This document shows, in pieces, positions 1 to 64,000 of a stretch of 64,000 nucleotides of DNA; positions within the stretch are counted from its first letter, which is position 1, and the number at the start of each line of letters is the position of its first letter. The notes beneath the pieces were generated by a model. It saw nothing but the letters and a program-made list of their open reading frames with translations, was not told the DNA's origin and made no database searches. The position numbers were made by a program, and so were the translations under genes. The stretch is from contig PAPB01000022.1 of the NCBI GenBank assembly GCA_002708715.1, forward strand, positions 10,112 through 74,111, given 5' to 3'. Origin of the DNA: Fidelibacterota bacterium. Lineage in GTDB: Bacteria > Fidelibacterota > Marinisomatia > Marinisomatales > UBA1611.

Positions 1-58
1 CTTTTATACTCTTTTTAAATTTTTCTAATTTACTTTTTGAATATTTTTTTCTAGACAT
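1..58 (-). CDS. DksA/TraR-type zinc-finger protein, N-terminal fragment
   Basis: Only the first 19 codons lie in the window. They read MSRKKYSKSKLEKFKKSIK, a lysine-rich start that resembles DksA/TraR-family C4 zinc-finger regulators, which bind RNA polymerase. An AGGA at 67-70 overlaps the ileS stop codon and sits 8 nt before the ATG, so the start is well supported and the gene is probably cotranscribed with ileS. A DksA/TraR gene directly after ileS is a common arrangement in several diderm phyla. The zinc finger itself is outside the window, so the family call rests on the N-terminus and context only. Confidence 0.55.
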   Translation of the reverse strand, partial: MSRKKYSKSKLEKFKKSIK

Positions 59-68
59 ATATATTATC

Positions 69-3000
69 CTAATTAATTTTTTTTAATTTTATAGTATATG
101 ATTTATCATTGATTTTCACATTATCCATATAATCATAGTTTTCAAGAACACTAACAATATTTTTAGTTAAGGTTTCTATTTTAAAATATTGCTCAAATTT
201 ACCTAATGCTTCCTTTATCTGACCATCAAATTCCCAAGATATTTCTATTCTATCTTCTACAGCAAATCCAGCTGTTTTTCTCATAGATTGTACAATACGG
301 ACGACATCTCTAACAATCCCTTCAAGGATAAGGTCCTTATCGAGAGTTAAAGAAAGCCCTACTGTTATTCCGCTATCACTAGCAGCAGAGAAACCTTCAA
401 CGGCTTTTGTTTCTATAAAAACATCTTCTCTCTCTAGCTTATAATTATATTTTGTAAAATCAATGTATTTATTCTCTTGCAAATTTTTCACCATTTTATT
501 TACACTACCCACTTCTAATAACTTTTTTATATCTGATAAACCTTTACCATATTTTTTCCCCAAAGTTCGGAGATTAGGTTTGATTTTATAATTAATTAAT
601 TTATCTGCCTCTGTGATCCTCTCAATAGACTTAACATTTAATTCATCAGTAATGATGTCTTGATTATCCAAAATAAAATTAGATATATAATCATCTTCAA
701 CAGCAAAAAGTGCTTTACTTAAAGGTTGCCGAATTTTTATATCGGATAAATTCCTTGCAGATCTACCTAATTCAACGCATTTCTTCAAAGCATCTACATT
801 TCTTATTAAGTCTAATTTAATATAACTTTCATTTGGCGTAGGAAAATCACAAAGATGTACGCTTTCCAAAGCATTCTCATCAGAATTCCTAACCAAGTTT
901 TGATAAATAGTCTCTGATACAAAAGGCAAAATTGGGGAGATAATTTTAATTACTATTTCTAAAACATGATATAAAGTTGCATAAGCAGATTTTTTATCTT
1001 CATCATCTTCAGATTTCCAAAACCTTCTACGATTTCTTCTAATATACCAATTTGATAATTCATCTAAATATATTTCAAAACCTTTCATCAAATTATCAAC
1101 TCTATATTTATCTAAACACTGATCAGCATATTTTATTAACTGATGTGTTTTTGCTATAATCCATTTATCTAAAATAGTTAGTGATTGATTTTGTAATGGG
1201 TTTTCTAAATGATTAAAACCATCTACTGCAGCATAAGTAGCATAAAAAGAATATACATTCCAAAAAGTGATCAATTTTTTGCGAACTTCGTCTGCTGGTC
1301 CATAACCAAATAAAAGATTCTTCTCAACATGCTGCAAAGAATACATCCAGCGCATTACATCAACTCCCATTTTTTCAGCAGCATCATCAAACCAAATTGC
1401 ATTACCCCAACTTTTATGCATTTCACGTCCGTTTTCATCTTTAACCAAAGCATGACCAAGTAAAGTTTTAAAAGGAGCTTCACCTTCCATTTCGGCTGAC
1501 ATGGCAAGAAGTGAATAAAACCAATTTCTAAACTGACCTGGAAAACATTCAGTAACAAAATCTGCAGGGAACCATTTCTTCCAATATTCTTTATCTGTAT
1601 TATACTTAAGCGTGGAAAATGGTACTATACCAGCATCTAGCCATGGATTCCCAACGTCTTTTATTCTAGTTCCTATTAAACCTGTTTTAGGATGCTTTAT
1701 TTTTACTATATCTATCCAAGGTCTGTGTGGTGATTCATTTTTATATTCCTCAAATCCTTCAACCGCTAGTTCTTTAAGCTCTTCTTTTGAACCTACTACA
1801 TAAAAAGAGTCATCCTCAAAAACCCAAATTGGCAGTGCCAACCCCCAAAACCGTTTCTTTGAGATCATCCAATCTCCCATATTTTCTAACCATTCATGCT
1901 CTCGTTCTATTCCCCAATCAGGAATCCAATTAATATCATCAACTATATTTTTTATTTTATCTCTCCAATCCATATTAATATACCACTCGTCTACTAGCCT
2001 AAATACTAGCTCATCACCAGAGCGCCAACAATGAGGATAGATATGTGGATATTTTTCTGCATAGATAAGAAAATTTCTTTTTTTAAGATCATTAATTATT
2101 AAATCTGTAGTTTTCTGGCTAGTAGCAACCATACCTGTAAGCCAGCCAAACTTATCAATGAATTTTGACTCGTCATCTAAAGGAGCAATATTCACCAAAG
2201 AAAGTTTACTTCCTATTTTATGATCTATATCACCACAGCCAGGAGCCATATGTACAATACCAGTCCCTTCTCCAGCAACAACAATATCATTTCCAATATT
2301 ATCTTTTCCGGGATCAATTACTTTATGCTGTTTAATTGAATTTAATTTTCGTTCTTTCAACTGATCATTACAAAAAGGATAACCACCGATTTCAGACTGA
2401 GCATCAAAATCATCGTATGGTCCATCATACTCCCATCCAATCATATCACTGCCTTTTATAGTCCCAAGCTCTTCATACCCTCCTTTTTCTTTAAATATTT
2501 GGGCAATAGTTTTGAGTTTAGGAACACCTTCAACCCATTGCTTTTTTTCTTTATATTGTTTATCTAAACGCTTGAATTCCAAATTTTCTTTAGCAAAATA
2601 ATATATAGAACCATCTGGTGTACTTATTTTTACATAGTCAAGATTCACATTAACACCTACCACCACATTAGAAGATAATGTCCAGGGTGTTGTTGTCCAT
2701 ACTAGCAAATATTCTTTTTTTCTATTACGTAACGGGAAACGGACAAATACTGAAGTATGGGCGACCAACTTTCTTCCTTCAATAATTTCCATTTGTGAAT
2801 ATGATGTCCCAGACCGACCGCTCCAGGGCACTACATCCGATCCTCGATATATTTTACCTTCAGTCCATAATTTTTTTAAAAAAGACCAAATTGTATAATT
2901 ATTCTCATCAGACATCGTATAATAAGAGTTATCCCAATCCATCCAATATCCAAGTCGCTTTGATTGTTCCGTTTGAATTTTTGAATACTTATTAACACGT

Positions 3001-3368
3001 TCCTTACAAAGGGTTACAAATTTTTCAATACCATATTCCTCAACTTCTCGCTTTGTATTAAATCCTAACTCTTTTTCTACTTCCACTTCCACCCAAAGCC
3101 CTTGACAATCAAACCCATTCTGATATCTTAATTCAAATCCACTCATAGATTTATATCGATTATAAATATCTTTTAATGTTCTTCCCCAAGCATGATGAAC
3201 TCCCATTGGATTATTTGCGGTAATGGGTCCATCAATAAAACTCCATTTAGGCTTTCCTTTATTTAATGAACGCCTCTTTTCAAAAATTTTATTTTTTTCC
3301 CAAAAGTCCAAAACATCATGTTCGGCTTTGATAAAATCAGTTTTATTATTTACTTTTTTTATACCCAT
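69..3368 (-). CDS. ileS: isoleucine--tRNA ligase
   Basis: Class I aminoacyl-tRNA synthetase that charges tRNA-Ile in the cytoplasm. The 1099-residue length fits the long form of IleRS. The HIGH-type signature appears as PMGVHHAW (residues 54-61). The editing (CP1) domain includes LLVWTTTPWTLSSNVV and GTGIVHMAPGCGD. In the KMSKS position the sequence is HKSWGN (residues 651-656), not the textbook motif. The C-terminal half carries the anticodon-binding domain, with WYIRRNRRRFW. The next gene is the DksA-like ORF 10 nt downstream. Upstream is htrA, separated by a terminator, so ileS probably has its own promoter in the 3372-3447 gap. A ValRS or LeuRS identity is less likely, given the editing-domain sequence and overall layout. 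Confidence 0.97.
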   Translation of the reverse strand: MGIKKVNNKTDFIKAEHDVLDFWEKNKIFEKRRSLNKGKPKWSFIDGPITANNPMGVHHAWGRTLKDIYNRYKSMSGFELRYQNGFDCQGLWVEVEVEKELGFNTKREVEEYGIEKFVTLCKERVNKYSKIQTEQSKRLGYWMDWDNSYYTMSDENNYTIWSFLKKLWTEGKIYRGSDVVPWSGRSGTSYSQMEIIEGRKLVAHTSVFVRFPLRNRKKEYLLVWTTTPWTLSSNVVVGVNVNLDYVKISTPDGSIYYFAKENLEFKRLDKQYKEKKQWVEGVPKLKTIAQIFKEKGGYEELGTIKGSDMIGWEYDGPYDDFDAQSEIGGYPFCNDQLKERKLNSIKQHKVIDPGKDNIGNDIVVAGEGTGIVHMAPGCGDIDHKIGSKLSLVNIAPLDDESKFIDKFGWLTGMVATSQKTTDLIINDLKKRNFLIYAEKYPHIYPHCWRSGDELVFRLVDEWYINMDWRDKIKNIVDDINWIPDWGIEREHEWLENMGDWMISKKRFWGLALPIWVFEDDSFYVVGSKEELKELAVEGFEEYKNESPHRPWIDIVKIKHPKTGLIGTRIKDVGNPWLDAGIVPFSTLKYNTDKEYWKKWFPADFVTECFPGQFRNWFYSLLAMSAEMEGEAPFKTLLGHALVKDENGREMHKSWGNAIWFDDAAEKMGVDVMRWMYSLQHVEKNLLFGYGPADEVRKKLITFWNVYSFYATYAAVDGFNHLENPLQNQSLTILDKWIIAKTHQLIKYADQCLDKYRVDNLMKGFEIYLDELSNWYIRRNRRRFWKSEDDEDKKSAYATLYHVLEIVIKIISPILPFVSETIYQNLVRNSDENALESVHLCDFPTPNESYIKLDLIRNVDALKKCVELGRSARNLSDIKIRQPLSKALFAVEDDYISNFILDNQDIITDELNVKSIERITEADKLINYKIKPNLRTLGKKYGKGLSDIKKLLEVGSVNKMVKNLQENKYIDFTKYNYKLEREDVFIETKAVEGFSAASDSGITVGLSLTLDKDLILEGIVRDVVRIVQSMRKTAGFAVEDRIEISWEFDGQIKEALGKFEQYFKIETLTKNIVSVLENYDYMDNVKINDKSYTIKLKKIN

Positions 3369-3447
3369 AAAATTATTTTTTTATAATTTTCTATAGAGAA
3401 AATTTATTTAATTTTTTTCTAAATATTTACAGATGTTTTATAAATAA

Positions 3448-3471
3448 AAAGCGCTCCTTATGGAGCGCTTT
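3448..3471 (-). terminator. intrinsic terminator after htrA
   Basis: A perfect 10-bp stem (aaagcgctcc / ggagcgcttt) closes a 4-nt loop (ttat). Read on the minus strand, it is followed by a T-rich tract (tttttattta, 3441-3450). It lies 18 nt past the htrA stop and before ileS. The plus-strand side has no T-run, so it works for the minus strand. Confidence 0.88.
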
Positions 3472-3488
3472 GTTAAAAATTTTGAATA

Positions 3489-4871
3489 CTAATTATAATT
3501 TAATGTAAAAAATCTAGAGCCCCCATTTGGTTTCTTAACCAATAAAAGAACAGCACCTTTATTTCTAGATTTTTCAACTAACCTATTAAATTCTTTTATA
3601 GTCTTGACTCTTTTTGTTCCTACATTTTTTATCATATCACCTTCTCTAATTCCTTTCTCGTAGGCTTCCCCCTCTGGATCTATACCTGTTACAACTAACA
3701 CATCTTCATCACTTTCAATATCATATTGTTTTTTTAAAGATTTAGTAATCTTCTTTAAATCAAGTCCAAAAACTTTTGTTCTGTCACTTCTTTTTGATGC
3801 ATATTCTCGTGGATTATCTGGTAACTCTTTTAATACAACATCCATTATTTTAGTTTTTCCATCGCGAACTAATTCTACCTTGTTTTTACTATCTGGTGCG
3901 GTAAGGGATACTACATTTTTTAAATTTGCTGGATCTGCAATTGTCTTACCATTAAATGCTACAATTACATCTCCTTCTTTTATTCCAGCATCTTCAGCTG
4001 GACTATCTTCAACTACATCTGTGATTAAAGCACCATTTCTTGTGCTTATATCAAATGCCTCCGCAATTTCACTATCTATTTCTTGAATAAATACTCCTAA
4101 CCAAGCCCTAGTAACGAAACCTTTATCAATTAAGTCTGACATGATTCTTTTAGACATATTTGAAGGAATTGCAAATCCCACGCCACGATTACCTTTTTCA
4201 TAGCCACCTGTTGCTATAGCAGTGTTGATTCCAATTAATTCACCTTCCATATTGAGTAACGCTCCACCACTGTTTCCAGGATTGATAGCAGCATCCGTCT
4301 GGATAAAATCTTCATAACTTTGAGCATTCATAATATTACTTCTTCCTAAAGCTGATATAATCCCCGTAGTAACAGTATGACTTAAATTTTCAGAAAATGG
4401 ACTCCCCACTGCCATCACCCATTCTCCTACTCTAATATTATCAGAATTTCCTAACTTAACATCATCAAGATTTTCAGCATCTATTTGCAAGACAGCTAAG
4501 TCTGTTTTTGGGTCAGTACCAACAATAGTCGCTTCATATTCTCTTTTATCTATTAACTTGACACGAATTCCATCCATATCATCAACAACATGATTATTTG
4601 TCAAAATATATCCATTTTCAGCATCAACAATTACCCCAGATCCTAAAGCATTTGTCTTATATTCTTTTTGTCGAGGCATGTTCGGCTGAAAGAAAAAATA
4701 TCCAAAATCATCAAACTGATTTAATGAAATAACTTTATCCGTTATAATTGTTACTATTGCTGGTTTAGCTTTTTCTGCTACATCAGCAAATGCTTTACTA
4801 AATTGACGAACAACAGAATTTTGAGCAAATATTATATTTAAAAAGAAAATTAAAATAAAGAGTCTTTGCAT
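3489..4871 (-). CDS. HtrA/DegP-family periplasmic serine protease with two PDZ domains
   Basis: Envelope quality-control protease and chaperone. From the ATG at 4871 (460 aa) there is a signal peptide (MQRLFILIFFLNIIFAQ). A trypsin-like domain follows with catalytic triad His94 (LTNNHVVDD), Asp124 (KTDLAVLQ) and Ser201 (NPGNSGGALLN), then two PDZ domains at about 255-350 and 375-460. A GTG at 4877 would add two residues, but the AGGA on the minus strand lies only 2 nt from it. The same AGGA is 8 nt from the ATG at 4871, so I prefer that start. The gene stands between two intrinsic terminators, so it is probably transcribed alone, as expected for a stress-responsive protease. It could be called DegP, DegQ or MucD; these cannot be separated here. 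Confidence 0.95.
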   Translation of the reverse strand: MQRLFILIFFLNIIFAQNSVVRQFSKAFADVAEKAKPAIVTIITDKVISLNQFDDFGYFFFQPNMPRQKEYKTNALGSGVIVDAENGYILTNNHVVDDMDGIRVKLIDKREYEATIVGTDPKTDLAVLQIDAENLDDVKLGNSDNIRVGEWVMAVGSPFSENLSHTVTTGIISALGRSNIMNAQSYEDFIQTDAAINPGNSGGALLNMEGELIGINTAIATGGYEKGNRGVGFAIPSNMSKRIMSDLIDKGFVTRAWLGVFIQEIDSEIAEAFDISTRNGALITDVVEDSPAEDAGIKEGDVIVAFNGKTIADPANLKNVVSLTAPDSKNKVELVRDGKTKIMDVVLKELPDNPREYASKRSDRTKVFGLDLKKITKSLKKQYDIESDEDVLVVTGIDPEGEAYEKGIREGDMIKNVGTKRVKTIKEFNRLVEKSRNKGAVLLLVKKPNGGSRFFTLNYN

Positions 4872-4930
4872 TAGCACTATCCTAGTATTTTATAATTAAA
4901 ATGCATCAAGAGATTAAAATGTTCCAAAAA

Positions 4931-4956
4931 AAAGCCTCATCAATTGATGAGGCTTT
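4931..4956 (-). terminator. intrinsic terminator after the exoprotein gene
   Basis: A perfect 26-nt palindrome, aaagcctcatca plus its complement around AATT, gives an 11-12 bp stem. On the minus strand it is followed by eight T residues overlapping the stem foot (complement of 4926-4933). It begins 22 nt after the stop of the 1258-residue exoprotein gene and precedes htrA. Confidence 0.9.
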
Positions 4957-4978
4957 AAAATTATAATATTATTCTAAC

Positions 4979-7900
4979 CTACTTCAAGAATAACATTTTC
5001 TTTGTTGATTTATATTGCCCAGCATGAATTGAATAAAAATACATTCCAGTTGATACCTGACTACCCAATTCATTTTTTCCATCCCAAATAATTGCATGAT
5101 ATCCAGGAGTCATATTTCCTGAAACTAATGTCCTTATTTTCTGACCCATCATATTATAAACTGCTAAACTAACATAATCAGACTCTGGAATATCAAATCT
5201 AATTTCAGTCGTAGGGTTAAATGGGTTTGGAAAATTCTGCTGAAGAGCAAATCTAGTTGGGATTGCCTTGATCTCTGAAGAATTTTCACGTGTTAAGGTT
5301 CGAACAATATTACCATCTGCACCAGCAATCTTTATATCTTTCAAAGAAACTGATGAGACTTGATATTCATTACCTTTGAAATGTAAAGGAATCGTAACAT
5401 AATTATTATTTTTACTATTTATAGATCCAGAATTAAGATTAGCCACAACTATCTTATACTTATCTTGACCTATTTTCTTAGAAGTAATCATGACATCTTC
5501 TTGTATTTCCGATAAGCCAGTAGAAAGAATATCCACCATATCAGCATCATAGTCTAATTCAATTTCTAATCCTCTTATAACACCTTGGTATTCAATAGCA
5601 ATCGAGAGCTCTGAATTTTTATAATCTGTTAGCATATCTACAAATGCAATTTCATTATTATCAAAGTCCATCGTTCTTGCATTACCACCATAAATAATAT
5701 CAACCATCATAATAACATCAGCAATATTAATCTCTTCATCCATATTTACGTCAACATTTCGAAATTCATCTTCTGTAGGAAAGTCTTCTTCTAGGATAAA
5801 GTCAACAACAGCGAGGACATCATTAATATCTGTATCGCTATCAAAATCAGCATCACCAAGTGCATATGGCACGGCACAAGCTACATTAGAATGGCGCGAC
5901 TCAAGCTGTCCATAGTTATCGGTATTCCAAAAAGCTGAAACATTATAACAGTATTCAACATAATTAGGACTTGCAGCAACAGTAGCAAATGTATCCGTAG
6001 TAGATACTATATACGTTTCATTGCCTTCTAAGTCAACCTCATAAATACGATATTCAACAAGGTCATCTCTATCCATATCAGTTGGTACTGGGTTTAATGG
6101 TTGATATATCTGATTAAGGTTTATTATGTTTTCTAGCTGTTCTGTTTCTCTATTATTTTCAATATTAGAGTTATTATAATTTGAAATAATACCAGAACTA
6201 ACCATCTCATCTTCAATAAGATCTCCTGAAGCATTCATCGCATAATTTAGACCAGGTGCTCCAAGAAATTGAGCTAGAATACCAAAATCTCCAGTTAGGC
6301 CAGGATCACCGCCTACCACATCAAAAATTGTGGCCCATGTAACACCATCAGTTGTAACCCAATTGCGATCATAAAATTCTGAGCTTTGAGGTTCTGTATC
6401 ATTTGCAATCCCTAAAAAGCCACTACCTGCCTCATTCACCACTACATAAATATCACCACTAGCAACTTCTACACCTGCTCCTGAAACATCAAGCTGATAT
6501 TGAACCAATACATCAGGCGCAGATAAGTCTGCGGATGGAACCAAATTAATTGGTTCACCAACAGGACCACCAACAGAACCACTTGGGTCTAAATATATAT
6601 CAACAGACGCTGCTACAGCAGTTGCACCACCCTGAAAGGATAGGACCAGACCAGTTAACAGTGCTGGATAGTTAGGAGGTGTAAAACGCACAGAAAATGA
6701 ACATGGAGCACCGCAACCTATTTGCGCTTCAAAATTATCATCGTAGTATGCCATATCGTATAGAGCAGCACCTCCTGGCTCACGCCACTCTAAATAGACT
6801 TCTTCATCAAGAGGATAGGCATTTAGGCCAACAGGAGAAGGCATATCAGGACTCATTACAAAATCTTGCAGTGTAGGATCTGCCTGAGCAAGTACCTCAA
6901 CATCTTCAGTCGCTGTATAAAAACCTGAACGACGTACTTGCACTGTATTGGTACCAACGTCAAGATTCCATAGATAATAAACACCATCAGCACCTGTTGT
7001 GTCTGATGCACTTCCTGAGGTTACAATTACACTATCTAATACTGCACCATTTGGATCTTTTACTACTCCAGTCACATCACCAAATACATACACTGGCTGC
7101 GCTGTAACATTGACAGGATCGCTCTCATAATTAGCTTCACCTGGAGCACCTTCATATACTGCTGTAACCCCAAAAACATACTGCAGTTCATTATTTAAAT
7201 CATATACAGTGTAGTTAGTTGAATCGAAAGCTTCATCATTATCTAATGTGCCATCAACATATACATTATAGCCCATGAAATCATACTCATTTCTGCTGTC
7301 CCTTCCAGGAGCTGTTACAGAAAAATTATCCACTCGATGCCAGTTTAAATCAAATGAATCAGCTCCATAAGCATGAAATCTAAAAAACAAACTACCTGAT
7401 AGACCTGTGATATCATAAGAATAATTTGTAAAGTCAAAACTATCACCACTATTATCAAATAAATCTAATACAGTCCACTCTGCGTCTGAACCAGTTTTAT
7501 ATTCGATAGAAAAATACTCAGCACCACTTGGAGACCAAATATTAAGTTCATAATCAAATGAGACAGTAACAGATGTCAAAGCACCTAAAGGTATGACAGG
7601 AGCATAAAGACTCTGATCGTAATTTTGAACAGATGGACTCCAATTAAATATCATACTTGGGGCAGGATTTCCTGTGGCCTCATCATAGAGCCAATTATCT
7701 CCACCATCAACAAGCCATAGATCTAACAATCCACCCTCATCAAAAGACTCTGTGTATGGAACACCTAAATTATTTACATCAGGAGCTGTCCAATAAAGAG
7801 AGACTTCTTCATCCCAAACTTCTGCATACACATTCGTGGGTGGAGCAGGTTCCCAGCTATTAGGTGTACCACATCCTGTATCTGTTGCCTCAGAAGAGCC

Positions 7901-8755
7901 TTCATCATACACTGTTTTTACATAATAACAGTACTCTGTACCATTGGTTAAATTGCCATGAGTAAAAGATAACCCATCTGTTGAAGTAAGAAGAGTATTA
8001 CTAACTGCATCATAGACTTCATATGTAGCAAATGTGCCACATTCTTCTGGAATATCTCTTAAACTATTCTGAGCTGCATATCTTAGAGGATCCATAACAA
8101 TATCTGTATATGCATCAATCTCTTCCTGAGAAAATCCAGTGTCAGCCATTTTTTGTTGCTCAGTTATCCAAGCTGTCTTAACTGAATTGGCAAGCGGATT
8201 GCTTTGTCGTGCTCCAGCAACACTTACAGATAATTCATAATTACCCGTAGCACCACCATAGCCATCAACCACCACATAATACTGACCTGGTTGTAAAGTA
8301 ACTCCAAATAAACCACTTGGAGGGTATGGAGCTTGATATTCTGGACAGTTAGTATAATCATCATCATTATAGTTTCCTGTAGAGGTTGGGGCAACACAAT
8401 CTTGATCACTTGTGAAAATTTCTAATTTTGTATCGTAATCTGTAACCATTGAACATAGGGTAAAATCAAAAGTAGTTGCTTGACCAACATTCAAGGTATA
8501 GGCTACATCCTCTCCTTGCGATCCCGATACAGGCCAATTATCTCCAGTACCTGTATTATTTCCCTGATGCGTATAAGGTAATTCATTAATAGCATAGTCA
8601 CCACAACCAATGTTCCCAACTGGTTCTCCCCAAGAAACAATGTTTTGCTGATCTCCACCAAAGACATTGATACTCGATGGAGGACATAATTCCTGTGAAA
8701 ATGAATATTGATTAAAAGAAAAAAGAAGCGTTAGAAATGTTAGCCTTATTTTCAC
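4979..8755 (-). CDS. secreted multidomain exoprotein with dockerin-like repeats and T9SS-type sorting domain
   Basis: A 1258-residue exported protein of unknown function. A signal peptide (MKIRLTFLTLLFSFNQYSFS) is followed by a pre-peptidase C-terminal-like region with VAYTLNVGQATTFDFTLCS (about 70-180). Next come fibronectin type III-like stretches, a carboxypeptidase-regulatory-like domain (VTGVVKDPNGAVLDSVIVTS, about 560) and a jelly-roll-like section. Two dockerin-type calcium loops (GDADFDSDTDINDV and NVDMDEEINIADV) precede a cohesin-like strand domain. The FlgD-like sorting tail starts at NFPNPFNPTTEIRF and ends KKMLFLK. The start is GTG with GGAG 8 nt upstream. It lies 111 nt after the M1-peptidase fusion gene and ends at a strong terminator. 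No catalytic motif was recognised, so it may be an adhesin, a glycan-binding protein or a structural surface protein. A cargo role for type IX-like secretion is inferred from the tail only. Confidence 0.85.
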   Translation of the reverse strand: MKIRLTFLTLLFSFNQYSFSQELCPPSSINVFGGDQQNIVSWGEPVGNIGCGDYAINELPYTHQGNNTGTGDNWPVSGSQGEDVAYTLNVGQATTFDFTLCSMVTDYDTKLEIFTSDQDCVAPTSTGNYNDDDYTNCPEYQAPYPPSGLFGVTLQPGQYYVVVDGYGGATGNYELSVSVAGARQSNPLANSVKTAWITEQQKMADTGFSQEEIDAYTDIVMDPLRYAAQNSLRDIPEECGTFATYEVYDAVSNTLLTSTDGLSFTHGNLTNGTEYCYYVKTVYDEGSSEATDTGCGTPNSWEPAPPTNVYAEVWDEEVSLYWTAPDVNNLGVPYTESFDEGGLLDLWLVDGGDNWLYDEATGNPAPSMIFNWSPSVQNYDQSLYAPVIPLGALTSVTVSFDYELNIWSPSGAEYFSIEYKTGSDAEWTVLDLFDNSGDSFDFTNYSYDITGLSGSLFFRFHAYGADSFDLNWHRVDNFSVTAPGRDSRNEYDFMGYNVYVDGTLDNDEAFDSTNYTVYDLNNELQYVFGVTAVYEGAPGEANYESDPVNVTAQPVYVFGDVTGVVKDPNGAVLDSVIVTSGSASDTTGADGVYYLWNLDVGTNTVQVRRSGFYTATEDVEVLAQADPTLQDFVMSPDMPSPVGLNAYPLDEEVYLEWREPGGAALYDMAYYDDNFEAQIGCGAPCSFSVRFTPPNYPALLTGLVLSFQGGATAVAASVDIYLDPSGSVGGPVGEPINLVPSADLSAPDVLVQYQLDVSGAGVEVASGDIYVVVNEAGSGFLGIANDTEPQSSEFYDRNWVTTDGVTWATIFDVVGGDPGLTGDFGILAQFLGAPGLNYAMNASGDLIEDEMVSSGIISNYNNSNIENNRETEQLENIINLNQIYQPLNPVPTDMDRDDLVEYRIYEVDLEGNETYIVSTTDTFATVAASPNYVEYCYNVSAFWNTDNYGQLESRHSNVACAVPYALGDADFDSDTDINDVLAVVDFILEEDFPTEDEFRNVDVNMDEEINIADVIMMVDIIYGGNARTMDFDNNEIAFVDMLTDYKNSELSIAIEYQGVIRGLEIELDYDADMVDILSTGLSEIQEDVMITSKKIGQDKYKIVVANLNSGSINSKNNNYVTIPLHFKGNEYQVSSVSLKDIKIAGADGNIVRTLTRENSSEIKAIPTRFALQQNFPNPFNPTTEIRFDIPESDYVSLAVYNMMGQKIRTLVSGNMTPGYHAIIWDGKNELGSQVSTGMYFYSIHAGQYKSTKKMLFLK

Positions 8756-8866
8756 GATTTATCTCCGTGTATTAAATATTATTAAAAATTTGTATTAGCG
8801 TTAGAGTACTAGGAGTCTATAGCTTACATGAATTTATGAATTCTCCAAAGAATTTCAATCAATTTT

Positions 8867-11800
8867 CTAAATACTTCTTTGAAAACTAAATACCCAATTA
8901 TTCTTGTCTATTTTTGTTTCACCAACATTGTATATTAAAAAAGGCAAATCGATTCTACAGAATAAATACTTTTCAAATATTTTTGTTTTTAAATTGACTC
9001 CGAATCCAGCATCTGCCAAAACACGATTAGAATATCCAGATGGTTTCTCTCTATCCCAAAAAGTTCCCGCATCCGCAAAAATTGTAAAAGCAAAATTCAA
9101 TTTATTATCCAATAAATTTTTATCTATACCAATCTCCGATGAAGACGAAATCAAAGCCTCAGCTCCTCTCTCTCCAGAATTAACAAAGCCTCTTAAATTC
9201 CCTTCACCTGGCATATGATAGTTTAAGAATAATTGTTCTTGACCATAAAATTGATCAACTAAATATTTTTTTTTCAACAAATCATTTGAGCTATTACCCT
9301 CAATATTATATCCCTCTTGACCTGGAACAAATGATTTTGCCCAAATTTTTCCTACTATAAATCTTTGGTAATAATTTAATCCAAATCTATTTTTTTTATA
9401 TTTATTACCACCTAAAGAAATCTTCTTTTTAAAATTACTATTTAATGTTAAGCGATTAAAATCCCATGTAGAAAAATAGCTAAAAGTTGATGCTGCATTT
9501 ATTGTGAAATAAACAGGCCCAATATTTGAATCCCAGTTCAAATATCCAACTGAGAGCTTACCTTGAGGATTATATCCTAATGCATTTGCTCTGGTTGAAT
9601 CATACTGGGGTTGCATATAGAATCCACCTGAGAAAATATGGGTAGAAGTACGACCATAAACTCTATTCCATTTTTTTTCGACTTCTAAACCATATTCTTT
9701 GACACCTGGCTTATTAAATCCCCAGAAATAAAATTTTGTTCTAGGGAAATAATGCACTGGTTGGCGCCATCCGCTTAAATACCAGTAAATATTTTGAGAA
9801 TTTAAAGCGTAATTGGTTTCTAGTATAGTATTTTCATATAATCCGTAAGATTTTTCCAGATTTAAACCTGGGGCAAAATCTGATCCATTTTTATCATAAT
9901 AAAAATTTGGCATCCAACGATAAATCATTTCATTACGTGGTCTATAGGCGAGACTAGGCCAATTAAAAATGATTTTCTTTTTTAATTTAGTTGTATTGTT
10001 TCTATAGTCTAAATCCATTGTTTGCACATCTGGATCAAGAGTAATTGCCTTAGGTTTTTTAGTTACAGAGAAACGCAGTGTATCATTGAACCTCCAAAGA
10101 TGCTTGTCCCACCATTGACGCTCTTTACTACCATCTTCAAACTCTGTTTCAACAAGAATAGGTAAAAATCTTAATCCTTCATTTTTTATTCCCAATTCTA
10201 TATTCCATTTGTTATTCTCTTTTATTTTTCGAAAAAATGAAATACCATAATCAAGCTTTCGAGTGGTGTGAAGCCATGGATCAAAAAACCAATCAAGTTC
10301 TTGGCCAGTATTTTCTTCAACGGCATGTATAAATTTTTGTTCATTTATATGTTTAAGTTTCCATTTATCATAAAAATATTGTATTGATTCATAAAATAGA
10401 GAGTCCCCTAAAATATATTTTAATTCAGTAAGCATAAGAGATGGCTTACCATATGCGTTGCGACTATAAGAAGTTGCATTTTTAAATAAATAAGATGGTC
10501 TACTAATATTTTCATCATACCCACTAATCATATATCGAATTGAGCTCCATTGATCGGAATGGAGAGAATTATTTAACGGCCAGTATTTTTTTGGAAATTT
10601 ATCATAGCCTTCATAAAGATTTATATCAAATCCATGTTTACCATAACGATTCATCATATAATCCCTGGTCTGATTTGTTGTAAATCCCTCATCTATCCAT
10701 GCTTCTTCAACCTCATTATTTGCTAAAATTCCATAAAAATATATATGCCCATACTCATGGACTATAAGACTTTCACTATCTCTTCCATTCATTACAAGCA
10801 TTGGGTATTCCATTCCTCCACTCTTGATTCTATCTGTGGTTGTAATTTGTGGATATGGATAATCGCCAAATATTTCTTCTAGCCAAGCTAGTGCATTAAT
10901 CGACCTCTCCAGAACCACTTTTGTCCAATCTTCTCCGCGATTTTTATCATATAACACATGAACATTTGTTTCACCATCTCGACTAATGCCACCCTCATAC
11001 AAAAAGTCCTTCGATGCCACCCAGGCAAAATCATGTACGTTCTCTGCAAAAAAAGAGACCTGTCTTCTTTTATCTTTATTTGATCCCGTGTATGTTGAAT
11101 CATAGATATCAAGCCATACACTAAAATCAATTGAAGTATCTACCGCAACTGATTCCCAACCAGGGTTTCCTTTTATAACTACACCGCTTGCAGCAATAAT
11201 AAAATCATATGGCAAATCAAAATTCACATTAAAATCTCCAAATTCCCCATAAAATTCTCCTTCAGCATGAAATACATCAGGGTGCCATCCTTTTTCATCA
11301 TATACAGCTAATTTAGGATACCATTGAGCCATATTATACTGATCTTGATAAAAACCAGCTCTCTCTACCATATCCCCAACATGGTGTGTCCAGTCTATAT
11401 CAATTCTTACAGTTTCACCTGAAGGGATTTTTTTAAATAATTTAGCTTCAAGAATAGTATCATCAATGATATAGCCTTCCATTATTGGCGTTTTATGGAT
11501 CCAAGAGGAACCATCTTTTGGTAAAGCAATAGAAAATTCATGAATGTCTATTTTACTTGTGAAACCCTCAAGGCGATCTTTAAAATACTTTGCTCGAGAC
11601 TCCCTTCCTGCGTTGCCTATGTATTCTCTGTATTTAACAGAACCAACCTGGAATGCATTTGGATAGAGATGCATATAAATTCTATCTAACGAATCTGGTG
11701 AATTATTTGTGTATTTTATTATTGTCTTTCCAGTGATCTGTCGTATAGAATCATGAAGGGTAATATCCATATCATAGTTAACTCTTTGCTGCCAATAACT

Positions 11801-11902
11801 ATCAATCGGATCTGAAAATAAATTACAAAATATTAATACAACAATAGGTGTAAGTAAACGAATCACCTCACAGACTCTGATAAAAGACTTTATCAAAAGC
11901 AT
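8867..11902 (-). CDS. M1-family zinc metallopeptidase fused to a C-terminal outer-membrane-type beta-barrel region
   Basis: 1011 residues with an N-terminal hydrophobic export segment. The gluzincin signature is complete: HEYGH at 382-386 gives HExxH, and the third zinc ligand Glu405 follows after exactly 18 residues (AWIDEGFT). GGMEYP at 362-367 corresponds to the GxMEN substrate-binding loop. The peptidase part ends near residue 635. The last ~370 residues are rich in alternating aromatic strands and include an LRGF motif (GEGNLRGFVNSGERG), as in Omp85/surface-antigen barrels, and finish WVFSFQRSI, a typical outer-membrane C-terminal strand. I infer a surface-anchored aminopeptidase. The start ATG lies 5 nt after the tlpA stop, so the gene belongs to the dsbD-tlpA operon. 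Barrel topology is inferred from sequence pattern and was not computed. Confidence 0.88.
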   Translation of the reverse strand: MLLIKSFIRVCEVIRLLTPIVVLIFCNLFSDPIDSYWQQRVNYDMDITLHDSIRQITGKTIIKYTNNSPDSLDRIYMHLYPNAFQVGSVKYREYIGNAGRESRAKYFKDRLEGFTSKIDIHEFSIALPKDGSSWIHKTPIMEGYIIDDTILEAKLFKKIPSGETVRIDIDWTHHVGDMVERAGFYQDQYNMAQWYPKLAVYDEKGWHPDVFHAEGEFYGEFGDFNVNFDLPYDFIIAASGVVIKGNPGWESVAVDTSIDFSVWLDIYDSTYTGSNKDKRRQVSFFAENVHDFAWVASKDFLYEGGISRDGETNVHVLYDKNRGEDWTKVVLERSINALAWLEEIFGDYPYPQITTTDRIKSGGMEYPMLVMNGRDSESLIVHEYGHIYFYGILANNEVEEAWIDEGFTTNQTRDYMMNRYGKHGFDINLYEGYDKFPKKYWPLNNSLHSDQWSSIRYMISGYDENISRPSYLFKNATSYSRNAYGKPSLMLTELKYILGDSLFYESIQYFYDKWKLKHINEQKFIHAVEENTGQELDWFFDPWLHTTRKLDYGISFFRKIKENNKWNIELGIKNEGLRFLPILVETEFEDGSKERQWWDKHLWRFNDTLRFSVTKKPKAITLDPDVQTMDLDYRNNTTKLKKKIIFNWPSLAYRPRNEMIYRWMPNFYYDKNGSDFAPGLNLEKSYGLYENTILETNYALNSQNIYWYLSGWRQPVHYFPRTKFYFWGFNKPGVKEYGLEVEKKWNRVYGRTSTHIFSGGFYMQPQYDSTRANALGYNPQGKLSVGYLNWDSNIGPVYFTINAASTFSYFSTWDFNRLTLNSNFKKKISLGGNKYKKNRFGLNYYQRFIVGKIWAKSFVPGQEGYNIEGNSSNDLLKKKYLVDQFYGQEQLFLNYHMPGEGNLRGFVNSGERGAEALISSSSEIGIDKNLLDNKLNFAFTIFADAGTFWDREKPSGYSNRVLADAGFGVNLKTKIFEKYLFCRIDLPFLIYNVGETKIDKNNWVFSFQRSI

Positions 11903-11907
11903 TATTA

Positions 11908-12495
11908 CTAAAGATAAGGTTTTAAATCATTATAAAAGATTGCTTCTGATCTTGGTCCGACATATCTTTTTTGAATATACCCCTCTCTATCAATGATAAA
12001 AGTAGTCGGTATTCCAGTTATCCTTTTTCCAGTCGCCTGACCATAAAGAGCCGTTACTGTTTGTGTCTCGTTTCCACTAATATCAGTCAACAATTTATAA
12101 TTAATGCCCCATTTATCAGAAAATGCTTTAATATTTTCTGGGGGTCCTGATGTAAGAGTGACACCAACAATCTCTAATCCATCGTCTTTATACTTTTTTG
12201 CCAATCTAATAAAATCAGGGATTTCTTTTCTACAAGGTCCACACCAAGTTCCCCAAAAATTAAGTAGTACAACTTTACCTTTTAACTGTTCTAAAGTAAT
12301 TGTATTACCCTCCAGATCAGCTAAACTAAAATCAGGTGCTAAAATAGAATTGCTATTCTTTACACTCTGAATATTTTTTTTATTCAATTTCTTATTTTTT
12401 TGTTGTGCGGTACTATTATCGCACCCAACAATAAATAAAAACAAGATTATAACACTAAAGTAAAAATTATTTAAGCTATTTATAGATTTTATCAT
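11908..12495 (-). CDS. TlpA/ResA-like thioredoxin-fold lipoprotein
   Basis: Periplasmic thiol-disulfide oxidoreductase, 195 residues from the ATG at 12495. That ATG overlaps the dsbD stop as ATGA and has GGAA 9 nt upstream. An in-frame ATG at 12510 would add five residues inside dsbD and looks less likely. The N-terminus is a lipoprotein signal with lipobox FIVGC (Cys25). The redox motif is WCGPC (Cys85, Cys88) in FWGTWCGPCRKE, followed by the AhpC/TSA-like fold and the cis-proline region GIPTTFIID. Coupling to dsbD suggests DsbD keeps it reduced, and it may serve cytochrome c maturation or reduce disulfides in the exported proteins encoded downstream. Confidence 0.93.
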   Translation of the reverse strand: MIKSINSLNNFYFSVIILFLFIVGCDNSTAQQKNKKLNKKNIQSVKNSNSILAPDFSLADLEGNTITLEQLKGKVVLLNFWGTWCGPCRKEIPDFIRLAKKYKDDGLEIVGVTLTSGPPENIKAFSDKWGINYKLLTDISGNETQTVTALYGQATGKRITGIPTTFIIDREGYIQKRYVGPRSEAIFYNDLKPYL

Positions 12496-14435
12496 TTGTT
12501 TGATTTCCATTTTGATTCCTCAATATAATATTTATTTATGCCCAACTTCAAAAAATCAGAAAAGCCATTAGGGATATAACCACCCGTATCTGCAAGAGTA
12601 GTTTCATTAACCGGATCTAAAATTACATAATATGGTTGAGTCGCTTGCTTATAACGTTCAAACTGCATCTTAGCATAGACTTCACTTAGTGAATCTTTTT
12701 TATCTACATACAGTCTAGCTAAAACCATTCTATCAAGTTGATCCTTTACTAATTTTTCTGGAAAAACTCTACGTTCCATAACACGACAATTTGCACAATA
12801 TACACCTGTAAAATCAATAAATAATGGCTTGTTATCTTTTTTTGCTTTTTCAAGAGCCTCATCATACTGATCTACAAACCATCCCTCTTCACGTGCAATA
12901 TCATCCTCTGTTGGAGGAGGTGGAACAAGTGCTTCAATAAATTCATCCATCAAACGTGGCATTTTATTATAATGATAAGTAGGCGGGTGCAGTGCTGACA
13001 TAGCGATAGGATAAAGGAATAAAGCAATTAGTAAGATACCAACTATTCTTCCTTTGCCAATAGAAAATCGCTTTATATTATTTGCAGAACCTACAGTGAA
13101 TAAACCCATAAGGTATCCAATAAGTAACACCCCTATGATAAGAAAAATTATCAACACTATATTTCTTGGAAGAATTCCTAGACCCCACTCTAAATCAGGA
13201 ACCCAAAGAAACTTTACCGCTGCCGCGATTTCAATAAACCCAAAACTTATTTTTAAAGTTTCCATCCAAGACCCTGAGTTAGGCAATTTATCCAACGCTT
13301 TTGGGAAAAGTGATAAAGCAACAAAAGGTGCGGCAAAAACAATACCATAAATTATCATACCATATAAGCTAGTTAACATTCCCCCAGCAGTACCTGTCGC
13401 TGCAACAACTAACAAAGTACCAACAACTGGAACCGTACAACTAAAACTAGTAATTGAGAAAGCTACACCAAGTAATAAAGCTCCTATATATGCACTTGTC
13501 GCAGATTGTCCTGCTTGATCAGTTTTATTAACCAAATTCCCAGCAACATTAATATTTACTATACCAAACATCCATAATGCAAAAAATATGAATAAGACTC
13601 CTAGACCAAGATTTAACCATGGGTTTGTTGCAATAAAATTTCCAATATTTGCATATTTAGACTGTGCCGCAATATCGTTTACTCCCCATGAAAGAATACT
13701 GACTACTAGACCTATTATAACAAAAGTACCTGCAATACCTAAACCATAGAAAAATGCTATTGTCATTCTACCAATATTTTTTTCATCAGACATTTTCCCG
13801 AAAAAAGAAATAATAATAGGAATCATTGGATACACACATGGCATAATCCAACTTATGATTGCACCTCCAATGGCTAATAAAAAAACACCCAAAAGTGAAT
13901 TATCCATATAATCCTTTTTTGATTGTTCAATTGCATTAGAGAATGAAGTTTTACCTTTACGTGGGGGGCCTTCTTCCACTTCAAAATAAATTGTGCTGCT
14001 TTTCAGATTAGGAGGATAACATAATCTTTCATTACATACCATATAGTAAACTTCTATCTCAATTGGATATTTTCCTGGATCTAGATTTCTTTTTAACCTA
14101 ACAGGATAAGTAAAACCAGTATTACCTTCGTGATAATATGTATCAGAATCAAACCCTGGATCAAAAGCATATTTTGGTTCAGGCTCAATAAGCGTTCCGA
14201 ATGAACTAATAGCATCACTTTTCAAAGTTATTTCAGTTGGTAATGGACCTTCCGCAATCTTATGTACGGAGTAAATATGCCATTGCTTTTCCATTAAAGC
14301 TTCTATCTCAACATTAATAACTTCCCCTGCTCTAGCTTTAGACGCAGTATTTGATACTATTTTTACGGGATTAGTTTGACCACATACAATACCAAGATAA
14401 ATAACGATGATTAATATTTTTTTAAATTCTTTCAT
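12492..14435 (-). CDS. dsbD: thiol:disulfide interchange protein DsbD
   Basis: Inner-membrane electron relay from cytoplasmic thioredoxin to periplasmic partners. From the ATG at 14435 (647 aa) there is a signal peptide and an N-terminal DsbD-alpha domain with Cys134 and Cys139 (YMVCNERLC). The multi-helix CcdA-like core follows, with paired cysteine regions IMPCVYPMIP and SFSCTVPVVG. The C-terminal thioredoxin domain has YCANC (Cys547, Cys550). A TTG at 14456 could add seven residues, but the ATG start gives a clean signal peptide, so I chose it; neither start has a strong Shine-Dalgarno. The stop overlaps the tlpA start by 4 nt. All three DsbD modules are present, and the length is somewhat above that of E. 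coli DsbD. Confidence 0.95.
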   Translation of the reverse strand: MKEFKKILIIVIYLGIVCGQTNPVKIVSNTASKARAGEVINVEIEALMEKQWHIYSVHKIAEGPLPTEITLKSDAISSFGTLIEPEPKYAFDPGFDSDTYYHEGNTGFTYPVRLKRNLDPGKYPIEIEVYYMVCNERLCYPPNLKSSTIYFEVEEGPPRKGKTSFSNAIEQSKKDYMDNSLLGVFLLAIGGAIISWIMPCVYPMIPIIISFFGKMSDEKNIGRMTIAFFYGLGIAGTFVIIGLVVSILSWGVNDIAAQSKYANIGNFIATNPWLNLGLGVLFIFFALWMFGIVNINVAGNLVNKTDQAGQSATSAYIGALLLGVAFSITSFSCTVPVVGTLLVVAATGTAGGMLTSLYGMIIYGIVFAAPFVALSLFPKALDKLPNSGSWMETLKISFGFIEIAAAVKFLWVPDLEWGLGILPRNIVLIIFLIIGVLLIGYLMGLFTVGSANNIKRFSIGKGRIVGILLIALFLYPIAMSALHPPTYHYNKMPRLMDEFIEALVPPPPTEDDIAREEGWFVDQYDEALEKAKKDNKPLFIDFTGVYCANCRVMERRVFPEKLVKDQLDRMVLARLYVDKKDSLSEVYAKMQFERYKQATQPYYVILDPVNETTLADTGGYIPNGFSDFLKLGINKYYIEESKWKSNK

Positions 14436-14459
14436 AAAAGTAAGTTTATTATTCAATTT

Positions 14460-15344
14460 TCATGATACCAAAAGTCTTTGTTTCTTTTCATGTATTTTCT
14501 TCTTTAATTCATCTATATTTTTCTTTACGGCTATCTTTCCTTGATTAAACAACTCATCGCAATATTTAAATTCAGACCAATTTTTACCTAATGTATCTGG
14601 TCGGATTACATAATCTGCTTGTTGAGATAGTAAACCCTTCAATCTATTTGAGGTTATAATATTTGCACGTTTTGTTATAGACTTCGCATTTAAAGAATCT
14701 AATTCTTTATATTCATAGAGACCAATATCAACAGCTATAATAAAATCACATTCTTTTTTTAAAATTGGAATTGGAATTGGCATTCCCACACCTCCATCCG
14801 TGATAATTTTTTTGCCTATATATGTTGGAGCAATTACACCAGGTATTGAACAGCTCTGAACTAAAGCATCTATAATATCACCACTTTCATATACTATATC
14901 TTTTCCATTTTCTAAATCTGTTACAACTACTTTTAATGGTATTTTTAAATCATTAAAAGCATTAAAAGGAACTAAAGTTTTTAAACTATTTTTTAATTGT
15001 CTTTTACTAATTATTGAATCCTTATGTAAACTTAATAATGCAACAGCATATTCAATAATTTTAATTTTTAGTTTAGCAAAAAGAGATTCTGAATTATTAT
15101 TAAAAAAAATATTAACAGAGTTATTGTACTTTTCATTATCCCATAATTTTCTCATTTTTTTTTCTATCCAGAAAGGATCTTTTGAATAAGCATACATGGC
15201 AGCGATAACAGAACCTGAGCTAACTCCAGAAATAATATCAAATTCTATTCCTGCGAGCGACATTTCTTGAAGTACACCTATATGAGCTGCGCCTCTAGCT
15301 CCGCCTCCTCCAAGAGCAATCCCTAACGAAGGACTTGTTTTCAC
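14460..15344 (-). CDS. patatin-like phospholipase (RssA/NTE family)
   Basis: A 294-residue cytoplasmic or membrane-associated acyl hydrolase. The oxyanion-hole glycine run GGGGARG is at residues 12-18. The nucleophile elbow GVSSG (40-44) gives catalytic Ser42, and the dyad Asp183 lies in TDGGVGMP. The length matches short bacterial RssA-type patatins without an added barrel. Start is GTG, overlapping the upstream cyclophilin stop as GTGA, so translation is probably coupled. The natural substrate cannot be read from sequence. Confidence 0.93.
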   Translation of the reverse strand: MKTSPSLGIALGGGGARGAAHIGVLQEMSLAGIEFDIISGVSSGSVIAAMYAYSKDPFWIEKKMRKLWDNEKYNNSVNIFFNNNSESLFAKLKIKIIEYAVALLSLHKDSIISKRQLKNSLKTLVPFNAFNDLKIPLKVVVTDLENGKDIVYESGDIIDALVQSCSIPGVIAPTYIGKKIITDGGVGMPIPIPILKKECDFIIAVDIGLYEYKELDSLNAKSITKRANIITSNRLKGLLSQQADYVIRPDTLGKNWSEFKYCDELFNQGKIAVKKNIDELKKKIHEKKQRLLVS

Positions 15345-16021
15345 TTACTACGTTTTCCCAGAGACACATTCATTTCTACTCTACGATTTGGATTGTCCCT
15401 TGCGTCTCTCGGCAAATTAATTATTTGATCTATTATCTCATCACCCTCAATAACTTGTCCAAATACCGTATATTTTCCATTGAGGTGTGCAACATCTGTC
15501 GCACAAATAAAAAATTGGCTACCTCCACTGTTTGGATTATTGGATCTCGCCATGGATAGAATACCTCTCTTATGTTTAATATTATTAAACTCTGCAGGAA
15601 GATTCCATGTATTCTTCTCTTCCTCTATCCCAATTCCATAGAATTTCGCGGCATGCCCACCAGTTCCATAAGTTGCTTTATTATCTCCTTTTGTATTCGG
15701 ATCACCACCCTGTATCATAAAACCTGGAATTACACGATGAAAAATAGTACCATTATAATAGCCATTTTTTGCATGTAATTTAAAACTCTCGACATGTTTA
15801 GGAGCTGCTCCTTCAAAAAATTCAACAACCATGTCACCATAATTTGTAGAAATAATGGCGACATCCATCATAGGCTTTTTTGATTCTACATTAGTGTTTT
15901 TTTCTTCAGTTACTTGATTTTTTTGATTGTTATTTTTCAATGTATTTTCCTTTTTATTTTCACTACAACCCGTAAAGATAATACTGGATACGAATAATAG
16001 ATTAATTAGATATTTTATCAT
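15341..16021 (-). CDS. cyclophilin-type peptidyl-prolyl cis-trans isomerase, lipoprotein
   Basis: A 226-residue proline isomerase likely tethered to a membrane facing the periplasm. The N-terminus has a lipobox (SSIIFTGC) followed by a charged low-complexity linker rich in Lys, Asn and Glu. The cyclophilin domain runs from about 52, with [15 protein letters not shown] (the catalytic-Arg region), the GTGG loop and [11 protein letters not shown]. The start ATG overlaps the pyrE stop as ATGA, and its stop overlaps the patatin start. Linkage to pyrimidine genes looks positional and does not imply a shared pathway. Confidence 0.95.
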
Positions 16022-16593
16022 GAATATCGACTCCCTGGTTTTTGTATTGGAATTTCAGCTAGCTCATGAGGCAAATCATTTTCATTATAGCTAACTGCGT
16101 TTAGTTTTATAATTGAGTATTGATTACGATGCAAATCAACAGTTCCATTACTACGATCTACAAGGACACCAATACCTAAAATTTCTGCATTAGCGGATTG
16201 TACTAAATTCATGACCTCTTTTACAGAACCGCCAGTAGTAATAACATCCTCAACAATTAATACTTTTTCTCCACATTTTATCTCAAATCCTCTTCGAATA
16301 ATCATAGCACCATTTTTCCTTTCAGCAAAAATAGTTCTACAACCGAGTTGGGTTCCTACTTCAGTACCCAGGACTACCCCTCCAATAGCAGGAGAAATAA
16401 TAAGATCTGGTTTTTTATCCTCAAACTCATCTGCAATCATAATAGAAAAAGCGGTGAGATATTCAGGATGCTGTAAAACCTTAGCACATTGAAAATAGCT
16501 AGCACTATGTCTACCAGAGGTAAGAACAAAATGTCCTTCTAATAGAGCGCCTGTTGATTTAAAAATATTAATTATTTGGTCGTTTTCATTCAT
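16018..16593 (-). CDS. pyrE: orotate phosphoribosyltransferase
   Basis: Transfers the phosphoribosyl group from PRPP to orotate to make OMP in pyrimidine synthesis. At 191 residues it is close to family length. The PRPP-binding signature is [16 protein letters not shown]. The N-terminal [16 protein letters not shown] matches the PyrE orotate/PRPP loop consensus (LxSGxxSxxY), which separates it from other type I phosphoribosyltransferases. The ATG abuts the pyrF stop directly, so the two pyrimidine genes are expressed together. Confidence 0.97.
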
Positions 16594-17382
16594 CTATAAT
16601 ATTTCTCTCATTCGCATTAAATAATTTGAAGCTGCTTTCTGGATTGATTTTGAACTCATATCACCCGCGAAACTAATACTTCTTGATATATTAATAAGAC
16701 CAATTCCACTTTGGTTCCCTATTTTTAAAGAAGTTAAAAGATCACCGCCTTGAGCTCCTACACCTGGGATTAGTAACGGCATTCCATTGGAAATATCACG
16801 TATCATTTGTAACTCTCTAGGTGCTGTAGCGCCAACTACAAGCCCAATATTATCTTTACCATTTAAATCATTTGCCATATGTACAACCTTTTCAAAAAGA
16901 GTCATTCCATTTTCCTTCATATTTTGTATCTCTTCAGCTGATGAATTTGAAGTTCTTGCTAATAAAAAAACTCCTTTATCAGTTTTTTCTAAAAAAGGCT
17001 TGATACTATCTCTACCCAAATAAGGATTGATTGTTACACAATCAAAGTTAAAATGATCAAAAATACTTTTAGAGTATTGAACTGCAGTATTACCTATGTC
17101 ACCTCTTTTTGCATCAGCAATTTTTATATGTTTACTACCAATAAAATCTACCGTTTCCTCTAACCATGCAAAACCTGCAGAACCCCATCTTTCAAAAAAA
17201 GCAAAATTAGGTTTATAGGCAACTGCGTATTCTTTAGTTGCGTCAATTACTTTAAAAGTATGTTCTTTTAGAGCCTGAAAATTATTTGACTTTAGCGATT
17301 CAGGACTTATATCTAAACCTACACAAAGCCACGATTTTCGCTTTTCAATAATAGATTTAATGATTGAATTAAAACTCTTCAC
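16594..17382 (-). CDS. pyrF: orotidine 5'-phosphate decarboxylase (type 2)
   Basis: Decarboxylates OMP to UMP. Catalytic residues are in DAKRGDIGNTA, and the N-terminal phosphate/ribose region is SWLCVGLDISPES. The 262-residue form starts from GTG at 17382, which gives a family-like N-terminus (about 15 residues before LCVGLD). A TTG at 17412 would add ten residues and is possible; neither has a good ribosome-binding site. It is the first gene of the minus-strand pyrF-pyrE run, divergent from the GNAT gene at 17481. The short A+T-rich gap 17383-17480 must hold both promoters. Confidence 0.94.
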   Translation of the reverse strand: MKSFNSIIKSIIEKRKSWLCVGLDISPESLKSNNFQALKEHTFKVIDATKEYAVAYKPNFAFFERWGSAGFAWLEETVDFIGSKHIKIADAKRGDIGNTAVQYSKSIFDHFNFDCVTINPYLGRDSIKPFLEKTDKGVFLLARTSNSSAEEIQNMKENGMTLFEKVVHMANDLNGKDNIGLVVGATAPRELQMIRDISNGMPLLIPGVGAQGGDLLTSLKIGNQSGIGLINISRSISFAGDMSSKSIQKAASNYLMRMREIL

Positions 17383-17480
17383 AGAATGATAATTTACCCA
17401 TTTGTGAAACAATTCAGCAATTTCAAATCAACAAATATAAAATTATTTAATTTATATACCATATCCCTAAACTTCAGGTA

Positions 17481-18086
17481 ATGGTAGAGGGATATATAAA
17501 ACAAGAACCGAACTCAATTACAAAAATTATTGCACGCAGTGGATCATTTCAAATTGAGCTTATGAATTATGTTGGGACAAATGATTATGCATCACTCATT
17601 AAAATATCAGAGTCATTAGTTGAAAAATATGGTGAAAACGCGAAATTGACTCCAAATACAATTCAGACTTATTTTAATCGAGAGGACTCTATTCCTTTTG
17701 TGGCAAGATTTCAAAATGAAATTATTGGCTATATAATTGGTATTCCACTAGAATTATTAGATAGAGAGCCATGGGCTAGACTTGATATTAATTTTGGAGA
17801 AAAAAATACCATTTACACTTACGCATTCGTAATCCAGATACCTTTTAAAGGAAATGGTTATGCTAAAATGTTAAAAAAAGTTTATTTAAATTGGGTAAAA
17901 AAGCAAGAAAATATAGCATACATGACAGGACACGTTATGCAAGGTATTTCATCTAAATTCAAAGGGGAAATTAAAATCATAGACCTGATCAATAATTGGC
18001 AAGGGACTGGGAAAATATTCGAATATTATCGTAGAGAGATTGATCCCGATAATCTTTATAAAAAAAATCTAACAACTAAGATATAA
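17481..18086 (+). CDS. GNAT-family N-acetyltransferase-like protein
   Basis: A 201-residue protein with a GNAT-like fold pattern: a central beta-strand region IPFVARFQNEIIGYIIGIP, then YTYAFVIQIPFKGNGYAKML, which resembles the acetyl-CoA binding motif A (strand followed by a Gly/Arg-rich turn and helix). The substrate is unknown. The ATG has AGG only 2 nt upstream, so initiation may be weak or use another signal. The gene stands alone between pyrF (divergent) and the symporter gene (convergent). Confidence 0.62.
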   Translation: MVEGYIKQEPNSITKIIARSGSFQIELMNYVGTNDYASLIKISESLVEKYGENAKLTPNTIQTYFNREDSIPFVARFQNEIIGYIIGIPLELLDREPWARLDINFGEKNTIYTYAFVIQIPFKGNGYAKMLKKVYLNWVKKQENIAYMTGHVMQGISSKFKGEIKIIDLINNWQGTGKIFEYYRREIDPDNLYKKNLTTKI

Positions 18087-18151
18087 CAGGTTTTGACAAA
18101 TTAAATACTATACAATCTTTATAAAATTGATACTATTTCATTAAAGTAAAA

Positions 18152-19696
18152 TTAATCAGAATCATTGAAGAATTGATTCAAAACCTTTTGCTCAGGCGGT
18201 TTTGTAACTAAGCTTACAATAACCAGGGCCATTATGGATAGACAGGCAGCGGGATATGTTAATTCTTGCAAAAATGGATGCAATCCTTTAAACCCTGACC
18301 AATTAGGTAAAAAATAAGTCCAAATTACAGTCACTGTAGTTCCTGTTATAATCGAAGATATCGCACCTTCATTTGTTGCCCTTTTCCAAAGAAATGCTGC
18401 CAAAAGTGCAGGTGTAATGGAAGTACCATAAATATTATATGCTGTAAAAGCAGCATTCAATACTGTTGCAAATTGGCTTACTAATAAAAATGCGAAAAGC
18501 CCAAGAACTAAAACCAAAATTCTAATAATTAATAAAATTTGTTTTTCGGAAGCATTTGAGTTTATATGTTTTAAATACACATCACGTGTCAAATTTGTAG
18601 CTGGAATTAATAAAAAAGAATCAGCAGTTGATACAATAATTGCCATCATAGTAGAAACTAATAATAATCCTAAAATCAACGGTAACCCTGCATATCGTGC
18701 TATAGCTGGAATTACTGATTCACTTCCTGATTGTCTAGCCTCAAGCATTGCAACTACATTTGTATTGGATATTCCTGATTGTGCATCTTTAACAAGATCT
18801 GGAATTATGCCCTTACTTGCAGCTACTGATCCAGTTAATCCTAGCATTGATATTACTGATTCCAATACTATTACACCGATAATCCAAAAAAATACAGCCT
18901 TCTTTGCTGAACCTCCATCACGTGCACTAAATATACGTTGATACATATTAGCATCTCCCATAAGGAGCAACATAGTTGGGACAAAAAAGCTGATTGCAAT
19001 AATTGGGCCTGAGATGTCCCCTGCCCTCTCCAGTTCCCAATTACCAAATAATTGCCATTTACCAACAGATTCTGATATTGTAATTATCTCTGAAATCCCG
19101 CCAACTTTCAAAACAAGAAAAATCAAAGCACCAATAGTGCCGATAGTCATAAGAATACCATTTACAACATCAGTATAAACCACAGAAAACATTCCTGCTA
19201 GCACTGTATATGAAATCGCAAATAAAGCTGTTATGACAATACCACTTTCTAATGATATTATTCCATCTGAAACCATGGATAATACTTTGCCACCACCTCT
19301 AAATTGATAAGAAACAATAGTCGTATAGGCTATCACAGTTGTTACGGTAGCTAATAAAGCAGCTACACTTCCATATCTTACTTCAAATATGTCAGGAACT
19401 GTTACTTTACCAAAATTTCTAATCCTTTTAGAAATAAAATAAATTAATGCAATCCCTAGCCATGCACCTCCACTCGACCATAAGCCTGCTAATCCATTTC
19501 GATAACCTAAACCAGCACCACTAAATAATGATCCACTTCCCATCCAAGTTGCTAATAGTGTGCCAACTAATACAAACCATGGTAGTGTCCTACCAGCGAC
19601 CATAAAATCTTCACTATCTTTTACTGAACGTACTTTGTAAATACCAACAGCAACTAGGAAAGATAAATATGCAATAATGCTATATAGAAATATCAA
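18152..19696 (-). CDS. sodium:solute symporter family transporter
   Basis: A 514-residue SSS-family inner-membrane transporter with 13 or so predicted helices. Family marks are the N-terminal helix followed by RSVKDSEDFMVAGRTLPW, the region GSGSLFSGAGLGYRNGLAGLW, and helix TMMAIIVSTADSFLLIPATN with the conserved serines of the sodium site. The substrate is not evident; the sequence is less PutP-like than the one at 46547. The start appears to be TTG, since no ATG exists before residue 32, which would delete the first helix. It begins 2 nt after the nuclease-like gene upstream, so the two are probably one transcript. Confidence 0.92.
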   Translation of the reverse strand: MIFLYSIIAYLSFLVAVGIYKVRSVKDSEDFMVAGRTLPWFVLVGTLLATWMGSGSLFSGAGLGYRNGLAGLWSSGGAWLGIALIYFISKRIRNFGKVTVPDIFEVRYGSVAALLATVTTVIAYTTIVSYQFRGGGKVLSMVSDGIISLESGIVITALFAISYTVLAGMFSVVYTDVVNGILMTIGTIGALIFLVLKVGGISEIITISESVGKWQLFGNWELERAGDISGPIIAISFFVPTMLLLMGDANMYQRIFSARDGGSAKKAVFFWIIGVIVLESVISMLGLTGSVAASKGIIPDLVKDAQSGISNTNVVAMLEARQSGSESVIPAIARYAGLPLILGLLLVSTMMAIIVSTADSFLLIPATNLTRDVYLKHINSNASEKQILLIIRILVLVLGLFAFLLVSQFATVLNAAFTAYNIYGTSITPALLAAFLWKRATNEGAISSIITGTTVTVIWTYFLPNWSGFKGLHPFLQELTYPAACLSIMALVIVSLVTKPPEQKVLNQFFNDSD

Positions 19697-19698
19697 AG

Positions 19699-20409
19699 CT
19701 AATTTACCGATGTCTTTAACATTTCAATAATCTCTCTTTTAAAATATGGCGCAATATGTGTTTCAACACCTTCATCCGTAATATGAGCAATGACCTGATT
19801 ACGAATTCTTAGGTTGTAATATTCTTCTAAAATATAACGATATAAAGATAGCTGAAGAGAATAATGATTGAAATTACAATCTAAAATATTTTTAGTGACC
19901 TTATGTGTCCCGGTTTTATAATTATGTGAAACCTTATTGATTTTCTTTGAAGTTTTCCAATCAATAATAATATATTCATCAGTTTTGGTATCCTTTGCTA
20001 ATATATCAATTGTACCTGCAATTTGAAGTTCAGTGCTATATATTATTATTTCTGATAAAACATCGATATCAAATTTGGACTTATAATTCATCAACCACCT
20101 TTTACCATTAATTGATTTAATATCTTTAGGCTCAGTGCCATTCTTAATCCAATCTTCAATCTCATCGTGCACGATTGTTCCATATTTTGCTGCATCATCC
20201 CACTCTTTCATTAATGATTCCACTGTTCTATCAGCATACTTAGAATAATTTGCTACAAGCTTTTTAGCTATTTTTTCCGCATCAAACCCTTCAAAAAAAT
20301 GATCTAAAAATGTTGTAACACTTGTAAAAGCAATCTCTGGATGCGAAAGAAGTTTATAACTATGATTTTCGCGATTCAGTACAATATTATCATCTATAAC
20401 ATTATTCAT
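19699..20409 (-). CDS. PD-(D/E)XK nuclease superfamily protein
   Basis: A 236-residue protein with a RecB/lambda-exonuclease-like catalytic signature. GTIVHDEIEDW supplies the early acidic residue; IAGTIDILAKDTKTDEYIII then DWKTSK gives the D...D-x-K core, and NHYSLQLSLYRYIL matches the downstream QxxxY motif. It is a single nuclease domain with no helicase. Similar small nucleases occur in phages and in bacterial repair loci, so its role (DNA end processing or defence) is open. The ATG has AAGG 7 nt upstream. It is divergent from the YyaL gene and followed 2 nt later by a symporter, which is an odd pairing. Confidence 0.82.
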   Translation of the reverse strand: MNNVIDDNIVLNRENHSYKLLSHPEIAFTSVTTFLDHFFEGFDAEKIAKKLVANYSKYADRTVESLMKEWDDAAKYGTIVHDEIEDWIKNGTEPKDIKSINGKRWLMNYKSKFDIDVLSEIIIYSTELQIAGTIDILAKDTKTDEYIIIDWKTSKKINKVSHNYKTGTHKVTKNILDCNFNHYSLQLSLYRYILEEYYNLRIRNQVIAHITDEGVETHIAPYFKREIIEMLKTSVN

Positions 20410-20504
20410 TATTTAACCTTATAATAATTTTATTATATCTATATTTTTTAACTATATACATCTATAGAATTTATTCTAATTTTTGAAGATAAAATTCAGG
20501 ATCT

Positions 20505-22658
20505 ATGAAAAAACTGATATTTATTCAAATATGTATTATTCTGTTTCCTTATTGCACTAATAAAACCTTGAAAAAAAAAATAAAAAAACAAAACCGTTTA
20601 AAACATTCTCAAAGCCCTTATTTACTTCAACATGCTAGTAACCCAGTTGATTGGTATCCCTGGAGCGAAGAAGCATTTATTTTAGCAAAAGAGGAAAATA
20701 AACCAATATTTTTATCTATAGGCTATTCAACCTGTCACTGGTGCCATGTCATGGAGCATGAAAGTTTTGAAGATACAATAGTAGCAAAGCAAATGAATAA
20801 ATATTTTATAAATATAAAAGTAGATCGTGAAGAAATGCCAGAGATAGACCATCTATATATGTCCGTATGCCAAGCTATGACTGGACGAGGAGGATGGCCA
20901 CTAACAATTATCATGACACCTGATAAAGAACCTTTCTTTGCTGGTACATATTTTCCTAAACAAGGAAGAAGAGGACAGCCAGGCATGTTAGAACTTATCC
21001 CAAGCCTAGCTAATGCTTGGAAAAATAAGCAAAATGAAATAAAACAATCCATAAATCAGATACAAAATTATTTAATTCAAATTAATACAAGTGTGCAAGG
21101 AGAGGAATGGGATGAGGATATGATCCATCATACATACAAACAATATTTAAAGCAATTCGATCCTAAATACGGAGGTTTTGGAAATGCACCCAAGTTTCCA
21201 TCTACACATAATTTAATATTTTTATTAAGGTATAGTAAAATTTATAGTAATGCAACTGCGCTAGAGATGGTTGAAACAACTCTACAATCTATTAGAAAAG
21301 GAGGAATATTTGATCATATCGGACTAGGCTTTCATCGATATTCTACTGATGAGAAATGGTTTCTCCCTCATTTTGAAAAAATGCTATATGATCAAGCTAT
21401 GATATCAATAGCATATTTAGAGGCATATCAACTTACAAGAAAAAAAGAATATGCGGATGTAGCGAGGGAAATCTTTTCCTACGTACTAAGAGCCATGCAA
21501 GATAAAGAAGGCGGATTCTACTCAGCAGAAGATGCTGATAGTGAAGGTGAAGAAGGAACTTTTTATATTTGGGAGAAAGATGAAATTATAAAAATTCTTG
21601 GAAATGAAATTGGAATGCTTATATCAAAAGTATATGGTTTTTCTAAAACTGGAAATTTCTTTGATGAAGCCACTGGCGAAACAAATGGAAAAAATATTCC
21701 TCACCTTAATAAAAACCTGCAGTTAATAGCTGAAGACCTCAATTTGCCATTAGATAGTCTAAATCAAGTAATTCAATCCTCTAGAGAAAAACTATTTCAA
21801 ATACGTGATAAAAGAATCCATCCTCTAAAAGATGATAAAATTCTAACAGACTGGAATGGGCTCATGATATCTGCTTTAGCATTAGGAGGAATAGTTTTAG
21901 ATAATGACCTATATTTAAAAGCCGCAGAGAATGCATCAAAATTTATTCTTTCAGAATTACAGGAAGATAATGGGCGATTACTAAAAAGGTTCCGAAAAGG
22001 GAAAGCAGGATTACCACCTCATTTAGATGACTATTCTTTTATGATTTGGGGTTTACTTAATCTATATGAAGCAACTTTCAATACAAAATATCTATCAAAT
22101 GCTATATCCTTCTCAGAAATAATGATAGAAGATTTTATTGATGAAAATGGCGGTTTTTTTATAGGAAGTAAAAATGCAGAAAAACTAATGGTTAGAGCAA
22201 AAGATAGCTATGATGGAGCAATACCATCTGGTAATTCTGTAGCCGTATTAAATTTTTTTAGAATATGGAAAATTACTGGGAATACAAAATGGTTAACTAT
22301 TGCAAATAAAACTCTTAAAGCATTTACAATTCAGGCTAAAAAATCGCCAACAGGTTTCGCACATATGCTAACTGGATTTATGTTCGACTTAAAAAATCCA
22401 AAAGAATTTGTAATAGTATTAGATAGTAAAAATCATAATCTTAATCAAATTATAAAACAGATTAGAAAACATTATTCTCCAAATATGGTAGTATTAATAA
22501 AAGATAAATCTAATCCTTCAGATATTGAAAAGATATCTCCTTGGATAGCAGCATATGATATGATTAATAATAAGCCAACTTATTATATTTGTGAGAACTT
22601 TTCTTGTAAGCAACCAACAACAAATTTAAAATTAGCATTAAATTATATTAACCAATAA
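20505..22658 (+). CDS. YyaL/SPATA20-type thioredoxin-domain protein, putative lipoprotein
   Basis: A 717-residue protein of the DUF255 (thioredoxin-like) plus six-hairpin glycosidase-like family. The N-terminal domain contains [13 protein letters not shown] and the CxxC-like [10 protein letters not shown]. The rest forms an alpha/alpha toroid with [19 protein letters not shown] and [13 protein letters not shown]. The first 20 residues are hydrophobic and end in LFPYC, a possible lipobox, which would place the protein in the envelope; cytoplasmic members usually lack this. The biochemical function of the family is poorly defined. It is followed by the GltP gene after 42 nt on the same strand. 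Confidence 0.92.
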
Positions 22659-22700
22659 TAAATGATTTATTTTAATTTGGTTGTTCCAAAAGGTATCTAA

Positions 22701-23993
22701 ATGAAAAAAATAGCACTCCATTGGCAAATTATAATTGGACTTTTCCTTGGTCTAATCTATGGTTTTATATCGACCAATCTGGGTTGGGGCTCATTCACAA
22801 CTAATTGGATTGCACCATTTGGTACTATATTTATCAATCTTCTAAAATTAATCGCTATGCCTCTTGTTTTAGCGTCTCTAATCACAGGAGTTGCATCACT
22901 ATCTGATGTAAAAAAACTTAGTAGGATTGGAGGAAAAACAATCTCAATTTATATAGGAACTACTGCATTAGCAGTTACAATAGGTCTTATTTCAGTAAAC
23001 ATACTAAAACCTGGTGATAAGATTCCCATTGAAATGAAAGAGAAATTGCAAACTTTATATGAAAAAGATGCCGAAAATAAAGCAAGTTCTGTTCACAAAG
23101 TAAAAAATAGGGGACCACTTCAACCAATTGTTGATATGGTACCAAATAACTTTTTCAATTCTGCATCTAATAATAGAAACATGTTACAAGTTGTTTTTGT
23201 TGCTATTTTAATAGGGGTTGGCCTAATACAAATTCCTAAAAAAAATAGTAAACCTCTAAAACTTTTTTTTAAGAGCCTTTCAGATGTTGTAATTAAACTT
23301 GTAGATATTATAATGCTAATCGCACCAATAGGAGTTTTTGCTCTTATATCTCAAACAATTAATAAGGTAGCTGGGGATAATCCCTCTCAGGTTCTTGAAT
23401 TATTAGGTGCTCTTGGTTTTTATATGTTTTCTGTAATCTTAGGCTTAATTATTCATGTAATAATTACCTATATGGGTATGATGAGATTCTTTACTAAGAT
23501 GAAAGTACAAACTTTCTTTAAAGGATTAGCTCCCGCTCAATTATTAGCATTCTCTACTAGTTCAAGCGGAGCAACCTTACCTGTGACAATGGAACGCTGT
23601 GAAGAAAAATTAGGCGTAAGTGAAGAAGTTTCTTCTTTTGTTTTACCTCTAGGCGCGACAATCAATATGGACGGAACTGCTCTATATCAAGCAGTAGCAG
23701 CTGTATTTATTGCTCAAACTCTTAATATGTCTTTAGATATTAGCGCTCAAATAACAATTGTCCTTACTACTGTTTTAGCATCTATAGGAACTGCGGCTGT
23801 TCCAGGAGCTGGAATTGTTATGCTAGTTATAATTTTAGAATCTGTGGGAGTTCCTAGTGAGGGGATTGCAATTATACTTGGTGTTGATAGAATATTAGAT
23901 ATGATGCGAACTACAGTGAATGTTACTGGAGATGCGACTGTTAGTATAATAATTTCAGAATCAGAAGACCAAATAAACACTCCTATCATTTAA
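22701..23993 (+). CDS. dicarboxylate/amino acid:cation symporter (GltP-like)
   Basis: A 430-residue DAACS-family (SLC1-like) transporter for glutamate, aspartate or C4-dicarboxylates, driven by Na+ or H+. Diagnostic motifs are the serine-rich re-entrant loop STSSSGATLPVTME, the NMDGT motif in ATINMDGTALYQAVA, and the final helix DRILDMMRTTVNVTGDATV. An extended, charged loop after the third helix (EMKEKLQTLYEKDAENKASS) lies where the family varies. AAGG lies 8 nt before the ATG. The gene converges on hflX, with the inverted-repeat RNA candidate between them. Confidence 0.96.
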   Translation: MKKIALHWQIIIGLFLGLIYGFISTNLGWGSFTTNWIAPFGTIFINLLKLIAMPLVLASLITGVASLSDVKKLSRIGGKTISIYIGTTALAVTIGLISVNILKPGDKIPIEMKEKLQTLYEKDAENKASSVHKVKNRGPLQPIVDMVPNNFFNSASNNRNMLQVVFVAILIGVGLIQIPKKNSKPLKLFFKSLSDVVIKLVDIIMLIAPIGVFALISQTINKVAGDNPSQVLELLGALGFYMFSVILGLIIHVIITYMGMMRFFTKMKVQTFFKGLAPAQLLAFSTSSSGATLPVTMERCEEKLGVSEEVSSFVLPLGATINMDGTALYQAVAAVFIAQTLNMSLDISAQITIVLTTVLASIGTAAVPGAGIVMLVIILESVGVPSEGIAIILGVDRILDMMRTTVNVTGDATVSIIISESEDQINTPII

Positions 23994-24036
23994 TATTTTT
24001 TTATAAAAATTAATATTCATTATATTCACTGATTAT

Positions 24037-24208
24037 TAACGGGTAGGTTCTGTATTTTTTGGATCTATAACTATCTATTGGGTGCTGTACTTCAGGTTCA
24101 AAAAACAGGCCTTTTCGTTCTTAGCGAATCAAGGAAGTTTGCTGTATTTGAGAGGCTCCCGTCATTCATTAAACAAAGAATGATCCCAAAAAACAATCTA
24201 CCCGTTAT
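24037..24208 (+). ncRNA. putative structured RNA with 6S-like rod architecture
   Basis: The gap between the convergent gltP-like and hflX genes folds by eye into one long rod. Its ends pair as taacgggtag (24037-24046) with ctacccgtta (24198-24207), extended by GU/AU pairs. A second helix pairs ttttttgg-atc (24055-24065) with gat-c-ccaaaaaa (24082+100 to 24193). A large central bubble follows: 24066-24079 on one side, and about 24161-24180 on the other, which can form a small cattc/gaatg hairpin. Above it are gggtgct/ggctccc, ttcaaa/tttgag, aaac/gttt and ttcg/cgaa helices. A long rod with a central open bubble is how 6S RNA mimics a melted promoter. A TATATT box at 24021-24026 is placed for a start near 24035. 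No terminator was seen and the strand is uncertain. A mobile-element remnant or an unusual bidirectional terminator are alternatives. Confidence 0.45.
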
Positions 24209-25473
24209 TAATTTAAACCAGAAGTAATCTGCTTTATTCTTGGCCTAGATCCTCTAATTTTTAATTTAACTTTATCATCTTCAAATAATCTCTCTAATAC
24301 TTCAACTCCACTTTGAGCATTTGCAATTACTTTTCCATTTCGATATGGAATCTGCAATTCAATAGTTTGGAAACTCTCTTCCATCTGCTCAATAATCTTA
24401 TTCTTTAATTCAGAAAGTAAAAGATGTTGTTTAGCTGAGATAACTATAGAATTTTGTAAAGAACGTCTTATCCTTTCTATTTTATCAGGACTGGAGATTA
24501 AATCAACTTTATTTAATACAAATAGAGTAGGAACTTTTTGCGCACCCATTTCCTCTAATACACTATTAATAGTGATTAAATGATCTTCCATATCTACAGA
24601 AGAAATATCAAGAACTATGATAATTAAATCAGCTTCTAATACTTCTTTTAAAGTACTCTTGAACGATGCTACCAAATTATGAGGTAACTTTCTAATAAAT
24701 CCAACAGTATCACTTAACAAGACTTGGTGCGAAGAATCCAAATCTAGTTTTCTTATCGTAGTATCCAAAGTTGCAAATAATTGATCTTTAATATAAACGT
24801 CTGACCCAGTTAACGCTTTAAAAAGTGTTGATTTACCTGCGTTAGTATAACCTACTAATGAAACACGATATTCAGATGAACGACGCATACTTTGTGTCTC
24901 ACGTTCTTTCTCAATTTTTGTAAGTTCTTTTTTTAAACGACTAATACGAGTTCTTATTAATCTTCGATCTATTTCGATTTGTGTTTCACCCATTCCTGCA
25001 CGTGTACCTATACCACCCATTTGACGTTCTAAATGAGTCCATTGTCTTGTTAACCTAGGTAACAAATACTCTAAATATGCTAAATTAACTTGGGTAGCTG
25101 CTTCTTTGGATCGTGCATGATTTTTAAATATATCTAGAATAAGACCATTTCGATCTAATACTTTTACTTTTTCAGACATTTGATGATAATTCTTAATCTG
25201 AGCTGGACTTAATTCATCATCAAAAATAATTAAACTAGCACCAATTTCATTTGCCTGTGAAAGTATCTGCTTAGCTTTCCCGATTCCAATTAATGTTGCT
25301 GGATTTATAGTTCTTATTTTTTGAGTTACTCTACCGACTACTTTGGCACCTGCAGTATTTGCTAATAATTGTAACTCATCAAGATGCTCTTCTATACGCT
25401 TTTCATCAATAAAGCGGTTTATTACCCCAACGAGAATCGCTTTTTCTTGTTGAATTTGATTATTATGGATCAA
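24208..25473 (-). CDS. hflX: GTPase HflX
   Basis: A 421-residue ribosome-associated GTPase of the OBG-HflX group, which in other bacteria splits or rescues stalled 70S ribosomes. The N-terminal HflX domain has AILVGV and FDDELSPAQIKN. The glycine-rich linker LERQMGGIGTRAGMGETQIE follows, then the G domain with G1 GYTNAGKSTLF, G3 DTVGFIRKLP and G4 NKVD. The start is TTG in a TTGA overlap with the BatA-like gene. No ATG lies close, and the resulting N-terminus fits the family. It is the last gene of the operon, and its stop codon touches the foot of the inverted-repeat element. Confidence 0.96.
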   Translation of the reverse strand: MIHNNQIQQEKAILVGVINRFIDEKRIEEHLDELQLLANTAGAKVVGRVTQKIRTINPATLIGIGKAKQILSQANEIGASLIIFDDELSPAQIKNYHQMSEKVKVLDRNGLILDIFKNHARSKEAATQVNLAYLEYLLPRLTRQWTHLERQMGGIGTRAGMGETQIEIDRRLIRTRISRLKKELTKIEKERETQSMRRSSEYRVSLVGYTNAGKSTLFKALTGSDVYIKDQLFATLDTTIRKLDLDSSHQVLLSDTVGFIRKLPHNLVASFKSTLKEVLEADLIIIVLDISSVDMEDHLITINSVLEEMGAQKVPTLFVLNKVDLISSPDKIERIRRSLQNSIVISAKQHLLLSELKNKIIEQMEESFQTIELQIPYRNGKVIANAQSGVEVLERLFEDDKVKLKIRGSRPRIKQITSGLN

Positions 25474-27536
25474 TTTTGCTTAAATCTCAAATTTTCAACT
25501 TTTGGAGCACTAAGTATAGTTTCTCCTAAAAGAAAAATTAAAGCAACAATCAAAAAGATTTCCCAAAGGGATTTACCATGACGAATATTCGAAAAAACTT
25601 GAGAAAAATCACTATTAATATTCATCCATCTAATTTGATCTTCAGATATAAAAGAAGCAATAAAATTATTATCAATTATCGGTTTTATATATTCTTTATA
25701 ATGTAATCGTGTCGGGAAAGAAGTGAAATGCTCACCTTCGCTTAATACTTTATAAATTCCTAATTCATCTGTATTCAATATTTCAATACTCTCATTATCA
25801 TAGTTTGGAACTATTAATTCAATCTTTCCAGAAGGACTTAAAACTTCCCATTTTTTCATAAGTTCACTTTCTTTGATTGTAATTACCTTTGATTCATTAA
25901 TTAAAACTGGTGCAGTATTAATTTCATCTGTACCAGTAAGAATTATTAAACGATAAATTAATGGGACAACCATACCACGAATCGGTAAATCATTCCAGCC
26001 TAGATCTAATAAAGTAGAAAAATAAAAAATATTTCCAGTCCCTATTGAAAATTCAAGGAGTAATGGATCTTTATTATTTAATGTCCAATGCACCGTATGA
26101 TTAGAAGAAAGTTTAACATTAATATAATTAAAAATTTCAGGCAGCTCTTTTTGTAATGTACGTTTCTGTAAATCTTTTAATAAATCAAACTGTTTATTTG
26201 ACACATTAGTTTGAAAAATTCCATCACCTGAATTAATCTTTTTTATTTGTTCTGGGAATCCCAATTTAGAATACATATCTGAATGAAAATCTTCTTTACT
26301 TGAATCTCCTTGGAACCATATCACTCCTCCACCTTTTTTTAAGAAACGCTCCAAATCATGTGCTCCCTCCTCAGTAATACTATTTATATTATGAATAATA
26401 GCCATGTCGAATTCATTTAAAAAAAGTCTATTTATTTTTGACTGCACACTTTTATTAACAGTTAAAAAGGTGTTCTCTGGATCTATAGATCTAATAATCA
26501 TTTCTATTAAAGAAATTTCTTCCAACGATGACCCTATAACTCCAATACGAATTTGTTTCATTATTGGCATAATTTGATACCAATTATTATCTAATAGATA
26601 ATCATCCTCAGGTAAGGCCATTATGCTCTCTAAAATCCCAGCTTCGGATGGATAAGCTTGAAAAAGAAATGACTTTCTAATACCAGGATCAAATTCTGAA
26701 ATAACTTGCCCTACACGGCGGTTATTAAAAAGTAACTCTACTGGAACATTTTGCTTTTTTTTATATCCAGAATTTTTTATATCTGTATCAAGCTTGATTA
26801 ATTGATTTAATGTTTTTATTCTATCAACGGTTGAAACATTAACAATACCTAAATTACTGGAAACATTCCCAGGTGTAATAAAATAAAACTTCCAATTAGC
26901 ATAATTTCCAAGACTATTATTAAATGAAGAATCAGGAGAATGCATAAAGTCACTAAAAACAATACATTCTTTAATTGCTCCTGTTATATTCTCAGAGGAT
27001 ATTATATCATCTATAAATGTCCAAAGATTATCATGGTCATTGGTTGGCTCAATATACTTAATAGCATTTCGGATATCGGGGTCATTATTTTTCCCTCTAA
27101 AAACAACTTTGGGAGGACAAGTTTGTGAAATAATAATTTGAGTATTATCATTAAATTCAGATAATAATGCAAAAGATTCATTCTTTGATATATCTAAAAA
27201 AGTTCTTCCCTTATTAATAACTGACATACTTGCAGAATTATCAATCAAAATAATTAAACTACTGTCCTGCTCTCCTGCTAACCAGCCTGGTATAAAACCT
27301 TTAGTTACAGGTTGAGCAAGCATCATTACCAAAGAACTGATAAAGAGCACTCTTAGAATGAGTATTGCAATTTTCTTAAGCTGCAATCTATAGATTGCAT
27401 TCGATTCTAATTTTTCCAAAAACATAATGCTACTAAAATTGACCTCATCTACTTTAAAACGATTCCAAAAATGAATAATTAATGGAATGCTTATAAAAGA
27501 TAATAGCCATAGGACAGAAGGTGCTAAAAAAGTCAT
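25470..27536 (-). CDS. BatA-domain / vWA-like membrane protein
   Basis: A 688-residue protein starting with the BatA N-terminal two-helix module (MTFLAPSVLWLLSFISIPLI, then LQLKKIAILILRVLFISSLV). A von Willebrand factor A-like domain follows with MIDAS-type sequence LIDNSASMS near 85-95. A long periplasmic section then includes a glutamine-amidotransferase-like region (AIIHNINSITEEGAHDLE...FLKKGGGVIWF). One transmembrane helix closes the C-terminus (EIFLIVALIFLLGETIL). Such proteins are common in Bacteroidetes-type genomes near MoxR/Bat loci, but here it sits between hflX and a polyprenol-kinase-like gene with 4-nt overlaps on both sides. Function is unknown; a role in envelope or surface-complex assembly is a guess. 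Confidence 0.85.
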   Translation of the reverse strand: MTFLAPSVLWLLSFISIPLIIHFWNRFKVDEVNFSSIMFLEKLESNAIYRLQLKKIAILILRVLFISSLVMMLAQPVTKGFIPGWLAGEQDSSLIILIDNSASMSVINKGRTFLDISKNESFALLSEFNDNTQIIISQTCPPKVVFRGKNNDPDIRNAIKYIEPTNDHDNLWTFIDDIISSENITGAIKECIVFSDFMHSPDSSFNNSLGNYANWKFYFITPGNVSSNLGIVNVSTVDRIKTLNQLIKLDTDIKNSGYKKKQNVPVELLFNNRRVGQVISEFDPGIRKSFLFQAYPSEAGILESIMALPEDDYLLDNNWYQIMPIMKQIRIGVIGSSLEEISLIEMIIRSIDPENTFLTVNKSVQSKINRLFLNEFDMAIIHNINSITEEGAHDLERFLKKGGGVIWFQGDSSKEDFHSDMYSKLGFPEQIKKINSGDGIFQTNVSNKQFDLLKDLQKRTLQKELPEIFNYINVKLSSNHTVHWTLNNKDPLLLEFSIGTGNIFYFSTLLDLGWNDLPIRGMVVPLIYRLIILTGTDEINTAPVLINESKVITIKESELMKKWEVLSPSGKIELIVPNYDNESIEILNTDELGIYKVLSEGEHFTSFPTRLHYKEYIKPIIDNNFIASFISEDQIRWMNINSDFSQVFSNIRHGKSLWEIFLIVALIFLLGETILSAPKVENLRFKQN

Positions 27537-28129
27537 ATTATTTTGGATAACACATGCATTATAATACCTGAAAAAATAGGTATAGAAAAATTATCATTAA
27601 TTTTTAAAGGTAGTAACTCTATTGCCATCGCCGAAATAGCTCCTAAAATAATTATAATTGGAGAAAGAGTCTGATTAATAGCTAATACAATAATTATACA
27701 AGTTAAAGTTCCTATTAAAGTCCCTGAGAAAGATTTATCCCAAATTCTTCCAATTGGATATTTTATACCAAATAAAGCTGCAACAGAGTCACCAATTGAT
27801 AAAAATAATAGCGCAGGAACAGCAATTTGCATATCGAACAAAAATACTGTCAAAGTAAAACTTAAGATCATCCAAGTCGCTCCAGTTATACCACCTGTTA
27901 ATTCTGAACGACGTAGAATTAAATTTAAATGTTTAAGAAAAATGATTCTAAGAATGCTGTCTACTTTATTCCTTTTATATTCTATTATCAAAGCAATACA
28001 TAAAATTATAAAAAGCAAAATATATATTGTTTGACGATCTTTAATTAAAAATAAATAACTCAATGGAATAATTGATGAAAAAAGATGCAAAACCTTCCTA
28101 TAAATCTCGCTATTTTTAATTTTTGTCAC
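27533..28129 (-). CDS. diacylglycerol/polyprenol kinase family protein (dolichol kinase-like)
   Basis: A 198-residue integral membrane protein with about six hydrophobic segments. It matches the SEC59/DGK1/VTE5 group through EIYRKVLHLFSSIIPLSY at the N-terminus and the signature GDSVAALFGIKYPIGR with KSFSGTLIGTL. Members phosphorylate lipid alcohols with CTP or ATP; here the substrate may be an isoprenoid alcohol. Start is GTG in a GTGA overlap with the PASTA gene. Confidence 0.88.
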   Translation of the reverse strand: MTKIKNSEIYRKVLHLFSSIIPLSYLFLIKDRQTIYILLFIILCIALIIEYKRNKVDSILRIIFLKHLNLILRRSELTGGITGATWMILSFTLTVFLFDMQIAVPALLFLSIGDSVAALFGIKYPIGRIWDKSFSGTLIGTLTCIIIVLAINQTLSPIIIILGAISAMAIELLPLKINDNFSIPIFSGIIMHVLSKII

Positions 28130-28884
28130 TGATTGATTATTTGATTAAAAATGTCTTGCATATCAAGCACACTTACTGTCAAATCAATTTTAATAGGTTT
28201 TTCTAAAATTGTTTCAGCTGTAATAGATTGATCTAAAACTGTATAAGGTATTAAATCTTCATTCTGTCTATAAAATATTTTACCAAGTATAAAACCAGCT
28301 CTCTGCAAATCAGATATAGCTTTTTTCTTACTTAATCCGAAAAGATTTGGAACTTGAAAAAAGTTTGGTGGTACACCAAGACTTATTGTCAAATGTAGAC
28401 CAGTACCTTTAGCCAAAAAGTCTCCTCCTTTAGGATATTGCCATGTTACATTACCCGCAGGGACATCTGAATTATATTCTTCATAAACAGTATCTATTTC
28501 AAGACCAAATTGATTTAATGCAAGTTCTGAACTACGTAATGATCGTCCTATAAGATCTGGAATTGAAACCATTTTTTCTGGTTGAGCAATTTTAAGTCTA
28601 ACTGTCCTTCCTTTTTTCACTCTAGTATTTGGTTTTGGATATTGATCAACGATAATCTCTGGATCATATGTCCCAGTAAATAAAGTATCTGAAACAACGA
28701 TTCTATAACCTTCTAATAATAATATCTTTCTACCATAATCCAGCTTTTTATTAATTACATTAGTCATATATTTTCCTGAATTAATCCGAACATATTTTGG
28801 CATTAAAAAAGAATCAAAAAGTAATATCAAAAGAAAAACTATACTAAAAAATGTAATTAAATAAATTAAACTGGTTTTTATCAT
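28126..28884 (-). CDS. PASTA-domain membrane protein
   Basis: 252 residues: one N-terminal transmembrane helix (YLITFFSIVFLLILLF), then three PASTA domains whose starts are visible as YDPEIIVDQYPKPNTRVKKG, VSIPDLIGRSLRSSELALNQ and FQVPNLFGLSKKKAISDLQR. PASTA domains often bind peptidoglycan or lipid II. No kinase or transpeptidase domain is attached, a free-standing layout also found in Bacteroidetes-like genomes. It overlaps rsmB by ATGA and the polyprenol-kinase gene by GTGA. Confidence 0.93.
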   Translation of the reverse strand: MIKTSLIYLITFFSIVFLLILLFDSFLMPKYVRINSGKYMTNVINKKLDYGRKILLLEGYRIVVSDTLFTGTYDPEIIVDQYPKPNTRVKKGRTVRLKIAQPEKMVSIPDLIGRSLRSSELALNQFGLEIDTVYEEYNSDVPAGNVTWQYPKGGDFLAKGTGLHLTISLGVPPNFFQVPNLFGLSKKKAISDLQRAGFILGKIFYRQNEDLIPYTVLDQSITAETILEKPIKIDLTVSVLDMQDIFNQIINQ

Positions 28885-30200
28885 ACTTTTTTTATTCTAA
28901 TTGCAAACATTCCATCAATCCCATGCAAATGAGGTGATGTATTTAAAAAATGTTTATCCTTGATCCAAAAATTTGGAATAGCACTAGGCAATTCATCTAT
29001 TGTAAAATTAGAATTTAAATTAAGAAAATTTTCAACAACCACCAAATTTTCCTCAGGCTCTAATGAACAAGTTGAATATACCATAGATCCTCCATTTTTT
29101 AAAAATTGAGAACAATGATTAAGTATACTTAATTGCAGTTTTGTAAACTTTTTCAAATCTTCAGCTTTACGCCGCCACCTAATATCTGGCTTCCTTCCTA
29201 TCACCCCTGTTCCTGTACAAGGAGCATCAATTAATATTTTATCGACTTTTTCATAAGTATCTTTTGTAGCATCTTTTACCGACCAGTGAATATTTTTTCT
29301 TCCATGCCTTTTAATATCTTTAATTCCTAATGCAACTCTATCGGATGATGTATCTGACGCATACACCACACCTCTGTCTCCTACAAGATGTGCTAATTGT
29401 AAAGTTTTGGTACCAGGAGCTGCACAAACATCTAATACCCTATCTCCATTTTTAACATCTAAACAATAAACAATTGCAGCAGAAGATGGACTTTGAATAG
29501 AGATATCACCATTATTAAACAAATTTGACCCCAAAATTTTACTACTACTTGATCTTACTAATAAAATATTTTTTAAAAACAAATCTGTTTTAATTCCTTT
29601 ATTTTCAAATACCTCGATAATATTTTCAATAGATTTTGATTTATTATCACATCTAATGTATAAATCTGATGGTTTATTAATATAATCTATCAATTTATCA
29701 TAATGTACTTTACTATAACGATTCAACCATCTTTCATCAATCCAATTTGGCAGAGAAGACCAGCCACTAGCAGTTCTTATAGGCTTATACCAATATTTAT
29801 CTGATTTTATTTTTCTAATCAAATTTCTTAATACTGCATTAGTAAAACCCGCAGACTTTTTACTTGAAAAATGATGTGCTAATTGTACAAATGAATCTAC
29901 TGCCGCATAATTAGGTACATACCTATCAAAAATAATTTCATAAAACCCCAACCTCATAATAATTATTATAGAACCGTCTAATCGTTTAATCTTTTTATTT
30001 GATATAAACTCAATCATAAGATCCAATCTAGCTCTTAACCTTACCACCTCATTAGCCAATACTATCGCCCTGTTTTTAAAGCTGTTTTTTGGAGAATATT
30101 TTAAAAAAACATCATCTCTAGCCTTAGTTATTTTTATATCTTTTTGTTCAAATTTCTTTAAAATAAAAAACGCAAGAAATCGAGAATCTATGTTCCTCAC
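28881..30200 (-). CDS. rsmB: 16S rRNA (cytosine-967-C5)-methyltransferase RsmB
   Basis: 439 residues with an N-terminal NusB-like RNA-binding domain (about 1-140, including YEIIFDRYVPNYAAVDSFVQ and SAGFTNAVLRNLIR) and a C-terminal SAM-dependent m5C methyltransferase domain. Key motifs are VLDVCAAPGTKTLQLAHLVG (SAM binding), IDAPCTGTGVIGRKPDIRW (PC motif cysteine) and MVYSTCSLEPEEN (catalytic TC cysteine). GTG start in a GTGA overlap with fmt. The fmt-rsmB neighbourhood is widespread in bacteria and supports the name. Confidence 0.96.
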   Translation of the reverse strand: MRNIDSRFLAFFILKKFEQKDIKITKARDDVFLKYSPKNSFKNRAIVLANEVVRLRARLDLMIEFISNKKIKRLDGSIIIIMRLGFYEIIFDRYVPNYAAVDSFVQLAHHFSSKKSAGFTNAVLRNLIRKIKSDKYWYKPIRTASGWSSLPNWIDERWLNRYSKVHYDKLIDYINKPSDLYIRCDNKSKSIENIIEVFENKGIKTDLFLKNILLVRSSSSKILGSNLFNNGDISIQSPSSAAIVYCLDVKNGDRVLDVCAAPGTKTLQLAHLVGDRGVVYASDTSSDRVALGIKDIKRHGRKNIHWSVKDATKDTYEKVDKILIDAPCTGTGVIGRKPDIRWRRKAEDLKKFTKLQLSILNHCSQFLKNGGSMVYSTCSLEPEENLVVVENFLNLNSNFTIDELPSAIPNFWIKDKHFLNTSPHLHGIDGMFAIRIKKV

Positions 30201-31117
30201 CCTAAAATAAATCCCGTAGCAATTTTAGCACCTTTTATAAATTCTATAGCTGACAATCTTTTTTTTCCTTCTAATTGCATTTCTAATATTTCTAGAATAC
30301 CTTCTCCTGTTCCAACTAGAAATCGCTTATTTATTTCAATTATTTCCCCAGGTTTACATAATGAACTTTGTATGATAGAAGTTTTATATATTCGCAATGT
30401 TTTATTATTTATGTATGTATACATTCCAGGACTTGGAGATAATCCTCTAATCCAATTATGAATTTTATTTGATGGCAATTTCCAATTAATTAATCTCATC
30501 TCCTTGGATATTTTAGGTGCAATGCTAGCTAAAGCATGATCCTGCTCAATCATATTTATAGATTTTTTTTTAATCTTATCTAATACTTGAATAGTTAAAC
30601 TTGCACCTAAAGAACAAAGCCTTGTACCTAAGGTTAACATATTATCGCTATCAAGAATCTTCAAATCTTTTTGAAGTAAAATATTACCAGTATCAACATT
30701 CTTCACAATCTGGAATATGGTTATTCCTGTCATCTTATCACCATTTATCAAAGCCCATTGAATAGGCGCAGCTCCTCTATATTTAGGTAATAAAGAAGCA
30801 TGGAGATTAATTGAGCCATGGGAAGGAATGTCTATAATTTCCTGTGGTAATATTTTAAATGCTACAACTACAAATATATCTGGATTTAAACTTATTAATT
30901 TTTCTTTAAATTCAGGTGATTTTAAAGAATCTGGTTCTATCAGTTTAATATGATTTTTTTTCGCAAATTCTCCTACGGGTGTTAATCTGAGTTTACGCCC
31001 TCTACCCATTGGTTTAGGTGGGTTTGAAACAACCGCTATAAGATCATGATTAGATTTCTGAATTGCTTCTAAGGTAGGAATCGCAAATTCAGGATTTCCC
31101 ATAAAAACCGTACGCAC
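30197..31117 (-). CDS. fmt: methionyl-tRNA formyltransferase
   Basis: 306 residues; formylates Met-tRNAi with 10-formyl-tetrahydrofolate. The N-terminal start TVFMGNPEFAIPTLEAI, the catalytic region SHGSINLHASLLPKYRGAAP (Asn and His) and VDTGNIL (Asp) are all present. The C-terminal OB-like tRNA-binding domain includes IRGLSPSPGMYTYINNK. The start codon is GTG, giving a normal-length N-terminus; no Shine-Dalgarno was seen. The gene is 25 nt downstream of def, its functional partner, which removes the formyl group later. Confidence 0.97.
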   Translation of the reverse strand: MRTVFMGNPEFAIPTLEAIQKSNHDLIAVVSNPPKPMGRGRKLRLTPVGEFAKKNHIKLIEPDSLKSPEFKEKLISLNPDIFVVVAFKILPQEIIDIPSHGSINLHASLLPKYRGAAPIQWALINGDKMTGITIFQIVKNVDTGNILLQKDLKILDSDNMLTLGTRLCSLGASLTIQVLDKIKKKSINMIEQDHALASIAPKISKEMRLINWKLPSNKIHNWIRGLSPSPGMYTYINNKTLRIYKTSIIQSSLCKPGEIIEINKRFLVGTGEGILEILEMQLEGKKRLSAIEFIKGAKIATGFILG

Positions 31118-31142
31118 GATTAGTATACGCTATTTATATTTA

Positions 31143-31688
31143 TTATAATAAAAATCTTTTCTGATCTAAAGATTTTTTTAGGTGCTTTTTTGAATCTAAT
31201 TCTAAAATCTTTAATTGATTCTTGTATTTAATTTTTTCAACCTCAGAAACTCTGTCAACAATAAAAACACCATTGAGATGATCCATCTCATGCTGTATTG
31301 CTCTTGAGAGTAAACCTGAAAATTCATTCTTATGCCATTTTTTATCCATAGTTTGATATTTTAAAAGAATCTTCTCAGGTCTCTCTACATCTAAAGCAAT
31401 TCCTGGAAGAGAGAGGCACCCTTCCTGAAAATATTTTTTTTCACCATGAATAGAAAGAATTTTACTATTTATAAAAATATGAGTATCATCAGTTTCATCT
31501 GTATGGGTAACATCAATTATAAAAATATTCATATCTAAACCAACTTGATTAGCCGCAAGGCCAATGCCTTCTGCTTCATACATAGTATCAAACATATCAT
31601 CAATAATAGATTCTATATTTGAAAAACTCTTAACAACTTTACATGTACGATTTAAAATTGGATTCCCATATGTTACTATATCCATCAT
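31143..31688 (-). CDS. def: peptide deformylase
   Basis: A 181-residue metal hydrolase that removes N-formyl groups from nascent proteins. All three family motifs are present: GIGLAANQVG, EGCLSLPG (metal Cys) and QHEMDHLNG (metal His pair with catalytic Glu). Two ATG codons are adjacent; AGGA lies 9 nt before the first. It follows yajC after 5 nt and precedes fmt. Confidence 0.97.
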   Translation of the reverse strand: MMDIVTYGNPILNRTCKVVKSFSNIESIIDDMFDTMYEAEGIGLAANQVGLDMNIFIIDVTHTDETDDTHIFINSKILSIHGEKKYFQEGCLSLPGIALDVERPEKILLKYQTMDKKWHKNEFSGLLSRAIQHEMDHLNGVFIVDRVSEVEKIKYKNQLKILELDSKKHLKKSLDQKRFLL

Positions 31689-31693
31689 AACAA

Positions 31694-32020
31694 TTAATCC
31701 TGCTCTAATTCCTCATCTTTGATTTTACTAGCTAAACCAGCTATAGCAGTTTTATTTAATGTTAAATTAGTATTGTTATCAACCTTTATTACCACTTGAC
31801 TATTCTGCCCTTTAAAACCTTGGACGACACCATAAATTCCTCCCATTGTTATAACTTTATCACCTTTTTTTATATTCTTTCTCATTTCATCTTTTTCTTT
31901 TTGACGCTTAGTTTGAGGTCGAATCATTAAAAAGTAGATGATAAACATAATTAGAATAAAAGGTAAAAAAGCAGCAATGCCACTCCCACCTTGTTGCGCT
32001 TGTCCGTATAATATTTCCAC
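31694..32020 (-). CDS. yajC: preprotein translocase accessory subunit YajC
   Basis: A 108-residue small membrane protein of the SecDF-YajC complex. A glycine/glutamine-rich N-terminus precedes one transmembrane helix (AFLPFILIMFIIYFLMI). The family motif RPQTKRQKEKDEM then leads to a cytoplasmic beta domain (IKKGDKVITMGGIYGVV). Start is GTG with AGGA 5 nt upstream. SecD/SecF genes are not adjacent in this window. Confidence 0.96.
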   Translation of the reverse strand: MEILYGQAQQGGSGIAAFLPFILIMFIIYFLMIRPQTKRQKEKDEMRKNIKKGDKVITMGGIYGVVQGFKGQNSQVVIKVDNNTNLTLNKTAIAGLASKIKDEELEQD

Positions 32021-32070
32021 TTTATTCCTATATTAATTTTGTTCAGAAATTAACTTGTTTCTTTTTTATT

Positions 32071-33234
32071 TTAAAGTCTGATTTCAAATATTGTACCACC
32101 AGTATCAGAAGATTCTATAACTTTTAAATCGCCATCATGAATATCTTCAATAATTCTATTTGCAAGAGACAATCCTAATCCCCAACCAGCCTGCTTGGTA
32201 CTAAACCCAGGACGAAAAATATTTCTCCAATCTTTTTTAGGTATACCCTTACCATTATCTTTAATTCTTATTTTTATATCATTCAATTCTTTTTTGACGG
32301 AGACACTAACAATTCCATGTCCTTTTTCAATAGAATCAATACCATTCCGAATAATATTCTCAATGGACCAAGCTAATAATGAGCCATTTGCGACAATTAT
32401 TATTCCTGGTTCTATATCATTAACTAATTGTACTTTTTTTCCTAAGGAAGGGAGCCTTTTAGTCAGGTACTTTATTATTTTTTCCATGCGAACTGATAAA
32501 TCAAATTCTTCAAAATCTGATTTTGAACCCATATTACTAAATCTCCTGCTAATTTGCTCTAATCTTTGTAGATCAGTTTCAATTTCAGGAATAATTTCTT
32601 GAGTTTTATTTGGATATTCTTTCATCCATTCTACCCAACCCATAAGAGCAGATACAGGGGTACCCAATTGATGTGCTGTCTCTCTAGCCATACCAACCCA
32701 AATATGTTTTTTTTCATTATTGCGAATAAAACTGAAACCTGAAAAACCAAGAAAAATAAATATTCCAATCGCCATAATTTCGATATAACTCCAAATTTGG
32801 ATCTTTGCAACAATAGCAGAATCACCATAATGCAAATAGCCAAGTGTAATTTGCTCTATATTTTCATCTCCATAAGTAAGTGGAATTGGTTCATTATATT
32901 CATCTGAAAACTTCATAAAACTATAAATTTGTTCTTTAGTTTTTATTTCCTCAGGCAGATTTTTCCACATTTGAATATTATTCTCTATATCAGTTTGGAT
33001 TAAAGGGAATTTTACTTTTTGAATAATATTCTCAAAAACAAAATCAAGATTTGCATCATTATCATCCTGAACAACATTAGCAATCAAATTGGCATATAAT
33101 CTTACAATTTCTCTATTGTCTTCTCTAAGATCTTTTACCAATAATTGTGTATATGTAAGAAGTCCAATAATAAGTGATACACCAAGAATAAATAATCCAG
33201 CTTTTATATTCCCAGTATGACGATATAACTTCAT
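32071..33234 (-). CDS. sensor histidine kinase
   Basis: About 387 residues from the ATG at 33234; a TTG two codons earlier at 33240 is possible. Two transmembrane helices (LFILGVSLIIGLLTYTQLLV and YIEIMAIGIFIFLGFSGFSF) bracket a roughly 100-residue periplasmic sensor region. The dimerisation/phosphoacceptor helix has ARETAHQLGTPVSALMGW, an H-box with QLGTP, a known variant. The HATPase_c domain shows the N box (WSIENIIRNGIDSI), G1 DNGKGIPKKD and G2 GWGLGLSLANRII. No response regulator is adjacent, so the partner is unknown. It lies directly after the YfhO gene. Confidence 0.93.
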   Translation of the reverse strand: MKLYRHTGNIKAGLFILGVSLIIGLLTYTQLLVKDLREDNREIVRLYANLIANVVQDDNDANLDFVFENIIQKVKFPLIQTDIENNIQMWKNLPEEIKTKEQIYSFMKFSDEYNEPIPLTYGDENIEQITLGYLHYGDSAIVAKIQIWSYIEIMAIGIFIFLGFSGFSFIRNNEKKHIWVGMARETAHQLGTPVSALMGWVEWMKEYPNKTQEIIPEIETDLQRLEQISRRFSNMGSKSDFEEFDLSVRMEKIIKYLTKRLPSLGKKVQLVNDIEPGIIIVANGSLLAWSIENIIRNGIDSIEKGHGIVSVSVKKELNDIKIRIKDNGKGIPKKDWRNIFRPGFSTKQAGWGLGLSLANRIIEDIHDGDLKVIESSDTGGTIFEIRL

Positions 33235-33240
33235 TAACAA

Positions 33241-35556
33241 TTACTCTCTCTCTCTCCATAGCAAACCACCTAATAGTAACACAATTGTTAAAATAGAGAA
33301 TCTAGATAATAGCCTCATTTTTTTCCACTCTGAATCATCGTATTCAAATATTACTTCAGATTTACCAGGAGGGATACTAACCGATCGTAAAATATGATTT
33401 GTCTGATAAATCTGCTTTTCTTCACCATTAACAATAACTCTCCAACCAGGCTCATAATAAATTTCTGATAAAACAAGTAGACCGCCAGTATTTGATTGGC
33501 AGGTTAATTCAATTCTATTTTCTTTTCGCATTGGAATATTTACAGTGCCATCAACATTATCAGTGAATGTTTTACCTTCATAGTTTAATACTATAGCAGA
33601 TTTAGATGGATTAAAACTTGTCATTAGAGTCTCCATTAGTGATTCTTTTTGGGAATTAACAGATTTTATATCACCAACTATCCATGCTTTAGGAAGTACA
33701 TTTTTATTTTCATATATACCTTTCAAATTATCTGAAGAAAAAAAATTGGAATTATTTATTTTTTTACGTGTCAAAATATATTTTACATTTAACATATCAA
33801 GAATATGTGGACGACTAAAACCTCCAGCATCCATAAGGTCTTGATAGTTCCTTAATTTTATTGGTCGGTAGCCACCAATACTTTCAAGATTCCAATAGCT
33901 ATATTTATTAGAACTCATTTCATCAGCTGGATATATTCTGAAGTGTTCATTGTCCGATAAAAGATATTTGATAATAGCATTCTTCTTAAACATATTATCC
34001 ATATTTTTAGCTGGCTTTACATTTATAAATTCATTATTAATAATTCCCAAATCCAGAATAAGAATGCCTAATAATAAATAACCAAAAATTGTTTGATTTA
34101 TTTTATTTTTTAAAAATCCCCAAAATATGCCTATTGTGCTTAGACTAATAAATAAAGATAAAATTATACCTTTATTAAAAAGATCAATCCTAAGATTTCT
34201 AATCTCATTTATTATTGTAGGATTATATCTTCCATCTTTTGATACAGTAAAATCAATAAATGAATTTCCAAACAAAAGTAAAAAGCAAGATAATACAGCA
34301 ATACCTCCTGAAATATATAAGACATAATTAAATGTTTGCAGTTCTTTTTTCCCATTTATTAAAGAATCATAACCTCGCCCCGCTAAAATTGGTATTGTGA
34401 CTGCTAATAAGGCATAAATCATTGAGGGTATTCGAAATTTAGAAAAGAAAGGAAATATTATAAAAAATGGTTTAAATAAGACAGGGAAAAAAGATCCAAA
34501 GCCAGTAAGCAAAATCAAAAATGTAGTGATCCATAGAAACCAATCTAATTTATCGGGTTTACGTAGCAAGGCACCTAATATTGAAAATATTATAGCAACT
34601 AAACCCAGATAATGAGTAGACTGAGTAAATGGCATAAAACCCCAATAAGCAGCTGATTTTAAATCACGACTTGAGAAGTTTTGCAAACCATAATAATATG
34701 GGTATAAAAATGAAATAGTTTCTTTTGGATGAAATGACCATTGAGTTGCATATTCCCAATCAGTTCCAGAAGAGGTTTGTCCTGTTTTATCCAAAACAGA
34801 TTCAGCACCTCTATTAGAATGCTTTTGAAATGTATAGACATCTTTATATGGGTCTGCTACCATTATTATAGCAATTAAAAGAGCACCTATTATTCCACCT
34901 AACTGACGGATACTGAATGAAATTGAAAAGGAGTTATTCTTAAATGCATACCCTATCTCCCAAACAAAATAAAAACCAATTATCATCCAGGTATAATAAA
35001 CAATTTGGGGGTGATTAGCCCAAAGCTGAATAGCGGTTGCTAAAGCTAATAAGCATATAGATTTTATAGATTGTTTTTTCATAAAATAAAAAATTGCAGC
35101 TAAAACCCAAGGAGCATACGCAATAGCAAAAATTTTATTTAAATGTCCTGCATTAACTAGACCAAAACTATAAGGAGTCAATCCTGTCATCAAACCACCC
35201 AAAACTGAAGCAAAAATACTTGACTCTAATAATCTTAAAATAAAAAAAGTCCCAAAACCAGCGATGGTAAGAAAAAACCAAACTTTTAAACCTGGATTAA
35301 ATAATATCGTGTTACGCAGATTTTTGGTTGGATCACCAGTCATATATATGTATCCCCCATATGAGGGCATTCCAGAAAATAAATTTGGAAACCATTGTGG
35401 CATATTGTTATTCTCAGCAAGATAAGTATCTCTCCACTGATTAATTGGGTGCCTTGCCAGTTCATCATTAGTTGTGACTATTTCTCCAAAAAAAATCATC
35501 TTAAATAGAAAAATAGCTGGAATAATAGCTAATAAACCTGGTAAATATTTTTTCAT
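33241..35556 (-). CDS. YfhO-family membrane protein (GT-C-like)
   Basis: A 771-residue polytopic membrane protein. ATG at 35556 has GGAT 8 nt upstream; a TTG at 35568 would add four residues. An early acidic motif (TTNDELARHPINQWRDTYL) and many hydrophobic helices recall GT-C glycosyltransferases. The C-terminus has a soluble beta-rich domain (ELTCQSNTGGLLVLSEIYYE then PGWRVIVNGEEK), the hallmark of YfhO, before a last helix. In Gram-positive bacteria YfhO glycosylates lipoteichoic acid. Here its position beside glycosyltransferase genes suggests transfer of sugars onto a surface polymer or lipid, which is inference. Confidence 0.9.
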   Translation of the reverse strand: MKKYLPGLLAIIPAIFLFKMIFFGEIVTTNDELARHPINQWRDTYLAENNNMPQWFPNLFSGMPSYGGYIYMTGDPTKNLRNTILFNPGLKVWFFLTIAGFGTFFILRLLESSIFASVLGGLMTGLTPYSFGLVNAGHLNKIFAIAYAPWVLAAIFYFMKKQSIKSICLLALATAIQLWANHPQIVYYTWMIIGFYFVWEIGYAFKNNSFSISFSIRQLGGIIGALLIAIIMVADPYKDVYTFQKHSNRGAESVLDKTGQTSSGTDWEYATQWSFHPKETISFLYPYYYGLQNFSSRDLKSAAYWGFMPFTQSTHYLGLVAIIFSILGALLRKPDKLDWFLWITTFLILLTGFGSFFPVLFKPFFIIFPFFSKFRIPSMIYALLAVTIPILAGRGYDSLINGKKELQTFNYVLYISGGIAVLSCFLLLFGNSFIDFTVSKDGRYNPTIINEIRNLRIDLFNKGIILSLFISLSTIGIFWGFLKNKINQTIFGYLLLGILILDLGIINNEFINVKPAKNMDNMFKKNAIIKYLLSDNEHFRIYPADEMSSNKYSYWNLESIGGYRPIKLRNYQDLMDAGGFSRPHILDMLNVKYILTRKKINNSNFFSSDNLKGIYENKNVLPKAWIVGDIKSVNSQKESLMETLMTSFNPSKSAIVLNYEGKTFTDNVDGTVNIPMRKENRIELTCQSNTGGLLVLSEIYYEPGWRVIVNGEEKQIYQTNHILRSVSIPPGKSEVIFEYDDSEWKKMRLLSRFSILTIVLLLGGLLWRERE

Positions 35557-35650
35557 ATTATTATCCAATTATCATATCAAAAAAAATTAATACTTTGCAA
35601 ATAGTTTTTCACGAAAACATACAAGATATTATGTATTTTGTTTAATCCTA

Positions 35651-36940
35651 TCATGATATATCTTTATCATATAAAAGAAAACGAGAAGACTGTAATAATT
35701 GATTTATATTTATGAATTCTTGTTTATTTATTTTTATAAAATTATCATACAGCTTACCCGTTGGTATATCTTTGTAATAAACATTATTTTTATAATAATC
35801 AAAAAGAATTTTAAAATTCATATCAAACCTAGGACAAATAATAGCAAAAATTATTTTATGGATTTCATCAAGCTCATCCTTTGAAAAAAATAAAATATCA
35901 TCTGAATGTAAACCTAATGATAATTCAGCCTCGATTGCTCTTTGGGTAAAAGGCATCAAATTTGTTGGGATTGGAACTAATGGTTTATATTTACCCCAAT
36001 CTTCACAGATAGAAATCACTTTAGAAATTTCAAATTTAAATCTACAGAAACGTAAAAATGGGTTTTGCTTTTCCCTAAAAATTTTATTAAAGGATATTTT
36101 TTGACGTAATCCATCATTTATTGTTCTTTTAATACCTCTCTTTTCCCAATCTATTTGTGTTTTTTTATCAATCTGCAATGTAAATGAATTATAAATCATA
36201 AATCTATTTGGCAAACTATTTAATCTAGTTTGTGTTAATGATAAATCTGATATCGAAAATCCAGCCTCCTTAGCCATACTGGAAAAAACTAATTCAGGCG
36301 ATTTAAATAAATAGGAATAATCAAAAACAATAACGTTATCAAATACTTTTTTAAACAACTTATATAGTGAAAATATCTTTGAATTCACAATAATGAAATC
36401 TCTTGAGAATTGCTTAAGGTCATTCTGCGTAATTTTATTTGGTAAAAATCCAGAAACTTCATCAGGATCTATGGTTTCATTTTCAAGATTAATGCAATCA
36501 TTAATTTTCCAAATTTTTCTCCATCCATTCATACCCAAAGGAAATGACCAATCACCAGCTAATCTAGCTAACTGTCTATTTAATTCTGAATGAAAAACTT
36601 TATCTGGTTCTCGAACTGGAAAAAAGATTGTATTTAGATCCAGTTCATCTCTACAAACTTTTAAAAATTCAATATTACGATCGGAGTTTAATGGATAAAT
36701 TAAATTTCTACGTGCTGAATGGAATACTATACCAAAAATTGAGTCTGGTCTTTTCTGAAGTGATTGTTTTTGATAATTTATAAAATTCTTGAAAGGTTTA
36801 GTATACCGTCTTTTTATAAATGATTTAACTACTTTATCAAATTTATATCTTGATGGCATAATTACATTTTTCTGCATCTTTAAATTAATATAAAAATATT
36901 GGCTAGCGACTCTCCCAGTATTTAAAACCATAAATGACAT
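35651..36940 (-). CDS. sulfotransferase-like protein of unknown substrate
   Basis: 429 residues, weakly recognisable. The N-terminus FMVLNTGRVASQYFYINL resembles the 5'-phosphosulfate-binding loop of sulfotransferases, in a form with GR instead of GxxxxGKT. DNVIVFDYSYLFKSPELVF then recalls the 3'-phosphate region of the same fold. No signal peptide or transmembrane helix is evident. It shares TAATG with the preceding glycosyltransferase gene and ends 94 nt before YfhO. With the clear sulfotransferase at 37854 in the same cassette, a role in sulfating or otherwise decorating a glycan is plausible. Confidence 0.5.
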   Translation of the reverse strand: MSFMVLNTGRVASQYFYINLKMQKNVIMPSRYKFDKVVKSFIKRRYTKPFKNFINYQKQSLQKRPDSIFGIVFHSARRNLIYPLNSDRNIEFLKVCRDELDLNTIFFPVREPDKVFHSELNRQLARLAGDWSFPLGMNGWRKIWKINDCINLENETIDPDEVSGFLPNKITQNDLKQFSRDFIIVNSKIFSLYKLFKKVFDNVIVFDYSYLFKSPELVFSSMAKEAGFSISDLSLTQTRLNSLPNRFMIYNSFTLQIDKKTQIDWEKRGIKRTINDGLRQKISFNKIFREKQNPFLRFCRFKFEISKVISICEDWGKYKPLVPIPTNLMPFTQRAIEAELSLGLHSDDILFFSKDELDEIHKIIFAIICPRFDMNFKILFDYYKNNVYYKDIPTGKLYDNFIKINKQEFININQLLQSSRFLLYDKDIS

Positions 36941-37854
36941 TATGAGACCTTTAATATTTTCCTTTCAACATCATAAATCAATGTTTGCCAAAATTTTAAA
37001 TTTGAACTATTATGAGTTCGCCAATGATATACCCCTGAAGAATACATATGAGTCATAAAAGGATCATCTTGATATAAAAAAACTTCAAAATCTTCTGCTA
37101 ATTTTGATAGTTCGGCCTCATTATTTCCTATTAAATCACTTTTATATGGTGTATCAAATACAATACTCTGAAAATTATTTTTCCTAAATTGTTCGATAAT
37201 CTCTTTACCAGTATCAGGAGAGGAGATGCCTGTTAACTTTTCCAGTTTACTACAAAAACTCCTTATAAAATTGAAGCGATCCATATTTTTTTTATTTGCA
37301 ATGCCTCCCAAACGAACAATTTTTCTAATTATACTATTTATTACTCTTAATAGAGGAGATGAAAATGGGTAAAATGTTTTACAAAAATGTTTCACTAAAT
37401 CTGTTTTGAAGAACATAAAGACTACGCTAGGGTAATCATGAACTTTACCTAATTTCCATTGAGGATAAGGTGCACCTATCACCGTTTTTTCATTTAATGT
37501 TATTTTCTTTATGCAAAATAAATCCCAATTCTCCATAAAAATATGTATATCAGGGTCCAATATAAGAGTGAAATCTGTATCAATATTTTTCAGTCCATTA
37601 TCTAATCCTGAAGCATGAGAGATAGATCTTTGAGAAGAATGACAATTATTTTTTATAATTTTCACGTTGTCTTTTTTATCAAATAAAGAATATAATTTAT
37701 TGTCCTTACCATTAGTATTATCGATAACAAGAAAATTGATATTATCTGGCTTATCTGATTTATTTATAATATTATAAAATAATCGTTTCAAATGTAATGA
37801 TGAATTGAAACTGACCGTAAGAATTGTGATGGTTTGTTCTTTTAATGATTGCAT
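36940..37854 (-). CDS. family 2-like glycosyltransferase
   Basis: A 304-residue cytoplasmic GT-A-type protein. The N-terminal nucleotide-sugar fold is seen in TITILTVSFNSSLHLKRLF and INFLVIDNTNG. The metal-binding DxD equivalent is TLILDPDIHIF (Asp-Pro-Asp). The acceptor half contains YQDDPFMTHMYSSGVYHWRT, with no C-terminal membrane helix. One-nucleotide TAATG overlaps on both sides place it firmly in the cassette. The sugar donor and acceptor cannot be inferred. Confidence 0.78.
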   Translation of the reverse strand: MQSLKEQTITILTVSFNSSLHLKRLFYNIINKSDKPDNINFLVIDNTNGKDNKLYSLFDKKDNVKIIKNNCHSSQRSISHASGLDNGLKNIDTDFTLILDPDIHIFMENWDLFCIKKITLNEKTVIGAPYPQWKLGKVHDYPSVVFMFFKTDLVKHFCKTFYPFSSPLLRVINSIIRKIVRLGGIANKKNMDRFNFIRSFCSKLEKLTGISSPDTGKEIIEQFRKNNFQSIVFDTPYKSDLIGNNEAELSKLAEDFEVFLYQDDPFMTHMYSSGVYHWRTHNSSNLKFWQTLIYDVERKILKVS

Positions 37855-38588
37855 TAAATGGATAATAATTGCTCTATCTTTTGCTCTAAATCTATAATCT
37901 CAACTGGCAAATCAATCTCTTCTCCAAATCCACTAGTGCTAATATTTTTATCAACAAAATCATTTACAATAGATGGATCAAAAGGATAATTTAAAAATTT
38001 AAACATTGTTCCAAAATGTTTATCAGGTAAATCTAAGATATGTTCAAAGGACATGTAAAAGACGGGAATATCTTTTTTTTCACAAAATTTCAAAGCATTT
38101 CCTGTATATGTTTTCCAAAGATTTAAACCTTGGGACAAAGAAATTTTATTCCTTTTTCTAAGTGATCGTGCAACAGACACTGATTTTCTTGTAACAAAAA
38201 TAATTTTAATCTTTTCCCTCAAACCCATTTCTTCAAAAATATCAACCCAATTTGATATGGTTAGACATGTCCTAGGATCTTTCCAACCCCAAAATTTGAA
38301 ATCAGAATCATAATTGTTTATCACTTTAACCATATTATTTTTTATTTTTTTATTGATTTTTGGAATTGGGATATCTGGTTTATAACTTTTTATATCATAG
38401 CCAACATTTTTCATTATTAAATCATTTATCTTACGAAAATCAAAATTTTCATAAAAACCTTTTGGGTTTTGAGGTAATGGACGTGGCCAAAAACTTTGAT
38501 ATGTACCCATAGTGATTTTATTTAAATGCAATACCCCAGCTACAGTAGAAGTACCACTACGATGCATGCCTAATACAATAACAATCAT
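37854..38588 (-). CDS. sulfotransferase family protein
   Basis: A 244-residue P-loop-like enzyme that probably transfers sulfate from PAPS to a carbohydrate. The 5'-phosphosulfate loop is clear: VIVLGMHRSGTSTVAGVLHL. The 3'-phosphate motif follows as IIFVTRKSVSVARSLRKRN, then VFYMSFEHIL. The ATG overlaps the stop of the upstream glycosyltransferase as ATGA, and its stop overlaps the next start as TAATG, so it is translated together with glycosyltransferases. This makes sulfation of a surface glycan the most likely role. Confidence 0.85.
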   Translation of the reverse strand: MIVIVLGMHRSGTSTVAGVLHLNKITMGTYQSFWPRPLPQNPKGFYENFDFRKINDLIMKNVGYDIKSYKPDIPIPKINKKIKNNMVKVINNYDSDFKFWGWKDPRTCLTISNWVDIFEEMGLREKIKIIFVTRKSVSVARSLRKRNKISLSQGLNLWKTYTGNALKFCEKKDIPVFYMSFEHILDLPDKHFGTMFKFLNYPFDPSIVNDFVDKNISTSGFGEEIDLPVEIIDLEQKIEQLLSI

Positions 38589-39607
38589 TTATAATAATTT
38601 TTTTTAAATCCCACAATCTCTTTCTGCCCAAGAATAAACCGCCTTACAAAAGCCTGTATAAACCCAAGTCCATATCCAAAAATTTGAGAAGGGACAACTG
38701 GTAATAAATAAAAGAAAACCCTTATATCTTTCTTTTTAAAAGATCCATATAATGCGAGTAAGCACAAAGGGATAAATAAAATAATAAATAATTGAATAAA
38801 TGATTCTTGAAAAAGAACAAAACAAATAGTTATGAATAAAATAGTAATAGCAGGAAAAAAATGAATTAACTCCAGCATATCAGAATCTATTTTACCTAGA
38901 TTTACTCTTGCTACGCCCCAATTATAGACTTGTTTAAAAAATTGTTTTATGGAAGTCCGGCGCCTATGATAGACTGTTGCATCTATTAAAAATTTAATAC
39001 GAAAACCTGATTTTCGAATACGATTACTATATTCTATATCTTGACCATGTCTTAGACTACCAAAACCCCCTATTTCATCAAAAATAGATCTTTTTATTCC
39101 CATATTATGAGTTCTTGGGAAAAATTTAGCTAACATTTTTTCACTATGCCCTCTCATGCCTCCTGTTGTTAAAAAAGATGTCATAGAAAAATCAATCGCT
39201 TTTTGAAGTACAGTAAAATCATCTTTAGCGCTGTCAGGCCCTCCAAATGCATCAAAAGTATCTTTTATATATTCTTGATAAATATTTTTCAACCAATCAG
39301 GATGTGCCTCACAATCAGAGTCAATAAATAATATCAGCTCACCAGTTGCGATTTGTAATCCATGATTTCTAGCAGCACCTGGTCCTTGATTACTTTGTGA
39401 AATAATTTTAATTAAAAAATCTGATTCTTTCTGCCAGTTTTGAACTATTTCTTTCGTGTTATCTGTTGAGCCATCATCAGAAATAATAAATTCGAATAAA
39501 TCAAAATTGACCGATTGATTTTTAAGAGAATTATAAAGATATTTGATTTCATGGACACGATTATAAGATGGTGTAATAATACTTATGATGGGTGGTTTAC
39601 CAGCCAT
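38585..39607 (-). CDS. family 2 glycosyltransferase with C-terminal membrane helices
   Basis: A 340-residue GT2 enzyme. Motifs are PIISIITPSYNRVHEIKYLY, EFIISDDGSTDNT, GPGAARNHGLQIATGELILF followed by DSD, and the acceptor-side YHRRRTSIKQF. After residue about 245 come two or three hydrophobic helices (FPAITILFITICFVLF, LFIILFIPLCLLALY), as in transferases that act on lipid-linked saccharides. The gene begins 4 nt after the DPM1-like transferase stop and overlaps the sulfotransferase start. Confidence 0.9.
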   Translation of the reverse strand: MAGKPPIISIITPSYNRVHEIKYLYNSLKNQSVNFDLFEFIISDDGSTDNTKEIVQNWQKESDFLIKIISQSNQGPGAARNHGLQIATGELILFIDSDCEAHPDWLKNIYQEYIKDTFDAFGGPDSAKDDFTVLQKAIDFSMTSFLTTGGMRGHSEKMLAKFFPRTHNMGIKRSIFDEIGGFGSLRHGQDIEYSNRIRKSGFRIKFLIDATVYHRRRTSIKQFFKQVYNWGVARVNLGKIDSDMLELIHFFPAITILFITICFVLFQESFIQLFIILFIPLCLLALYGSFKKKDIRVFFYLLPVVPSQIFGYGLGFIQAFVRRFILGQKEIVGFKKNYYK

Positions 39608-39611
39608 TCTA

Positions 39612-40541
39612 TTATTTATTATTTATAAATTTCCGAACCCTATCTTCCTTTCCTTGAATAGGACGCGCTACTAATTCTCCCAAAAGTCCCATAGAGAAGA
39701 ACTGTATTCCAATTACGATTAACATCACACCTAATATCAATAATGCTATATGCTTGGAAAATGGATCACCAATTGAATATTTATAATATAATACGACCAA
39801 CTCCAATACAAAACCAATTAAGAAAAATCCTATTCCAAAAGCTCCAAATAAATGTAATGGTTGCTGATTAAAACGATTTAAAAATAAAATTGTAATTAAA
39901 TCAAAAAATCCATGAAATAATCTTGAACTTCCATATTTTGTTTTTCCAAATTTTCTTGCACGATGATTAACAACAATCTCTGTAATTTTAAACTTTCTTT
40001 GTCCAGCTAAAGCAGGGATATATCTATGCCTACCACCATATATTTCAATTGATTTAATAACAGCTTGTTTATAACCTTTTAGTCCGCAATTAAAATCGTG
40101 AATTTTGACCCCTGTTAATATCCGTGTAACAAAATTAAATATTTTAGAAGGGATTCGCTTATTTAAAGGATCCAAACGGTCTTTTTTCCAACCAGAGACT
40201 AAATCCCAACCATCATCAAGTTTTGAAACAAGATTTTTTATTTCTGCTGGATCATCTTGTAGATCTGCGTCCATAGTAATAACATAGTCACCTCTAGCAG
40301 CCTTAAAACCTTCATTTAATGCTGCTGACTTACCATAATTACGATAAAACTGAATTAATTTAAAATGTTTATCACTTTTTGAAAGCTCTTCCAACCATAA
40401 AGAAGATCCATCACTTGAACCATCATCAACAAAAATAACTTCCCAATCATCGAAATTACTTAGACTTTTAATCAATTCATTTTTCAATTCGGATAAAGAA
40501 TCAATTTCATTAAATATTGGTATGATGATAGATATATTCAT
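39612..40541 (-). CDS. polyprenol-phosphate glycosyltransferase (DPM1/GtrB-like GT2)
   Basis: 309 residues: a GT2 catalytic domain with IIIPIFNEIDSL, VIFVDDGSSDGS, NYGKSAALNEGFKAARGDYV and DADLQDDP, followed by two C-terminal transmembrane helices (HLFGAFGIGFFLIGFVLELV and IALLILGVMLIVIGIQFFSM). This is the layout of enzymes that load a sugar onto undecaprenyl phosphate at the inner membrane. The lipid-linked sugar would be a donor for GT-C enzymes such as the YfhO homologue in the same gene run. Confidence 0.92.
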   Translation of the reverse strand: MNISIIIPIFNEIDSLSELKNELIKSLSNFDDWEVIFVDDGSSDGSSLWLEELSKSDKHFKLIQFYRNYGKSAALNEGFKAARGDYVITMDADLQDDPAEIKNLVSKLDDGWDLVSGWKKDRLDPLNKRIPSKIFNFVTRILTGVKIHDFNCGLKGYKQAVIKSIEIYGGRHRYIPALAGQRKFKITEIVVNHRARKFGKTKYGSSRLFHGFFDLITILFLNRFNQQPLHLFGAFGIGFFLIGFVLELVVLYYKYSIGDPFSKHIALLILGVMLIVIGIQFFSMGLLGELVARPIQGKEDRVRKFINNK

Positions 40542-40542
40542 C

Positions 40543-41151
40543 TCAAAACTCTAACATTTTCCATAATTTTTTCATATTAATATGATCGGTTCCTCTTTCT
40601 CTTTTTTTAATATCTATTTTTAATTTATTGTTAGAGTTTCTATCACTGAAATCAAGAGAAGTTAATGCATTTTTTTCATTATTTAATTTTGTATACGAAA
40701 ATTTTAATATCAAATCATTATCCATATTTTTATTTAAATTTTTTATCTTTTGCCTCAAATCTGGTTCGACACCCCAAACAAATTTTGTAATATCCTTTGT
40801 ACCTAATATTTCTAAATACGGAAAAATATCTACGACTTGATTATTATCATAATATTTATTGTTAATTAAATCCCTTATTGTAATTGTATTAGGTGATATC
40901 CACATTAATAAAGTCTTTCTACCTACCATATCGGAAAATTGAAAAAAAGTACTGTCCCCCTGGGATTTATATGAGAATGATAATTTACCATTAAATGTCC
41001 CTCTAGAATCAATGAGACCTTTACCTTTAGATGATTTATATTGATTTAATAATTCAGGATAAGATTTTTTAGAATGCATCAAAACTAAATTATCAACGCT
41101 ACTTGCACATCCTATCAATATTAATAAAAGAATACCAATATATTTAACCAT
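40543..41151 (-). CDS. putative lipoprotein, LolB/DUF4292-like
   Basis: A 202-residue protein with a short lipoprotein signal (YIGILLLILIGC, lipobox LIGC). The mature part contains GKGLIDSRGTFNGKLSFSYK and FFQFSDMVGRKTLLMWISPN, alternating strands typical of the LolB/LppX/DUF4292 half-barrel that carries lipids. The C-terminus is basic. No catalytic residues were identified. AGGA precedes the ATG by 4 nt. It sits between the TPR gene and the glycan cassette. A role in outer-membrane lipoprotein or lipid handling fits the fold pattern but is not proven. Confidence 0.6.
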   Translation of the reverse strand: MVKYIGILLLILIGCASSVDNLVLMHSKKSYPELLNQYKSSKGKGLIDSRGTFNGKLSFSYKSQGDSTFFQFSDMVGRKTLLMWISPNTITIRDLINNKYYDNNQVVDIFPYLEILGTKDITKFVWGVEPDLRQKIKNLNKNMDNDLILKFSYTKLNNEKNALTSLDFSDRNSNNKLKIDIKKRERGTDHINMKKLWKMLEF

Positions 41152-41157
41152 GGGGTC

Positions 41158-42657
41158 CTAGTTTTCTACTTGATGCAACTTTGGAGTATTAGTGTTGGCT
41201 TTATCCTTAATTATTTGATCAAAATGTTCACGGATTGTAGCATTTTCTGGATCGATGCTCAATGATTCACGAATATATTTCAAAGCTTCTTCATGTGAAG
41301 ATAATTTATAATAAATCCAGCCTAACGTATCTAAATAAGCCGCAGATTTAGGTTCTAATCGCACTGCATTTTTTGCAAGTTCTAAAGCAAAAGTAATATT
41401 AATACCCCTCTCAACAAGACTATAAGCATAATTATTATATGCCTGTGCATCTGTACTATCATCATTAATTAGTTCCATATATATATTATCAGACTTTTCC
41501 CATTCTGATATTGTATCATATATTAAAGCTAAATTATGCCTAGCATTTTTTGATTGTGGAAAAATTTTTAGAGCATTCAATAAATATATTTTTGCATTTA
41601 TGTAGTCTTTTATTTGGTAATAAGCCGTCCCCAATAAATATTGGATTGTAAAATTTGAAGAGAATTTATCCGAATGCTGGCTAAGACTTAAAATTGCTTT
41701 ATCAGGGTTTTTATTACTCATTGCAATAATTGCAGTATTAACATAACCACGCGGGTCATCTGGAAATATTGAAAGTATTTTTTCATTGTACATTACTGCT
41801 TGCTCAATATTTTTCTGATCAATAAACAAATTGACTAGACTATTAAGAATATCAATATTATTGCTATCATTTTCAAATGACTGAAGCAATACATCAATAG
41901 CTTGTTTTTGATCTTCCAATTTTTCGAAAATTGCACTTTTTTGGATAGAAAGCTCGGGTGAATTCCCATTGATTTCTTCTAATTTATTAATTGCTTTAAT
42001 CGCCGCCTCATAATTTTCATTAAATAAACTTAAATCCTTTAAGGTTAGCAATATTTTTGAATTATCAGAATCTTCCTTTAAAAAATAATTACAAATTTCT
42101 TCAGCTTTTAAAAAATCATTAGTTGCAATCGCAATTTGCAGTGCCTGTTCCAGACCATTTATAGCAATGCTATTTGTATTATATGCTTCGATATAATAAC
42201 TAATAGCTAATTCCCAATTTTTTTGAATTCGAGCTAAATCTGCCAAAGCAAAAATATAATCGAGATTATTTGCATCGATATCATGTAATTTTTCAAAAAC
42301 TATTTTTGCTGCATTATAATCTTTCTTTTTAATGAAAATTTCAGCAAGCATTTCTTGTGCTTCTATTTCATCTGGGTCTAACTCTATAGCAATTTTTAAA
42401 TGATTTTCAGACCTTTTTATTTTTCCTAATTTCCTATATGCATCAGCAAGAGAAACATGTATAGTAGCAGCATTTGGATCTAGATCAACTGCATCTTGAA
42501 ATTCTAGAACTGCCAATGCATAATTCCCTTGATTCATCAAAAATTCTCCTTGCATAAAATGATGTAATGCTAATTCACTTTCATCAATTTCTGCTCCTTT
42601 TAGATCTACAAAAAAAGATAAAATAACAAGTAAAGTGATTCCATTTTGTTTTATCAT
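41158..42657 (-). CDS. exported TPR-repeat protein
   Basis: 499 residues with a signal peptide (NGITLLVILSFFVDLKGAE) and about a dozen tetratricopeptide repeats. Clear copies are ALAVLEFQDAVDLDPNAATI, SENHLKIAIELDPDEIEAQE, AKIYLLNALKIFPQSKNARH and HEEALKYIRESLSIDPENAT. The YNNYAYSLVERG and AAYLDTLGWIYYKL copies match the final pair common in outer-membrane-associated TPR proteins. It probably serves as a protein-protein scaffold in the periplasm. It is 6 nt from the diguanylate cyclase gene and 6 nt from the LolB-like gene. Confidence 0.9.
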   Translation of the reverse strand: MIKQNGITLLVILSFFVDLKGAEIDESELALHHFMQGEFLMNQGNYALAVLEFQDAVDLDPNAATIHVSLADAYRKLGKIKRSENHLKIAIELDPDEIEAQEMLAEIFIKKKDYNAAKIVFEKLHDIDANNLDYIFALADLARIQKNWELAISYYIEAYNTNSIAINGLEQALQIAIATNDFLKAEEICNYFLKEDSDNSKILLTLKDLSLFNENYEAAIKAINKLEEINGNSPELSIQKSAIFEKLEDQKQAIDVLLQSFENDSNNIDILNSLVNLFIDQKNIEQAVMYNEKILSIFPDDPRGYVNTAIIAMSNKNPDKAILSLSQHSDKFSSNFTIQYLLGTAYYQIKDYINAKIYLLNALKIFPQSKNARHNLALIYDTISEWEKSDNIYMELINDDSTDAQAYNNYAYSLVERGINITFALELAKNAVRLEPKSAAYLDTLGWIYYKLSSHEEALKYIRESLSIDPENATIREHFDQIIKDKANTNTPKLHQVEN

Positions 42658-42663
42658 AAAAAA

Positions 42664-44394
42664 TTACGCATCATTATGAATTGTAATACCATTACCGCCA
42701 TTTTGTTTAGTTGCATACATCGCCTGATCTGCATATTCAATTAATTCTTTCATTTCTTTTGTATGAGTTGGATATTCAGACATCCCGCCAGATATTGTTA
42801 TTTTAGTTTCAATATTATTCATTGAGAAATTATAGTCTGCTATATTTTCCACAATTCTTTTTGCAACTACATTTGACATTGCCGCGGTTGTATTAATTAA
42901 AATTATTGCAAATTCCTCCCCTCCATAACGTGCTACTACATCCACAGCTCGTACATTAGCTTCCATAATTTTCGCAACTGTTTGAATTACATAATCTCCA
43001 TATTGATGGCCTAAAGTATCATTAACTTTTTTAAATTTATCTAGATCAAAAATCATAATAGCCATTTTATGCTGAAAACGAGCAGCTCTTTGAATTTCAT
43101 CTCTAAATCTTTCTTTAAATGTTTGATGATTTAATAATTTTGATAATCCATCATGTGTTGCATTGATATAAATTTTTTCATATTCATTTTTCCAATAAAG
43201 GGCTGATCCCAATACGTTACCAATTATTTCCAAATTATTCCTATCTGATTCTGTATAATACTTATCATTTTTTCTTTCAATTATTATAGATCCTTTATTT
43301 TGATTATCAACAATAATAGGAACACCTAAAATAGATTTATAGATATGCTCATCAGATTCATTAGAACTAAATCTAAATAGATTACTATGTGATTCCTGCC
43401 AATTTGCAGTTAAAATTGATTTTCCATTTATAACTGGGAGGCCATGCAAAGAGCCATTAGTTGGAAAATCTATTCCTTCTATAAATTCATCCTTATCACC
43501 ATCAATTGCTTTAATTGTTAAACTTAATCCTTTATCATATTCTCTTCTATTTTCTGTTTCTTTTCTAAAAGAAATTGAAAAACGATCATATTGAAAAGAT
43601 GAAACAATCAAAAGTTTAAATCGATTGAAAATGGCTATTTCATCAGATTTAAAATCAATATTGGAAAGAATATCCAAAATTAATGATTTATTATACTCTC
43701 CGTTTACATGCTGTTCTAATTTTCCCAAATTCTCAAGTCCAAAAGAAATAAATTTACCCAAGTAACTAAAAACATCTTTCTCTTTTTGCTGAACATCAGT
43801 AAAGTGATCTACCATACTTAAAATAAAACCCGCGGTATTACCTTTTAAAATAATAGGACAAAAAATAGCGCATTCACTTCCTCTCCAATTTTGTCTACGA
43901 AATAAGTCGTTCCATAAGTCTGGATTATCTTTTTGATGTAAATTCTTTTTTTGATAAATATAATCTTGAACAGTAGTGTTTTTTATAGGGATCAAATCTA
44001 AAAATTTATTTTCATCTTCTGTTTGTAAAACAAATGACTGTTTATCTGGATCAATAATATAAATTGCAGAAGTACTATGGGGGTTAATTGATTTAGCTAA
44101 TAACAATACTTGATTGGTTAAATCTTTAAATGAATTTTTAAAGGATTTATTAGTTACATTATTTACATCTACAATATTATTTTCATGATTACCAAGTTCA
44201 TTTATTGTGCCTGATGTACCTGATAAAATCTTATTATACATCATCAAAATAATAATTAAAGAAATAATAACAACATACTTTAAAACAGACTTAACCCAGC
44301 GAATATCATCAGGTATTAAAGTATATAAAAAAACTATGAGGCAGAAAAGAGTTAGCGCTCTTGTGAAAGATTGTAAATTTACCATAGATGACAT
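42664..44394 (-). CDS. GAF-GGDEF diguanylate cyclase
   Basis: A 576-residue membrane-bound cyclase making c-di-GMP. Two N-terminal helices (LTLFCLIVFLYTLIP and VLKYVVIISLIIILMMY) precede two GAF-like regions at about 90-210 and 230-395. The GGDEF domain follows with FDLDKFKKVNDTLGHQYGD and the active-site signature RYGGEEFAIIL. An inhibitory I-site RxxD (RAVD) lies five residues before GGEEF, so product inhibition is expected. No EAL domain is present. It lies downstream of the sigma/anti-sigma pair, and a hairpin occupies the 74-nt gap before its start. Confidence 0.93.
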   Translation of the reverse strand: MSSMVNLQSFTRALTLFCLIVFLYTLIPDDIRWVKSVLKYVVIISLIIILMMYNKILSGTSGTINELGNHENNIVDVNNVTNKSFKNSFKDLTNQVLLLAKSINPHSTSAIYIIDPDKQSFVLQTEDENKFLDLIPIKNTTVQDYIYQKKNLHQKDNPDLWNDLFRRQNWRGSECAIFCPIILKGNTAGFILSMVDHFTDVQQKEKDVFSYLGKFISFGLENLGKLEQHVNGEYNKSLILDILSNIDFKSDEIAIFNRFKLLIVSSFQYDRFSISFRKETENRREYDKGLSLTIKAIDGDKDEFIEGIDFPTNGSLHGLPVINGKSILTANWQESHSNLFRFSSNESDEHIYKSILGVPIIVDNQNKGSIIIERKNDKYYTESDRNNLEIIGNVLGSALYWKNEYEKIYINATHDGLSKLLNHQTFKERFRDEIQRAARFQHKMAIMIFDLDKFKKVNDTLGHQYGDYVIQTVAKIMEANVRAVDVVARYGGEEFAIILINTTAAMSNVVAKRIVENIADYNFSMNNIETKITISGGMSEYPTHTKEMKELIEYADQAMYATKQNGGNGITIHNDA

Positions 44395-44404
44395 AATATA
44401 ATAA

Positions 44405-44450
44405 TCCCCTACTATAAAATTAACAAGTTTGAGGGGAGGATAAAACTTGT
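44405..44450 (-). promoter_or_regulatory. hairpin with SD-complementary loop upstream of the diguanylate cyclase gene
   Basis: On the minus strand an 8-bp stem (acaagttt/aaacttgt, 44443-44450 with 44423-44430) carries the 12-nt loop TATCCTCCCCTC. The loop contains TCCCCT, which is fully complementary to AGGGGA at 44405-44410, the purine-rich stretch 11 nt before the cyclase ATG. Loop pairing would form an H-type pseudoknot over the ribosome-binding region. It may instead be a plain weak terminator of the anti-sigma transcript. Confidence 0.3.
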
Positions 44451-44468
44451 TTGGTGTATTTTTATGTA

Positions 44469-44993
44469 TTAATCATTTACAAACTTAATTTTATTAGAAT
44501 AATCCTTTTTTGAACCATTAATTGAATCATTATTTGTATCAACAAAATTCTGTGAAGGCTGAATAATTTTATCTTTATTATTATTAACTTGGGGAAAAGT
44601 TTTTTCTTTATCAACAAAATTTCCCTTTAAAGGTATTTTTGAATTATTTAATGGACTAACTACTTCATAAACTAAAAAAAGTAATAAAACCATTAAACTC
44701 GTGATCATCGATGCATTGATGACAGAAAAACCAAAAAATAAATCACCTTCTCTCTTCTTTATACTATTAGAATCATACCTATCTATCTTATTTAAAAGCT
44801 TTTTATTGAAATCCTTATTAGCCTTTAATTTTGGAATTTTTTTCAATTGAGCTATATTTATTTTAATATGATCAACAAATTCTTGTGCATCAGGATTATT
44901 AATTAAATATTTCTCAACTTTCTTTCTCTTTTTTAAGGAAAGTTCATTTTCTATGTATGAAGAAATTAAATCTTCAAATTTATGATGGTCCAT
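44469..44993 (-). CDS. putative anti-sigma factor, single-pass membrane protein
   Basis: A 174-residue protein. The cytoplasmic N-terminus FEDLISSYIENELSLKKRKK with VEKYLINNPDAQEFV is the helical anti-sigma pattern, but the HxxxCxxC zinc ligands of ZAS domains are missing. One transmembrane helix lies at about 92-113 (INASMITSLMVLLLFLVYEV). The periplasmic tail is polar and Asn/Lys/Asp-rich. It starts 15 nt after the ECF sigma gene stop, the usual order for a sigma and its antagonist. The identification rests on context plus topology. Confidence 0.72.
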   Translation of the reverse strand: MDHHKFEDLISSYIENELSLKKRKKVEKYLINNPDAQEFVDHIKINIAQLKKIPKLKANKDFNKKLLNKIDRYDSNSIKKREGDLFFGFSVINASMITSLMVLLLFLVYEVVSPLNNSKIPLKGNFVDKEKTFPQVNNNKDKIIQPSQNFVDTNNDSINGSKKDYSNKIKFVND

Positions 44994-45008
44994 TTATGAT
45001 AATCACTC

Positions 45009-45629
45009 CTATTTTAAATGCTGTAATTCCAATTGCAACTGTAGCCTTGCACGATTAATCCTCGATTTTACTGTACCAAGAGGAACTTGAACAATATCAC
45101 TAATTTCATCATAACTTAATTCTTGAATATCTCTTAAAACAATTACAGACTTATAATTCTCTGGCAACTTTTCTATTGCTTCATGGATTATTTTAATAAG
45201 AAATTTATTTTCATAATCTTTCTCCAACCCTTGTTCATCAGTTGGTAATTCATAATCTCCTTTTTCTTTTTTAAACTGACTTAAATAAATAAGTTTTTTC
45301 CTTTTTTTCTTACGCAACTCTGTATTAGCTAAATTTCGTGTAATAGTATAAATCCAAGTTGAAAACTTGCCAATTGGACGATAGTAATCCTTTTTCTCAT
45401 ATAATTTTATGAATGTATCTTGAACAATATCTTCAGCCTGCTCATCATCTTTCAGAAAATAAAATGCAAAATTCTTTAATCTATCTTTATATCTATTAAC
45501 TAATTCAATATATGCATTTTCATCTCCAGACTGAAAACGTAAAATTAATTCTTCATCAGAATATAAAAATCTTTTATATTTTTTATCCAATGATCCTACC
45601 AATAAATTGAATGAGCTCTGTTTCATCAT
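45009..45629 (-). CDS. ECF-family RNA polymerase sigma factor
   Basis: A 206-residue sigma-70 factor of the ECF type. Region 2 contains LILRFQSGDENAYIELVNRY and AEDIVQDTFIKLYEK with FSTWIYTITRNLANTELR. Region 4 contains YKSVIVLRDIQELSYDEISD then VQVPLGTVKSRINRARLQLQ. The first ATG (45629) lies 47 nt inside holA and lacks a Shine-Dalgarno. A later start near the TTG codons at 45602 or 45590 would give a more typical ECF N-terminus, so the exact start is uncertain. It is followed by the putative anti-sigma gene. Confidence 0.93.
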   Translation of the reverse strand: MMKQSSFNLLVGSLDKKYKRFLYSDEELILRFQSGDENAYIELVNRYKDRLKNFAFYFLKDDEQAEDIVQDTFIKLYEKKDYYRPIGKFSTWIYTITRNLANTELRKKKRKKLIYLSQFKKEKGDYELPTDEQGLEKDYENKFLIKIIHEAIEKLPENYKSVIVLRDIQELSYDEISDIVQVPLGTVKSRINRARLQLQLELQHLK

Positions 45630-46557
45630 TTATAGTCTGCGTCTTTATTTTTTTATCAATATTATGTAATAGTTTAATTGCTAATCTTATCTTTTTTACT
45701 GAATAGCCATTAGCAAAATAAGTAATTTTATTTTTAATAGATCTTGGTAATCCTATATAACTATTAGATTTATTAAAAGTTCCATTTTTCATTTTAATAT
45801 ATAATATTTCTTGAAAAAAATTTGTTAAAGGATAAATCAATGAAAGGATAGAGCCATAATATTCAATTAAAGTTTTCCCAATATAAATACTGCTATCTAA
45901 TTTTTTATTACCCAAAGCTAATAAAAATTCCCAGAGCTTTCTTTCTCGCTTCCAACCCGAAATTTGTTCAATATCATCTAATTCAATGTTTTTTCGGCTT
46001 CCAATTAAAAGACATAATTTATTAATCTCATTATTTAAATGTGCTAAAGAATCTCCTGTCATTTCTATTAATTTTTTGACTGTACTACTCTCTGCATTTT
46101 TATTATTTAATTTTAAAAGATAGTTTGCCCATTTAACTATATCTTGATCATAGGGAGTTTGAACATTAAGAGGTTGAATAATCGATTCAATTTTTGAAAT
46201 AAATACCGATTTAGCTAGCCAATCATCTATAATTAAAAAAATTAAAAAATTAGAATTTGGATTATGGCATATTTCAAGTAAATCAATACCTGGCTTGCCT
46301 ATAATTCTTTGTGGATTCCTAATTATAAAAAGTTTTTTCGTAGCAAAAAGATCAGTTATAATCAACCTTTCAATAATCTCTTTACTTTTCATATCTTCTG
46401 GCTGCATGAAAATTTTATTTACTGGATCATCTCCAAAAAATTTTGCAGCAACTTTATCTATAAAAAAATTTTGCAAGAAATAATCGTTACCTTTTAAAAA
46501 GTATATAGGATATATGTTACCATAAGAAACTTCTTTTAAAGCTTCTTTAATTTTCAT
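45583..46557 (-). CDS. holA: DNA polymerase III delta subunit
   Basis: A 324-residue clamp-loader subunit. The N-terminal region MKIKEALKEVSYGNIYPIYF with LKGNDYFLQNFFIDKV is the family start, and IITDLFATKKLFIIRNPQRI fits the delta AAA-like fold. The helical collar domain follows, ending in QTINDETELIQFIGRIIG. The sequence is diverged but collinear with HolA. The ATG overlaps the putP-like stop by 11 nt, and the stop lies inside the sigma gene's first codons. Confidence 0.9.
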   Translation of the reverse strand: MKIKEALKEVSYGNIYPIYFLKGNDYFLQNFFIDKVAAKFFGDDPVNKIFMQPEDMKSKEIIERLIITDLFATKKLFIIRNPQRIIGKPGIDLLEICHNPNSNFLIFLIIDDWLAKSVFISKIESIIQPLNVQTPYDQDIVKWANYLLKLNNKNAESSTVKKLIEMTGDSLAHLNNEINKLCLLIGSRKNIELDDIEQISGWKRERKLWEFLLALGNKKLDSSIYIGKTLIEYYGSILSLIYPLTNFFQEILYIKMKNGTFNKSNSYIGLPRSIKNKITYFANGYSVKKIRLAIKLLHNIDKKIKTQTINDETELIQFIGRIIG

Positions 46558-47995
46558 TTTGTGTCATCATACTAACTACAAATACAGCAAAAATAGAAAA
46601 AGCAAAACTAATTAATCGCTCAGTGACTATTGCTCTTAATTCGGGTATATTAGACCAAATAATAGTAGTAAAAAACCCAGTCAAAATACCTGCAATTACA
46701 CCCTTTCTCGTTGTTTTTTTCCACCAAAGAGTAAATAGTAATGCTGGACCAAACGCCGATCCTAAACCACTCCAAGCGTAACTGACAACACTAAATATTG
46801 TTTTTCCTGTATATTGAGAGAAAATTGCGATACCATAAGCTGTTAATCCCATAATTATAGTAAAAAAGCGACTATTTGTGACTACATCTAAAACTTTATC
46901 TCTAACTTTTAAACCAATACCAAGATCTTCTGTTATAGCAGAAGTAGAAATGAGCAATTGCGAATCAGCAGTTGACATCATTGCCGCTACAGCCCCTGAA
47001 ATAAACATTCCCGCCAAAATAGGGTGTAATATATCCGTAGCTAATAATGGCATTGATTGTTCAGGGTCAACTGATTGAAAAAATTCTGGTCCAAAATGCA
47101 ACAGTGCAACGATACCAACTAAAAAAGCACCCGAAATTCCAGGGATTGCCCAAATTATCGCAATTTTTCGAGCAACTTTTATTTTTTTTGAACTATTAAT
47201 TGCCATATAACGAGTTAATAAATGAGGCTGGCCTAAATATCCAAACCCCCAACTTAATCCTCCTAAAACTGCTACCGATGCTCCAAGTCCTGTTTGGCCC
47301 ATAAAAAAATCGCTGTTGTGATTATTAAAAAGGCTTTCTGCAGCCAATAATCCATCTTTTATTGTTTTACCACTATCTAATAACTCAATAAAACCCGCCA
47401 TTGGTAATATTACAAGTGTACCAATCATCAAAAAACCTTGTAAAAGATCAGTCCAAGCCACAGCATAAAAACCGCCCATTAATGTATATAAAATAATAAT
47501 AAGTGCCCCTACTGTAATACCTGTTATAGGATCAAAATCAAATAAAGAATTCAACACTTTCCCAGAAGCATGAAATTGCGCAGAAACATAAAACAAAAAG
47601 AAAAAAGCAATAATAATTGAAGAAAAAATTCTAATTATTTTTGATTCGTCTTTAAACTTTCTATGTAGATATTCAGGTATTGTAAGCGCATTATACTTTT
47701 CAGTCTCATCTCTTAGCTTTTCAGCGATAAGGTACCATGAAGCCGTGATGCCAATAATTATACCTATAACAGCCCAGACTTCTCCTAAACCAATTGTGAT
47801 TGCTGCACCAGGTAATGCTAAAAGTAACCAAGCTGATTCTCCAGAAGCTCTCTCTGAGAAAGCAGTAACCCAAGGACCAAGTTTTCTTCCAGCCAAAAGA
47901 TAATCTTCCTGGGTTTTATTCAATTTAAATGTTGAGACACCTACTAATAAAAGAAAGAGTAAGTATACTATAAAAATAAAACTTATTAAATCCAC
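46547..47995 (-). CDS. sodium/proline symporter-like SSS transporter
   Basis: 482 residues, 13 hydrophobic helices. PutP-like marks are LNKTQEDYLLAGRKLGPW, TAFSERASGESAWLLLALPG, YTLMGGFYAVAWTDLLQG and MSTADSQLLISTSAITED, the last covering the sodium-binding serines. Sodium-driven proline import is the likely function; the substrate is inferred by similarity. Start codon is GTG, 1 nt after the uppP stop. No putA-like gene is in the window. Confidence 0.9.
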   Translation of the reverse strand: MDLISFIFIVYLLFLLLVGVSTFKLNKTQEDYLLAGRKLGPWVTAFSERASGESAWLLLALPGAAITIGLGEVWAVIGIIIGITASWYLIAEKLRDETEKYNALTIPEYLHRKFKDESKIIRIFSSIIIAFFFLFYVSAQFHASGKVLNSLFDFDPITGITVGALIIILYTLMGGFYAVAWTDLLQGFLMIGTLVILPMAGFIELLDSGKTIKDGLLAAESLFNNHNSDFFMGQTGLGASVAVLGGLSWGFGYLGQPHLLTRYMAINSSKKIKVARKIAIIWAIPGISGAFLVGIVALLHFGPEFFQSVDPEQSMPLLATDILHPILAGMFISGAVAAMMSTADSQLLISTSAITEDLGIGLKVRDKVLDVVTNSRFFTIIMGLTAYGIAIFSQYTGKTIFSVVSYAWSGLGSAFGPALLFTLWWKKTTRKGVIAGILTGFFTTIIWSNIPELRAIVTERLISFAFSIFAVFVVSMMTQNEN

Positions 47996-47996
47996 T

Positions 47997-48755
47997 TTAG
48001 GATACCAATGAAAACATACCTATAAGAATGCAATAAAACCCAAAATAATGAAATTTCCCTTTGGCCAACCATTTTAATAACCATTTCAAAGCTACTACTC
48101 CAACAATAAAAGAACTAATTAAGGATGCAAACCCTACTGACGGTAAAATACTAAAGCTATGGTTTGCATCAATAAAAGTTAATAAACCAGCACCCGAAAT
48201 AACGGGAATTGCCATTAGAAATGAAAATCGAGCTGCTTCTTTAGCATTAATTCCTAACAAAAGTGCGCAGCATATAGTCATACCACTTCTTGAAATACCT
48301 GGCGTAATTGCAATTGCCTGAGCAAAACCAATTATTATTGAAGAAAAGATAGTATGGCTAATATTTTTCGGTTTAAAATATTTTGAAGATATAAGAATCA
48401 ATCCTGTTATAATTAAAGAAAAGCTAACTAATATAGAATTATCAAAAAATGCTTCAAGCATATTTTTAAAAGTAAAACCAATGATAATTGAAGGGACTGT
48501 GGCAATCAATAATAAAAAAATGAAAAATTGATTACTTTTTAATTTAATTCCAAAAATCAAAAACTTAATATCTTCAAAAAAAACCACGAATATACTTGCT
48601 AGAGTACCCATATGCACTAATACTTCAATTTCATTTCCTGGGTTATCTATATTTAAAAAATTTTGAATTAAAACTAAATGCCCTGAACTACTAATTGGAA
48701 GGAACTCTGTTATACCTTGCACTATTCCTAAAATAATTGCTTCAATATATGTCAT
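47997..48755 (-). CDS. uppP: undecaprenyl-diphosphate phosphatase
   Basis: A 252-residue BacA-type membrane enzyme that recycles undecaprenyl pyrophosphate to the monophosphate for cell-wall and glycan synthesis. Both catalytic motifs are present: GIVQGITEFLPISSSGHL near the N-terminus and AIAITPGISRSGMTI near residue 165. It follows pgeF after 3 nt. The cofactor it regenerates is the same lipid carrier used by the DPM1-like transferase at 39612. Confidence 0.97.
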   Translation of the reverse strand: MTYIEAIILGIVQGITEFLPISSSGHLVLIQNFLNIDNPGNEIEVLVHMGTLASIFVVFFEDIKFLIFGIKLKSNQFFIFLLLIATVPSIIIGFTFKNMLEAFFDNSILVSFSLIITGLILISSKYFKPKNISHTIFSSIIIGFAQAIAITPGISRSGMTICCALLLGINAKEAARFSFLMAIPVISGAGLLTFIDANHSFSILPSVGFASLISSFIVGVVALKWLLKWLAKGKFHYFGFYCILIGMFSLVS

Positions 48756-48758
48756 ACA

Positions 48759-49460
48759 TTAATTCTTTTTAAATGTTCTATATCCAATTAAGCCAATCAT
48801 TCGATCTGTTGTTCCTCGAGATCTTCTATAGGACCAATAATTATCTTCCATGCAAAATGTACAATCAGGAGTAATATGGATCGCTTCCTTTAAAAAACCT
48901 ACTTTGATTAAATTATCAAAAGCTATTTTTTGAAGATTGACTTGATACTTTCTATTTTTTTTTAATTTTAAATATTTTTTTGGAAATTTATCTGCAACAT
49001 CAATTCCAATTTCAAAACAACAATTTTGAATAGATGGTCCAATAATAATATCAAAATTCTTCAAATTATGCTTGGAATTTTTTAATAATATAGCTGTTTG
49101 TTTAATAATTCCATTTATTAATCCTCTCCATCCAGCATGGATAATACCATATACTGTTTTATTTTGATGAGCAAAATATATTGGCATACAGTCGGCAACT
49201 TTTATTGAACATACAATTTTTGGATTCGTAGTAAATACTCCATCACAATCTTCAAAAACTCCAGCTGAATTAGATAAGATTACATTAGTTGTATGTTTCT
49301 GCATAGGAACAATGAGAATATTTTCCTTGAAACTATATGAATTAAATTTAGATGAAAGTACCTTATTAATTCCGTCATTATTTTTTTTTGTTATAAATTG
49401 GGCCAGAATTTGTGGATTATTAAAATTATTAAAAATATTCAGTAAATTATCTTGTTTCAT
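48759..49460 (-). CDS. pgeF: peptidoglycan editing factor PgeF (laccase-domain)
   Basis: A 233-residue zinc-binding protein of the YfiH/PgeF family, which in other bacteria removes mis-incorporated residues from cell-wall precursors. Metal and active-site residues appear in VADCMPIYFAH and IIHAGWRGLINGII, followed by IGPSIQNCCFEIG. The C-terminal DNYWSYRRSRGTTDRMIGLI is typical. ATG overlaps the LppC-like stop as ATGA. Its neighbours LppC-like and uppP make a coherent cell-wall group. Confidence 0.95.
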   Translation of the reverse strand: MKQDNLLNIFNNFNNPQILAQFITKKNNDGINKVLSSKFNSYSFKENILIVPMQKHTTNVILSNSAGVFEDCDGVFTTNPKIVCSIKVADCMPIYFAHQNKTVYGIIHAGWRGLINGIIKQTAILLKNSKHNLKNFDIIIGPSIQNCCFEIGIDVADKFPKKYLKLKKNRKYQVNLQKIAFDNLIKVGFLKEAIHITPDCTFCMEDNYWSYRRSRGTTDRMIGLIGYRTFKKN

Positions 49461-51295
49461 TTTATTTTATATTTAAATATTACCCCATCATACATACCTA
49501 CATTTTTTATATTCTTATTTGAATATTGCAATACTTGTGCCAAAATATTTTCATTTTTATTTTTACCTGAAAACCCTATAGATAATTTTTCTCCGTAATA
49601 TTCTTTATTAATCTTTAGAGTTTTTAAAAAATGTTTTCTATTATTCGAACCTTTTTTAATAATCTGTTCTAAATATTTAACATGCTCTTTTGAAATATTA
49701 TAATAATGAATAAATACGTCACCATCATTAAAATCTTCAACAGAATTAACATCGGTTATTATATGCATTCCTTGAACATGAGGTCCTATTACTTCTTGAT
49801 TTAGTAATTTCATATCTAACCAATTTTTATTACCAAAAATAGAAGTTTTTAAATTATAAAATGGTAATTGAGTACCAACATATGTTAATTCATTTGGTCT
49901 AATTGGGATATATAATGCTTGAATAGTGGCTAACTCAACTTTAGATGAATCTTTTTTATCCATCTTTTCATCCTCTTCTTTAGGAAGAGCAAAAAAGTCT
50001 TTAACATCAACATCAAAAAGAGCATCTAAACTATCAATCTCTAAGTTAACAAAATCACTACTTTCATCCTCTTTTGGAATTAATTCCCATGCCTTTTTCC
50101 TAATATTCTTTAATTGTCTTGATAAATTAATTGGTTTATCTATATACCATTCAATAGCAATTGGATCAATACCTAACTGATGGCATTCATTTAAAAAATA
50201 ATCAGTTATTAATTTATTATGCCCATCCCCAGGTGATAAAACAGCAATAGTTTTATAGCCTAATTCTTTAATAATCATTTGAGCTGTGCGTTCAGCCATA
50301 GTTTTAAAAGATGGTGAAAGAAAAAAGATGTTTTCATTAAGATCTGATATTCCAACTGGTGCATTATTTGGAACTAAAATTGGAATATTGAGATTAGTAC
50401 CAGCAATAGTATAAATTTCTTCATTAGTTAAAGGTCCAAGAATAGCTGAAATCAAATTATTTTTATTAATATCTTTAACAATTTTCAAAGAATTAATACC
50501 TAACCCCGCACTGTCATAAATAATAAAACGAATTAATGGTACCTCTAGAGACTCTGAAAGTCCTAATAAATATGAAGAGCCCATATCTTTTTTATTTCCT
50601 GAAAGAGGAATTATCACCCCTATAGTGGTAGGACCATTTACATATTCTTTTTCTAATTTTAATAAATTCCCATACAATTTTGAAAATTTCCCAGGCAAAT
50701 AATATGTATCAATATCATTTAATATAAATTCTACTGCATAATTATCGCCTTTAATCCAAGCTTGGTAAGCTCTAGCAAGATTAATTATTGTGCGATTAAA
50801 TATATTCCTCTCCCTAAAAAGGATTCCTTCAATATTTTCTTCCTTCAGCCCTAAAGCGATACAATTATATAATCTTTGGTCAATTTCATTTATGAATGAT
50901 AAATCCTTAATTAAAGGTCTAGCAATAATATAATTTTTAAAAGCTTGTGACACTTTTCCTTCATTAAGAGCACAATCACCCAATAATAAATATGTATCAA
51001 ATTCATATGGAGATCCTGGATAATTAGCTAATATAGCTTTACATGTACGCCTAGCCTCACCCCATAGCCCTTGTTGGTTTTGAGATTTTGCAATTAAAAG
51101 CTGAGAGGCAGGGTCTCTATAGTCTCTATCATTTTTTAAAATATTTTTAAAAACACTCTCAGCCAGCTGATATCTACCTTCTTTATAGTATTCAACAGCT
51201 TGATTAAATTTTTGATAATATGATTTTTGATCCGTTTCGACTGCAATGATCGTTGATTGAAATAGAAAGATAAAAAGTGGTACTAATTTTATCAT
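49457..51295 (-). CDS. LppC/PBP-activator-like protein: TPR plus periplasmic-binding-protein domain
   Basis: 612 residues. A signal peptide is followed by N-terminal TPRs (KFNQAVEYYKEGRYQLAESV, then SPYEFDTYLLLGDCALNEGK). A type I periplasmic-binding fold follows from about 215: TTIGVIIPLSGNKKDMGSSY, then LISAILGPLTNEEIYTIA, NIPILVPNNAPVGI and IIKELGYKTIAVLSPGDG. This TPR-plus-PBP layout is that of LpoA/LppC-type activators of penicillin-binding proteins and of related leucine-binding-like receptors. An acidic Ser/Asp/Glu-rich insertion (about 405-455) is unusual. Coupling by ATGA to pgeF supports a cell-wall role. Confidence 0.82.
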   Translation of the reverse strand: MIKLVPLFIFLFQSTIIAVETDQKSYYQKFNQAVEYYKEGRYQLAESVFKNILKNDRDYRDPASQLLIAKSQNQQGLWGEARRTCKAILANYPGSPYEFDTYLLLGDCALNEGKVSQAFKNYIIARPLIKDLSFINEIDQRLYNCIALGLKEENIEGILFRERNIFNRTIINLARAYQAWIKGDNYAVEFILNDIDTYYLPGKFSKLYGNLLKLEKEYVNGPTTIGVIIPLSGNKKDMGSSYLLGLSESLEVPLIRFIIYDSAGLGINSLKIVKDINKNNLISAILGPLTNEEIYTIAGTNLNIPILVPNNAPVGISDLNENIFFLSPSFKTMAERTAQMIIKELGYKTIAVLSPGDGHNKLITDYFLNECHQLGIDPIAIEWYIDKPINLSRQLKNIRKKAWELIPKEDESSDFVNLEIDSLDALFDVDVKDFFALPKEEDEKMDKKDSSKVELATIQALYIPIRPNELTYVGTQLPFYNLKTSIFGNKNWLDMKLLNQEVIGPHVQGMHIITDVNSVEDFNDGDVFIHYYNISKEHVKYLEQIIKKGSNNRKHFLKTLKINKEYYGEKLSIGFSGKNKNENILAQVLQYSNKNIKNVGMYDGVIFKYKIK

Positions 51296-51339
51296 TTAGC
51301 TATAGTAATTTCTTATTAATATAAATTGACATTATAAAA

Positions 51340-52212
51340 TTAATATGTAATATAAGTTAATTTGCCATATTCAAACTGATAATAGATTTTTTTATTGGAT
51401 ACATTATAAATCCATTGCTCGCTTATACCATGCCTACTAGAAGTAAAATTAATTTCATCAGGGTACCCTTTAGCTATTCTAACCTGTCTTTCTGTCATTC
51501 CTATTTCAGTTTGATTATTTTTTATTTTATCGATAACTGTATTAGGCCATTTAGTTGGCAAGGGATCCATTAAGAAATAATTATCCTTAATACCAAAACG
51601 CACACCTTGGATATTATAACGAACCAAAGCTGTTTCTCCATTTTCATTAGAAACCTTTAACCATATAGGATGACCGTTATCAGCATTTTGAAACTTAACA
51701 ATATCAATTACGTTTACTTTTTGAAACCGAAAAAAATCACTATTAATATTTGCATGAAATCCATTCTTATCCAAAATATCATTCAACCAAACCATTCTCC
51801 CAATCAATTTTTTTGCGCTAAGAAAAGTTTCATTAAATACTATAAAACTCGGAATTGAAATCTGAGAATTAATTGTATTAGTAAGCGATACCTTGTACTG
51901 CTTATTCTTACTATCTTTAAATACAAGATATATGTTTTTTTGAGTCCTAAAAGATCCAACTATAATAAATTTTTTTTCTGTAAAACGATAATAAGGTTTA
52001 AACCTTCGAGAATGGATTTTAGAAAATATTTTGTTAAAGCGTTTTGTCTTTTTATATGATTCATCTAAATCGGCTATATAAATTTCTTTACCAGACCATT
52101 CGTTTAACGATATGTTATCTATTTTGTTTTTGAATAAAAAACAATTTGAGAAAAATAATGATAAAAATATAATGAGAATCTTTAAAAATGAACTCATATC
52201 CTTTCTTATCAT
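51340..52212 (-). CDS. putative lipoprotein with SmpA/OmlA-like C-terminus
   Basis: 290 residues with a lipoprotein signal (LKILIIFLSLFFSNC, lipobox FSNC). The middle is beta-rich and unfamiliar. The C-terminal ~60 residues IGMTERQVRIAKGYPDEINF and EQWIYNVSNKKIYYQFEYGK follow the pattern of SmpA/BamE/OmlA domains (GMTxxQVxxxxGxPD...WxY). BamE-type proteins assist outer-membrane protein insertion, but whether this one does is unknown. The ATG overlaps the stop of the MORN reading frame as ATGA, so it is coupled to that gene. A second in-frame ATG at 52197 sits too close to its AGGA to be likely. Confidence 0.6.
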   Translation of the reverse strand: MIRKDMSSFLKILIIFLSLFFSNCFLFKNKIDNISLNEWSGKEIYIADLDESYKKTKRFNKIFSKIHSRRFKPYYRFTEKKFIIVGSFRTQKNIYLVFKDSKNKQYKVSLTNTINSQISIPSFIVFNETFLSAKKLIGRMVWLNDILDKNGFHANINSDFFRFQKVNVIDIVKFQNADNGHPIWLKVSNENGETALVRYNIQGVRFGIKDNYFLMDPLPTKWPNTVIDKIKNNQTEIGMTERQVRIAKGYPDEINFTSSRHGISEQWIYNVSNKKIYYQFEYGKLTYITY

Positions 52213-52775
52213 TCTATTGGCTTACCATTCTCCCAAACACCAACTCTTTTATCTCCATTGGGATAGGTAAATGTTCCCTGGCCCTCCATATTACCATTTT
52301 TAAATTCACCAACATATTTATTGCCATTTGAATAAGTAAAAACTCCTAATCCTTCTCTTTTTCCTTCTACAAATTCACCAATGTATAAATTCCCATTTGT
52401 AAAAGAGTAACTACCTTTTCCTTCCATAATACCATTAACAAACATACCTTCGTATTCATTACCATTTAAAAAAGTATATTTACCCTGCCCATTAATTTTA
52501 TCCTCTTTCCATTCACCTATATATGAAGATCCATCTGATAATATTAGAGTACCAAATCCATCTCTTTTACCATTATTAAAAGTACCATCATATCTATCAC
52601 CGTTAGAAAAAATAAATATACCTTGACCATTTAATTTACCGTTTAAAAAATTACCTTCGCATACTCCACCATTAGAGAATTGATATTTACCTTTTCCAGT
52701 CATTTCATTATTATCCCAAGAACCAACATATAAATCTCCATCTACAAATTCATATTTACCATTATAATGTTTCAT
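52209..52775 (-). CDS. C-terminal part of the giant MORN-repeat protein (separate frame)
   Basis: 188 codons made entirely of MORN repeats (DLYVGSW, YDGTFNNGKRDGFG, YIGEWKEDKINGQG, and others; eight visible), ending NGDKRVGVWENGKPIE. Its ATG lies inside a repeat, at the point where neighbouring repeats read W-K-N-D-M, and there is no signal peptide. It is therefore not a convincing independent gene. The same frame stays open upstream to 52829 and continues the repeat pattern of the 1183-codon ORF after a one-base shift. I read it as the 3' end of that gene, made into a separate ORF by the frameshift; joined, the protein would be about 1371 residues. Confidence 0.85.
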   Translation of the reverse strand: MKHYNGKYEFVDGDLYVGSWDNNEMTGKGKYQFSNGGVCEGNFLNGKLNGQGIFIFSNGDRYDGTFNNGKRDGFGTLILSDGSSYIGEWKEDKINGQGKYTFLNGNEYEGMFVNGIMEGKGSYSFTNGNLYIGEFVEGKREGLGVFTYSNGNKYVGEFKNGNMEGQGTFTYPNGDKRVGVWENGKPIE

Positions 52776-55700
52776 ATCATTCTTCCATGACCCTTCATAT
52801 CGATCTCCAATAGAAGAATGAAAAACACCTTTCCATCTTTTTTACCAAACTTCCAATCACCTTCATAGGTATCACCTATAGAATTAGAATAAGTTCCCTT
52901 GCCATGAAAAATATTATTTTTGAAATTCCCTTTATATATTACATCATCAATAATAAAAGTTGCATTTCCAAACCCTTCCTTTTTACCATTATACCAAGCA
53001 CCTTCATAAGTATCACCATTTGCATATTTTAATATGCCTTTCCCGTGCTTTAAATCATTTTTCCAATCACCTTCATAAATATCACCTATAGAATTAGAAT
53101 AGGATCCCCTACCATTCCTCATATCATTTTCCCAATCACCTTTAAAAATATTGCCTTTGGAATCAGTATATATCCCAAATCCATCCTTTATACCATCTTT
53201 CCATTTACCTTTATATATATCTCCATTTTTATAAGATTGATGTCCCTCACCCATTTTTACATTTTGATACCAAGAACCAGTATATCTATCTCCATTTTTA
53301 TATATATATATACCTTCACCATGCTTTTTATTTGCCAACCAATTTCCTTCAAAAGTTTCCCCATTTGCATATAAAATTTTTCCCTGACCTTCCATTTTCC
53401 CATTTTTCCATTTACCCTCGTATCTATTACCATTTTTAAAATCCATCTCACCAAAACCATTTTTTTTATCATCTTTCCATTCGCCTTCATAATGTTCACC
53501 ATTATTAGATATTAATATTCCTCTACCATTACGTCTATCCATCAACCACTCACCTTCATAAGTATCACCATTTAGATATTTAAATGACCCGCGACCATTA
53601 AATTTATCCTCTTTCCAATTACCCACATATCTATTACCATTGATAAATAAATTTTCAGCATCTATTTTTTTATCTTTTTTATTACCAGCGAAAATATATG
53701 TACCCTCACCTTCTCTTTTCCCATTTTTCCAATAACCTGAATAACGATGTCCTAAGTAATCAGTGAATGTTCCTTCTCCATGCTTTTTATCACCTTTCCA
53801 TTCGCCAACATATTTATCCCCTTTTTCATTTGTGAATGTTCCTTTTCCATTCTTTTGACCATTTTTCCAATAACCCGAATATTTTGTTTCACTACTAACA
53901 AAAGTACCTCTGCCGTTTTTTTGCCCATCAATCCATTCACCATCATAAATATCTCCATTTGAATAATTATATATACCAATTCCTTGCATAACACCCTTTA
54001 ACCAATCTCCATCATAGAATTCACCATTAACAAAAGAGTGCTTCCCTTTTCCATATCTTTGATTATCAACCCACTCACCTTCATATTTACCACCATCAGA
54101 ATAGGTATATATTCCTGTTCCATATCTTAAACTATTTTTCCATTCTCCTTCATATACACTGCCTGATGCATATATCATTTTACCTTGACCATTTATTTGA
54201 TCATTTTCCCAATTACCTAAATAATTACTACCATTTGGATAAGTCTGTAGCCCTAAACCATTTCTTTTATCTTTAAACCACTTACCTTCATATTTTTCTA
54301 AATTAGATGAAATAAAAATACCGTCACCTTCTTTTAAATTCTCATGCCATTGGCCAATATATTCATCACCATAAACAGTGTTAAATTTGCCATTGCCATC
54401 TCTTTTCCCATTTACCCATCCACCTTCATAAATATCTCCATTTGCATAATTATAAATACCTTCACCATAAAATTGACTATTCTTCCATTCTCCTTTATAT
54501 GAATTTCCGTCTAAATCATAGAACACACCATATCCATTCATCGCATCACCTGTCCATACTCCTTCATAAGTACGACCATCTATATATGACATCATTCCTT
54601 GTCCCTCTAATTCACCTCTTACAAAAGAACCTTTATATTTTTTCCCATCAGAATAACTTAATATACCCTGACCCTCTTTCATGCCTTGAACCCAATCTCC
54701 TAAATAAATATCTCCATTTGTATAATTATAATTACCATAGCCATCCATTTTGTCATTTTTCCATTCACCATTATAAATATCACCATTTAATATTTCATAT
54801 TTCCCTTCGCCATTACGTTTACCATTTAAAAAAGATCCTTCATATACATTACCATTTGCATAATTATAAATACCATAGCCAGTTCTTTTATCCTCTTTCC
54901 ATTCACCTTCATAACGACTACCATTAGTGAAAATATATAGTCCATGTCCATGCATTTTCCCTTCTAACCATTCACCAACATAGGTTTCACCCAAATATGA
55001 CCTAAAAGATCCATGTCCATTTAGCCTCCCATCAGAAAAGTATCCTTCGTAATTATTTCCACTAGAAGAAGTATATATTCCTTCTCCTTCCATTTTATCA
55101 CTTTCCCATTGTCCATGGTACTCATTACCATTAATAAAATTATATGAACCCCATCCATGCATTTTCCCTATATCAAAATCGCCTTCATACTTATCACCAT
55201 TTTCGTAATTATAGATTCCATAACCATGAATTAATCCATTTTCCCATTGCCCACTATATGATGCACCACTTTCATAAATAAACGTACCTTGACCATGCCG
55301 CAAATCATCTTTCCATTCACCTTCATATAAATTGCCATTAGGATATTTAAAAGTCCCAATACCATTTTTCACGCCATCCCAAAATTCACCCTCGTAAGTA
55401 TTGCCATTTTTAAAAGTAAATATTCCTAAACCTGATCTTTGTCCTTTTTTATACTCACCTTCATATTTTTCTCCATTTGTATAGGTGAATACTCCATTAC
55501 CATCTTCTTTACCATTAATAAATTCACCTACATATTTATTACCATTTTTAAAAATATATGTTCCTTTGCCATGACTTTTATCATCTTTCCACTGACCATG
55601 ATACTCATTACCATTAAAAAATTTATAAATGCCATTCCCTTCCATATTTCCATTAACAAATTCTCCTTCATACTGGTCTCCGTTTAAATAATTAAAAATA

Positions 55701-56235
55701 CCTTTACCATGTTTTTTACCATCAACAAAATCACCTTTATAAATATTACCACTTTTAAAAGTATAAGAACCGAAGCCATTCATCTCACCAGATTGAAATT
55801 CTCCATCATAGATATTCCCTTTCCCATCACTTGAAACGCCATGACCATGTTTCTTATCATTTATCCAATTACCTATGTATTTTCCTCCAAAAGGATAAAT
55901 ATAAGTTCCAAGACCATCTTTCTTATTATTTTTCCATTCGCCAATATATGAATTACCAAAAGGATAAAAATATGTTCCCTCACCATGTTTCTCTCCCTTT
56001 AACCATTCTCCTTCATATTTTTCTCCCCCAATAATATATAGGATACCCCATCCATTAAAGTGATCATTTTCAAAAGTACCAATATATGTATGACTATCAT
56101 TATTAAAAGTTAAAGTTCCTTCTCCATGCATTTTATCATTTAACCAATTTCCATCATACGTGTCACCATTTGAGTATACAAATTTTCCATTTCCATGCCT
56201 TTTTCCATTCTCTAAACCACCATTGTAATTAAAAC
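52215..56235 (-). repeat. tandem array of about 57 MORN-coding units
   Basis: The region is a near-continuous array of ~69-nt units (23 codons), consensus Y-x-G-x-W/F-x-x-x-x-x-x-G-x-G-x-x-x-x-x-x-G. By hand I count 48 YxGxW/F-type units before the frameshift and nine after. The only long interruption is a 10-15 residue insertion (NKKDKKIDAENLFI) at about 53640-53690. The units are diverged in DNA, so this is an old protein repeat and not recent satellite expansion. Confidence 0.9.
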
Positions 56236-56323
56236 CATATTGCACGATATCCTTTGGTGGATTATAATTTTGAGAAACAAGCACTGATAATAATAATAGA
56301 CTTAGTATGCAAAAAGCTTTCAT
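52772..56323 (-). CDS. giant secreted MORN-repeat protein, main reading frame
   Basis: 1183 codons, of which about 1165 are genuine; the last ~18 are out of frame (see the frameshift entry). An N-terminal signal peptide (MKAFCILSLLLLSVLVSQ) means the protein leaves the cytoplasm. Everything after residue 30 is MORN repeats such as YEGEWKDDLRHGQGTFIYES and YIGEWKNNKKDGLGTYIYPF, with no attached catalytic domain. MORN arrays form elongated beta solenoids that bind lipids or act as spacers, so a rod-like periplasmic or surface filament is likely. Lys, Glu, Asp and Asn dominate the variable positions. It is followed, with ATGA coupling, by a SmpA-like lipoprotein that may anchor or assemble it. 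The region upstream (56324-56608) is A+T-rich and holds its promoter. Confidence 0.88.
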   Translation of the reverse strand: MKAFCILSLLLLSVLVSQNYNPPKDIVQYGFNYNGGLENGKRHGNGKFVYSNGDTYDGNWLNDKMHGEGTLTFNNDSHTYIGTFENDHFNGWGILYIIGGEKYEGEWLKGEKHGEGTYFYPFGNSYIGEWKNNKKDGLGTYIYPFGGKYIGNWINDKKHGHGVSSDGKGNIYDGEFQSGEMNGFGSYTFKSGNIYKGDFVDGKKHGKGIFNYLNGDQYEGEFVNGNMEGNGIYKFFNGNEYHGQWKDDKSHGKGTYIFKNGNKYVGEFINGKEDGNGVFTYTNGEKYEGEYKKGQRSGLGIFTFKNGNTYEGEFWDGVKNGIGTFKYPNGNLYEGEWKDDLRHGQGTFIYESGASYSGQWENGLIHGYGIYNYENGDKYEGDFDIGKMHGWGSYNFINGNEYHGQWESDKMEGEGIYTSSSGNNYEGYFSDGRLNGHGSFRSYLGETYVGEWLEGKMHGHGLYIFTNGSRYEGEWKEDKRTGYGIYNYANGNVYEGSFLNGKRNGEGKYEILNGDIYNGEWKNDKMDGYGNYNYTNGDIYLGDWVQGMKEGQGILSYSDGKKYKGSFVRGELEGQGMMSYIDGRTYEGVWTGDAMNGYGVFYDLDGNSYKGEWKNSQFYGEGIYNYANGDIYEGGWVNGKRDGNGKFNTVYGDEYIGQWHENLKEGDGIFISSNLEKYEGKWFKDKRNGLGLQTYPNGSNYLGNWENDQINGQGKMIYASGSVYEGEWKNSLRYGTGIYTYSDGGKYEGEWVDNQRYGKGKHSFVNGEFYDGDWLKGVMQGIGIYNYSNGDIYDGEWIDGQKNGRGTFVSSETKYSGYWKNGQKNGKGTFTNEKGDKYVGEWKGDKKHGEGTFTDYLGHRYSGYWKNGKREGEGTYIFAGNKKDKKIDAENLFINGNRYVGNWKEDKFNGRGSFKYLNGDTYEGEWLMDRRNGRGILISNNGEHYEGEWKDDKKNGFGEMDFKNGNRYEGKWKNGKMEGQGKILYANGETFEGNWLANKKHGEGIYIYKNGDRYTGSWYQNVKMGEGHQSYKNGDIYKGKWKDGIKDGFGIYTDSKGNIFKGDWENDMRNGRGSYSNSIGDIYEGDWKNDLKHGKGILKYANGDTYEGAWYNGKKEGFGNATFIIDDVIYKGNFKNNIFHGKGTYSNSIGDTYEGDWKFGKKDGKVFFILLLEIDMKGHGRMI
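52826..52834 (-). other. single-base frameshift inside the MORN gene
   Basis: On the minus strand the sequence is GGAAAGGTG. In frame 1 it reads Gly-Lys-Val, and the repeat pattern is lost within a few codons. Re-reading the G at 52829 gives Gly-Lys-Gly-Val-Phe-His, restoring the MORN consensus (DGKGVFH...GDRYEGSWKND). One missing base in the A/G run explains it. A six-A run lies just upstream (52838-52843), but its AAAAAAG is not in the frame needed for a classical -1 slippery heptamer. Confidence 0.85.
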
Positions 56324-56389
56324 GATCTTAGAATTTACAAAAAATTTTACGTTATTAAATAAAACTGCACATTAGGCTACTAATATTTT

Positions 56390-56566
56390 TTATACTTTAT
56401 AAAATATATCTTTTGATAAATAAATCACTAACATAAATAAAAATAAAATACAAAAGGAAATAATATAAAAATTGGAATCTATTTTAGAATGAAATATTAC
56501 CCATGTAATACATCCTACCAAAACAATTATAGATATGTTTAATAAAGCTAGTTTTAGGTACTTCAT
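56390..56566 (-). CDS. possible small two-helix membrane protein
   Basis: A 58-codon ORF in the 285-nt gap between the YigZ remnant and the MORN gene. It reads MKYLKLALLNISIIVLVGCI at the start, then a short polar turn (FHSKIDSNF), a second hydrophobic helix and a basic end (LSKDIFYKV). The positive-inside pattern and two helices are protein-like. No Shine-Dalgarno lies at a useful distance, and A+T-rich DNA readily produces hydrophobic ORFs, so this is tentative. Confidence 0.33.
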   Translation of the reverse strand: MKYLKLALLNISIIVLVGCITWVIFHSKIDSNFYIISFCILFLFMLVIYLSKDIFYKV

Positions 56567-56608
56567 AAAATATTTAAAATGACTACCTACAGAACAAAAA
56601 TTTAATTA

Positions 56609-56821
56609 TTAAAAGTACTTTAATTTATAATTATTTATACCGTATTCAACTATTATATAAGCCCAACATATATGATTAGCATCATAATGAAATCTTTTGA
56701 TTCGAGACAACCAAGATTTAAAATCTATTTTTGATTCACAAAAACGTATATATGCAATAAATCTAGATTTCTTTATTTTATATCCAGTTTGTAAAGAATT
56801 GTTAGGTATAAAGCGCTTCAT
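56609..56821 (-). pseudogene. truncated YigZ/IMPACT-family (UPF0029) remnant
   Basis: 70 codons that match only the first third of YigZ/IMPACT N-terminal domains: KKSRFIAYIRFCESKIDF, then the signature HYDANHICWAYII. In full-length family members (~200 aa) a DDGEPSGTAG-type segment follows. Here the reading frame runs into NNYKLKYF and a stop, and I find no continuation in the other frames. The ATG still overlaps the der stop as ATGA, so the fragment may be translated. It may be a decayed gene or a retained mini-domain. Confidence 0.65.
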
Positions 56822-58134
56822 TTATGTCTAAAAGACAAAAATATAGGGACTCCTTCTAAATCAAATTTTTTTCTGAACTGATTATCTAAAAACCTTCTAT
56901 AATTTATTTGAATTTTATCAGGGTAATTAGAATAGAGAGCAATGACAGTTGGTTCAAAACTAACTTGCGTTACATACTTAATTTGTATTTGTTTTCCATT
57001 ACTGGCTTGTGGCGGATTCTTTGATACAATATCTATAATAGCATCATTTAATTTTTTTGTGGGTATTAAGACTCTACTCTTTTTATAAACTTGTATAGCT
57101 ATTTCAAGAACACGATGAATCCGCTGTTTTGTTAAAGCTGAAATAAAGATTATTGGATAATGATCTAAAGCTTTAAACTTTCGTCTTATTTCCTTCTGGA
57201 ATAATTGAGCTGTATCTGTTTTTTTTTCTATTAGGTCCCATTTATTAACAATGAATACTAAACCTTTACCTTTATTAATTACCTCATCTACAATATTTTT
57301 ATCTTGTCTATTAAAACCCTTGATCGCATCTATTACCATTAATACAATATTCGATTTATCTATTGCTCTTTTAGCCCTTAGACTTGAATAATACTCTACT
57401 CTATCTTTTAATTTTGCTAACTTCCTCAATCCCGCGGTATCAACAAGAGTTACTTCATGACCATACCATTTTAAATTTGCATCTATTGCATCTCGTGTAG
57501 TACCTGCGATAGGATTTACTATACTTCTTTCTCTTTTTAATAAAGCATTAGTAAGAGTAGACTTTCCAACATTTGGCATACCTACAATAGTCAAACGAAT
57601 CGAATCTTTTAATTTCTCTAATTTTTGAATATTTAAAATATCAAGTTTATTTAAAATTTCATCAAGAAGATTTCCAGTAAGTCTGCCATTTAAAGCAGAT
57701 ATTGGGATAAGATTATCAAACCCTAACTCATAGAACTGATTAATAAAATCATCGGTTTTATATCCATCACATTTATTTACTACAATCAAATAAGGTCTAT
57801 TACTCTCTCTAATGAATTGTGCAAGAATTTTATCATTAGGCATTACACCTTGTTTTCCATCAACCATAAATAAAACTAAATCAGCTTCATCTATTGCATC
57901 TTCCGCCTGCATTCTTATTGCTTCATTAAAACGATCATTATCATCAGATATATATCCACCTGTATCTATAAATTTTAATACTTGTCCACACCATTCCATC
58001 TCCCCATATATACGATCTCTTGTTATACCTTCTTGTGGATCTACGATAGAATATCTTTGATTTAATAAACGATTAAATAAAGTTGATTTCCCAACATTTG
58101 GTCTCCCAATAATTGCAATAAGTGGCCGTTTCAT
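56818..58134 (-). CDS. der: ribosome biogenesis GTPase Der (EngA)
   Basis: A 438-residue double-GTPase essential for 50S maturation. The first G domain has GRPNVGKSTLFNRLLNQ, DTGGYISDD and NKCDG. The second has GMPNVGKSTLTNALLKRERS, DTAGLRKLAK and NKWDL. The C-terminal KH-like domain (LNDAIIDIVSKNPP, FRKKFDLEGVPIFLSFR) finishes the protein. The ATG is 8 nt after a 26-codon micro-ORF that has an excellent ribosome-binding site, so der is probably second or third in its transcript. Confidence 0.97.
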   Translation of the reverse strand: MKRPLIAIIGRPNVGKSTLFNRLLNQRYSIVDPQEGITRDRIYGEMEWCGQVLKFIDTGGYISDDNDRFNEAIRMQAEDAIDEADLVLFMVDGKQGVMPNDKILAQFIRESNRPYLIVVNKCDGYKTDDFINQFYELGFDNLIPISALNGRLTGNLLDEILNKLDILNIQKLEKLKDSIRLTIVGMPNVGKSTLTNALLKRERSIVNPIAGTTRDAIDANLKWYGHEVTLVDTAGLRKLAKLKDRVEYYSSLRAKRAIDKSNIVLMVIDAIKGFNRQDKNIVDEVINKGKGLVFIVNKWDLIEKKTDTAQLFQKEIRRKFKALDHYPIIFISALTKQRIHRVLEIAIQVYKKSRVLIPTKKLNDAIIDIVSKNPPQASNGKQIQIKYVTQVSFEPTVIALYSNYPDKIQINYRRFLDNQFRKKFDLEGVPIFLSFRHK

Positions 58135-58142
58135 TTCTAATT

Positions 58143-58223
58143 TTATGTAATTTGTAAAATAATCCAGACTAATAAATATGCTATAACTAGATGAATAGCA
58201 ATTGCTCCTAATAGATCTTTCAT
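58143..58223 (-). CDS. 26-residue single-helix membrane microprotein upstream of der
   Basis: A micro-ORF with the strongest ribosome-binding site in the region: AAAAGGAG ending 5 nt before its ATG. The product begins MKDLLGAIAIHLVIAYLLVW and continues IILQIT, one transmembrane helix with a short charged N-terminus. Eight nucleotides separate its stop from the der start, so it could be an operon partner or a leader that sets der translation. I do not recognise it; KdpF-like or toxin-like peptides have a similar form but no sequence match is claimed. Too short for ordinary gene callers. Confidence 0.55.
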   Translation of the reverse strand: MKDLLGAIAIHLVIAYLLVWIILQIT

Positions 58224-58300
58224 TGTTTCTCCTTTTTATTAATAGTTATCAAGTGATAAACCGCGTGTACATCAATAACCAAGTAAGCGGGGATAATCAT
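58220..58300 (-). CDS. possible 26-residue leader ORF overlapping the microprotein start
   Basis: An ATG at 58300 opens a frame reading MIIPAYLVIDVHAVYHLITI then NKKEKQ, with its TGA overlapping the next ATG as ATGA. The overlap and the locally higher G+C hint at a translated leader. There is no good Shine-Dalgarno (GAAG only 3 nt away), and the same DNA can form hairpins, so coding is uncertain. If translated it would couple into the microprotein and then der. Confidence 0.35.
   Translation of the reverse strand: MIIPAYLVIDVHAVYHLITINKKEKQ
58246..58290 (-). promoter_or_regulatory. possible structured leader ahead of the der micro-ORFs
   Basis: Two nested signals on the minus strand: a CCGC/GCGG helix (58287-58290 with 58261-58264) closing a 22-nt loop, and a 5-bp hairpin ttatc-aagt-gataa (58246-58259). 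Both lie just before the AAAAGGAG at 58229-58236. The block is G+C-richer than the flanking DNA. No known riboswitch class was recognised. Confidence 0.28.
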
Positions 58301-58480
58301 TAGCTTCAAAAACCCATAAAAAATATAAATTTTGCAAAATTCTTATACCTTAAAAGTTAGTTAATAATTAAAATAGAGAATAAAGCTTTCAATTGCATTA
58401 CATAATAAAATAAAAAAATAATTTTTATATTATAATGATTATAATTTGAAAAAAATAATTACAGAAATTATGTTTATTAC

Positions 58481-58510
58481 TTGAAATATTTATTATCAAA
58501 ATTATATATT
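58481..58510 (+). promoter_or_regulatory. candidate promoter for nrdJ
   Basis: TTGAAA (58481-58486) and TATATT (58505-58510) are separated by 18 nt in the A+T-rich divergent region, giving a predicted leader of about 100 nt before nrdJ. I saw no convincing NrdR box or cobalamin riboswitch. The rest of 58301-58616 shows nothing else I can support. Confidence 0.35.
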
Positions 58511-58616
58511 CTATTTAGCCAACCGTAAGATTTACTATAAATACATTTATCGTTCTTTTTCAAATTTTTCGTTAAAGTTATACGAAATTCAATTCATTAT
58601 TATAAAGGAATATAGA

Positions 58617-60986
58617 ATGGCAGAAGCAATGGAACTTGATCTTACTCTAAAAAAACTAGTTGATGAAACTATAAAAAATCCCATTGCGCCTCCAAATATA
58701 GAAACAAAAGATAAAGCCTCTAATATATACTCTATTGAACAATATTATAAAAATGATAGTTTAGGTATAGATGTACTTAAACAAAAATATCTAGCACCCT
58801 GGGAAAAGCATCCAAATGAAATGTGGCATCGACAAGCAAAAGCGCTTGCTTCAGTTGAAAAGACAAAAGCTCTAAGAACAAAGATGGAAAAACAATACTA
58901 TGCTATTCTTGAAGATTTTCGATTCGTTCCTGGAGGTCGCATAATGCACGGGGCAGGTAGAGAAGATATCACTACTACACTAAATAATTGTTATGTTGTA
59001 GCAGTAAGGAGTGATTCAATAAAATCAATATATGAAACTATTATCAATGAAGCTCTCACTTATAAATATGGTGGTGGTTGTGGACATGACCTATCAATAT
59101 TAAGACCATCTGGAAAAGCAATTAATGGCACAGGTGGAGAATCTTGTGGCCCCACAGGTTTCATGAATCTCTTTAGTGAAAATACAAATACAATAGCCCA
59201 ACACGGTCGTAGAGGTGCAAATATGCAAACTCTACGAATTGATCATCCTGATATAGAAAAATTTATAAGTATAAAAACTGGTGATATTGATATGGTAAAA
59301 TATTCGAATATTTCAGTTCTTTTAACACATGATTTCATGCAAGCGGTTAAAGATGATTCTAATTTTGATTTAAAATACAATGAAGAAATATATCAAACTA
59401 TAAAAGCCAAAGATCTTTGGGAAAAAATTATCACTCATGCCCACTCAAGTGCCGAACCAGGATTACTATTTTGGGATACAATGAAGGATTATCATAATGC
59501 AGAATATTGTTCTCCTCTAATTTCTACTAACCCTTGTGCAGAGCAGCCATTACCTGATGGCGGATGCTGTAATCTTGGTGCTGTAAATCTAGAAAGATTT
59601 GTTGATAATAATGGAAATTTTATGATTGAAGATTTTAAATCTACAGTTTCAACAGGTACTCGCTTTTTAGATAATGTAGTAGACTATAATATGGATCGAC
59701 ATGCATTAGATGACCAAAAAGAGAATGCCACTAATGATAGACGTGTAGGTTTAGGTATACTAGGGTTAGGAGATATGTTAGTAAAAATGGGAATCCAATA
59801 TGATAGTGAAGATGCTTTACAAACTATCGAACAAATAATGCAAATCTTTAGAGATACTTCTTATGAGACCAGCGTTGATTTAGCTATTGAAAAAGGAGCA
59901 TTCCCAAATTTTAAATGGTCTGGTTATTCAAAAAGTAAATTCGTTAAAAACTTACCAAAACCACTACAACAAAAAATTAAAAAAAATGGGATACGCAACT
60001 CCACCCTTACTACTGTTGCTCCTACAGGAAGCGGTGCGATAGTCGCAAGAGTTACATCTGGAGTAGAACCAATATTTGCCACTTCCTATAAAAGAAGAGT
60101 AAAAGAAAATACAGGATATGGTAAAACATTTAAAGAATACAAAGTATACCATCCAGTCATCAAAAAATTATATGGTACAGATGAAAACTTACCAGAGCAT
60201 GTGAAAACTGCTCATAATATTGATCCATATTTTCGAGTAAGAATGCAGGGAACAATACAAAAATATATTGACTCTTCTATATCCTCCACTGTCAACCTTC
60301 CAAGAGATATAACAGAGGAGACCATTGCTGATATATATATGACTGCCTATGAAGCAGGTCTAAAAGGTATCACTGTATATAGAGAAGGTAGTCGAGAAGG
60401 AATTTTAATAACTGAAGAGAATCAGGATAATTCTAAAAAAAATGTAGAATCATTACAAAATGAACAGGCTACAGAAAAAACACCAAGAAGTAGGCCAACA
60501 CAAACTAAAGGAGTTACTCGTAGGATTAGAACGGGTGAAGGCACACTATATATAACTATAAATGAAGATGGGAATGGGTTATGTGAAGTATTCACTACTA
60601 TTGGTAAAGCAGGTGGAAATGCTGCCGCACAATCAGAAGCAATTAGTCGCCTTATATCGTTATCATTACGTTCTGGCCTAGATCCAAAAGCTATTGTTAG
60701 ACAACTAAAAGGAATATCAGGACCAAACCCAACTTGGGAAGATGGAAGATTGATTTTATCAACGCCTGATGCAATTGGCAAAGCGCTAGATGACTATTTA
60801 AAAGAAAATAATGATAAATCTACATTAAAAACATCCAATAGTATAGAACGTCCCAGGATAACACTTGCTCAAGATAATTCTAAAAAAAGTGAAAAAATAT
60901 CATGCGTTGAATGTCAAAATATTAGCGTTGTGCATGAAGGGGGATGTATGATATGTAAAGAGTGTGGTTGGTCTAAATGTGATTAA
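58617..60986 (+). CDS. nrdJ: vitamin B12-dependent (class II) ribonucleoside-diphosphate reductase
   Basis: 789 residues; makes deoxyribonucleotides using adenosylcobalamin. The ten-stranded barrel carries Cys125 (LNNCYVVAV) and the active-site N-x-C-x-E as NPCAE (residues 305-309, Cys307), with TTVAPTGSGAIVARVTSGVE further on. The C-terminal region has the TSCPD-type domain (TGEGTLYITINEDGNGLCEV, then SRLISLSLRSGLDP). A cysteine-rich tail (CVECQN, CMICKECGWSKC) likely shuttles electrons. AAGGAA lies 6-8 nt before the ATG. No N-terminal ATP-cone is evident. It converges on frr and is the only long plus-strand gene in this half. Confidence 0.97.
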   Translation: MAEAMELDLTLKKLVDETIKNPIAPPNIETKDKASNIYSIEQYYKNDSLGIDVLKQKYLAPWEKHPNEMWHRQAKALASVEKTKALRTKMEKQYYAILEDFRFVPGGRIMHGAGREDITTTLNNCYVVAVRSDSIKSIYETIINEALTYKYGGGCGHDLSILRPSGKAINGTGGESCGPTGFMNLFSENTNTIAQHGRRGANMQTLRIDHPDIEKFISIKTGDIDMVKYSNISVLLTHDFMQAVKDDSNFDLKYNEEIYQTIKAKDLWEKIITHAHSSAEPGLLFWDTMKDYHNAEYCSPLISTNPCAEQPLPDGGCCNLGAVNLERFVDNNGNFMIEDFKSTVSTGTRFLDNVVDYNMDRHALDDQKENATNDRRVGLGILGLGDMLVKMGIQYDSEDALQTIEQIMQIFRDTSYETSVDLAIEKGAFPNFKWSGYSKSKFVKNLPKPLQQKIKKNGIRNSTLTTVAPTGSGAIVARVTSGVEPIFATSYKRRVKENTGYGKTFKEYKVYHPVIKKLYGTDENLPEHVKTAHNIDPYFRVRMQGTIQKYIDSSISSTVNLPRDITEETIADIYMTAYEAGLKGITVYREGSREGILITEENQDNSKKNVESLQNEQATEKTPRSRPTQTKGVTRRIRTGEGTLYITINEDGNGLCEVFTTIGKAGGNAAAQSEAISRLISLSLRSGLDPKAIVRQLKGISGPNPTWEDGRLILSTPDAIGKALDDYLKENNDKSTLKTSNSIERPRITLAQDNSKKSEKISCVECQNISVVHEGGCMICKECGWSKCD

Positions 60987-60991
60987 TATAG

Positions 60992-61021
60992 TATACAAAT
61001 AATAATTAAGTTCTTTGTATA
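60992..61021. terminator. weak bidirectional hairpin between nrdJ and frr
   Basis: An 8-bp A+T-rich stem (tatacaaa / tttgtata) with a 14-nt loop fills the 39-nt gap between the convergent genes nrdJ and frr. It lacks a G+C stem and a clear T-run, so it is at most a weak terminator. Confidence 0.3.
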
Positions 61022-61025
61022 TTAC

Positions 61026-61583
61026 CTAAACTTCCAAAATTTCTTTTTCTTTTTCTCCTTGAAGAACATTCAATTGATTAATTCTTTTATCAGTAATATT
61101 TTGAATCTCAGATTCATTGTCTTTAATTATATCAGATGATGTATGTCCATCTTTCTCAACTTTCTGTAAATTATGAATCCCATCTCGTCTAACATTTCTA
61201 ACAGCAATTCTCCCATCTTCAATTAATTTATGTACAAATTTATTTAATTCCTGTCTTCTTTCTTCACTTAAAGATGGGATAGGAACTAAAACAGCAGTAC
61301 CGTTATTACCAGGCGTGAAACCCATATTAGAATCCATAATAGATTTTTCAATTAATGGTAATAAATGTTTTTCATAGGGTGTAAGAGTAATCAATCTTGG
61401 CTCGGGTACAGATATAGTTGAGACTTGATTAAGAGGCGTTAGAGTACCATAATAATCAATCATTAATGAATTAAACATTTCTGGATTAGCTCTACCTGTT
61501 CTTACTTTATTAAGCTCTTCCTGCACATGAATTATAGCTTGATCCATTCTTTGCTTTATATCTTTTAATATATCTTCTATCAT
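61026..61583 (-). CDS. frr: ribosome recycling factor
   Basis: 185 residues, the normal RRF length. It splits post-termination ribosomes with EF-G. Characteristic sequence: QEELNKVRTGRANPEMFNSL at the N-terminus, YYGTLTPLNQVSTISVPEPR in the beta domain, and VRNVRRDGIHNLQKVEKDGH in the third helix. It lies 2 nt after pyrH, the usual order. Confidence 0.98.
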   Translation of the reverse strand: MIEDILKDIKQRMDQAIIHVQEELNKVRTGRANPEMFNSLMIDYYGTLTPLNQVSTISVPEPRLITLTPYEKHLLPLIEKSIMDSNMGFTPGNNGTAVLVPIPSLSEERRQELNKFVHKLIEDGRIAVRNVRRDGIHNLQKVEKDGHTSSDIIKDNESEIQNITDKRINQLNVLQGEKEKEILEV

Positions 61584-61585
61584 TT

Positions 61586-62302
61586 TTACTCTGAAACTAT
61601 AGTACCAATTTTAGCACCTAAAATAAGTTGTTTCAAGTTACCAGATTCTTTAATGTTAAAAACTTGGATAGGTATTTTGTTTTCTTTGCATAAAGTAATT
61701 GCTGTTAAGTCCATTACTCTTAAGTTTTTTTGTAAAACATCATTAAAAGATATAGAGCTATATTTAATAGCCTTTGAGTTCCTCATAGGATCTTGATCAA
61801 AGACTCCATCTACTTTGGTACCTTTAATTACAATTTCTGCATTGAGTTCTGTAGCTCTAAGGGCTGCTGCTGAGTCAGTAGTAAAAAATGGATTTCCCGT
61901 ACCACCAGCAATAATTACTATACGTCCTTTTTCAAGATGCCTAAGTGCTCGACGACGAATATAAGGCTCCGCAACTTGAGTAATACTAATAGCTGAAAGT
62001 GTTCGAGTTTCACATCCTTCTTGTTCTAGAGCATCTTGGACCGATATCGCATTCATAATCGTAGCTAACATTCCTAAATAATCACCCGTAACACGTTCCA
62101 TTCCTCTATCTGCCGCTTGAATCCCGCGAAATATATTTCCTGCACCAATTATAAGTCCAATACCAACACCTAAATCATATATAGACTTAACCTCTCTAGC
62201 TAAATATAGTGCTTTTTCTGGGTCAATACCGTATCCATTTGATCCAGATAAAATTTCTCCAGATAGTTTTAAAAGAACCCTTTTGTATATTGGGTTAGAC
62301 AT
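61586..62302 (-). CDS. pyrH: UMP kinase
   Basis: A 238-residue bacterial UMP kinase of the amino acid kinase fold. Motifs: RVLLKLSGEILSGSNGYGID at the phosphate-binding start, GIGLIIGAGNIFRG, RVTGDYLGMLATIMNAISVQ, and IVIIAGGTGNPFFTTDSAAA. Uses ATP to make UDP and connects with pyrE/pyrF at the other end of this window. Position between tsf and frr is standard. Confidence 0.98.
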   Translation of the reverse strand: MSNPIYKRVLLKLSGEILSGSNGYGIDPEKALYLAREVKSIYDLGVGIGLIIGAGNIFRGIQAADRGMERVTGDYLGMLATIMNAISVQDALEQEGCETRTLSAISITQVAEPYIRRRALRHLEKGRIVIIAGGTGNPFFTTDSAAALRATELNAEIVIKGTKVDGVFDQDPMRNSKAIKYSSISFNDVLQKNLRVMDLTAITLCKENKIPIQVFNIKESGNLKQLILGAKIGTIVSE

Positions 62303-62333
62303 TAATAGTAAGTAAAACGGAAATTTTTATAAA

Positions 62334-62930
62334 TTATTCTTCTCCAATCGCATATCGTATATAGCGATTGATACTGATATTCTCACCTAAAGTTGCTATA
62401 GCTTCAGTTATAAGATCTTTAATTTTTTTATCGGGGTCTTTTATATATGTTTGTTCTAATAAACAAGATTCTTGGAAAAATTTTTGTATTCGACCTTCAA
62501 TCATTTTCTCAATAATATTTTGAGGTTTACCCTCAGATAGTGCTTGTTCTTTAAAAATCTCTTTTTCTCTTGAAACAATTTTTTGATCAAGAGACTCAGA
62601 GTCTAAAGAAAGAGGATTTGTAGCTGCAATTTGCATAGAAAGATTATGAGCCAACTCTGTAAAACCAGTCGTATTAGCAACAAAGTCCGTTTCACAGTTT
62701 AATTCCAATAGCACTCCTAACCTTGATCCAGCATGTATATAGGAGTATACCAATCCTTCTTTTGTTTCTCGACTACCTTTTTTTTCGGCTTTTGTTATAC
62801 CGGCCTTTCTCAAATGATCAACTGCAACTTCTAAATCACCTTTAGATTCTAGTAAAGCTTTTTTACAGTCCATCATACCAGCCCCTGTCTTATCTCTTAA
62901 ACTTTTTACAAGTTGCGCATCGATATTCAT
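62334..62930 (-). CDS. tsf: elongation factor Ts (short form)
   Basis: Guanine-nucleotide exchange factor for EF-Tu. The family start MNIDAQLVKSLRDKTGAGMM with DCKKALLESKGDLEVAVDHL is seen only from the ATG at 62930, so I use that start; the open frame upstream overlaps rpsB and is not coding. The resulting 198 residues are shorter than the E. coli protein (about 280) and resemble the compact Thermus-like form. It retains GSRLGVLLELNCETDFVANT, and the C-terminus ends in a second dimer-like segment. The start lies 4 nt after the rpsB stop. Confidence 0.95.
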   Translation of the reverse strand: MNIDAQLVKSLRDKTGAGMMDCKKALLESKGDLEVAVDHLRKAGITKAEKKGSRETKEGLVYSYIHAGSRLGVLLELNCETDFVANTTGFTELAHNLSMQIAATNPLSLDSESLDQKIVSREKEIFKEQALSEGKPQNIIEKMIEGRIQKFFQESCLLEQTYIKDPDKKIKDLITEAIATLGENISINRYIRYAIGEE

Positions 62931-62934
62931 ATAC

Positions 62935-63711
62935 TTATTCTTCTTCCTTACTAGATTCATACATACCTGAACTTGAATTATTGGTATCTTGAATAATTTC
63001 TTTATTACTATCCTTAGAATCATTTCCAGATTTTCCTCCTCGAACTTCAAGGACAGCATCAGCTAAGGTAGAAATAATTAGGTTTATTGTTCGCATTGAA
63101 TCATCATTTGCTGGAATTGGATATGTTACTTTACTAGGATCAGTATTAGAATCAACAATAGCAATGACAGGGATATCAAGCCTTTTTGCTTCTTTGATCG
63201 CTGTATCTTCATATTGGGCATCCACAACTATAACTAAGTCTGGCAGCCTTCTCATATCTTTAATTCCTCTATGTTGATCTGCTAGTTTTAATTTTTCACG
63301 GTTAAGCATCTGAGTCTCTTTTTTTGTCATATTTTCATAGAGATTTGATCCTTCTTTTTCTAATAACTTGAGTCTTTTTATACTTTTCTTAATTGTAGAA
63401 AAATTAGTTAATGTGCCACCAAGCCATCTTTCAACAATATAAAACATAGAACATCTATCTGCTTCTTGCTGAACTATATCTTGCGCCTGTTTTTTTGTTC
63501 CTACAAAAAGAATTTCACCATTTTTACTAACAATTTTTTTTACAAATGAAGAAGCTTCCTGAATCGAACGGATAGTAGATTCTAAATCAATAATATGTAC
63601 ACCGTTTTTTTCAGATAGTATATAAGGTTTAAAATTTGGATTCCATTTATGAGTAACATGACCAAAATGTGCACCACTTCCTAACAAATCTTTGAATTTT
63701 ACATCTGCCAT
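62935..63711 (-). CDS. rpsB: 30S ribosomal protein uS2
   Basis: 258 residues: core S2 with LLGSGAHFGHVTHKWNPNFK near the start, ERWLGGTLTNFSTIKKSI and PDLVIVVDAQYEDTAIKEAK, ending at about 225. A Ser/Asn/Asp/Glu-rich tail (GNDSKDSNKEIIQD to SSKEEE) follows; such acidic tails vary between phyla. The gene sits in the conserved rpsI-rpsB-tsf order, 9 nt after rpsI. Confidence 0.98.
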   Translation of the reverse strand: MADVKFKDLLGSGAHFGHVTHKWNPNFKPYILSEKNGVHIIDLESTIRSIQEASSFVKKIVSKNGEILFVGTKKQAQDIVQQEADRCSMFYIVERWLGGTLTNFSTIKKSIKRLKLLEKEGSNLYENMTKKETQMLNREKLKLADQHRGIKDMRRLPDLVIVVDAQYEDTAIKEAKRLDIPVIAIVDSNTDPSKVTYPIPANDDSMRTINLIISTLADAVLEVRGGKSGNDSKDSNKEIIQDTNNSSSGMYESSKEEE

Positions 63712-63720
63712 AATATTATA

Positions 63721-64000
63721 CTAACGTTTTGAAAATTGGAAATTCTTTCTTGCTCCAGGTTGTCCAGGCTTTTTCCGTTCAACTTTCCTAGAGTCACGAG
63801 TTAAGAATCCTCTTTCTTTTAAAATTTTTCTATGATCTTCATTAATTGCATTCAAAGCTCTAGCAATACCCAGTCTAATAGCGCCAGCTTGTCCTGTTAA
63901 ACCTCCACCATTCACATTAATAACAATATCATATAATTTTTCAGATTCCAATGCCACCAATGGCTGCATAACAATAGTGGCTAAAGTATCTCTACATAAA
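63721..64000 (-). CDS. rpsI: 30S ribosomal protein uS9, 5' end outside the window
   Basis: The C-terminal 93 codons of S9. The reading frame stays open past the ATG at 63969 to the window edge, giving [18 protein letters not shown], which matches the internal FPRETLRMxVRQPL region of full-length S9 (about 130 aa). Hence the internal Met is not the start. The C-terminus has [37 protein letters not shown] and the invariant FSKR end. rplM is expected just beyond the window. Confidence 0.95.

What the first reader, a model, noticed from the sequence alone, without database searches (positions are those of the whole stretch)
24037..24208. Rod-shaped inverted-repeat element resembling 6S RNA
The ends pair over 13 positions (10 perfect), a second helix continues inward, and a central bubble has a small hairpin on its 3' side below a stacked apical arm. 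That is the 6S RNA layout, in a gap between convergent genes with a TATATT box at the right distance. 6S RNAs are poorly described in this kind of lineage.
Basis: partly seen in the sequence, partly recalled or inferred. Interest (0 to 1): 0.6.

Follow-up and report, generated by a model that had tools for sequence, protein, structure and literature searches.

The report
6S RNA gene of a Marinimicrobia bacterium
This stretch is almost certainly the gene for 6S RNA, a small RNA that imitates an open promoter and holds RNA polymerase in reserve, in a marine bacterial group where the standard RNA database search usually fails to see it; the molecule is a known kind, only its place here is new.

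Summary
The finding holds. Window 24037-24208 (+) folds as a rod with a 12-pair closing stem, a second helix, a central bubble with a hairpin on its 3' side, and a long apical arm (z -4.05). It is single copy in its genome. The genome is Candidatus Marinimicrobia (SAR406). Rfam's 6S model does not see this copy at any reported threshold. Homologues settle the identity. A covariance model built only from the window's order (R3) matches 180 of 245 genomes of the phylum, and RF00013 (6S) matches 56 of the same 245, 19 above its curated cut-off, up to 85.3 bits. Of these 56 places, 41 could be compared with a printed R3 place and all 41 coincide. Covariation is strong: 38 of 47 pairs change on both sides, score 0.500 against 0.197 shuffled. 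The base aligned with E. coli U44, where pRNA synthesis starts, is a pyrimidine in 71 of 72 homologues and is followed by A in 65 of 72. A sigma70-like promoter lies upstream and the gene usually sits beside hflX. No transcript was examined. It is a new member of a known kind.

The parts
24036..24209 (+). 6S RNA core (span of the covariance models R2 and R3)
   Evidence: z -4.05, 190 bits with R2 and 154.6 bits with R3 (the window copy is in both training sets)
24037..24048 (+). closing stem, 5' strand
   Evidence: helix 1 of A3: all 6 modelled pairs with changes on both sides
24196..24207 (+). closing stem, 3' strand
24056..24062 (+). second helix, 5' strand; the conserved GGAUC (24061-24065) continues it in the consensus fold
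24186..24192 (+). second helix, 3' strand
24063..24079 (+). 5' side of the central bubble, template region
24068..24068 (+). predicted start site for pRNA synthesis (base aligned with E. coli U44); predicted pRNA begins AUAGAUCCAAAAAA
   Evidence: alignment to E. coli ssrS; same base from the RF00013 alignment of L111; pyrimidine in 71 of 72, followed by A in 65 of 72. Inference, not measured
24080..24160 (+). apical arm, with the near-invariant ACAGGCCUU / AAGGAAGU internal-loop region
24161..24184 (+). hairpin on the 3' side of the central bubble
   Evidence: helix 9: 2 of 2 pairs with changes on both sides
24011..24016 (+). probable -10 element TAATAT at the offset conserved in relatives
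   Evidence: TAnnnT starting -26 to -24 upstream of the model start, 52 matches in 71 homologues, shuffled maximum 23; TTG peak at -49/-48 (27)
24021..24026 (+).
   Evidence: present in sequence; not at the conserved offset
24208..25473 (-). hflX, GTPase HflX, convergent neighbour common across the phylum
   Evidence: TIGR03156, E 6.5e-127
22701..23993 (+). SDF-family sodium:dicarboxylate/glutamate symporter, upstream neighbour
   Evidence: PF00375, E 1.5e-126

Best explanation
The element is the gene for 6S RNA (SsrS) of a Marinimicrobia bacterium. A rod-shaped RNA of about 175-190 nt is transcribed from its own sigma70-like promoter. Its closing stem, central bubble and apical arm imitate an open promoter, so that the housekeeping RNA polymerase holoenzyme binds it when growth slows. 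When nucleotides return, the polymerase uses the 5' side of the bubble as a template, starting at or near 24068, and makes a short pRNA. The pRNA refolds the RNA and frees the enzyme. Shown here: conserved structure, strand, single copy, phylum-wide conservation, homology to RF00013, promoter signature, and a conserved start-site signature. Inferred from established knowledge of 6S RNA: polymerase binding, pRNA synthesis, growth-phase regulation and the exact transcript ends.
For: Fold z -4.05 on the + strand. R2 matches 89 of 130 genomes of the order, nearly always once. R3 matches 180 of 245 of the phylum, 75 of 94 of the good assemblies. RF00013 matches 56 of 245, 19 over the cut-off, and 41 of 41 comparable places coincide with R3. 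In 20 loci outside the order, chosen from R3 or RF00013 matches, RF00013 matches 18 at the R3 place, 7 over the cut-off, best 85.3 bits. Covariation: A3 93.2% of cells paired, 38 of 47 pairs with two-sided changes, score 0.500 against 0.197 shuffled and at most 0.111 slid. The MAFFT alignment A1, made without a structure, gives 24 of 47 and 0.348 against 0.161. A4 with other families gives 41 of 47 and 0.653 against 0.216. Wobble pairs 316 against 39 A-C/C-A cells fix the strand. The best R2 match in the E. coli ssrS locus is ssrS on its own strand (13.8 bits, next 6.9). pRNA start signature, promoter, hflX linkage in 56 of 80 hflX loci.
Against: RF00013 does not report the window's own copy: none at gathering, none at E up to 10 on 23950-24300, none genome-wide. 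No transcript, pRNA or polymerase binding was examined. The pRNA lacks the GG at position 4/5 that is noted as conserved in several bacteria (PMC8414754, passages): 8 of 70 homologues have it, the window does not. The link to E. coli is weak by itself (13.8 bits). 65 of 245 genomes had no R3 match, including all 24 genomes of one small-genome family.
Confidence: 0.96

Rival explanations
1. Another polymerase-binding or otherwise rod-shaped RNA of similar shape (for example Ms1-like, binding core polymerase) that is not 6S.
For: Shape alone does not separate these classes; the window's copy does not score with RF00013.
Against: RF00013 matches homologous places full-length at up to 85.3 bits, and 41 of 41 comparable places coincide. 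Length is about 172 nt, not about 300 nt as described for Ms1 (PMC9130861, passage). No other Rfam family matched credibly.
Confidence: 0.02
2. A structured bidirectional terminator or shared 3' end of the two convergent genes, without a trans-acting RNA.
For: It lies in a 214-base gap between convergent genes and abuts the hflX stop codon.
Against: Conserved promoter upstream, separate terminator hairpins downstream in many relatives, near-invariant unpaired segments, strand fixed by wobble pairs, and conservation in genomes where it is not next to the hflX 3' end (G017).
Confidence: 0.01
3. A MITE or other dispersed inverted repeat.
For: Inverted-repeat ends.
Against: Single copy in its genome; one copy in nearly all genomes with a match; usual position next to hflX.
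Confidence: 0.005

Closest known systems
6S / SsrS RNA, Rfam RF00013 (E. coli ssrS, B. subtilis 6S-1)
   Same: Rod shape, closing stem, central bubble with 3' hairpin, apical arm with the GcAaGCC / GGAAgC type internal loop of the RF00013 consensus, pyrimidine-A at the pRNA start; homologous places in the phylum score up to 85.3 bits.
   Different: The window's own sequence has diverged beyond the reach of the RF00013 model; the predicted pRNA begins AUAGAUCC followed by six A and lacks GG at 4/5; the neighbour is hflX rather than zapA/fau as in E. coli.
6S-Flavo, Rfam RF01685 (Bacteroidetes)
   Same: A diverged 6S that the general model misses (PMC2864571, passages); Bacteroidetes and Marinimicrobia are related phyla (recalled).
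   Different: No RF01685 match to the window region or to the relatives searched; relatives score with RF00013 instead.
Ms1 RNA of Actinobacteria
   Same: Central bubble, polymerase-associated class (PMC9130861, passages).
   Different: Ms1 is about 300 nt with extra hairpins at both ends and binds core polymerase (PMC9130861, passages); here about 172 nt without such hairpins.

Membership tests
6S RNA | Homology to accepted 6S RNAs (RF00013) | tested here: met
   R3, built only from the window's order, and RF00013 point to the same places: 41 of 41 comparable; 18 of 20 chosen loci outside the order match RF00013, 7 over the cut-off. Shown through relatives, not by the window's copy alone.
6S RNA | Window copy by itself reaches the RF00013 gathering score (a search threshold, not a biological trait) | tested here: not met
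   No RF00013 match. RF00013 also misses most of this phylum's copies (19 of 245 genomes over the cut-off, against 180 of 245 with R3), so this measures the model's reach.
6S RNA | Rod of about 160-200 nt: closing stem, central bubble, apical arm | tested here: met
   length range from PMC8414754 (passage)
6S RNA | Hairpin opposite the 5' bubble strand | tested here: met
   covariation of both modelled pairs (81.7% of cells paired)
6S RNA | pRNA start: purine start with a conserved adenine immediately upstream | tested here: met
   pyrimidine template base in 71 of 72, followed by A in 65 of 72; adenine feature from PMC8414754 (passage). Position rests on alignments.
6S RNA | GG at pRNA positions 4/5 or 5/6 (described as conserved beyond lactic acid bacteria, not as universal) | tested here: not met
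   GG at 4/5 in 8 of 70; window AUAGAUCC. Feature from PMC8414754 (passage).
6S RNA | Binds the sigma70 holoenzyme and templates pRNA | not testable with these tools
   needs biochemistry
6S RNA | Abundant, growth-phase-dependent transcript | not testable with these tools
   no transcript data at hand
6S-Flavo (RF01685) | Match to the RF01685 model | tested here: not met
   searches list no RF01685 match
Ms1 RNA | About 300 nt with extra terminal hairpins | tested here: not met
   model span 174 nt; folds
MITE | Multiple dispersed copies | tested here: not met
   1 copy in the genome

The most novel reading that the evidence does not exclude
In the window's close relatives the template next to the pRNA start is GGAUC preceded by a run of about six U, so the pRNA would be AUAGAUCC followed by a run of A. 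The polymerase could slip on this run, and release could depend on pRNA slippage or on the ATP level rather than on a GC-rich pRNA duplex. At the same time one small-genome family of the same order shows no credible 6S RNA in 24 of 24 genomes searched, so the phylum would offer a natural comparison of marine lineages with and without 6S control.
Probability: 0.12. Interest if true: 0.5.

Novelty: new member of a known kind. Interest (0 to 1): 0.3.

Why it matters
6S RNA is a global regulator of transcription. Here it is placed in a whole uncultured marine phylum where the standard Rfam search reports it over the cut-off in 19 of 245 genomes but a lineage model finds it in 180 of 245. This gives annotators a model, makes existing ocean metatranscriptomes testable for 6S and pRNA, and points to a family that appears to have lost it.

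Tried and rejected
RF00013 on the window and its genome: no match. The only reported match near the element, leu-phe_leader at E 6.4, and the STnc230 (E 1.4) and anti-hemB (E 0.13) matches in relatives, are below their cut-offs and were read as chance. The first consensus model R1 lost the closing stem because MAFFT misaligned it in distant members; it was not used for any count. A first alignment mixed strands and was discarded. The regex-adjusted pRNA list imposes pyrimidine and A and was used only for the GG tally, not as evidence for the start site. The three best weak R3 matches in the small-genome family (27-29 bits) lie inside long reading frames and were rejected. MITE, bidirectional terminator and Ms1 readings were considered and rejected for the reasons given under rivals. 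Antisense R2 matches in L020 and L022 (26.8 and 23.6 bits) were read as the near-palindromic rod seen from the other strand and were left out.

Rows left out of counts: L003 (contig ends inside the element) from A1; L003, L005, L009, L025, L115 (truncated, N-bearing or near-identical) and the duplicates L118 and L119 from A3; of the 89 genomes with an R2 match those not fetched are not in A3. L004 was left out of the promoter count for lack of upstream sequence.

Full report
OBSERVATION. The element at 24037-24208 (+) is real and well above chance. Its minimum free energy is -50.5 kcal/mol against a shuffled mean of -33.58 (z -4.05, 0 of 200 shuffles as low); the other strand gives z -2.62. 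The layout is closing stem, second helix, 17-base single-stranded 5' side of a bubble, apical arm, and a hairpin on the 3' side of the bubble. With the flanks that may belong to the transcript (24023-24220) z is -4.50. The gap lies between an SDF-family symporter and hflX, which converge. The genome is Candidatus Marinimicrobia, judged from the named records that carry the nearest hflX relatives.

WHAT RFAM SAYS. The window as a whole has no Rfam match at gathering, and the element has no 6S match even at E up to 10 or in the whole genome. Taken alone this would count against 6S. In the same search RF00013 was over the cut-off in 4 of 14 control genomes, so its reach is limited.

HOMOLOGUES. 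The 172 bases found matches at E of 0.003 or better in 43 of 61 genomes, own genome included, with the core 42-124 best conserved (my count; the tally of 59 of 61 at E up to 1 includes short chance matches). In 12 of these loci RF00013 matched 4 at exactly the homologous place, all full-length (L028 36.9 bits, L017 22.7, L021 22.2, L029 21.6). Over 61 relatives RF00013 matched 9, 1 over the cut-off; by my reading of the two lists 8 of the 9 places are printed as R2 places and the ninth (G022) is too, so 9 of 9 coincide.

LINEAGE MODELS. R2 was built from 29 sequences aligned without a structure (A1) and matches 89 of 130 genomes of the order (33 of 45 good assemblies). R3 was built from 72 members of the order (A3) and matches 180 of 245 genomes of the phylum (75 of 94 good assemblies), nearly always once; G027, G224 and G226 have two. 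RF00013 over the same 245 genomes matches 56, 19 over the cut-off, best 85.3 bits. Of the 56 places 41 could be compared with printed R3 places and all 41 coincide; the other 15 R3 places were not printed or absent. I then read 20 places outside the order: 19 had been printed as R3 matches and 1 (G195) came from the RF00013 list. R3 matches all 20 and RF00013 matches 18 at the same place, 7 over its cut-off. This is the decisive evidence: the window's element is homologous to RNAs that pass the accepted 6S model.

COVARIATION AND STRAND. On A3, which is fitted to the model and so leans to it, 93.2% of cells pair, 38 of 47 pairs have two-sided changes, and the score is 0.500 against 0.197 (shuffles) and at most 0.111 (slid partners). 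On A1, which knew no structure, the figures are 94.6%, 24 of 47, and 0.348 against 0.161 and at most 0.123; the structure there was derived from the same alignment. Across families (A4) they are 91.1%, 41 of 47, and 0.653 against 0.216. G-U cells outnumber A-C cells 316 to 39 in A3, so the + strand is the RNA.

FUNCTIONAL SIGNATURES. R2's best match in a 1.2 kb E. coli ssrS locus is ssrS on its strand, 13.8 bits against 6.9 for the next. That alignment puts E. coli U44 on window base 24068, and the RF00013 alignment of L111 puts the equivalent base in the same column. In A3 the column is C or U in 71 of 72 and the next base is A in 65 of 72. A conserved adenine just upstream of the pRNA start is reported as a hallmark (PMC8414754, passages). 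The GG hallmark of the same paper is absent in the window and present in 8 of 70 homologues. U44 as E. coli start site is from PMC8876501 (passage).

EXPRESSION SIGNALS. Upstream of 71 homologues TAnnnT peaks at -26 to -24 relative to the model start (52 matches, shuffled maximum 23) and TTG at -49/-48 (27), a sigma70-like spacing. The start would lie about 13 bases upstream of the model, near 24023 in the window. The window's -35 region is poor, and the strict promoter scan found none at the element. Many relatives carry a terminator hairpin directly downstream; the scan found none in the window.

CONTEXT. Among 80 named hflX loci, 56 have an R2 match, all on the strand opposite hflX, 4-125 bases from the end of the hflX match in 53 and 575-609 in 3. 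Of the 24 without, 2 have no more than 2 bases of sequence left on that side. G017 carries the RNA about 4.5 kb from hflX on the same contig, judged from contig length and coordinates, so the linkage is common but not absolute.

ABSENCE. All 24 genomes of one family of 0.4-1.0 Mb assemblies (f15) lack a credible match even with laxer filters; the three best weak matches lie in reading frames. Incomplete assemblies and divergence are not excluded.

MECHANISM. Polymerase sequestration and pRNA-driven release are inferred from the family (PMC8414754 and PMC8876501, passages). Nothing here measured expression or binding.

NOVELTY. Full-text searches found 0 papers with '6S RNA' together with Marinimicrobia, SAR406, Neomarinimicrobiota or Marinisomatota in an open-access library that lacks most subscription papers. 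Members of this phylum over the RF00013 cut-off may already be listed in Rfam; this was not checked. I file it as a new member of a known kind.

Noticed in passing
genomes G046, G056, G063-G084 (family f15 of the window's order): No credible 6S RNA in 24 of 24 small genomes (0.4-1.0 Mb), several over 90% complete; possible loss with genome reduction.
   Followed up: partly
L031-L110 (hflX loci): 6S RNA sits convergently just downstream of hflX in 56 of 80 named loci; a conserved neighbour not seen at E. coli ssrS.
   Followed up: partly
24050-24068: Template next to the predicted pRNA start holds six U in a row in the window (seven in some close relatives), so the pRNA would carry a run of A; elsewhere in the phylum it reads CAGGAUC or GGAACC.
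   Followed up: no
G027:C4 and G027:C43; G224; G226: Two 6S copies in one assembly; could be strain mixture in the assembly or true duplication.
   Followed up: no
upstream of the homologues, e.g. L027, L116, L158: A conserved leader ending in TTTTTGACAA or similar (TTGAAAGT, which extends the closing stem, in close relatives of the window) between the promoter and the closing stem.
   Followed up: no

What the first reader, a model, noticed from the sequence alone, without database searches (positions are those of the whole stretch)
51340..56323. Giant secreted MORN solenoid coupled to a SmpA-like lipoprotein
A signal peptide followed by about 57 MORN repeats (roughly 1371 residues when rejoined) with no enzymatic domain is unusual; most MORN proteins are intracellular with far fewer repeats. 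The next gene is a lipoprotein with a BamE/SmpA-like C-terminus in ATGA overlap, followed by LppC-like, PgeF and UppP genes. I infer an exported rod or filament and its anchor, possibly a previously undescribed envelope-spanning or surface structure.
Basis: partly seen in the sequence, partly recalled or inferred. Interest (0 to 1): 0.72.

Follow-up and report, generated by a model that had tools for sequence, protein, structure and literature searches.

The report
Giant fixed-length exported MORN rod
Uncultured ocean bacteria of the phylum Neomarinimicrobiota export a huge rod-like protein made of exactly 57 repeats, encoded next to a lipid-anchored partner and cell-wall genes; it is probably an envelope scaffold about 50 nanometres long whose purpose is still unknown.

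Summary
Window 56323-52209 (-) encodes a signal peptide plus 57 MORN repeats. A one-base frameshift near 52830 splits the gene into 1183 and 188 aa. Six relatives carry it as one intact 1372-1380 aa ORF, so the break is local. Eight orthologues in four genera align with no whole repeat gained or lost at 54-94% identity. The next gene is a true lipoprotein (invariant lipobox Cys), adjacent to the array in all 10 such genomes. It is older than the array, though: found only in this family, and in other genera it sits beside MORN_2 repeat proteins or none. Its BamE resemblance is fold-level and below the Pfam cutoff. In two other families, exported MORN proteins (once themselves lipoproteins) occupy the same spot before PgeF-UppP, so the deeper link is to a cell-wall locus. 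The protein lacks the T9SS tail matched 78 times in this genome and evolves about as slowly as GuaA, favouring the periplasm over the surface. From MORN crystal dimensions a straight rod would be about 51 nm. Best reading: a fixed-length envelope scaffold anchored by the lipoprotein. Location, binding and function are untested. New variant of a known kind.

The parts
52772..56323 (-). First 1183 aa of the giant MORN protein: signal peptide and repeats 1 to about 48; the last ~19 codons are read out of frame after the frameshift
52209..52831 (-). Remainder of the giant MORN protein in the shifted frame (repeats 49-57); listed as a separate 188 aa ORF 52209-52775
   Evidence: conserved in six intact orthologues
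52829..52832 (-). Site of the one-base frameshift that splits the gene in this assembly; intact in six relatives
56270..56323 (-). Sec-type signal peptide (residues 1 to ~18, MKAFCILSLLLLSVLVSQ), type conserved in seven orthologues
   Evidence: by eye
51340..52212 (-). Partner lipoprotein (LIPO), 290 aa: lipobox Cys24, N-terminal beta domains (SH3/Tudor-like), C-terminal ~60 aa of OsmE/BLIP-SmpA-like fold
49457..51295 (-). TPR plus type I periplasmic-binding protein, LppC/LpoA-like (below cutoff), signal peptide without lipobox
48759..49460 (-). PgeF (peptidoglycan editing factor, PF02578)
47997..48755 (-). UppP/BacA (undecaprenyl pyrophosphate phosphatase)
56390..56566 (-). 58 aa two-TM ORF just upstream of the MORN gene; similar small ORFs sit there in g4 and g10

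Best explanation
The protein is exported by Sec and folds into one uninterrupted MORN beta-hairpin solenoid, a stiff rod of 57 repeats and about 50 nm if straight. It stays in the periplasm as a structural scaffold in the cell-wall/outer-membrane layer. Too long to stand upright in a normal periplasm, it most likely lies along the envelope or coils. One end, most likely the almost invariant C-terminal repeats 56-57, docks on a partner; the co-encoded lipoprotein, which would tie it to a membrane (probably the outer one), is the best candidate. Repeats 1-21 and 34-40 are conserved binding surfaces, while 22-33 and 41-46 work mainly as spacer. Shown: sequence, repeat register and number, conserved signal-peptide-like N-terminus, conserved gene pairing, purifying selection, absence of a T9SS tail. 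Inferred: periplasmic location, rod shape, docking to the lipoprotein, scaffold role.
For: 57 repeats in register in 8 proteins of 4 genera at 54-94% identity with no whole-repeat gain or loss; the only internal indels are 1, 2 and 6 residues. Same-register repeat identity 0.56-0.68 against 0.38-0.40 otherwise; repeat 57 is 0.94 conserved. Exposed positions in 22-33 and 41-46 are only 0.24 identical against 0.50 in 1-21 and 0.76 in 56-57. dN/dS 0.13 and 0.085, close to GuaA 0.083 and below the lipoprotein's 0.26 and 0.15. AlphaFold predicts continuous beta-hairpins, pLDDT 77.6; best PDB matches are MORN1 crystals. 80 A per 9 repeats and 25 nm per 28 repeats (PMC7725318) give about 51 nm. Lipoprotein adjacent in all 10 genomes with the array. 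In family f8 the MORN protein at the same locus itself starts with a lipoprotein signal; in f16 an exported MORN sits next to PgeF-UppP. No T9SS tail against 78 matches in the genome.
Against: No localisation, binding or expression data. The lipoprotein occurs without the array in g11, g5 and g6, so docking is not its only role. The model's pTM is 0.30 and the first three repeats are poorly predicted, so rod against superhelix is unresolved. The two g9 copies (truncated by contig ends) do not align in register, and f16/f8 MORN proteins differ in length, so fixed length is not general. A second MORN protein of 761/767 aa also has no internal gaps, so low repeat turnover alone could keep the number constant.
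Confidence: 0.42

Rival explanations
1. Cell-wall synthesis scaffold: the solenoid organises or guides peptidoglycan assembly together with the LppC-like protein, PgeF and UppP, and the lipoprotein is a secondary partner.
For: Exported MORN proteins lie directly upstream of PgeF-UppP or of LppC-like-PgeF-UppP in three families, f1, f8 and f16, in 21 of the 41 MORN-bearing genomes of the phylum sample, although size and lipoprotein differ. LppC/LpoA proteins activate peptidoglycan synthases (established knowledge).
Against: PgeF and UppP act in the cytoplasm and inner membrane and are housekeeping; the order may simply be inherited. The LppC-like protein misses the LppC cutoff and lacks a lipobox. 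Most genomes of the phylum lack MORN altogether (204 of 245).
Confidence: 0.23
2. Surface fibre or adhesin: the rod is carried to the cell surface and projects outward, like other long repeat proteins; the lipoprotein tethers it.
For: About 51 nm exceeds the usual periplasm; MORN_2 proteins are found in Fusobacterium outer-membrane vesicles and are suspected in adhesion (PMC10434195).
Against: No T9SS tail although the genome has 78 matches to it, no autotransporter barrel, and no Pfam domain but MORN; evolution about as slow as GuaA is unlike exposed adhesins.
Confidence: 0.15
3. Independent neighbours: array and lipoprotein are simply in one operon and do not interact.
For: The lipoprotein is found without the array in several genera; MORN_2 genes, two small genes or MotAB lie between in others.
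Against: All 10 giant arrays lie next to it, often with start/stop overlap; 16 of 20 readable loci have a secreted MORN or MORN_2 gene just upstream and two more have weak MORN_2-like genes nearby.
Confidence: 0.15
4. Lipid or glycan conduit: the long groove carries a polymer or lipid between membranes, like TamB/AsmA-type bridges.
For: MORN solenoids have a groove about 16 A deep along their length, and TbMORN1 co-purified with phosphatidylethanolamine (PMC7725318).
Against: The groove is filled by stacked aromatics (Y 95%, W/F 98% at its key positions here); the same paper found no binding to lipid vesicles; the genome has its own TamB.
Confidence: 0.05

Closest known systems
Eukaryotic MORN1 (Trypanosoma, Toxoplasma, Plasmodium; 6t4r, 6t6q, 6t4d)
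   Same: Same 23-residue repeat, best sequence and fold matches, elongated solenoid
   Different: 15 repeats in TbMORN1, cytoskeletal, no signal peptide; this one has 57 and is exported
MORN_2 (YwqK-type) exported proteins, e.g. of Fusobacterium nucleatum vesicles
   Same: Exported repeat proteins of envelope or vesicles, function unproven (PMC10434195)
   Different: Different repeat family (PF07661). MORN_2 proteins are separate neighbours of this gene in relatives
TIC100 of the chloroplast import machinery (8z9y)
   Same: A MORN-containing protein of a double-membrane envelope (weak match)
   Different: Few MORN repeats in a larger multi-subunit machine; no lipoprotein partner
OsmE/BamE (SmpA-OmlA) lipoproteins, for the partner
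   Same: C-terminal ~60 residues fit the OsmE fold (4dm5, probability 0.98, E 0.16)
   Different: Below the BamE Pfam cutoff; 290 aa with extra SH3/Tudor-like N-terminal domains; no solved relative by sequence
Rhs/teneurin YD-repeat shells
   Same: Long beta-hairpin repeat arrays; aligned over >1000 columns
   Different: rmsd ~50 A and TM ~0.1, so overall shape is not shared; no other domain here

Membership tests
MORN repeat proteins (PF02493) | Repeats above the curated score | tested here: met
   702 and 173 bits, cutoff 22.5; 57 repeats
MORN repeat proteins (PF02493) | Beta-hairpin solenoid fold | tested here: met
   AlphaFold strands throughout, top PDB matches MORN1; predicted, pTM 0.30
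BamE/SmpA (PF04355), for the lipoprotein | Curated Pfam score | tested here: not met
   13.1 bits against 23.2; 6 of 17 members match at E up to 1, best 0.0043
BamE/SmpA (PF04355), for the lipoprotein | BLIP/SmpA-like fold | tested here: inconclusive
   OsmE match probability 0.98 but E 0.16 over 59 columns
Bacterial lipoprotein | Signal peptide with invariant lipobox Cys | tested here: met
   Cys24 invariant in 17 sequences
LppC/LpoA, for 49457-51295 | Curated Pfam score and lipobox | tested here: not met
   23.9 bits against 28.8; no Cys at the signal-peptide end
T9SS cargo | C-terminal sorting domain TIGR04183 | tested here: not met
   No hit in the first ORF; the C-terminus is a MORN repeat in all orthologues; none of the 78 genome hits lies there
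Fixed-length ruler protein | Constant repeat number while surface diverges | tested here: met
   8 proteins, 4 genera; does not extend to the g9 copies
Fixed-length ruler protein | Changing its length changes the length of another structure | not testable with these tools
   needs genetics

The most novel reading that the evidence does not exclude
A fixed-length envelope ruler: a 57-repeat, ~50 nm exported MORN rod with functional ends and a length-conserved but surface-free spacer, tied to the outer membrane by a dedicated lipoprotein and setting a distance or spacing in the cell wall of marine Neomarinimicrobiota. No such periplasmic MORN structure was found in the held literature.
Probability: 0.17. 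Interest if true: 0.75.

Novelty: new variant of a known kind. Interest (0 to 1): 0.5.

Why it matters
MORN solenoids are known structurally almost only from inside eukaryotic cells, and the structural literature speaks of 2 to over 20 repeats (PMC7725318). A 57-repeat exported version with fixed repeat number across genera of an uncultured marine phylum, paired with a lipoprotein and next to cell-wall genes, points to an undescribed envelope component. It can be tested directly by expressing the protein and measuring rods, and by searching marine metaproteomes.

Tried and rejected
Chance or low-complexity artefact: rejected (702 bits, register kept in 8 genomes). Assembly-made repeat expansion: rejected, since a single-cell genome (AG-404-J18) and several MAGs give the same length. 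Programmed frameshift: no support, since relatives read straight through. BamE, LppC/LpoA and T9SS-cargo membership: tested and not met. Phage origin: phage tblastn gave three records, short or weak. Plasmids gave 25 records with MORN proteins, mostly piecewise matches. PDB sequence search with the lipoprotein profile and the LppC-like protein: nothing. Homology of the lipoprotein C-terminus to the 112 aa neighbour protein: hhalign E 0.002 but probability 13.5, inconclusive. Literature search for Marinimicrobia with MORN: no paper. Promoter and terminator scan: at chance level.

Full report
What is there. The window lies in a 2.47 Mb genome; named relatives of the locus are Candidatus Neomarinimicrobiota/Marinimicrobia MAGs and a single-cell genome. 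On the minus strand, 56323-52772 encodes 1183 aa and 52775-52209 a further 188 aa; both are MORN repeats and nothing else by Pfam. The frame is lost at about 52829-52832. In G001, G005, G009, G015, G020 and G023 the same gene is one ORF of 1372-1380 aa, so the joined 1371-position reading is right and the break is a local mutation or assembly error.

Repeat anatomy. The joined protein has 57 full 23-residue repeats after a signal-peptide-like N-terminus. Seven orthologues (one truncated at its N-terminus) align with it over 1385 columns; the only internal differences in length are 1, 2 and 6 residues. Pairwise identity runs from 54 to 94%. A repeat resembles its counterpart in another genome (0.56-0.68) much more than other repeats (0.38-0.40). 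Conservation is patchy: repeats 1-21, 34-40 and above all 56-57 keep exposed residues, whereas 22-33 and 41-46 keep the framework but little surface (0.24 same register, about 0.14 other register). That is what a spacer between functional parts would look like, but a second exported MORN protein (761/767 aa) also shows no internal gaps between two genera, so slow repeat turnover may explain the constant number. The two g9 copies, cut by contig ends, do not fit the register.

Selection. Between two close genomes dN/dS is 0.133 for MORN, 0.263 for the lipoprotein and 0.083 for GuaA; for a more distant pair 0.085, 0.154 and 0.083, with dS above 1 in that pair and hence near saturation.

Structure. 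AlphaFold on an alignment of 7 sequences gives mean pLDDT 77.6, continuous hairpins from residue ~100 and a break at 879-896; pTM 0.30 leaves the overall shape open. The best solved relatives are MORN1 crystals. With 80 A per 9 repeats and 25 nm per 28 repeats (PMC7725318), 57 repeats would be about 51 nm if straight. The periplasm width used for comparison (20-30 nm) is my own knowledge.

The lipoprotein. Its lipobox Cys is invariant in 17 sequences. By sequence it is clearly present only in this family (23 genomes), with weaker matches elsewhere confined to its C-terminus. AlphaFold pLDDT is 84.4; Foldseek finds no match below E 0.001, but the C-terminal part fits OsmE/BLIP-type folds and the N-terminal part resembles tandem SH3/Tudor barrels. 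BamE membership is not met.

Pairing. Of the 23 genomes, 10 have the MORN array directly upstream; one (G018) has MORN, then a MORN_2 protein and two small genes; five (g11) have a 610-627 aa MORN_2 protein and two small genes; two (g5) have weak MORN_2-like genes beyond MotAB; three are cut by contig ends; two (g6) have neither. No giant array was found without the lipoprotein, but the reverse is common. In g4 the order is GuaA, MORN_2 protein, a two-TM protein, giant MORN, lipoprotein, LppC-like, PgeF, UppP.

Deeper association. In family f8 (G051, G167, G198, G199, G201) a MORN protein (867 aa or more in G198, 5' cut) sits before LppC-like-PgeF-UppP; where its N-terminus is held (G051, G199) it begins with a lipoprotein signal, and there is no separate lipoprotein gene of this kind beside it. 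In f16 (G094, G153, G162, G221, G222) a 265-281 aa MORN protein with a signal peptide (N-terminus cut in G094) sits before PgeF-UppP. So 21 of the 41 MORN-bearing genomes of the phylum sample have it at this locus. Inheritance of an old gene order or a functional link to the cell wall would both give this.

Location. The genome has 78 matches to the T9SS sorting tail, and one such protein lies in the window (4979-8755). The MORN protein has none. Together with the slow evolution this favours the periplasm over the surface. This is an inference, not a measurement.

Verdict. The finding is real and somewhat stronger than stated (fixed repeat number, conserved locus), but the anchor and spanning ideas are unproven and the lipoprotein pairing is one-directional. 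It is a new variant of the MORN solenoid, with moderate interest.

Noticed in passing
window 56609-56821 (-): 70 aa fragment of a UPF0029/YigZ gene (35 bits, 42 of 107 positions); apparently a truncated gene between Der and the MORN gene.
   Followed up: partly
window 56390-56566 (-): 58 aa two-TM ORF; similar 65-82 aa ORFs sit upstream of the giant MORN gene in g4 and g10, none seen in G001.
   Followed up: partly
L045 4135-6438 (-), L046 5568-7853 (+): A second exported MORN protein, 767 and 761 aa, 55% identical, no internal gaps between two genera.
   Followed up: partly
L060 3958-6657, L043 3349-6190: Conserved trio before the lipoprotein in g11/g7: MORN_2 protein of ~611 aa, 155-187 aa protein, 110-112 aa coiled-coil protein with a SmpA-like end.
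   Followed up: partly
L077 (DPMX01000114.1): Record titled Gammaproteobacteria UBA11873 holds the lipoprotein at 45% identity; probably a misbinned Neomarinimicrobiota contig.
   Followed up: no
window 4979-8755 (-): Large secreted protein with a T9SS type A sorting tail (28.4 bits, cutoff 23); 78 such tail matches in the genome.
   Followed up: no
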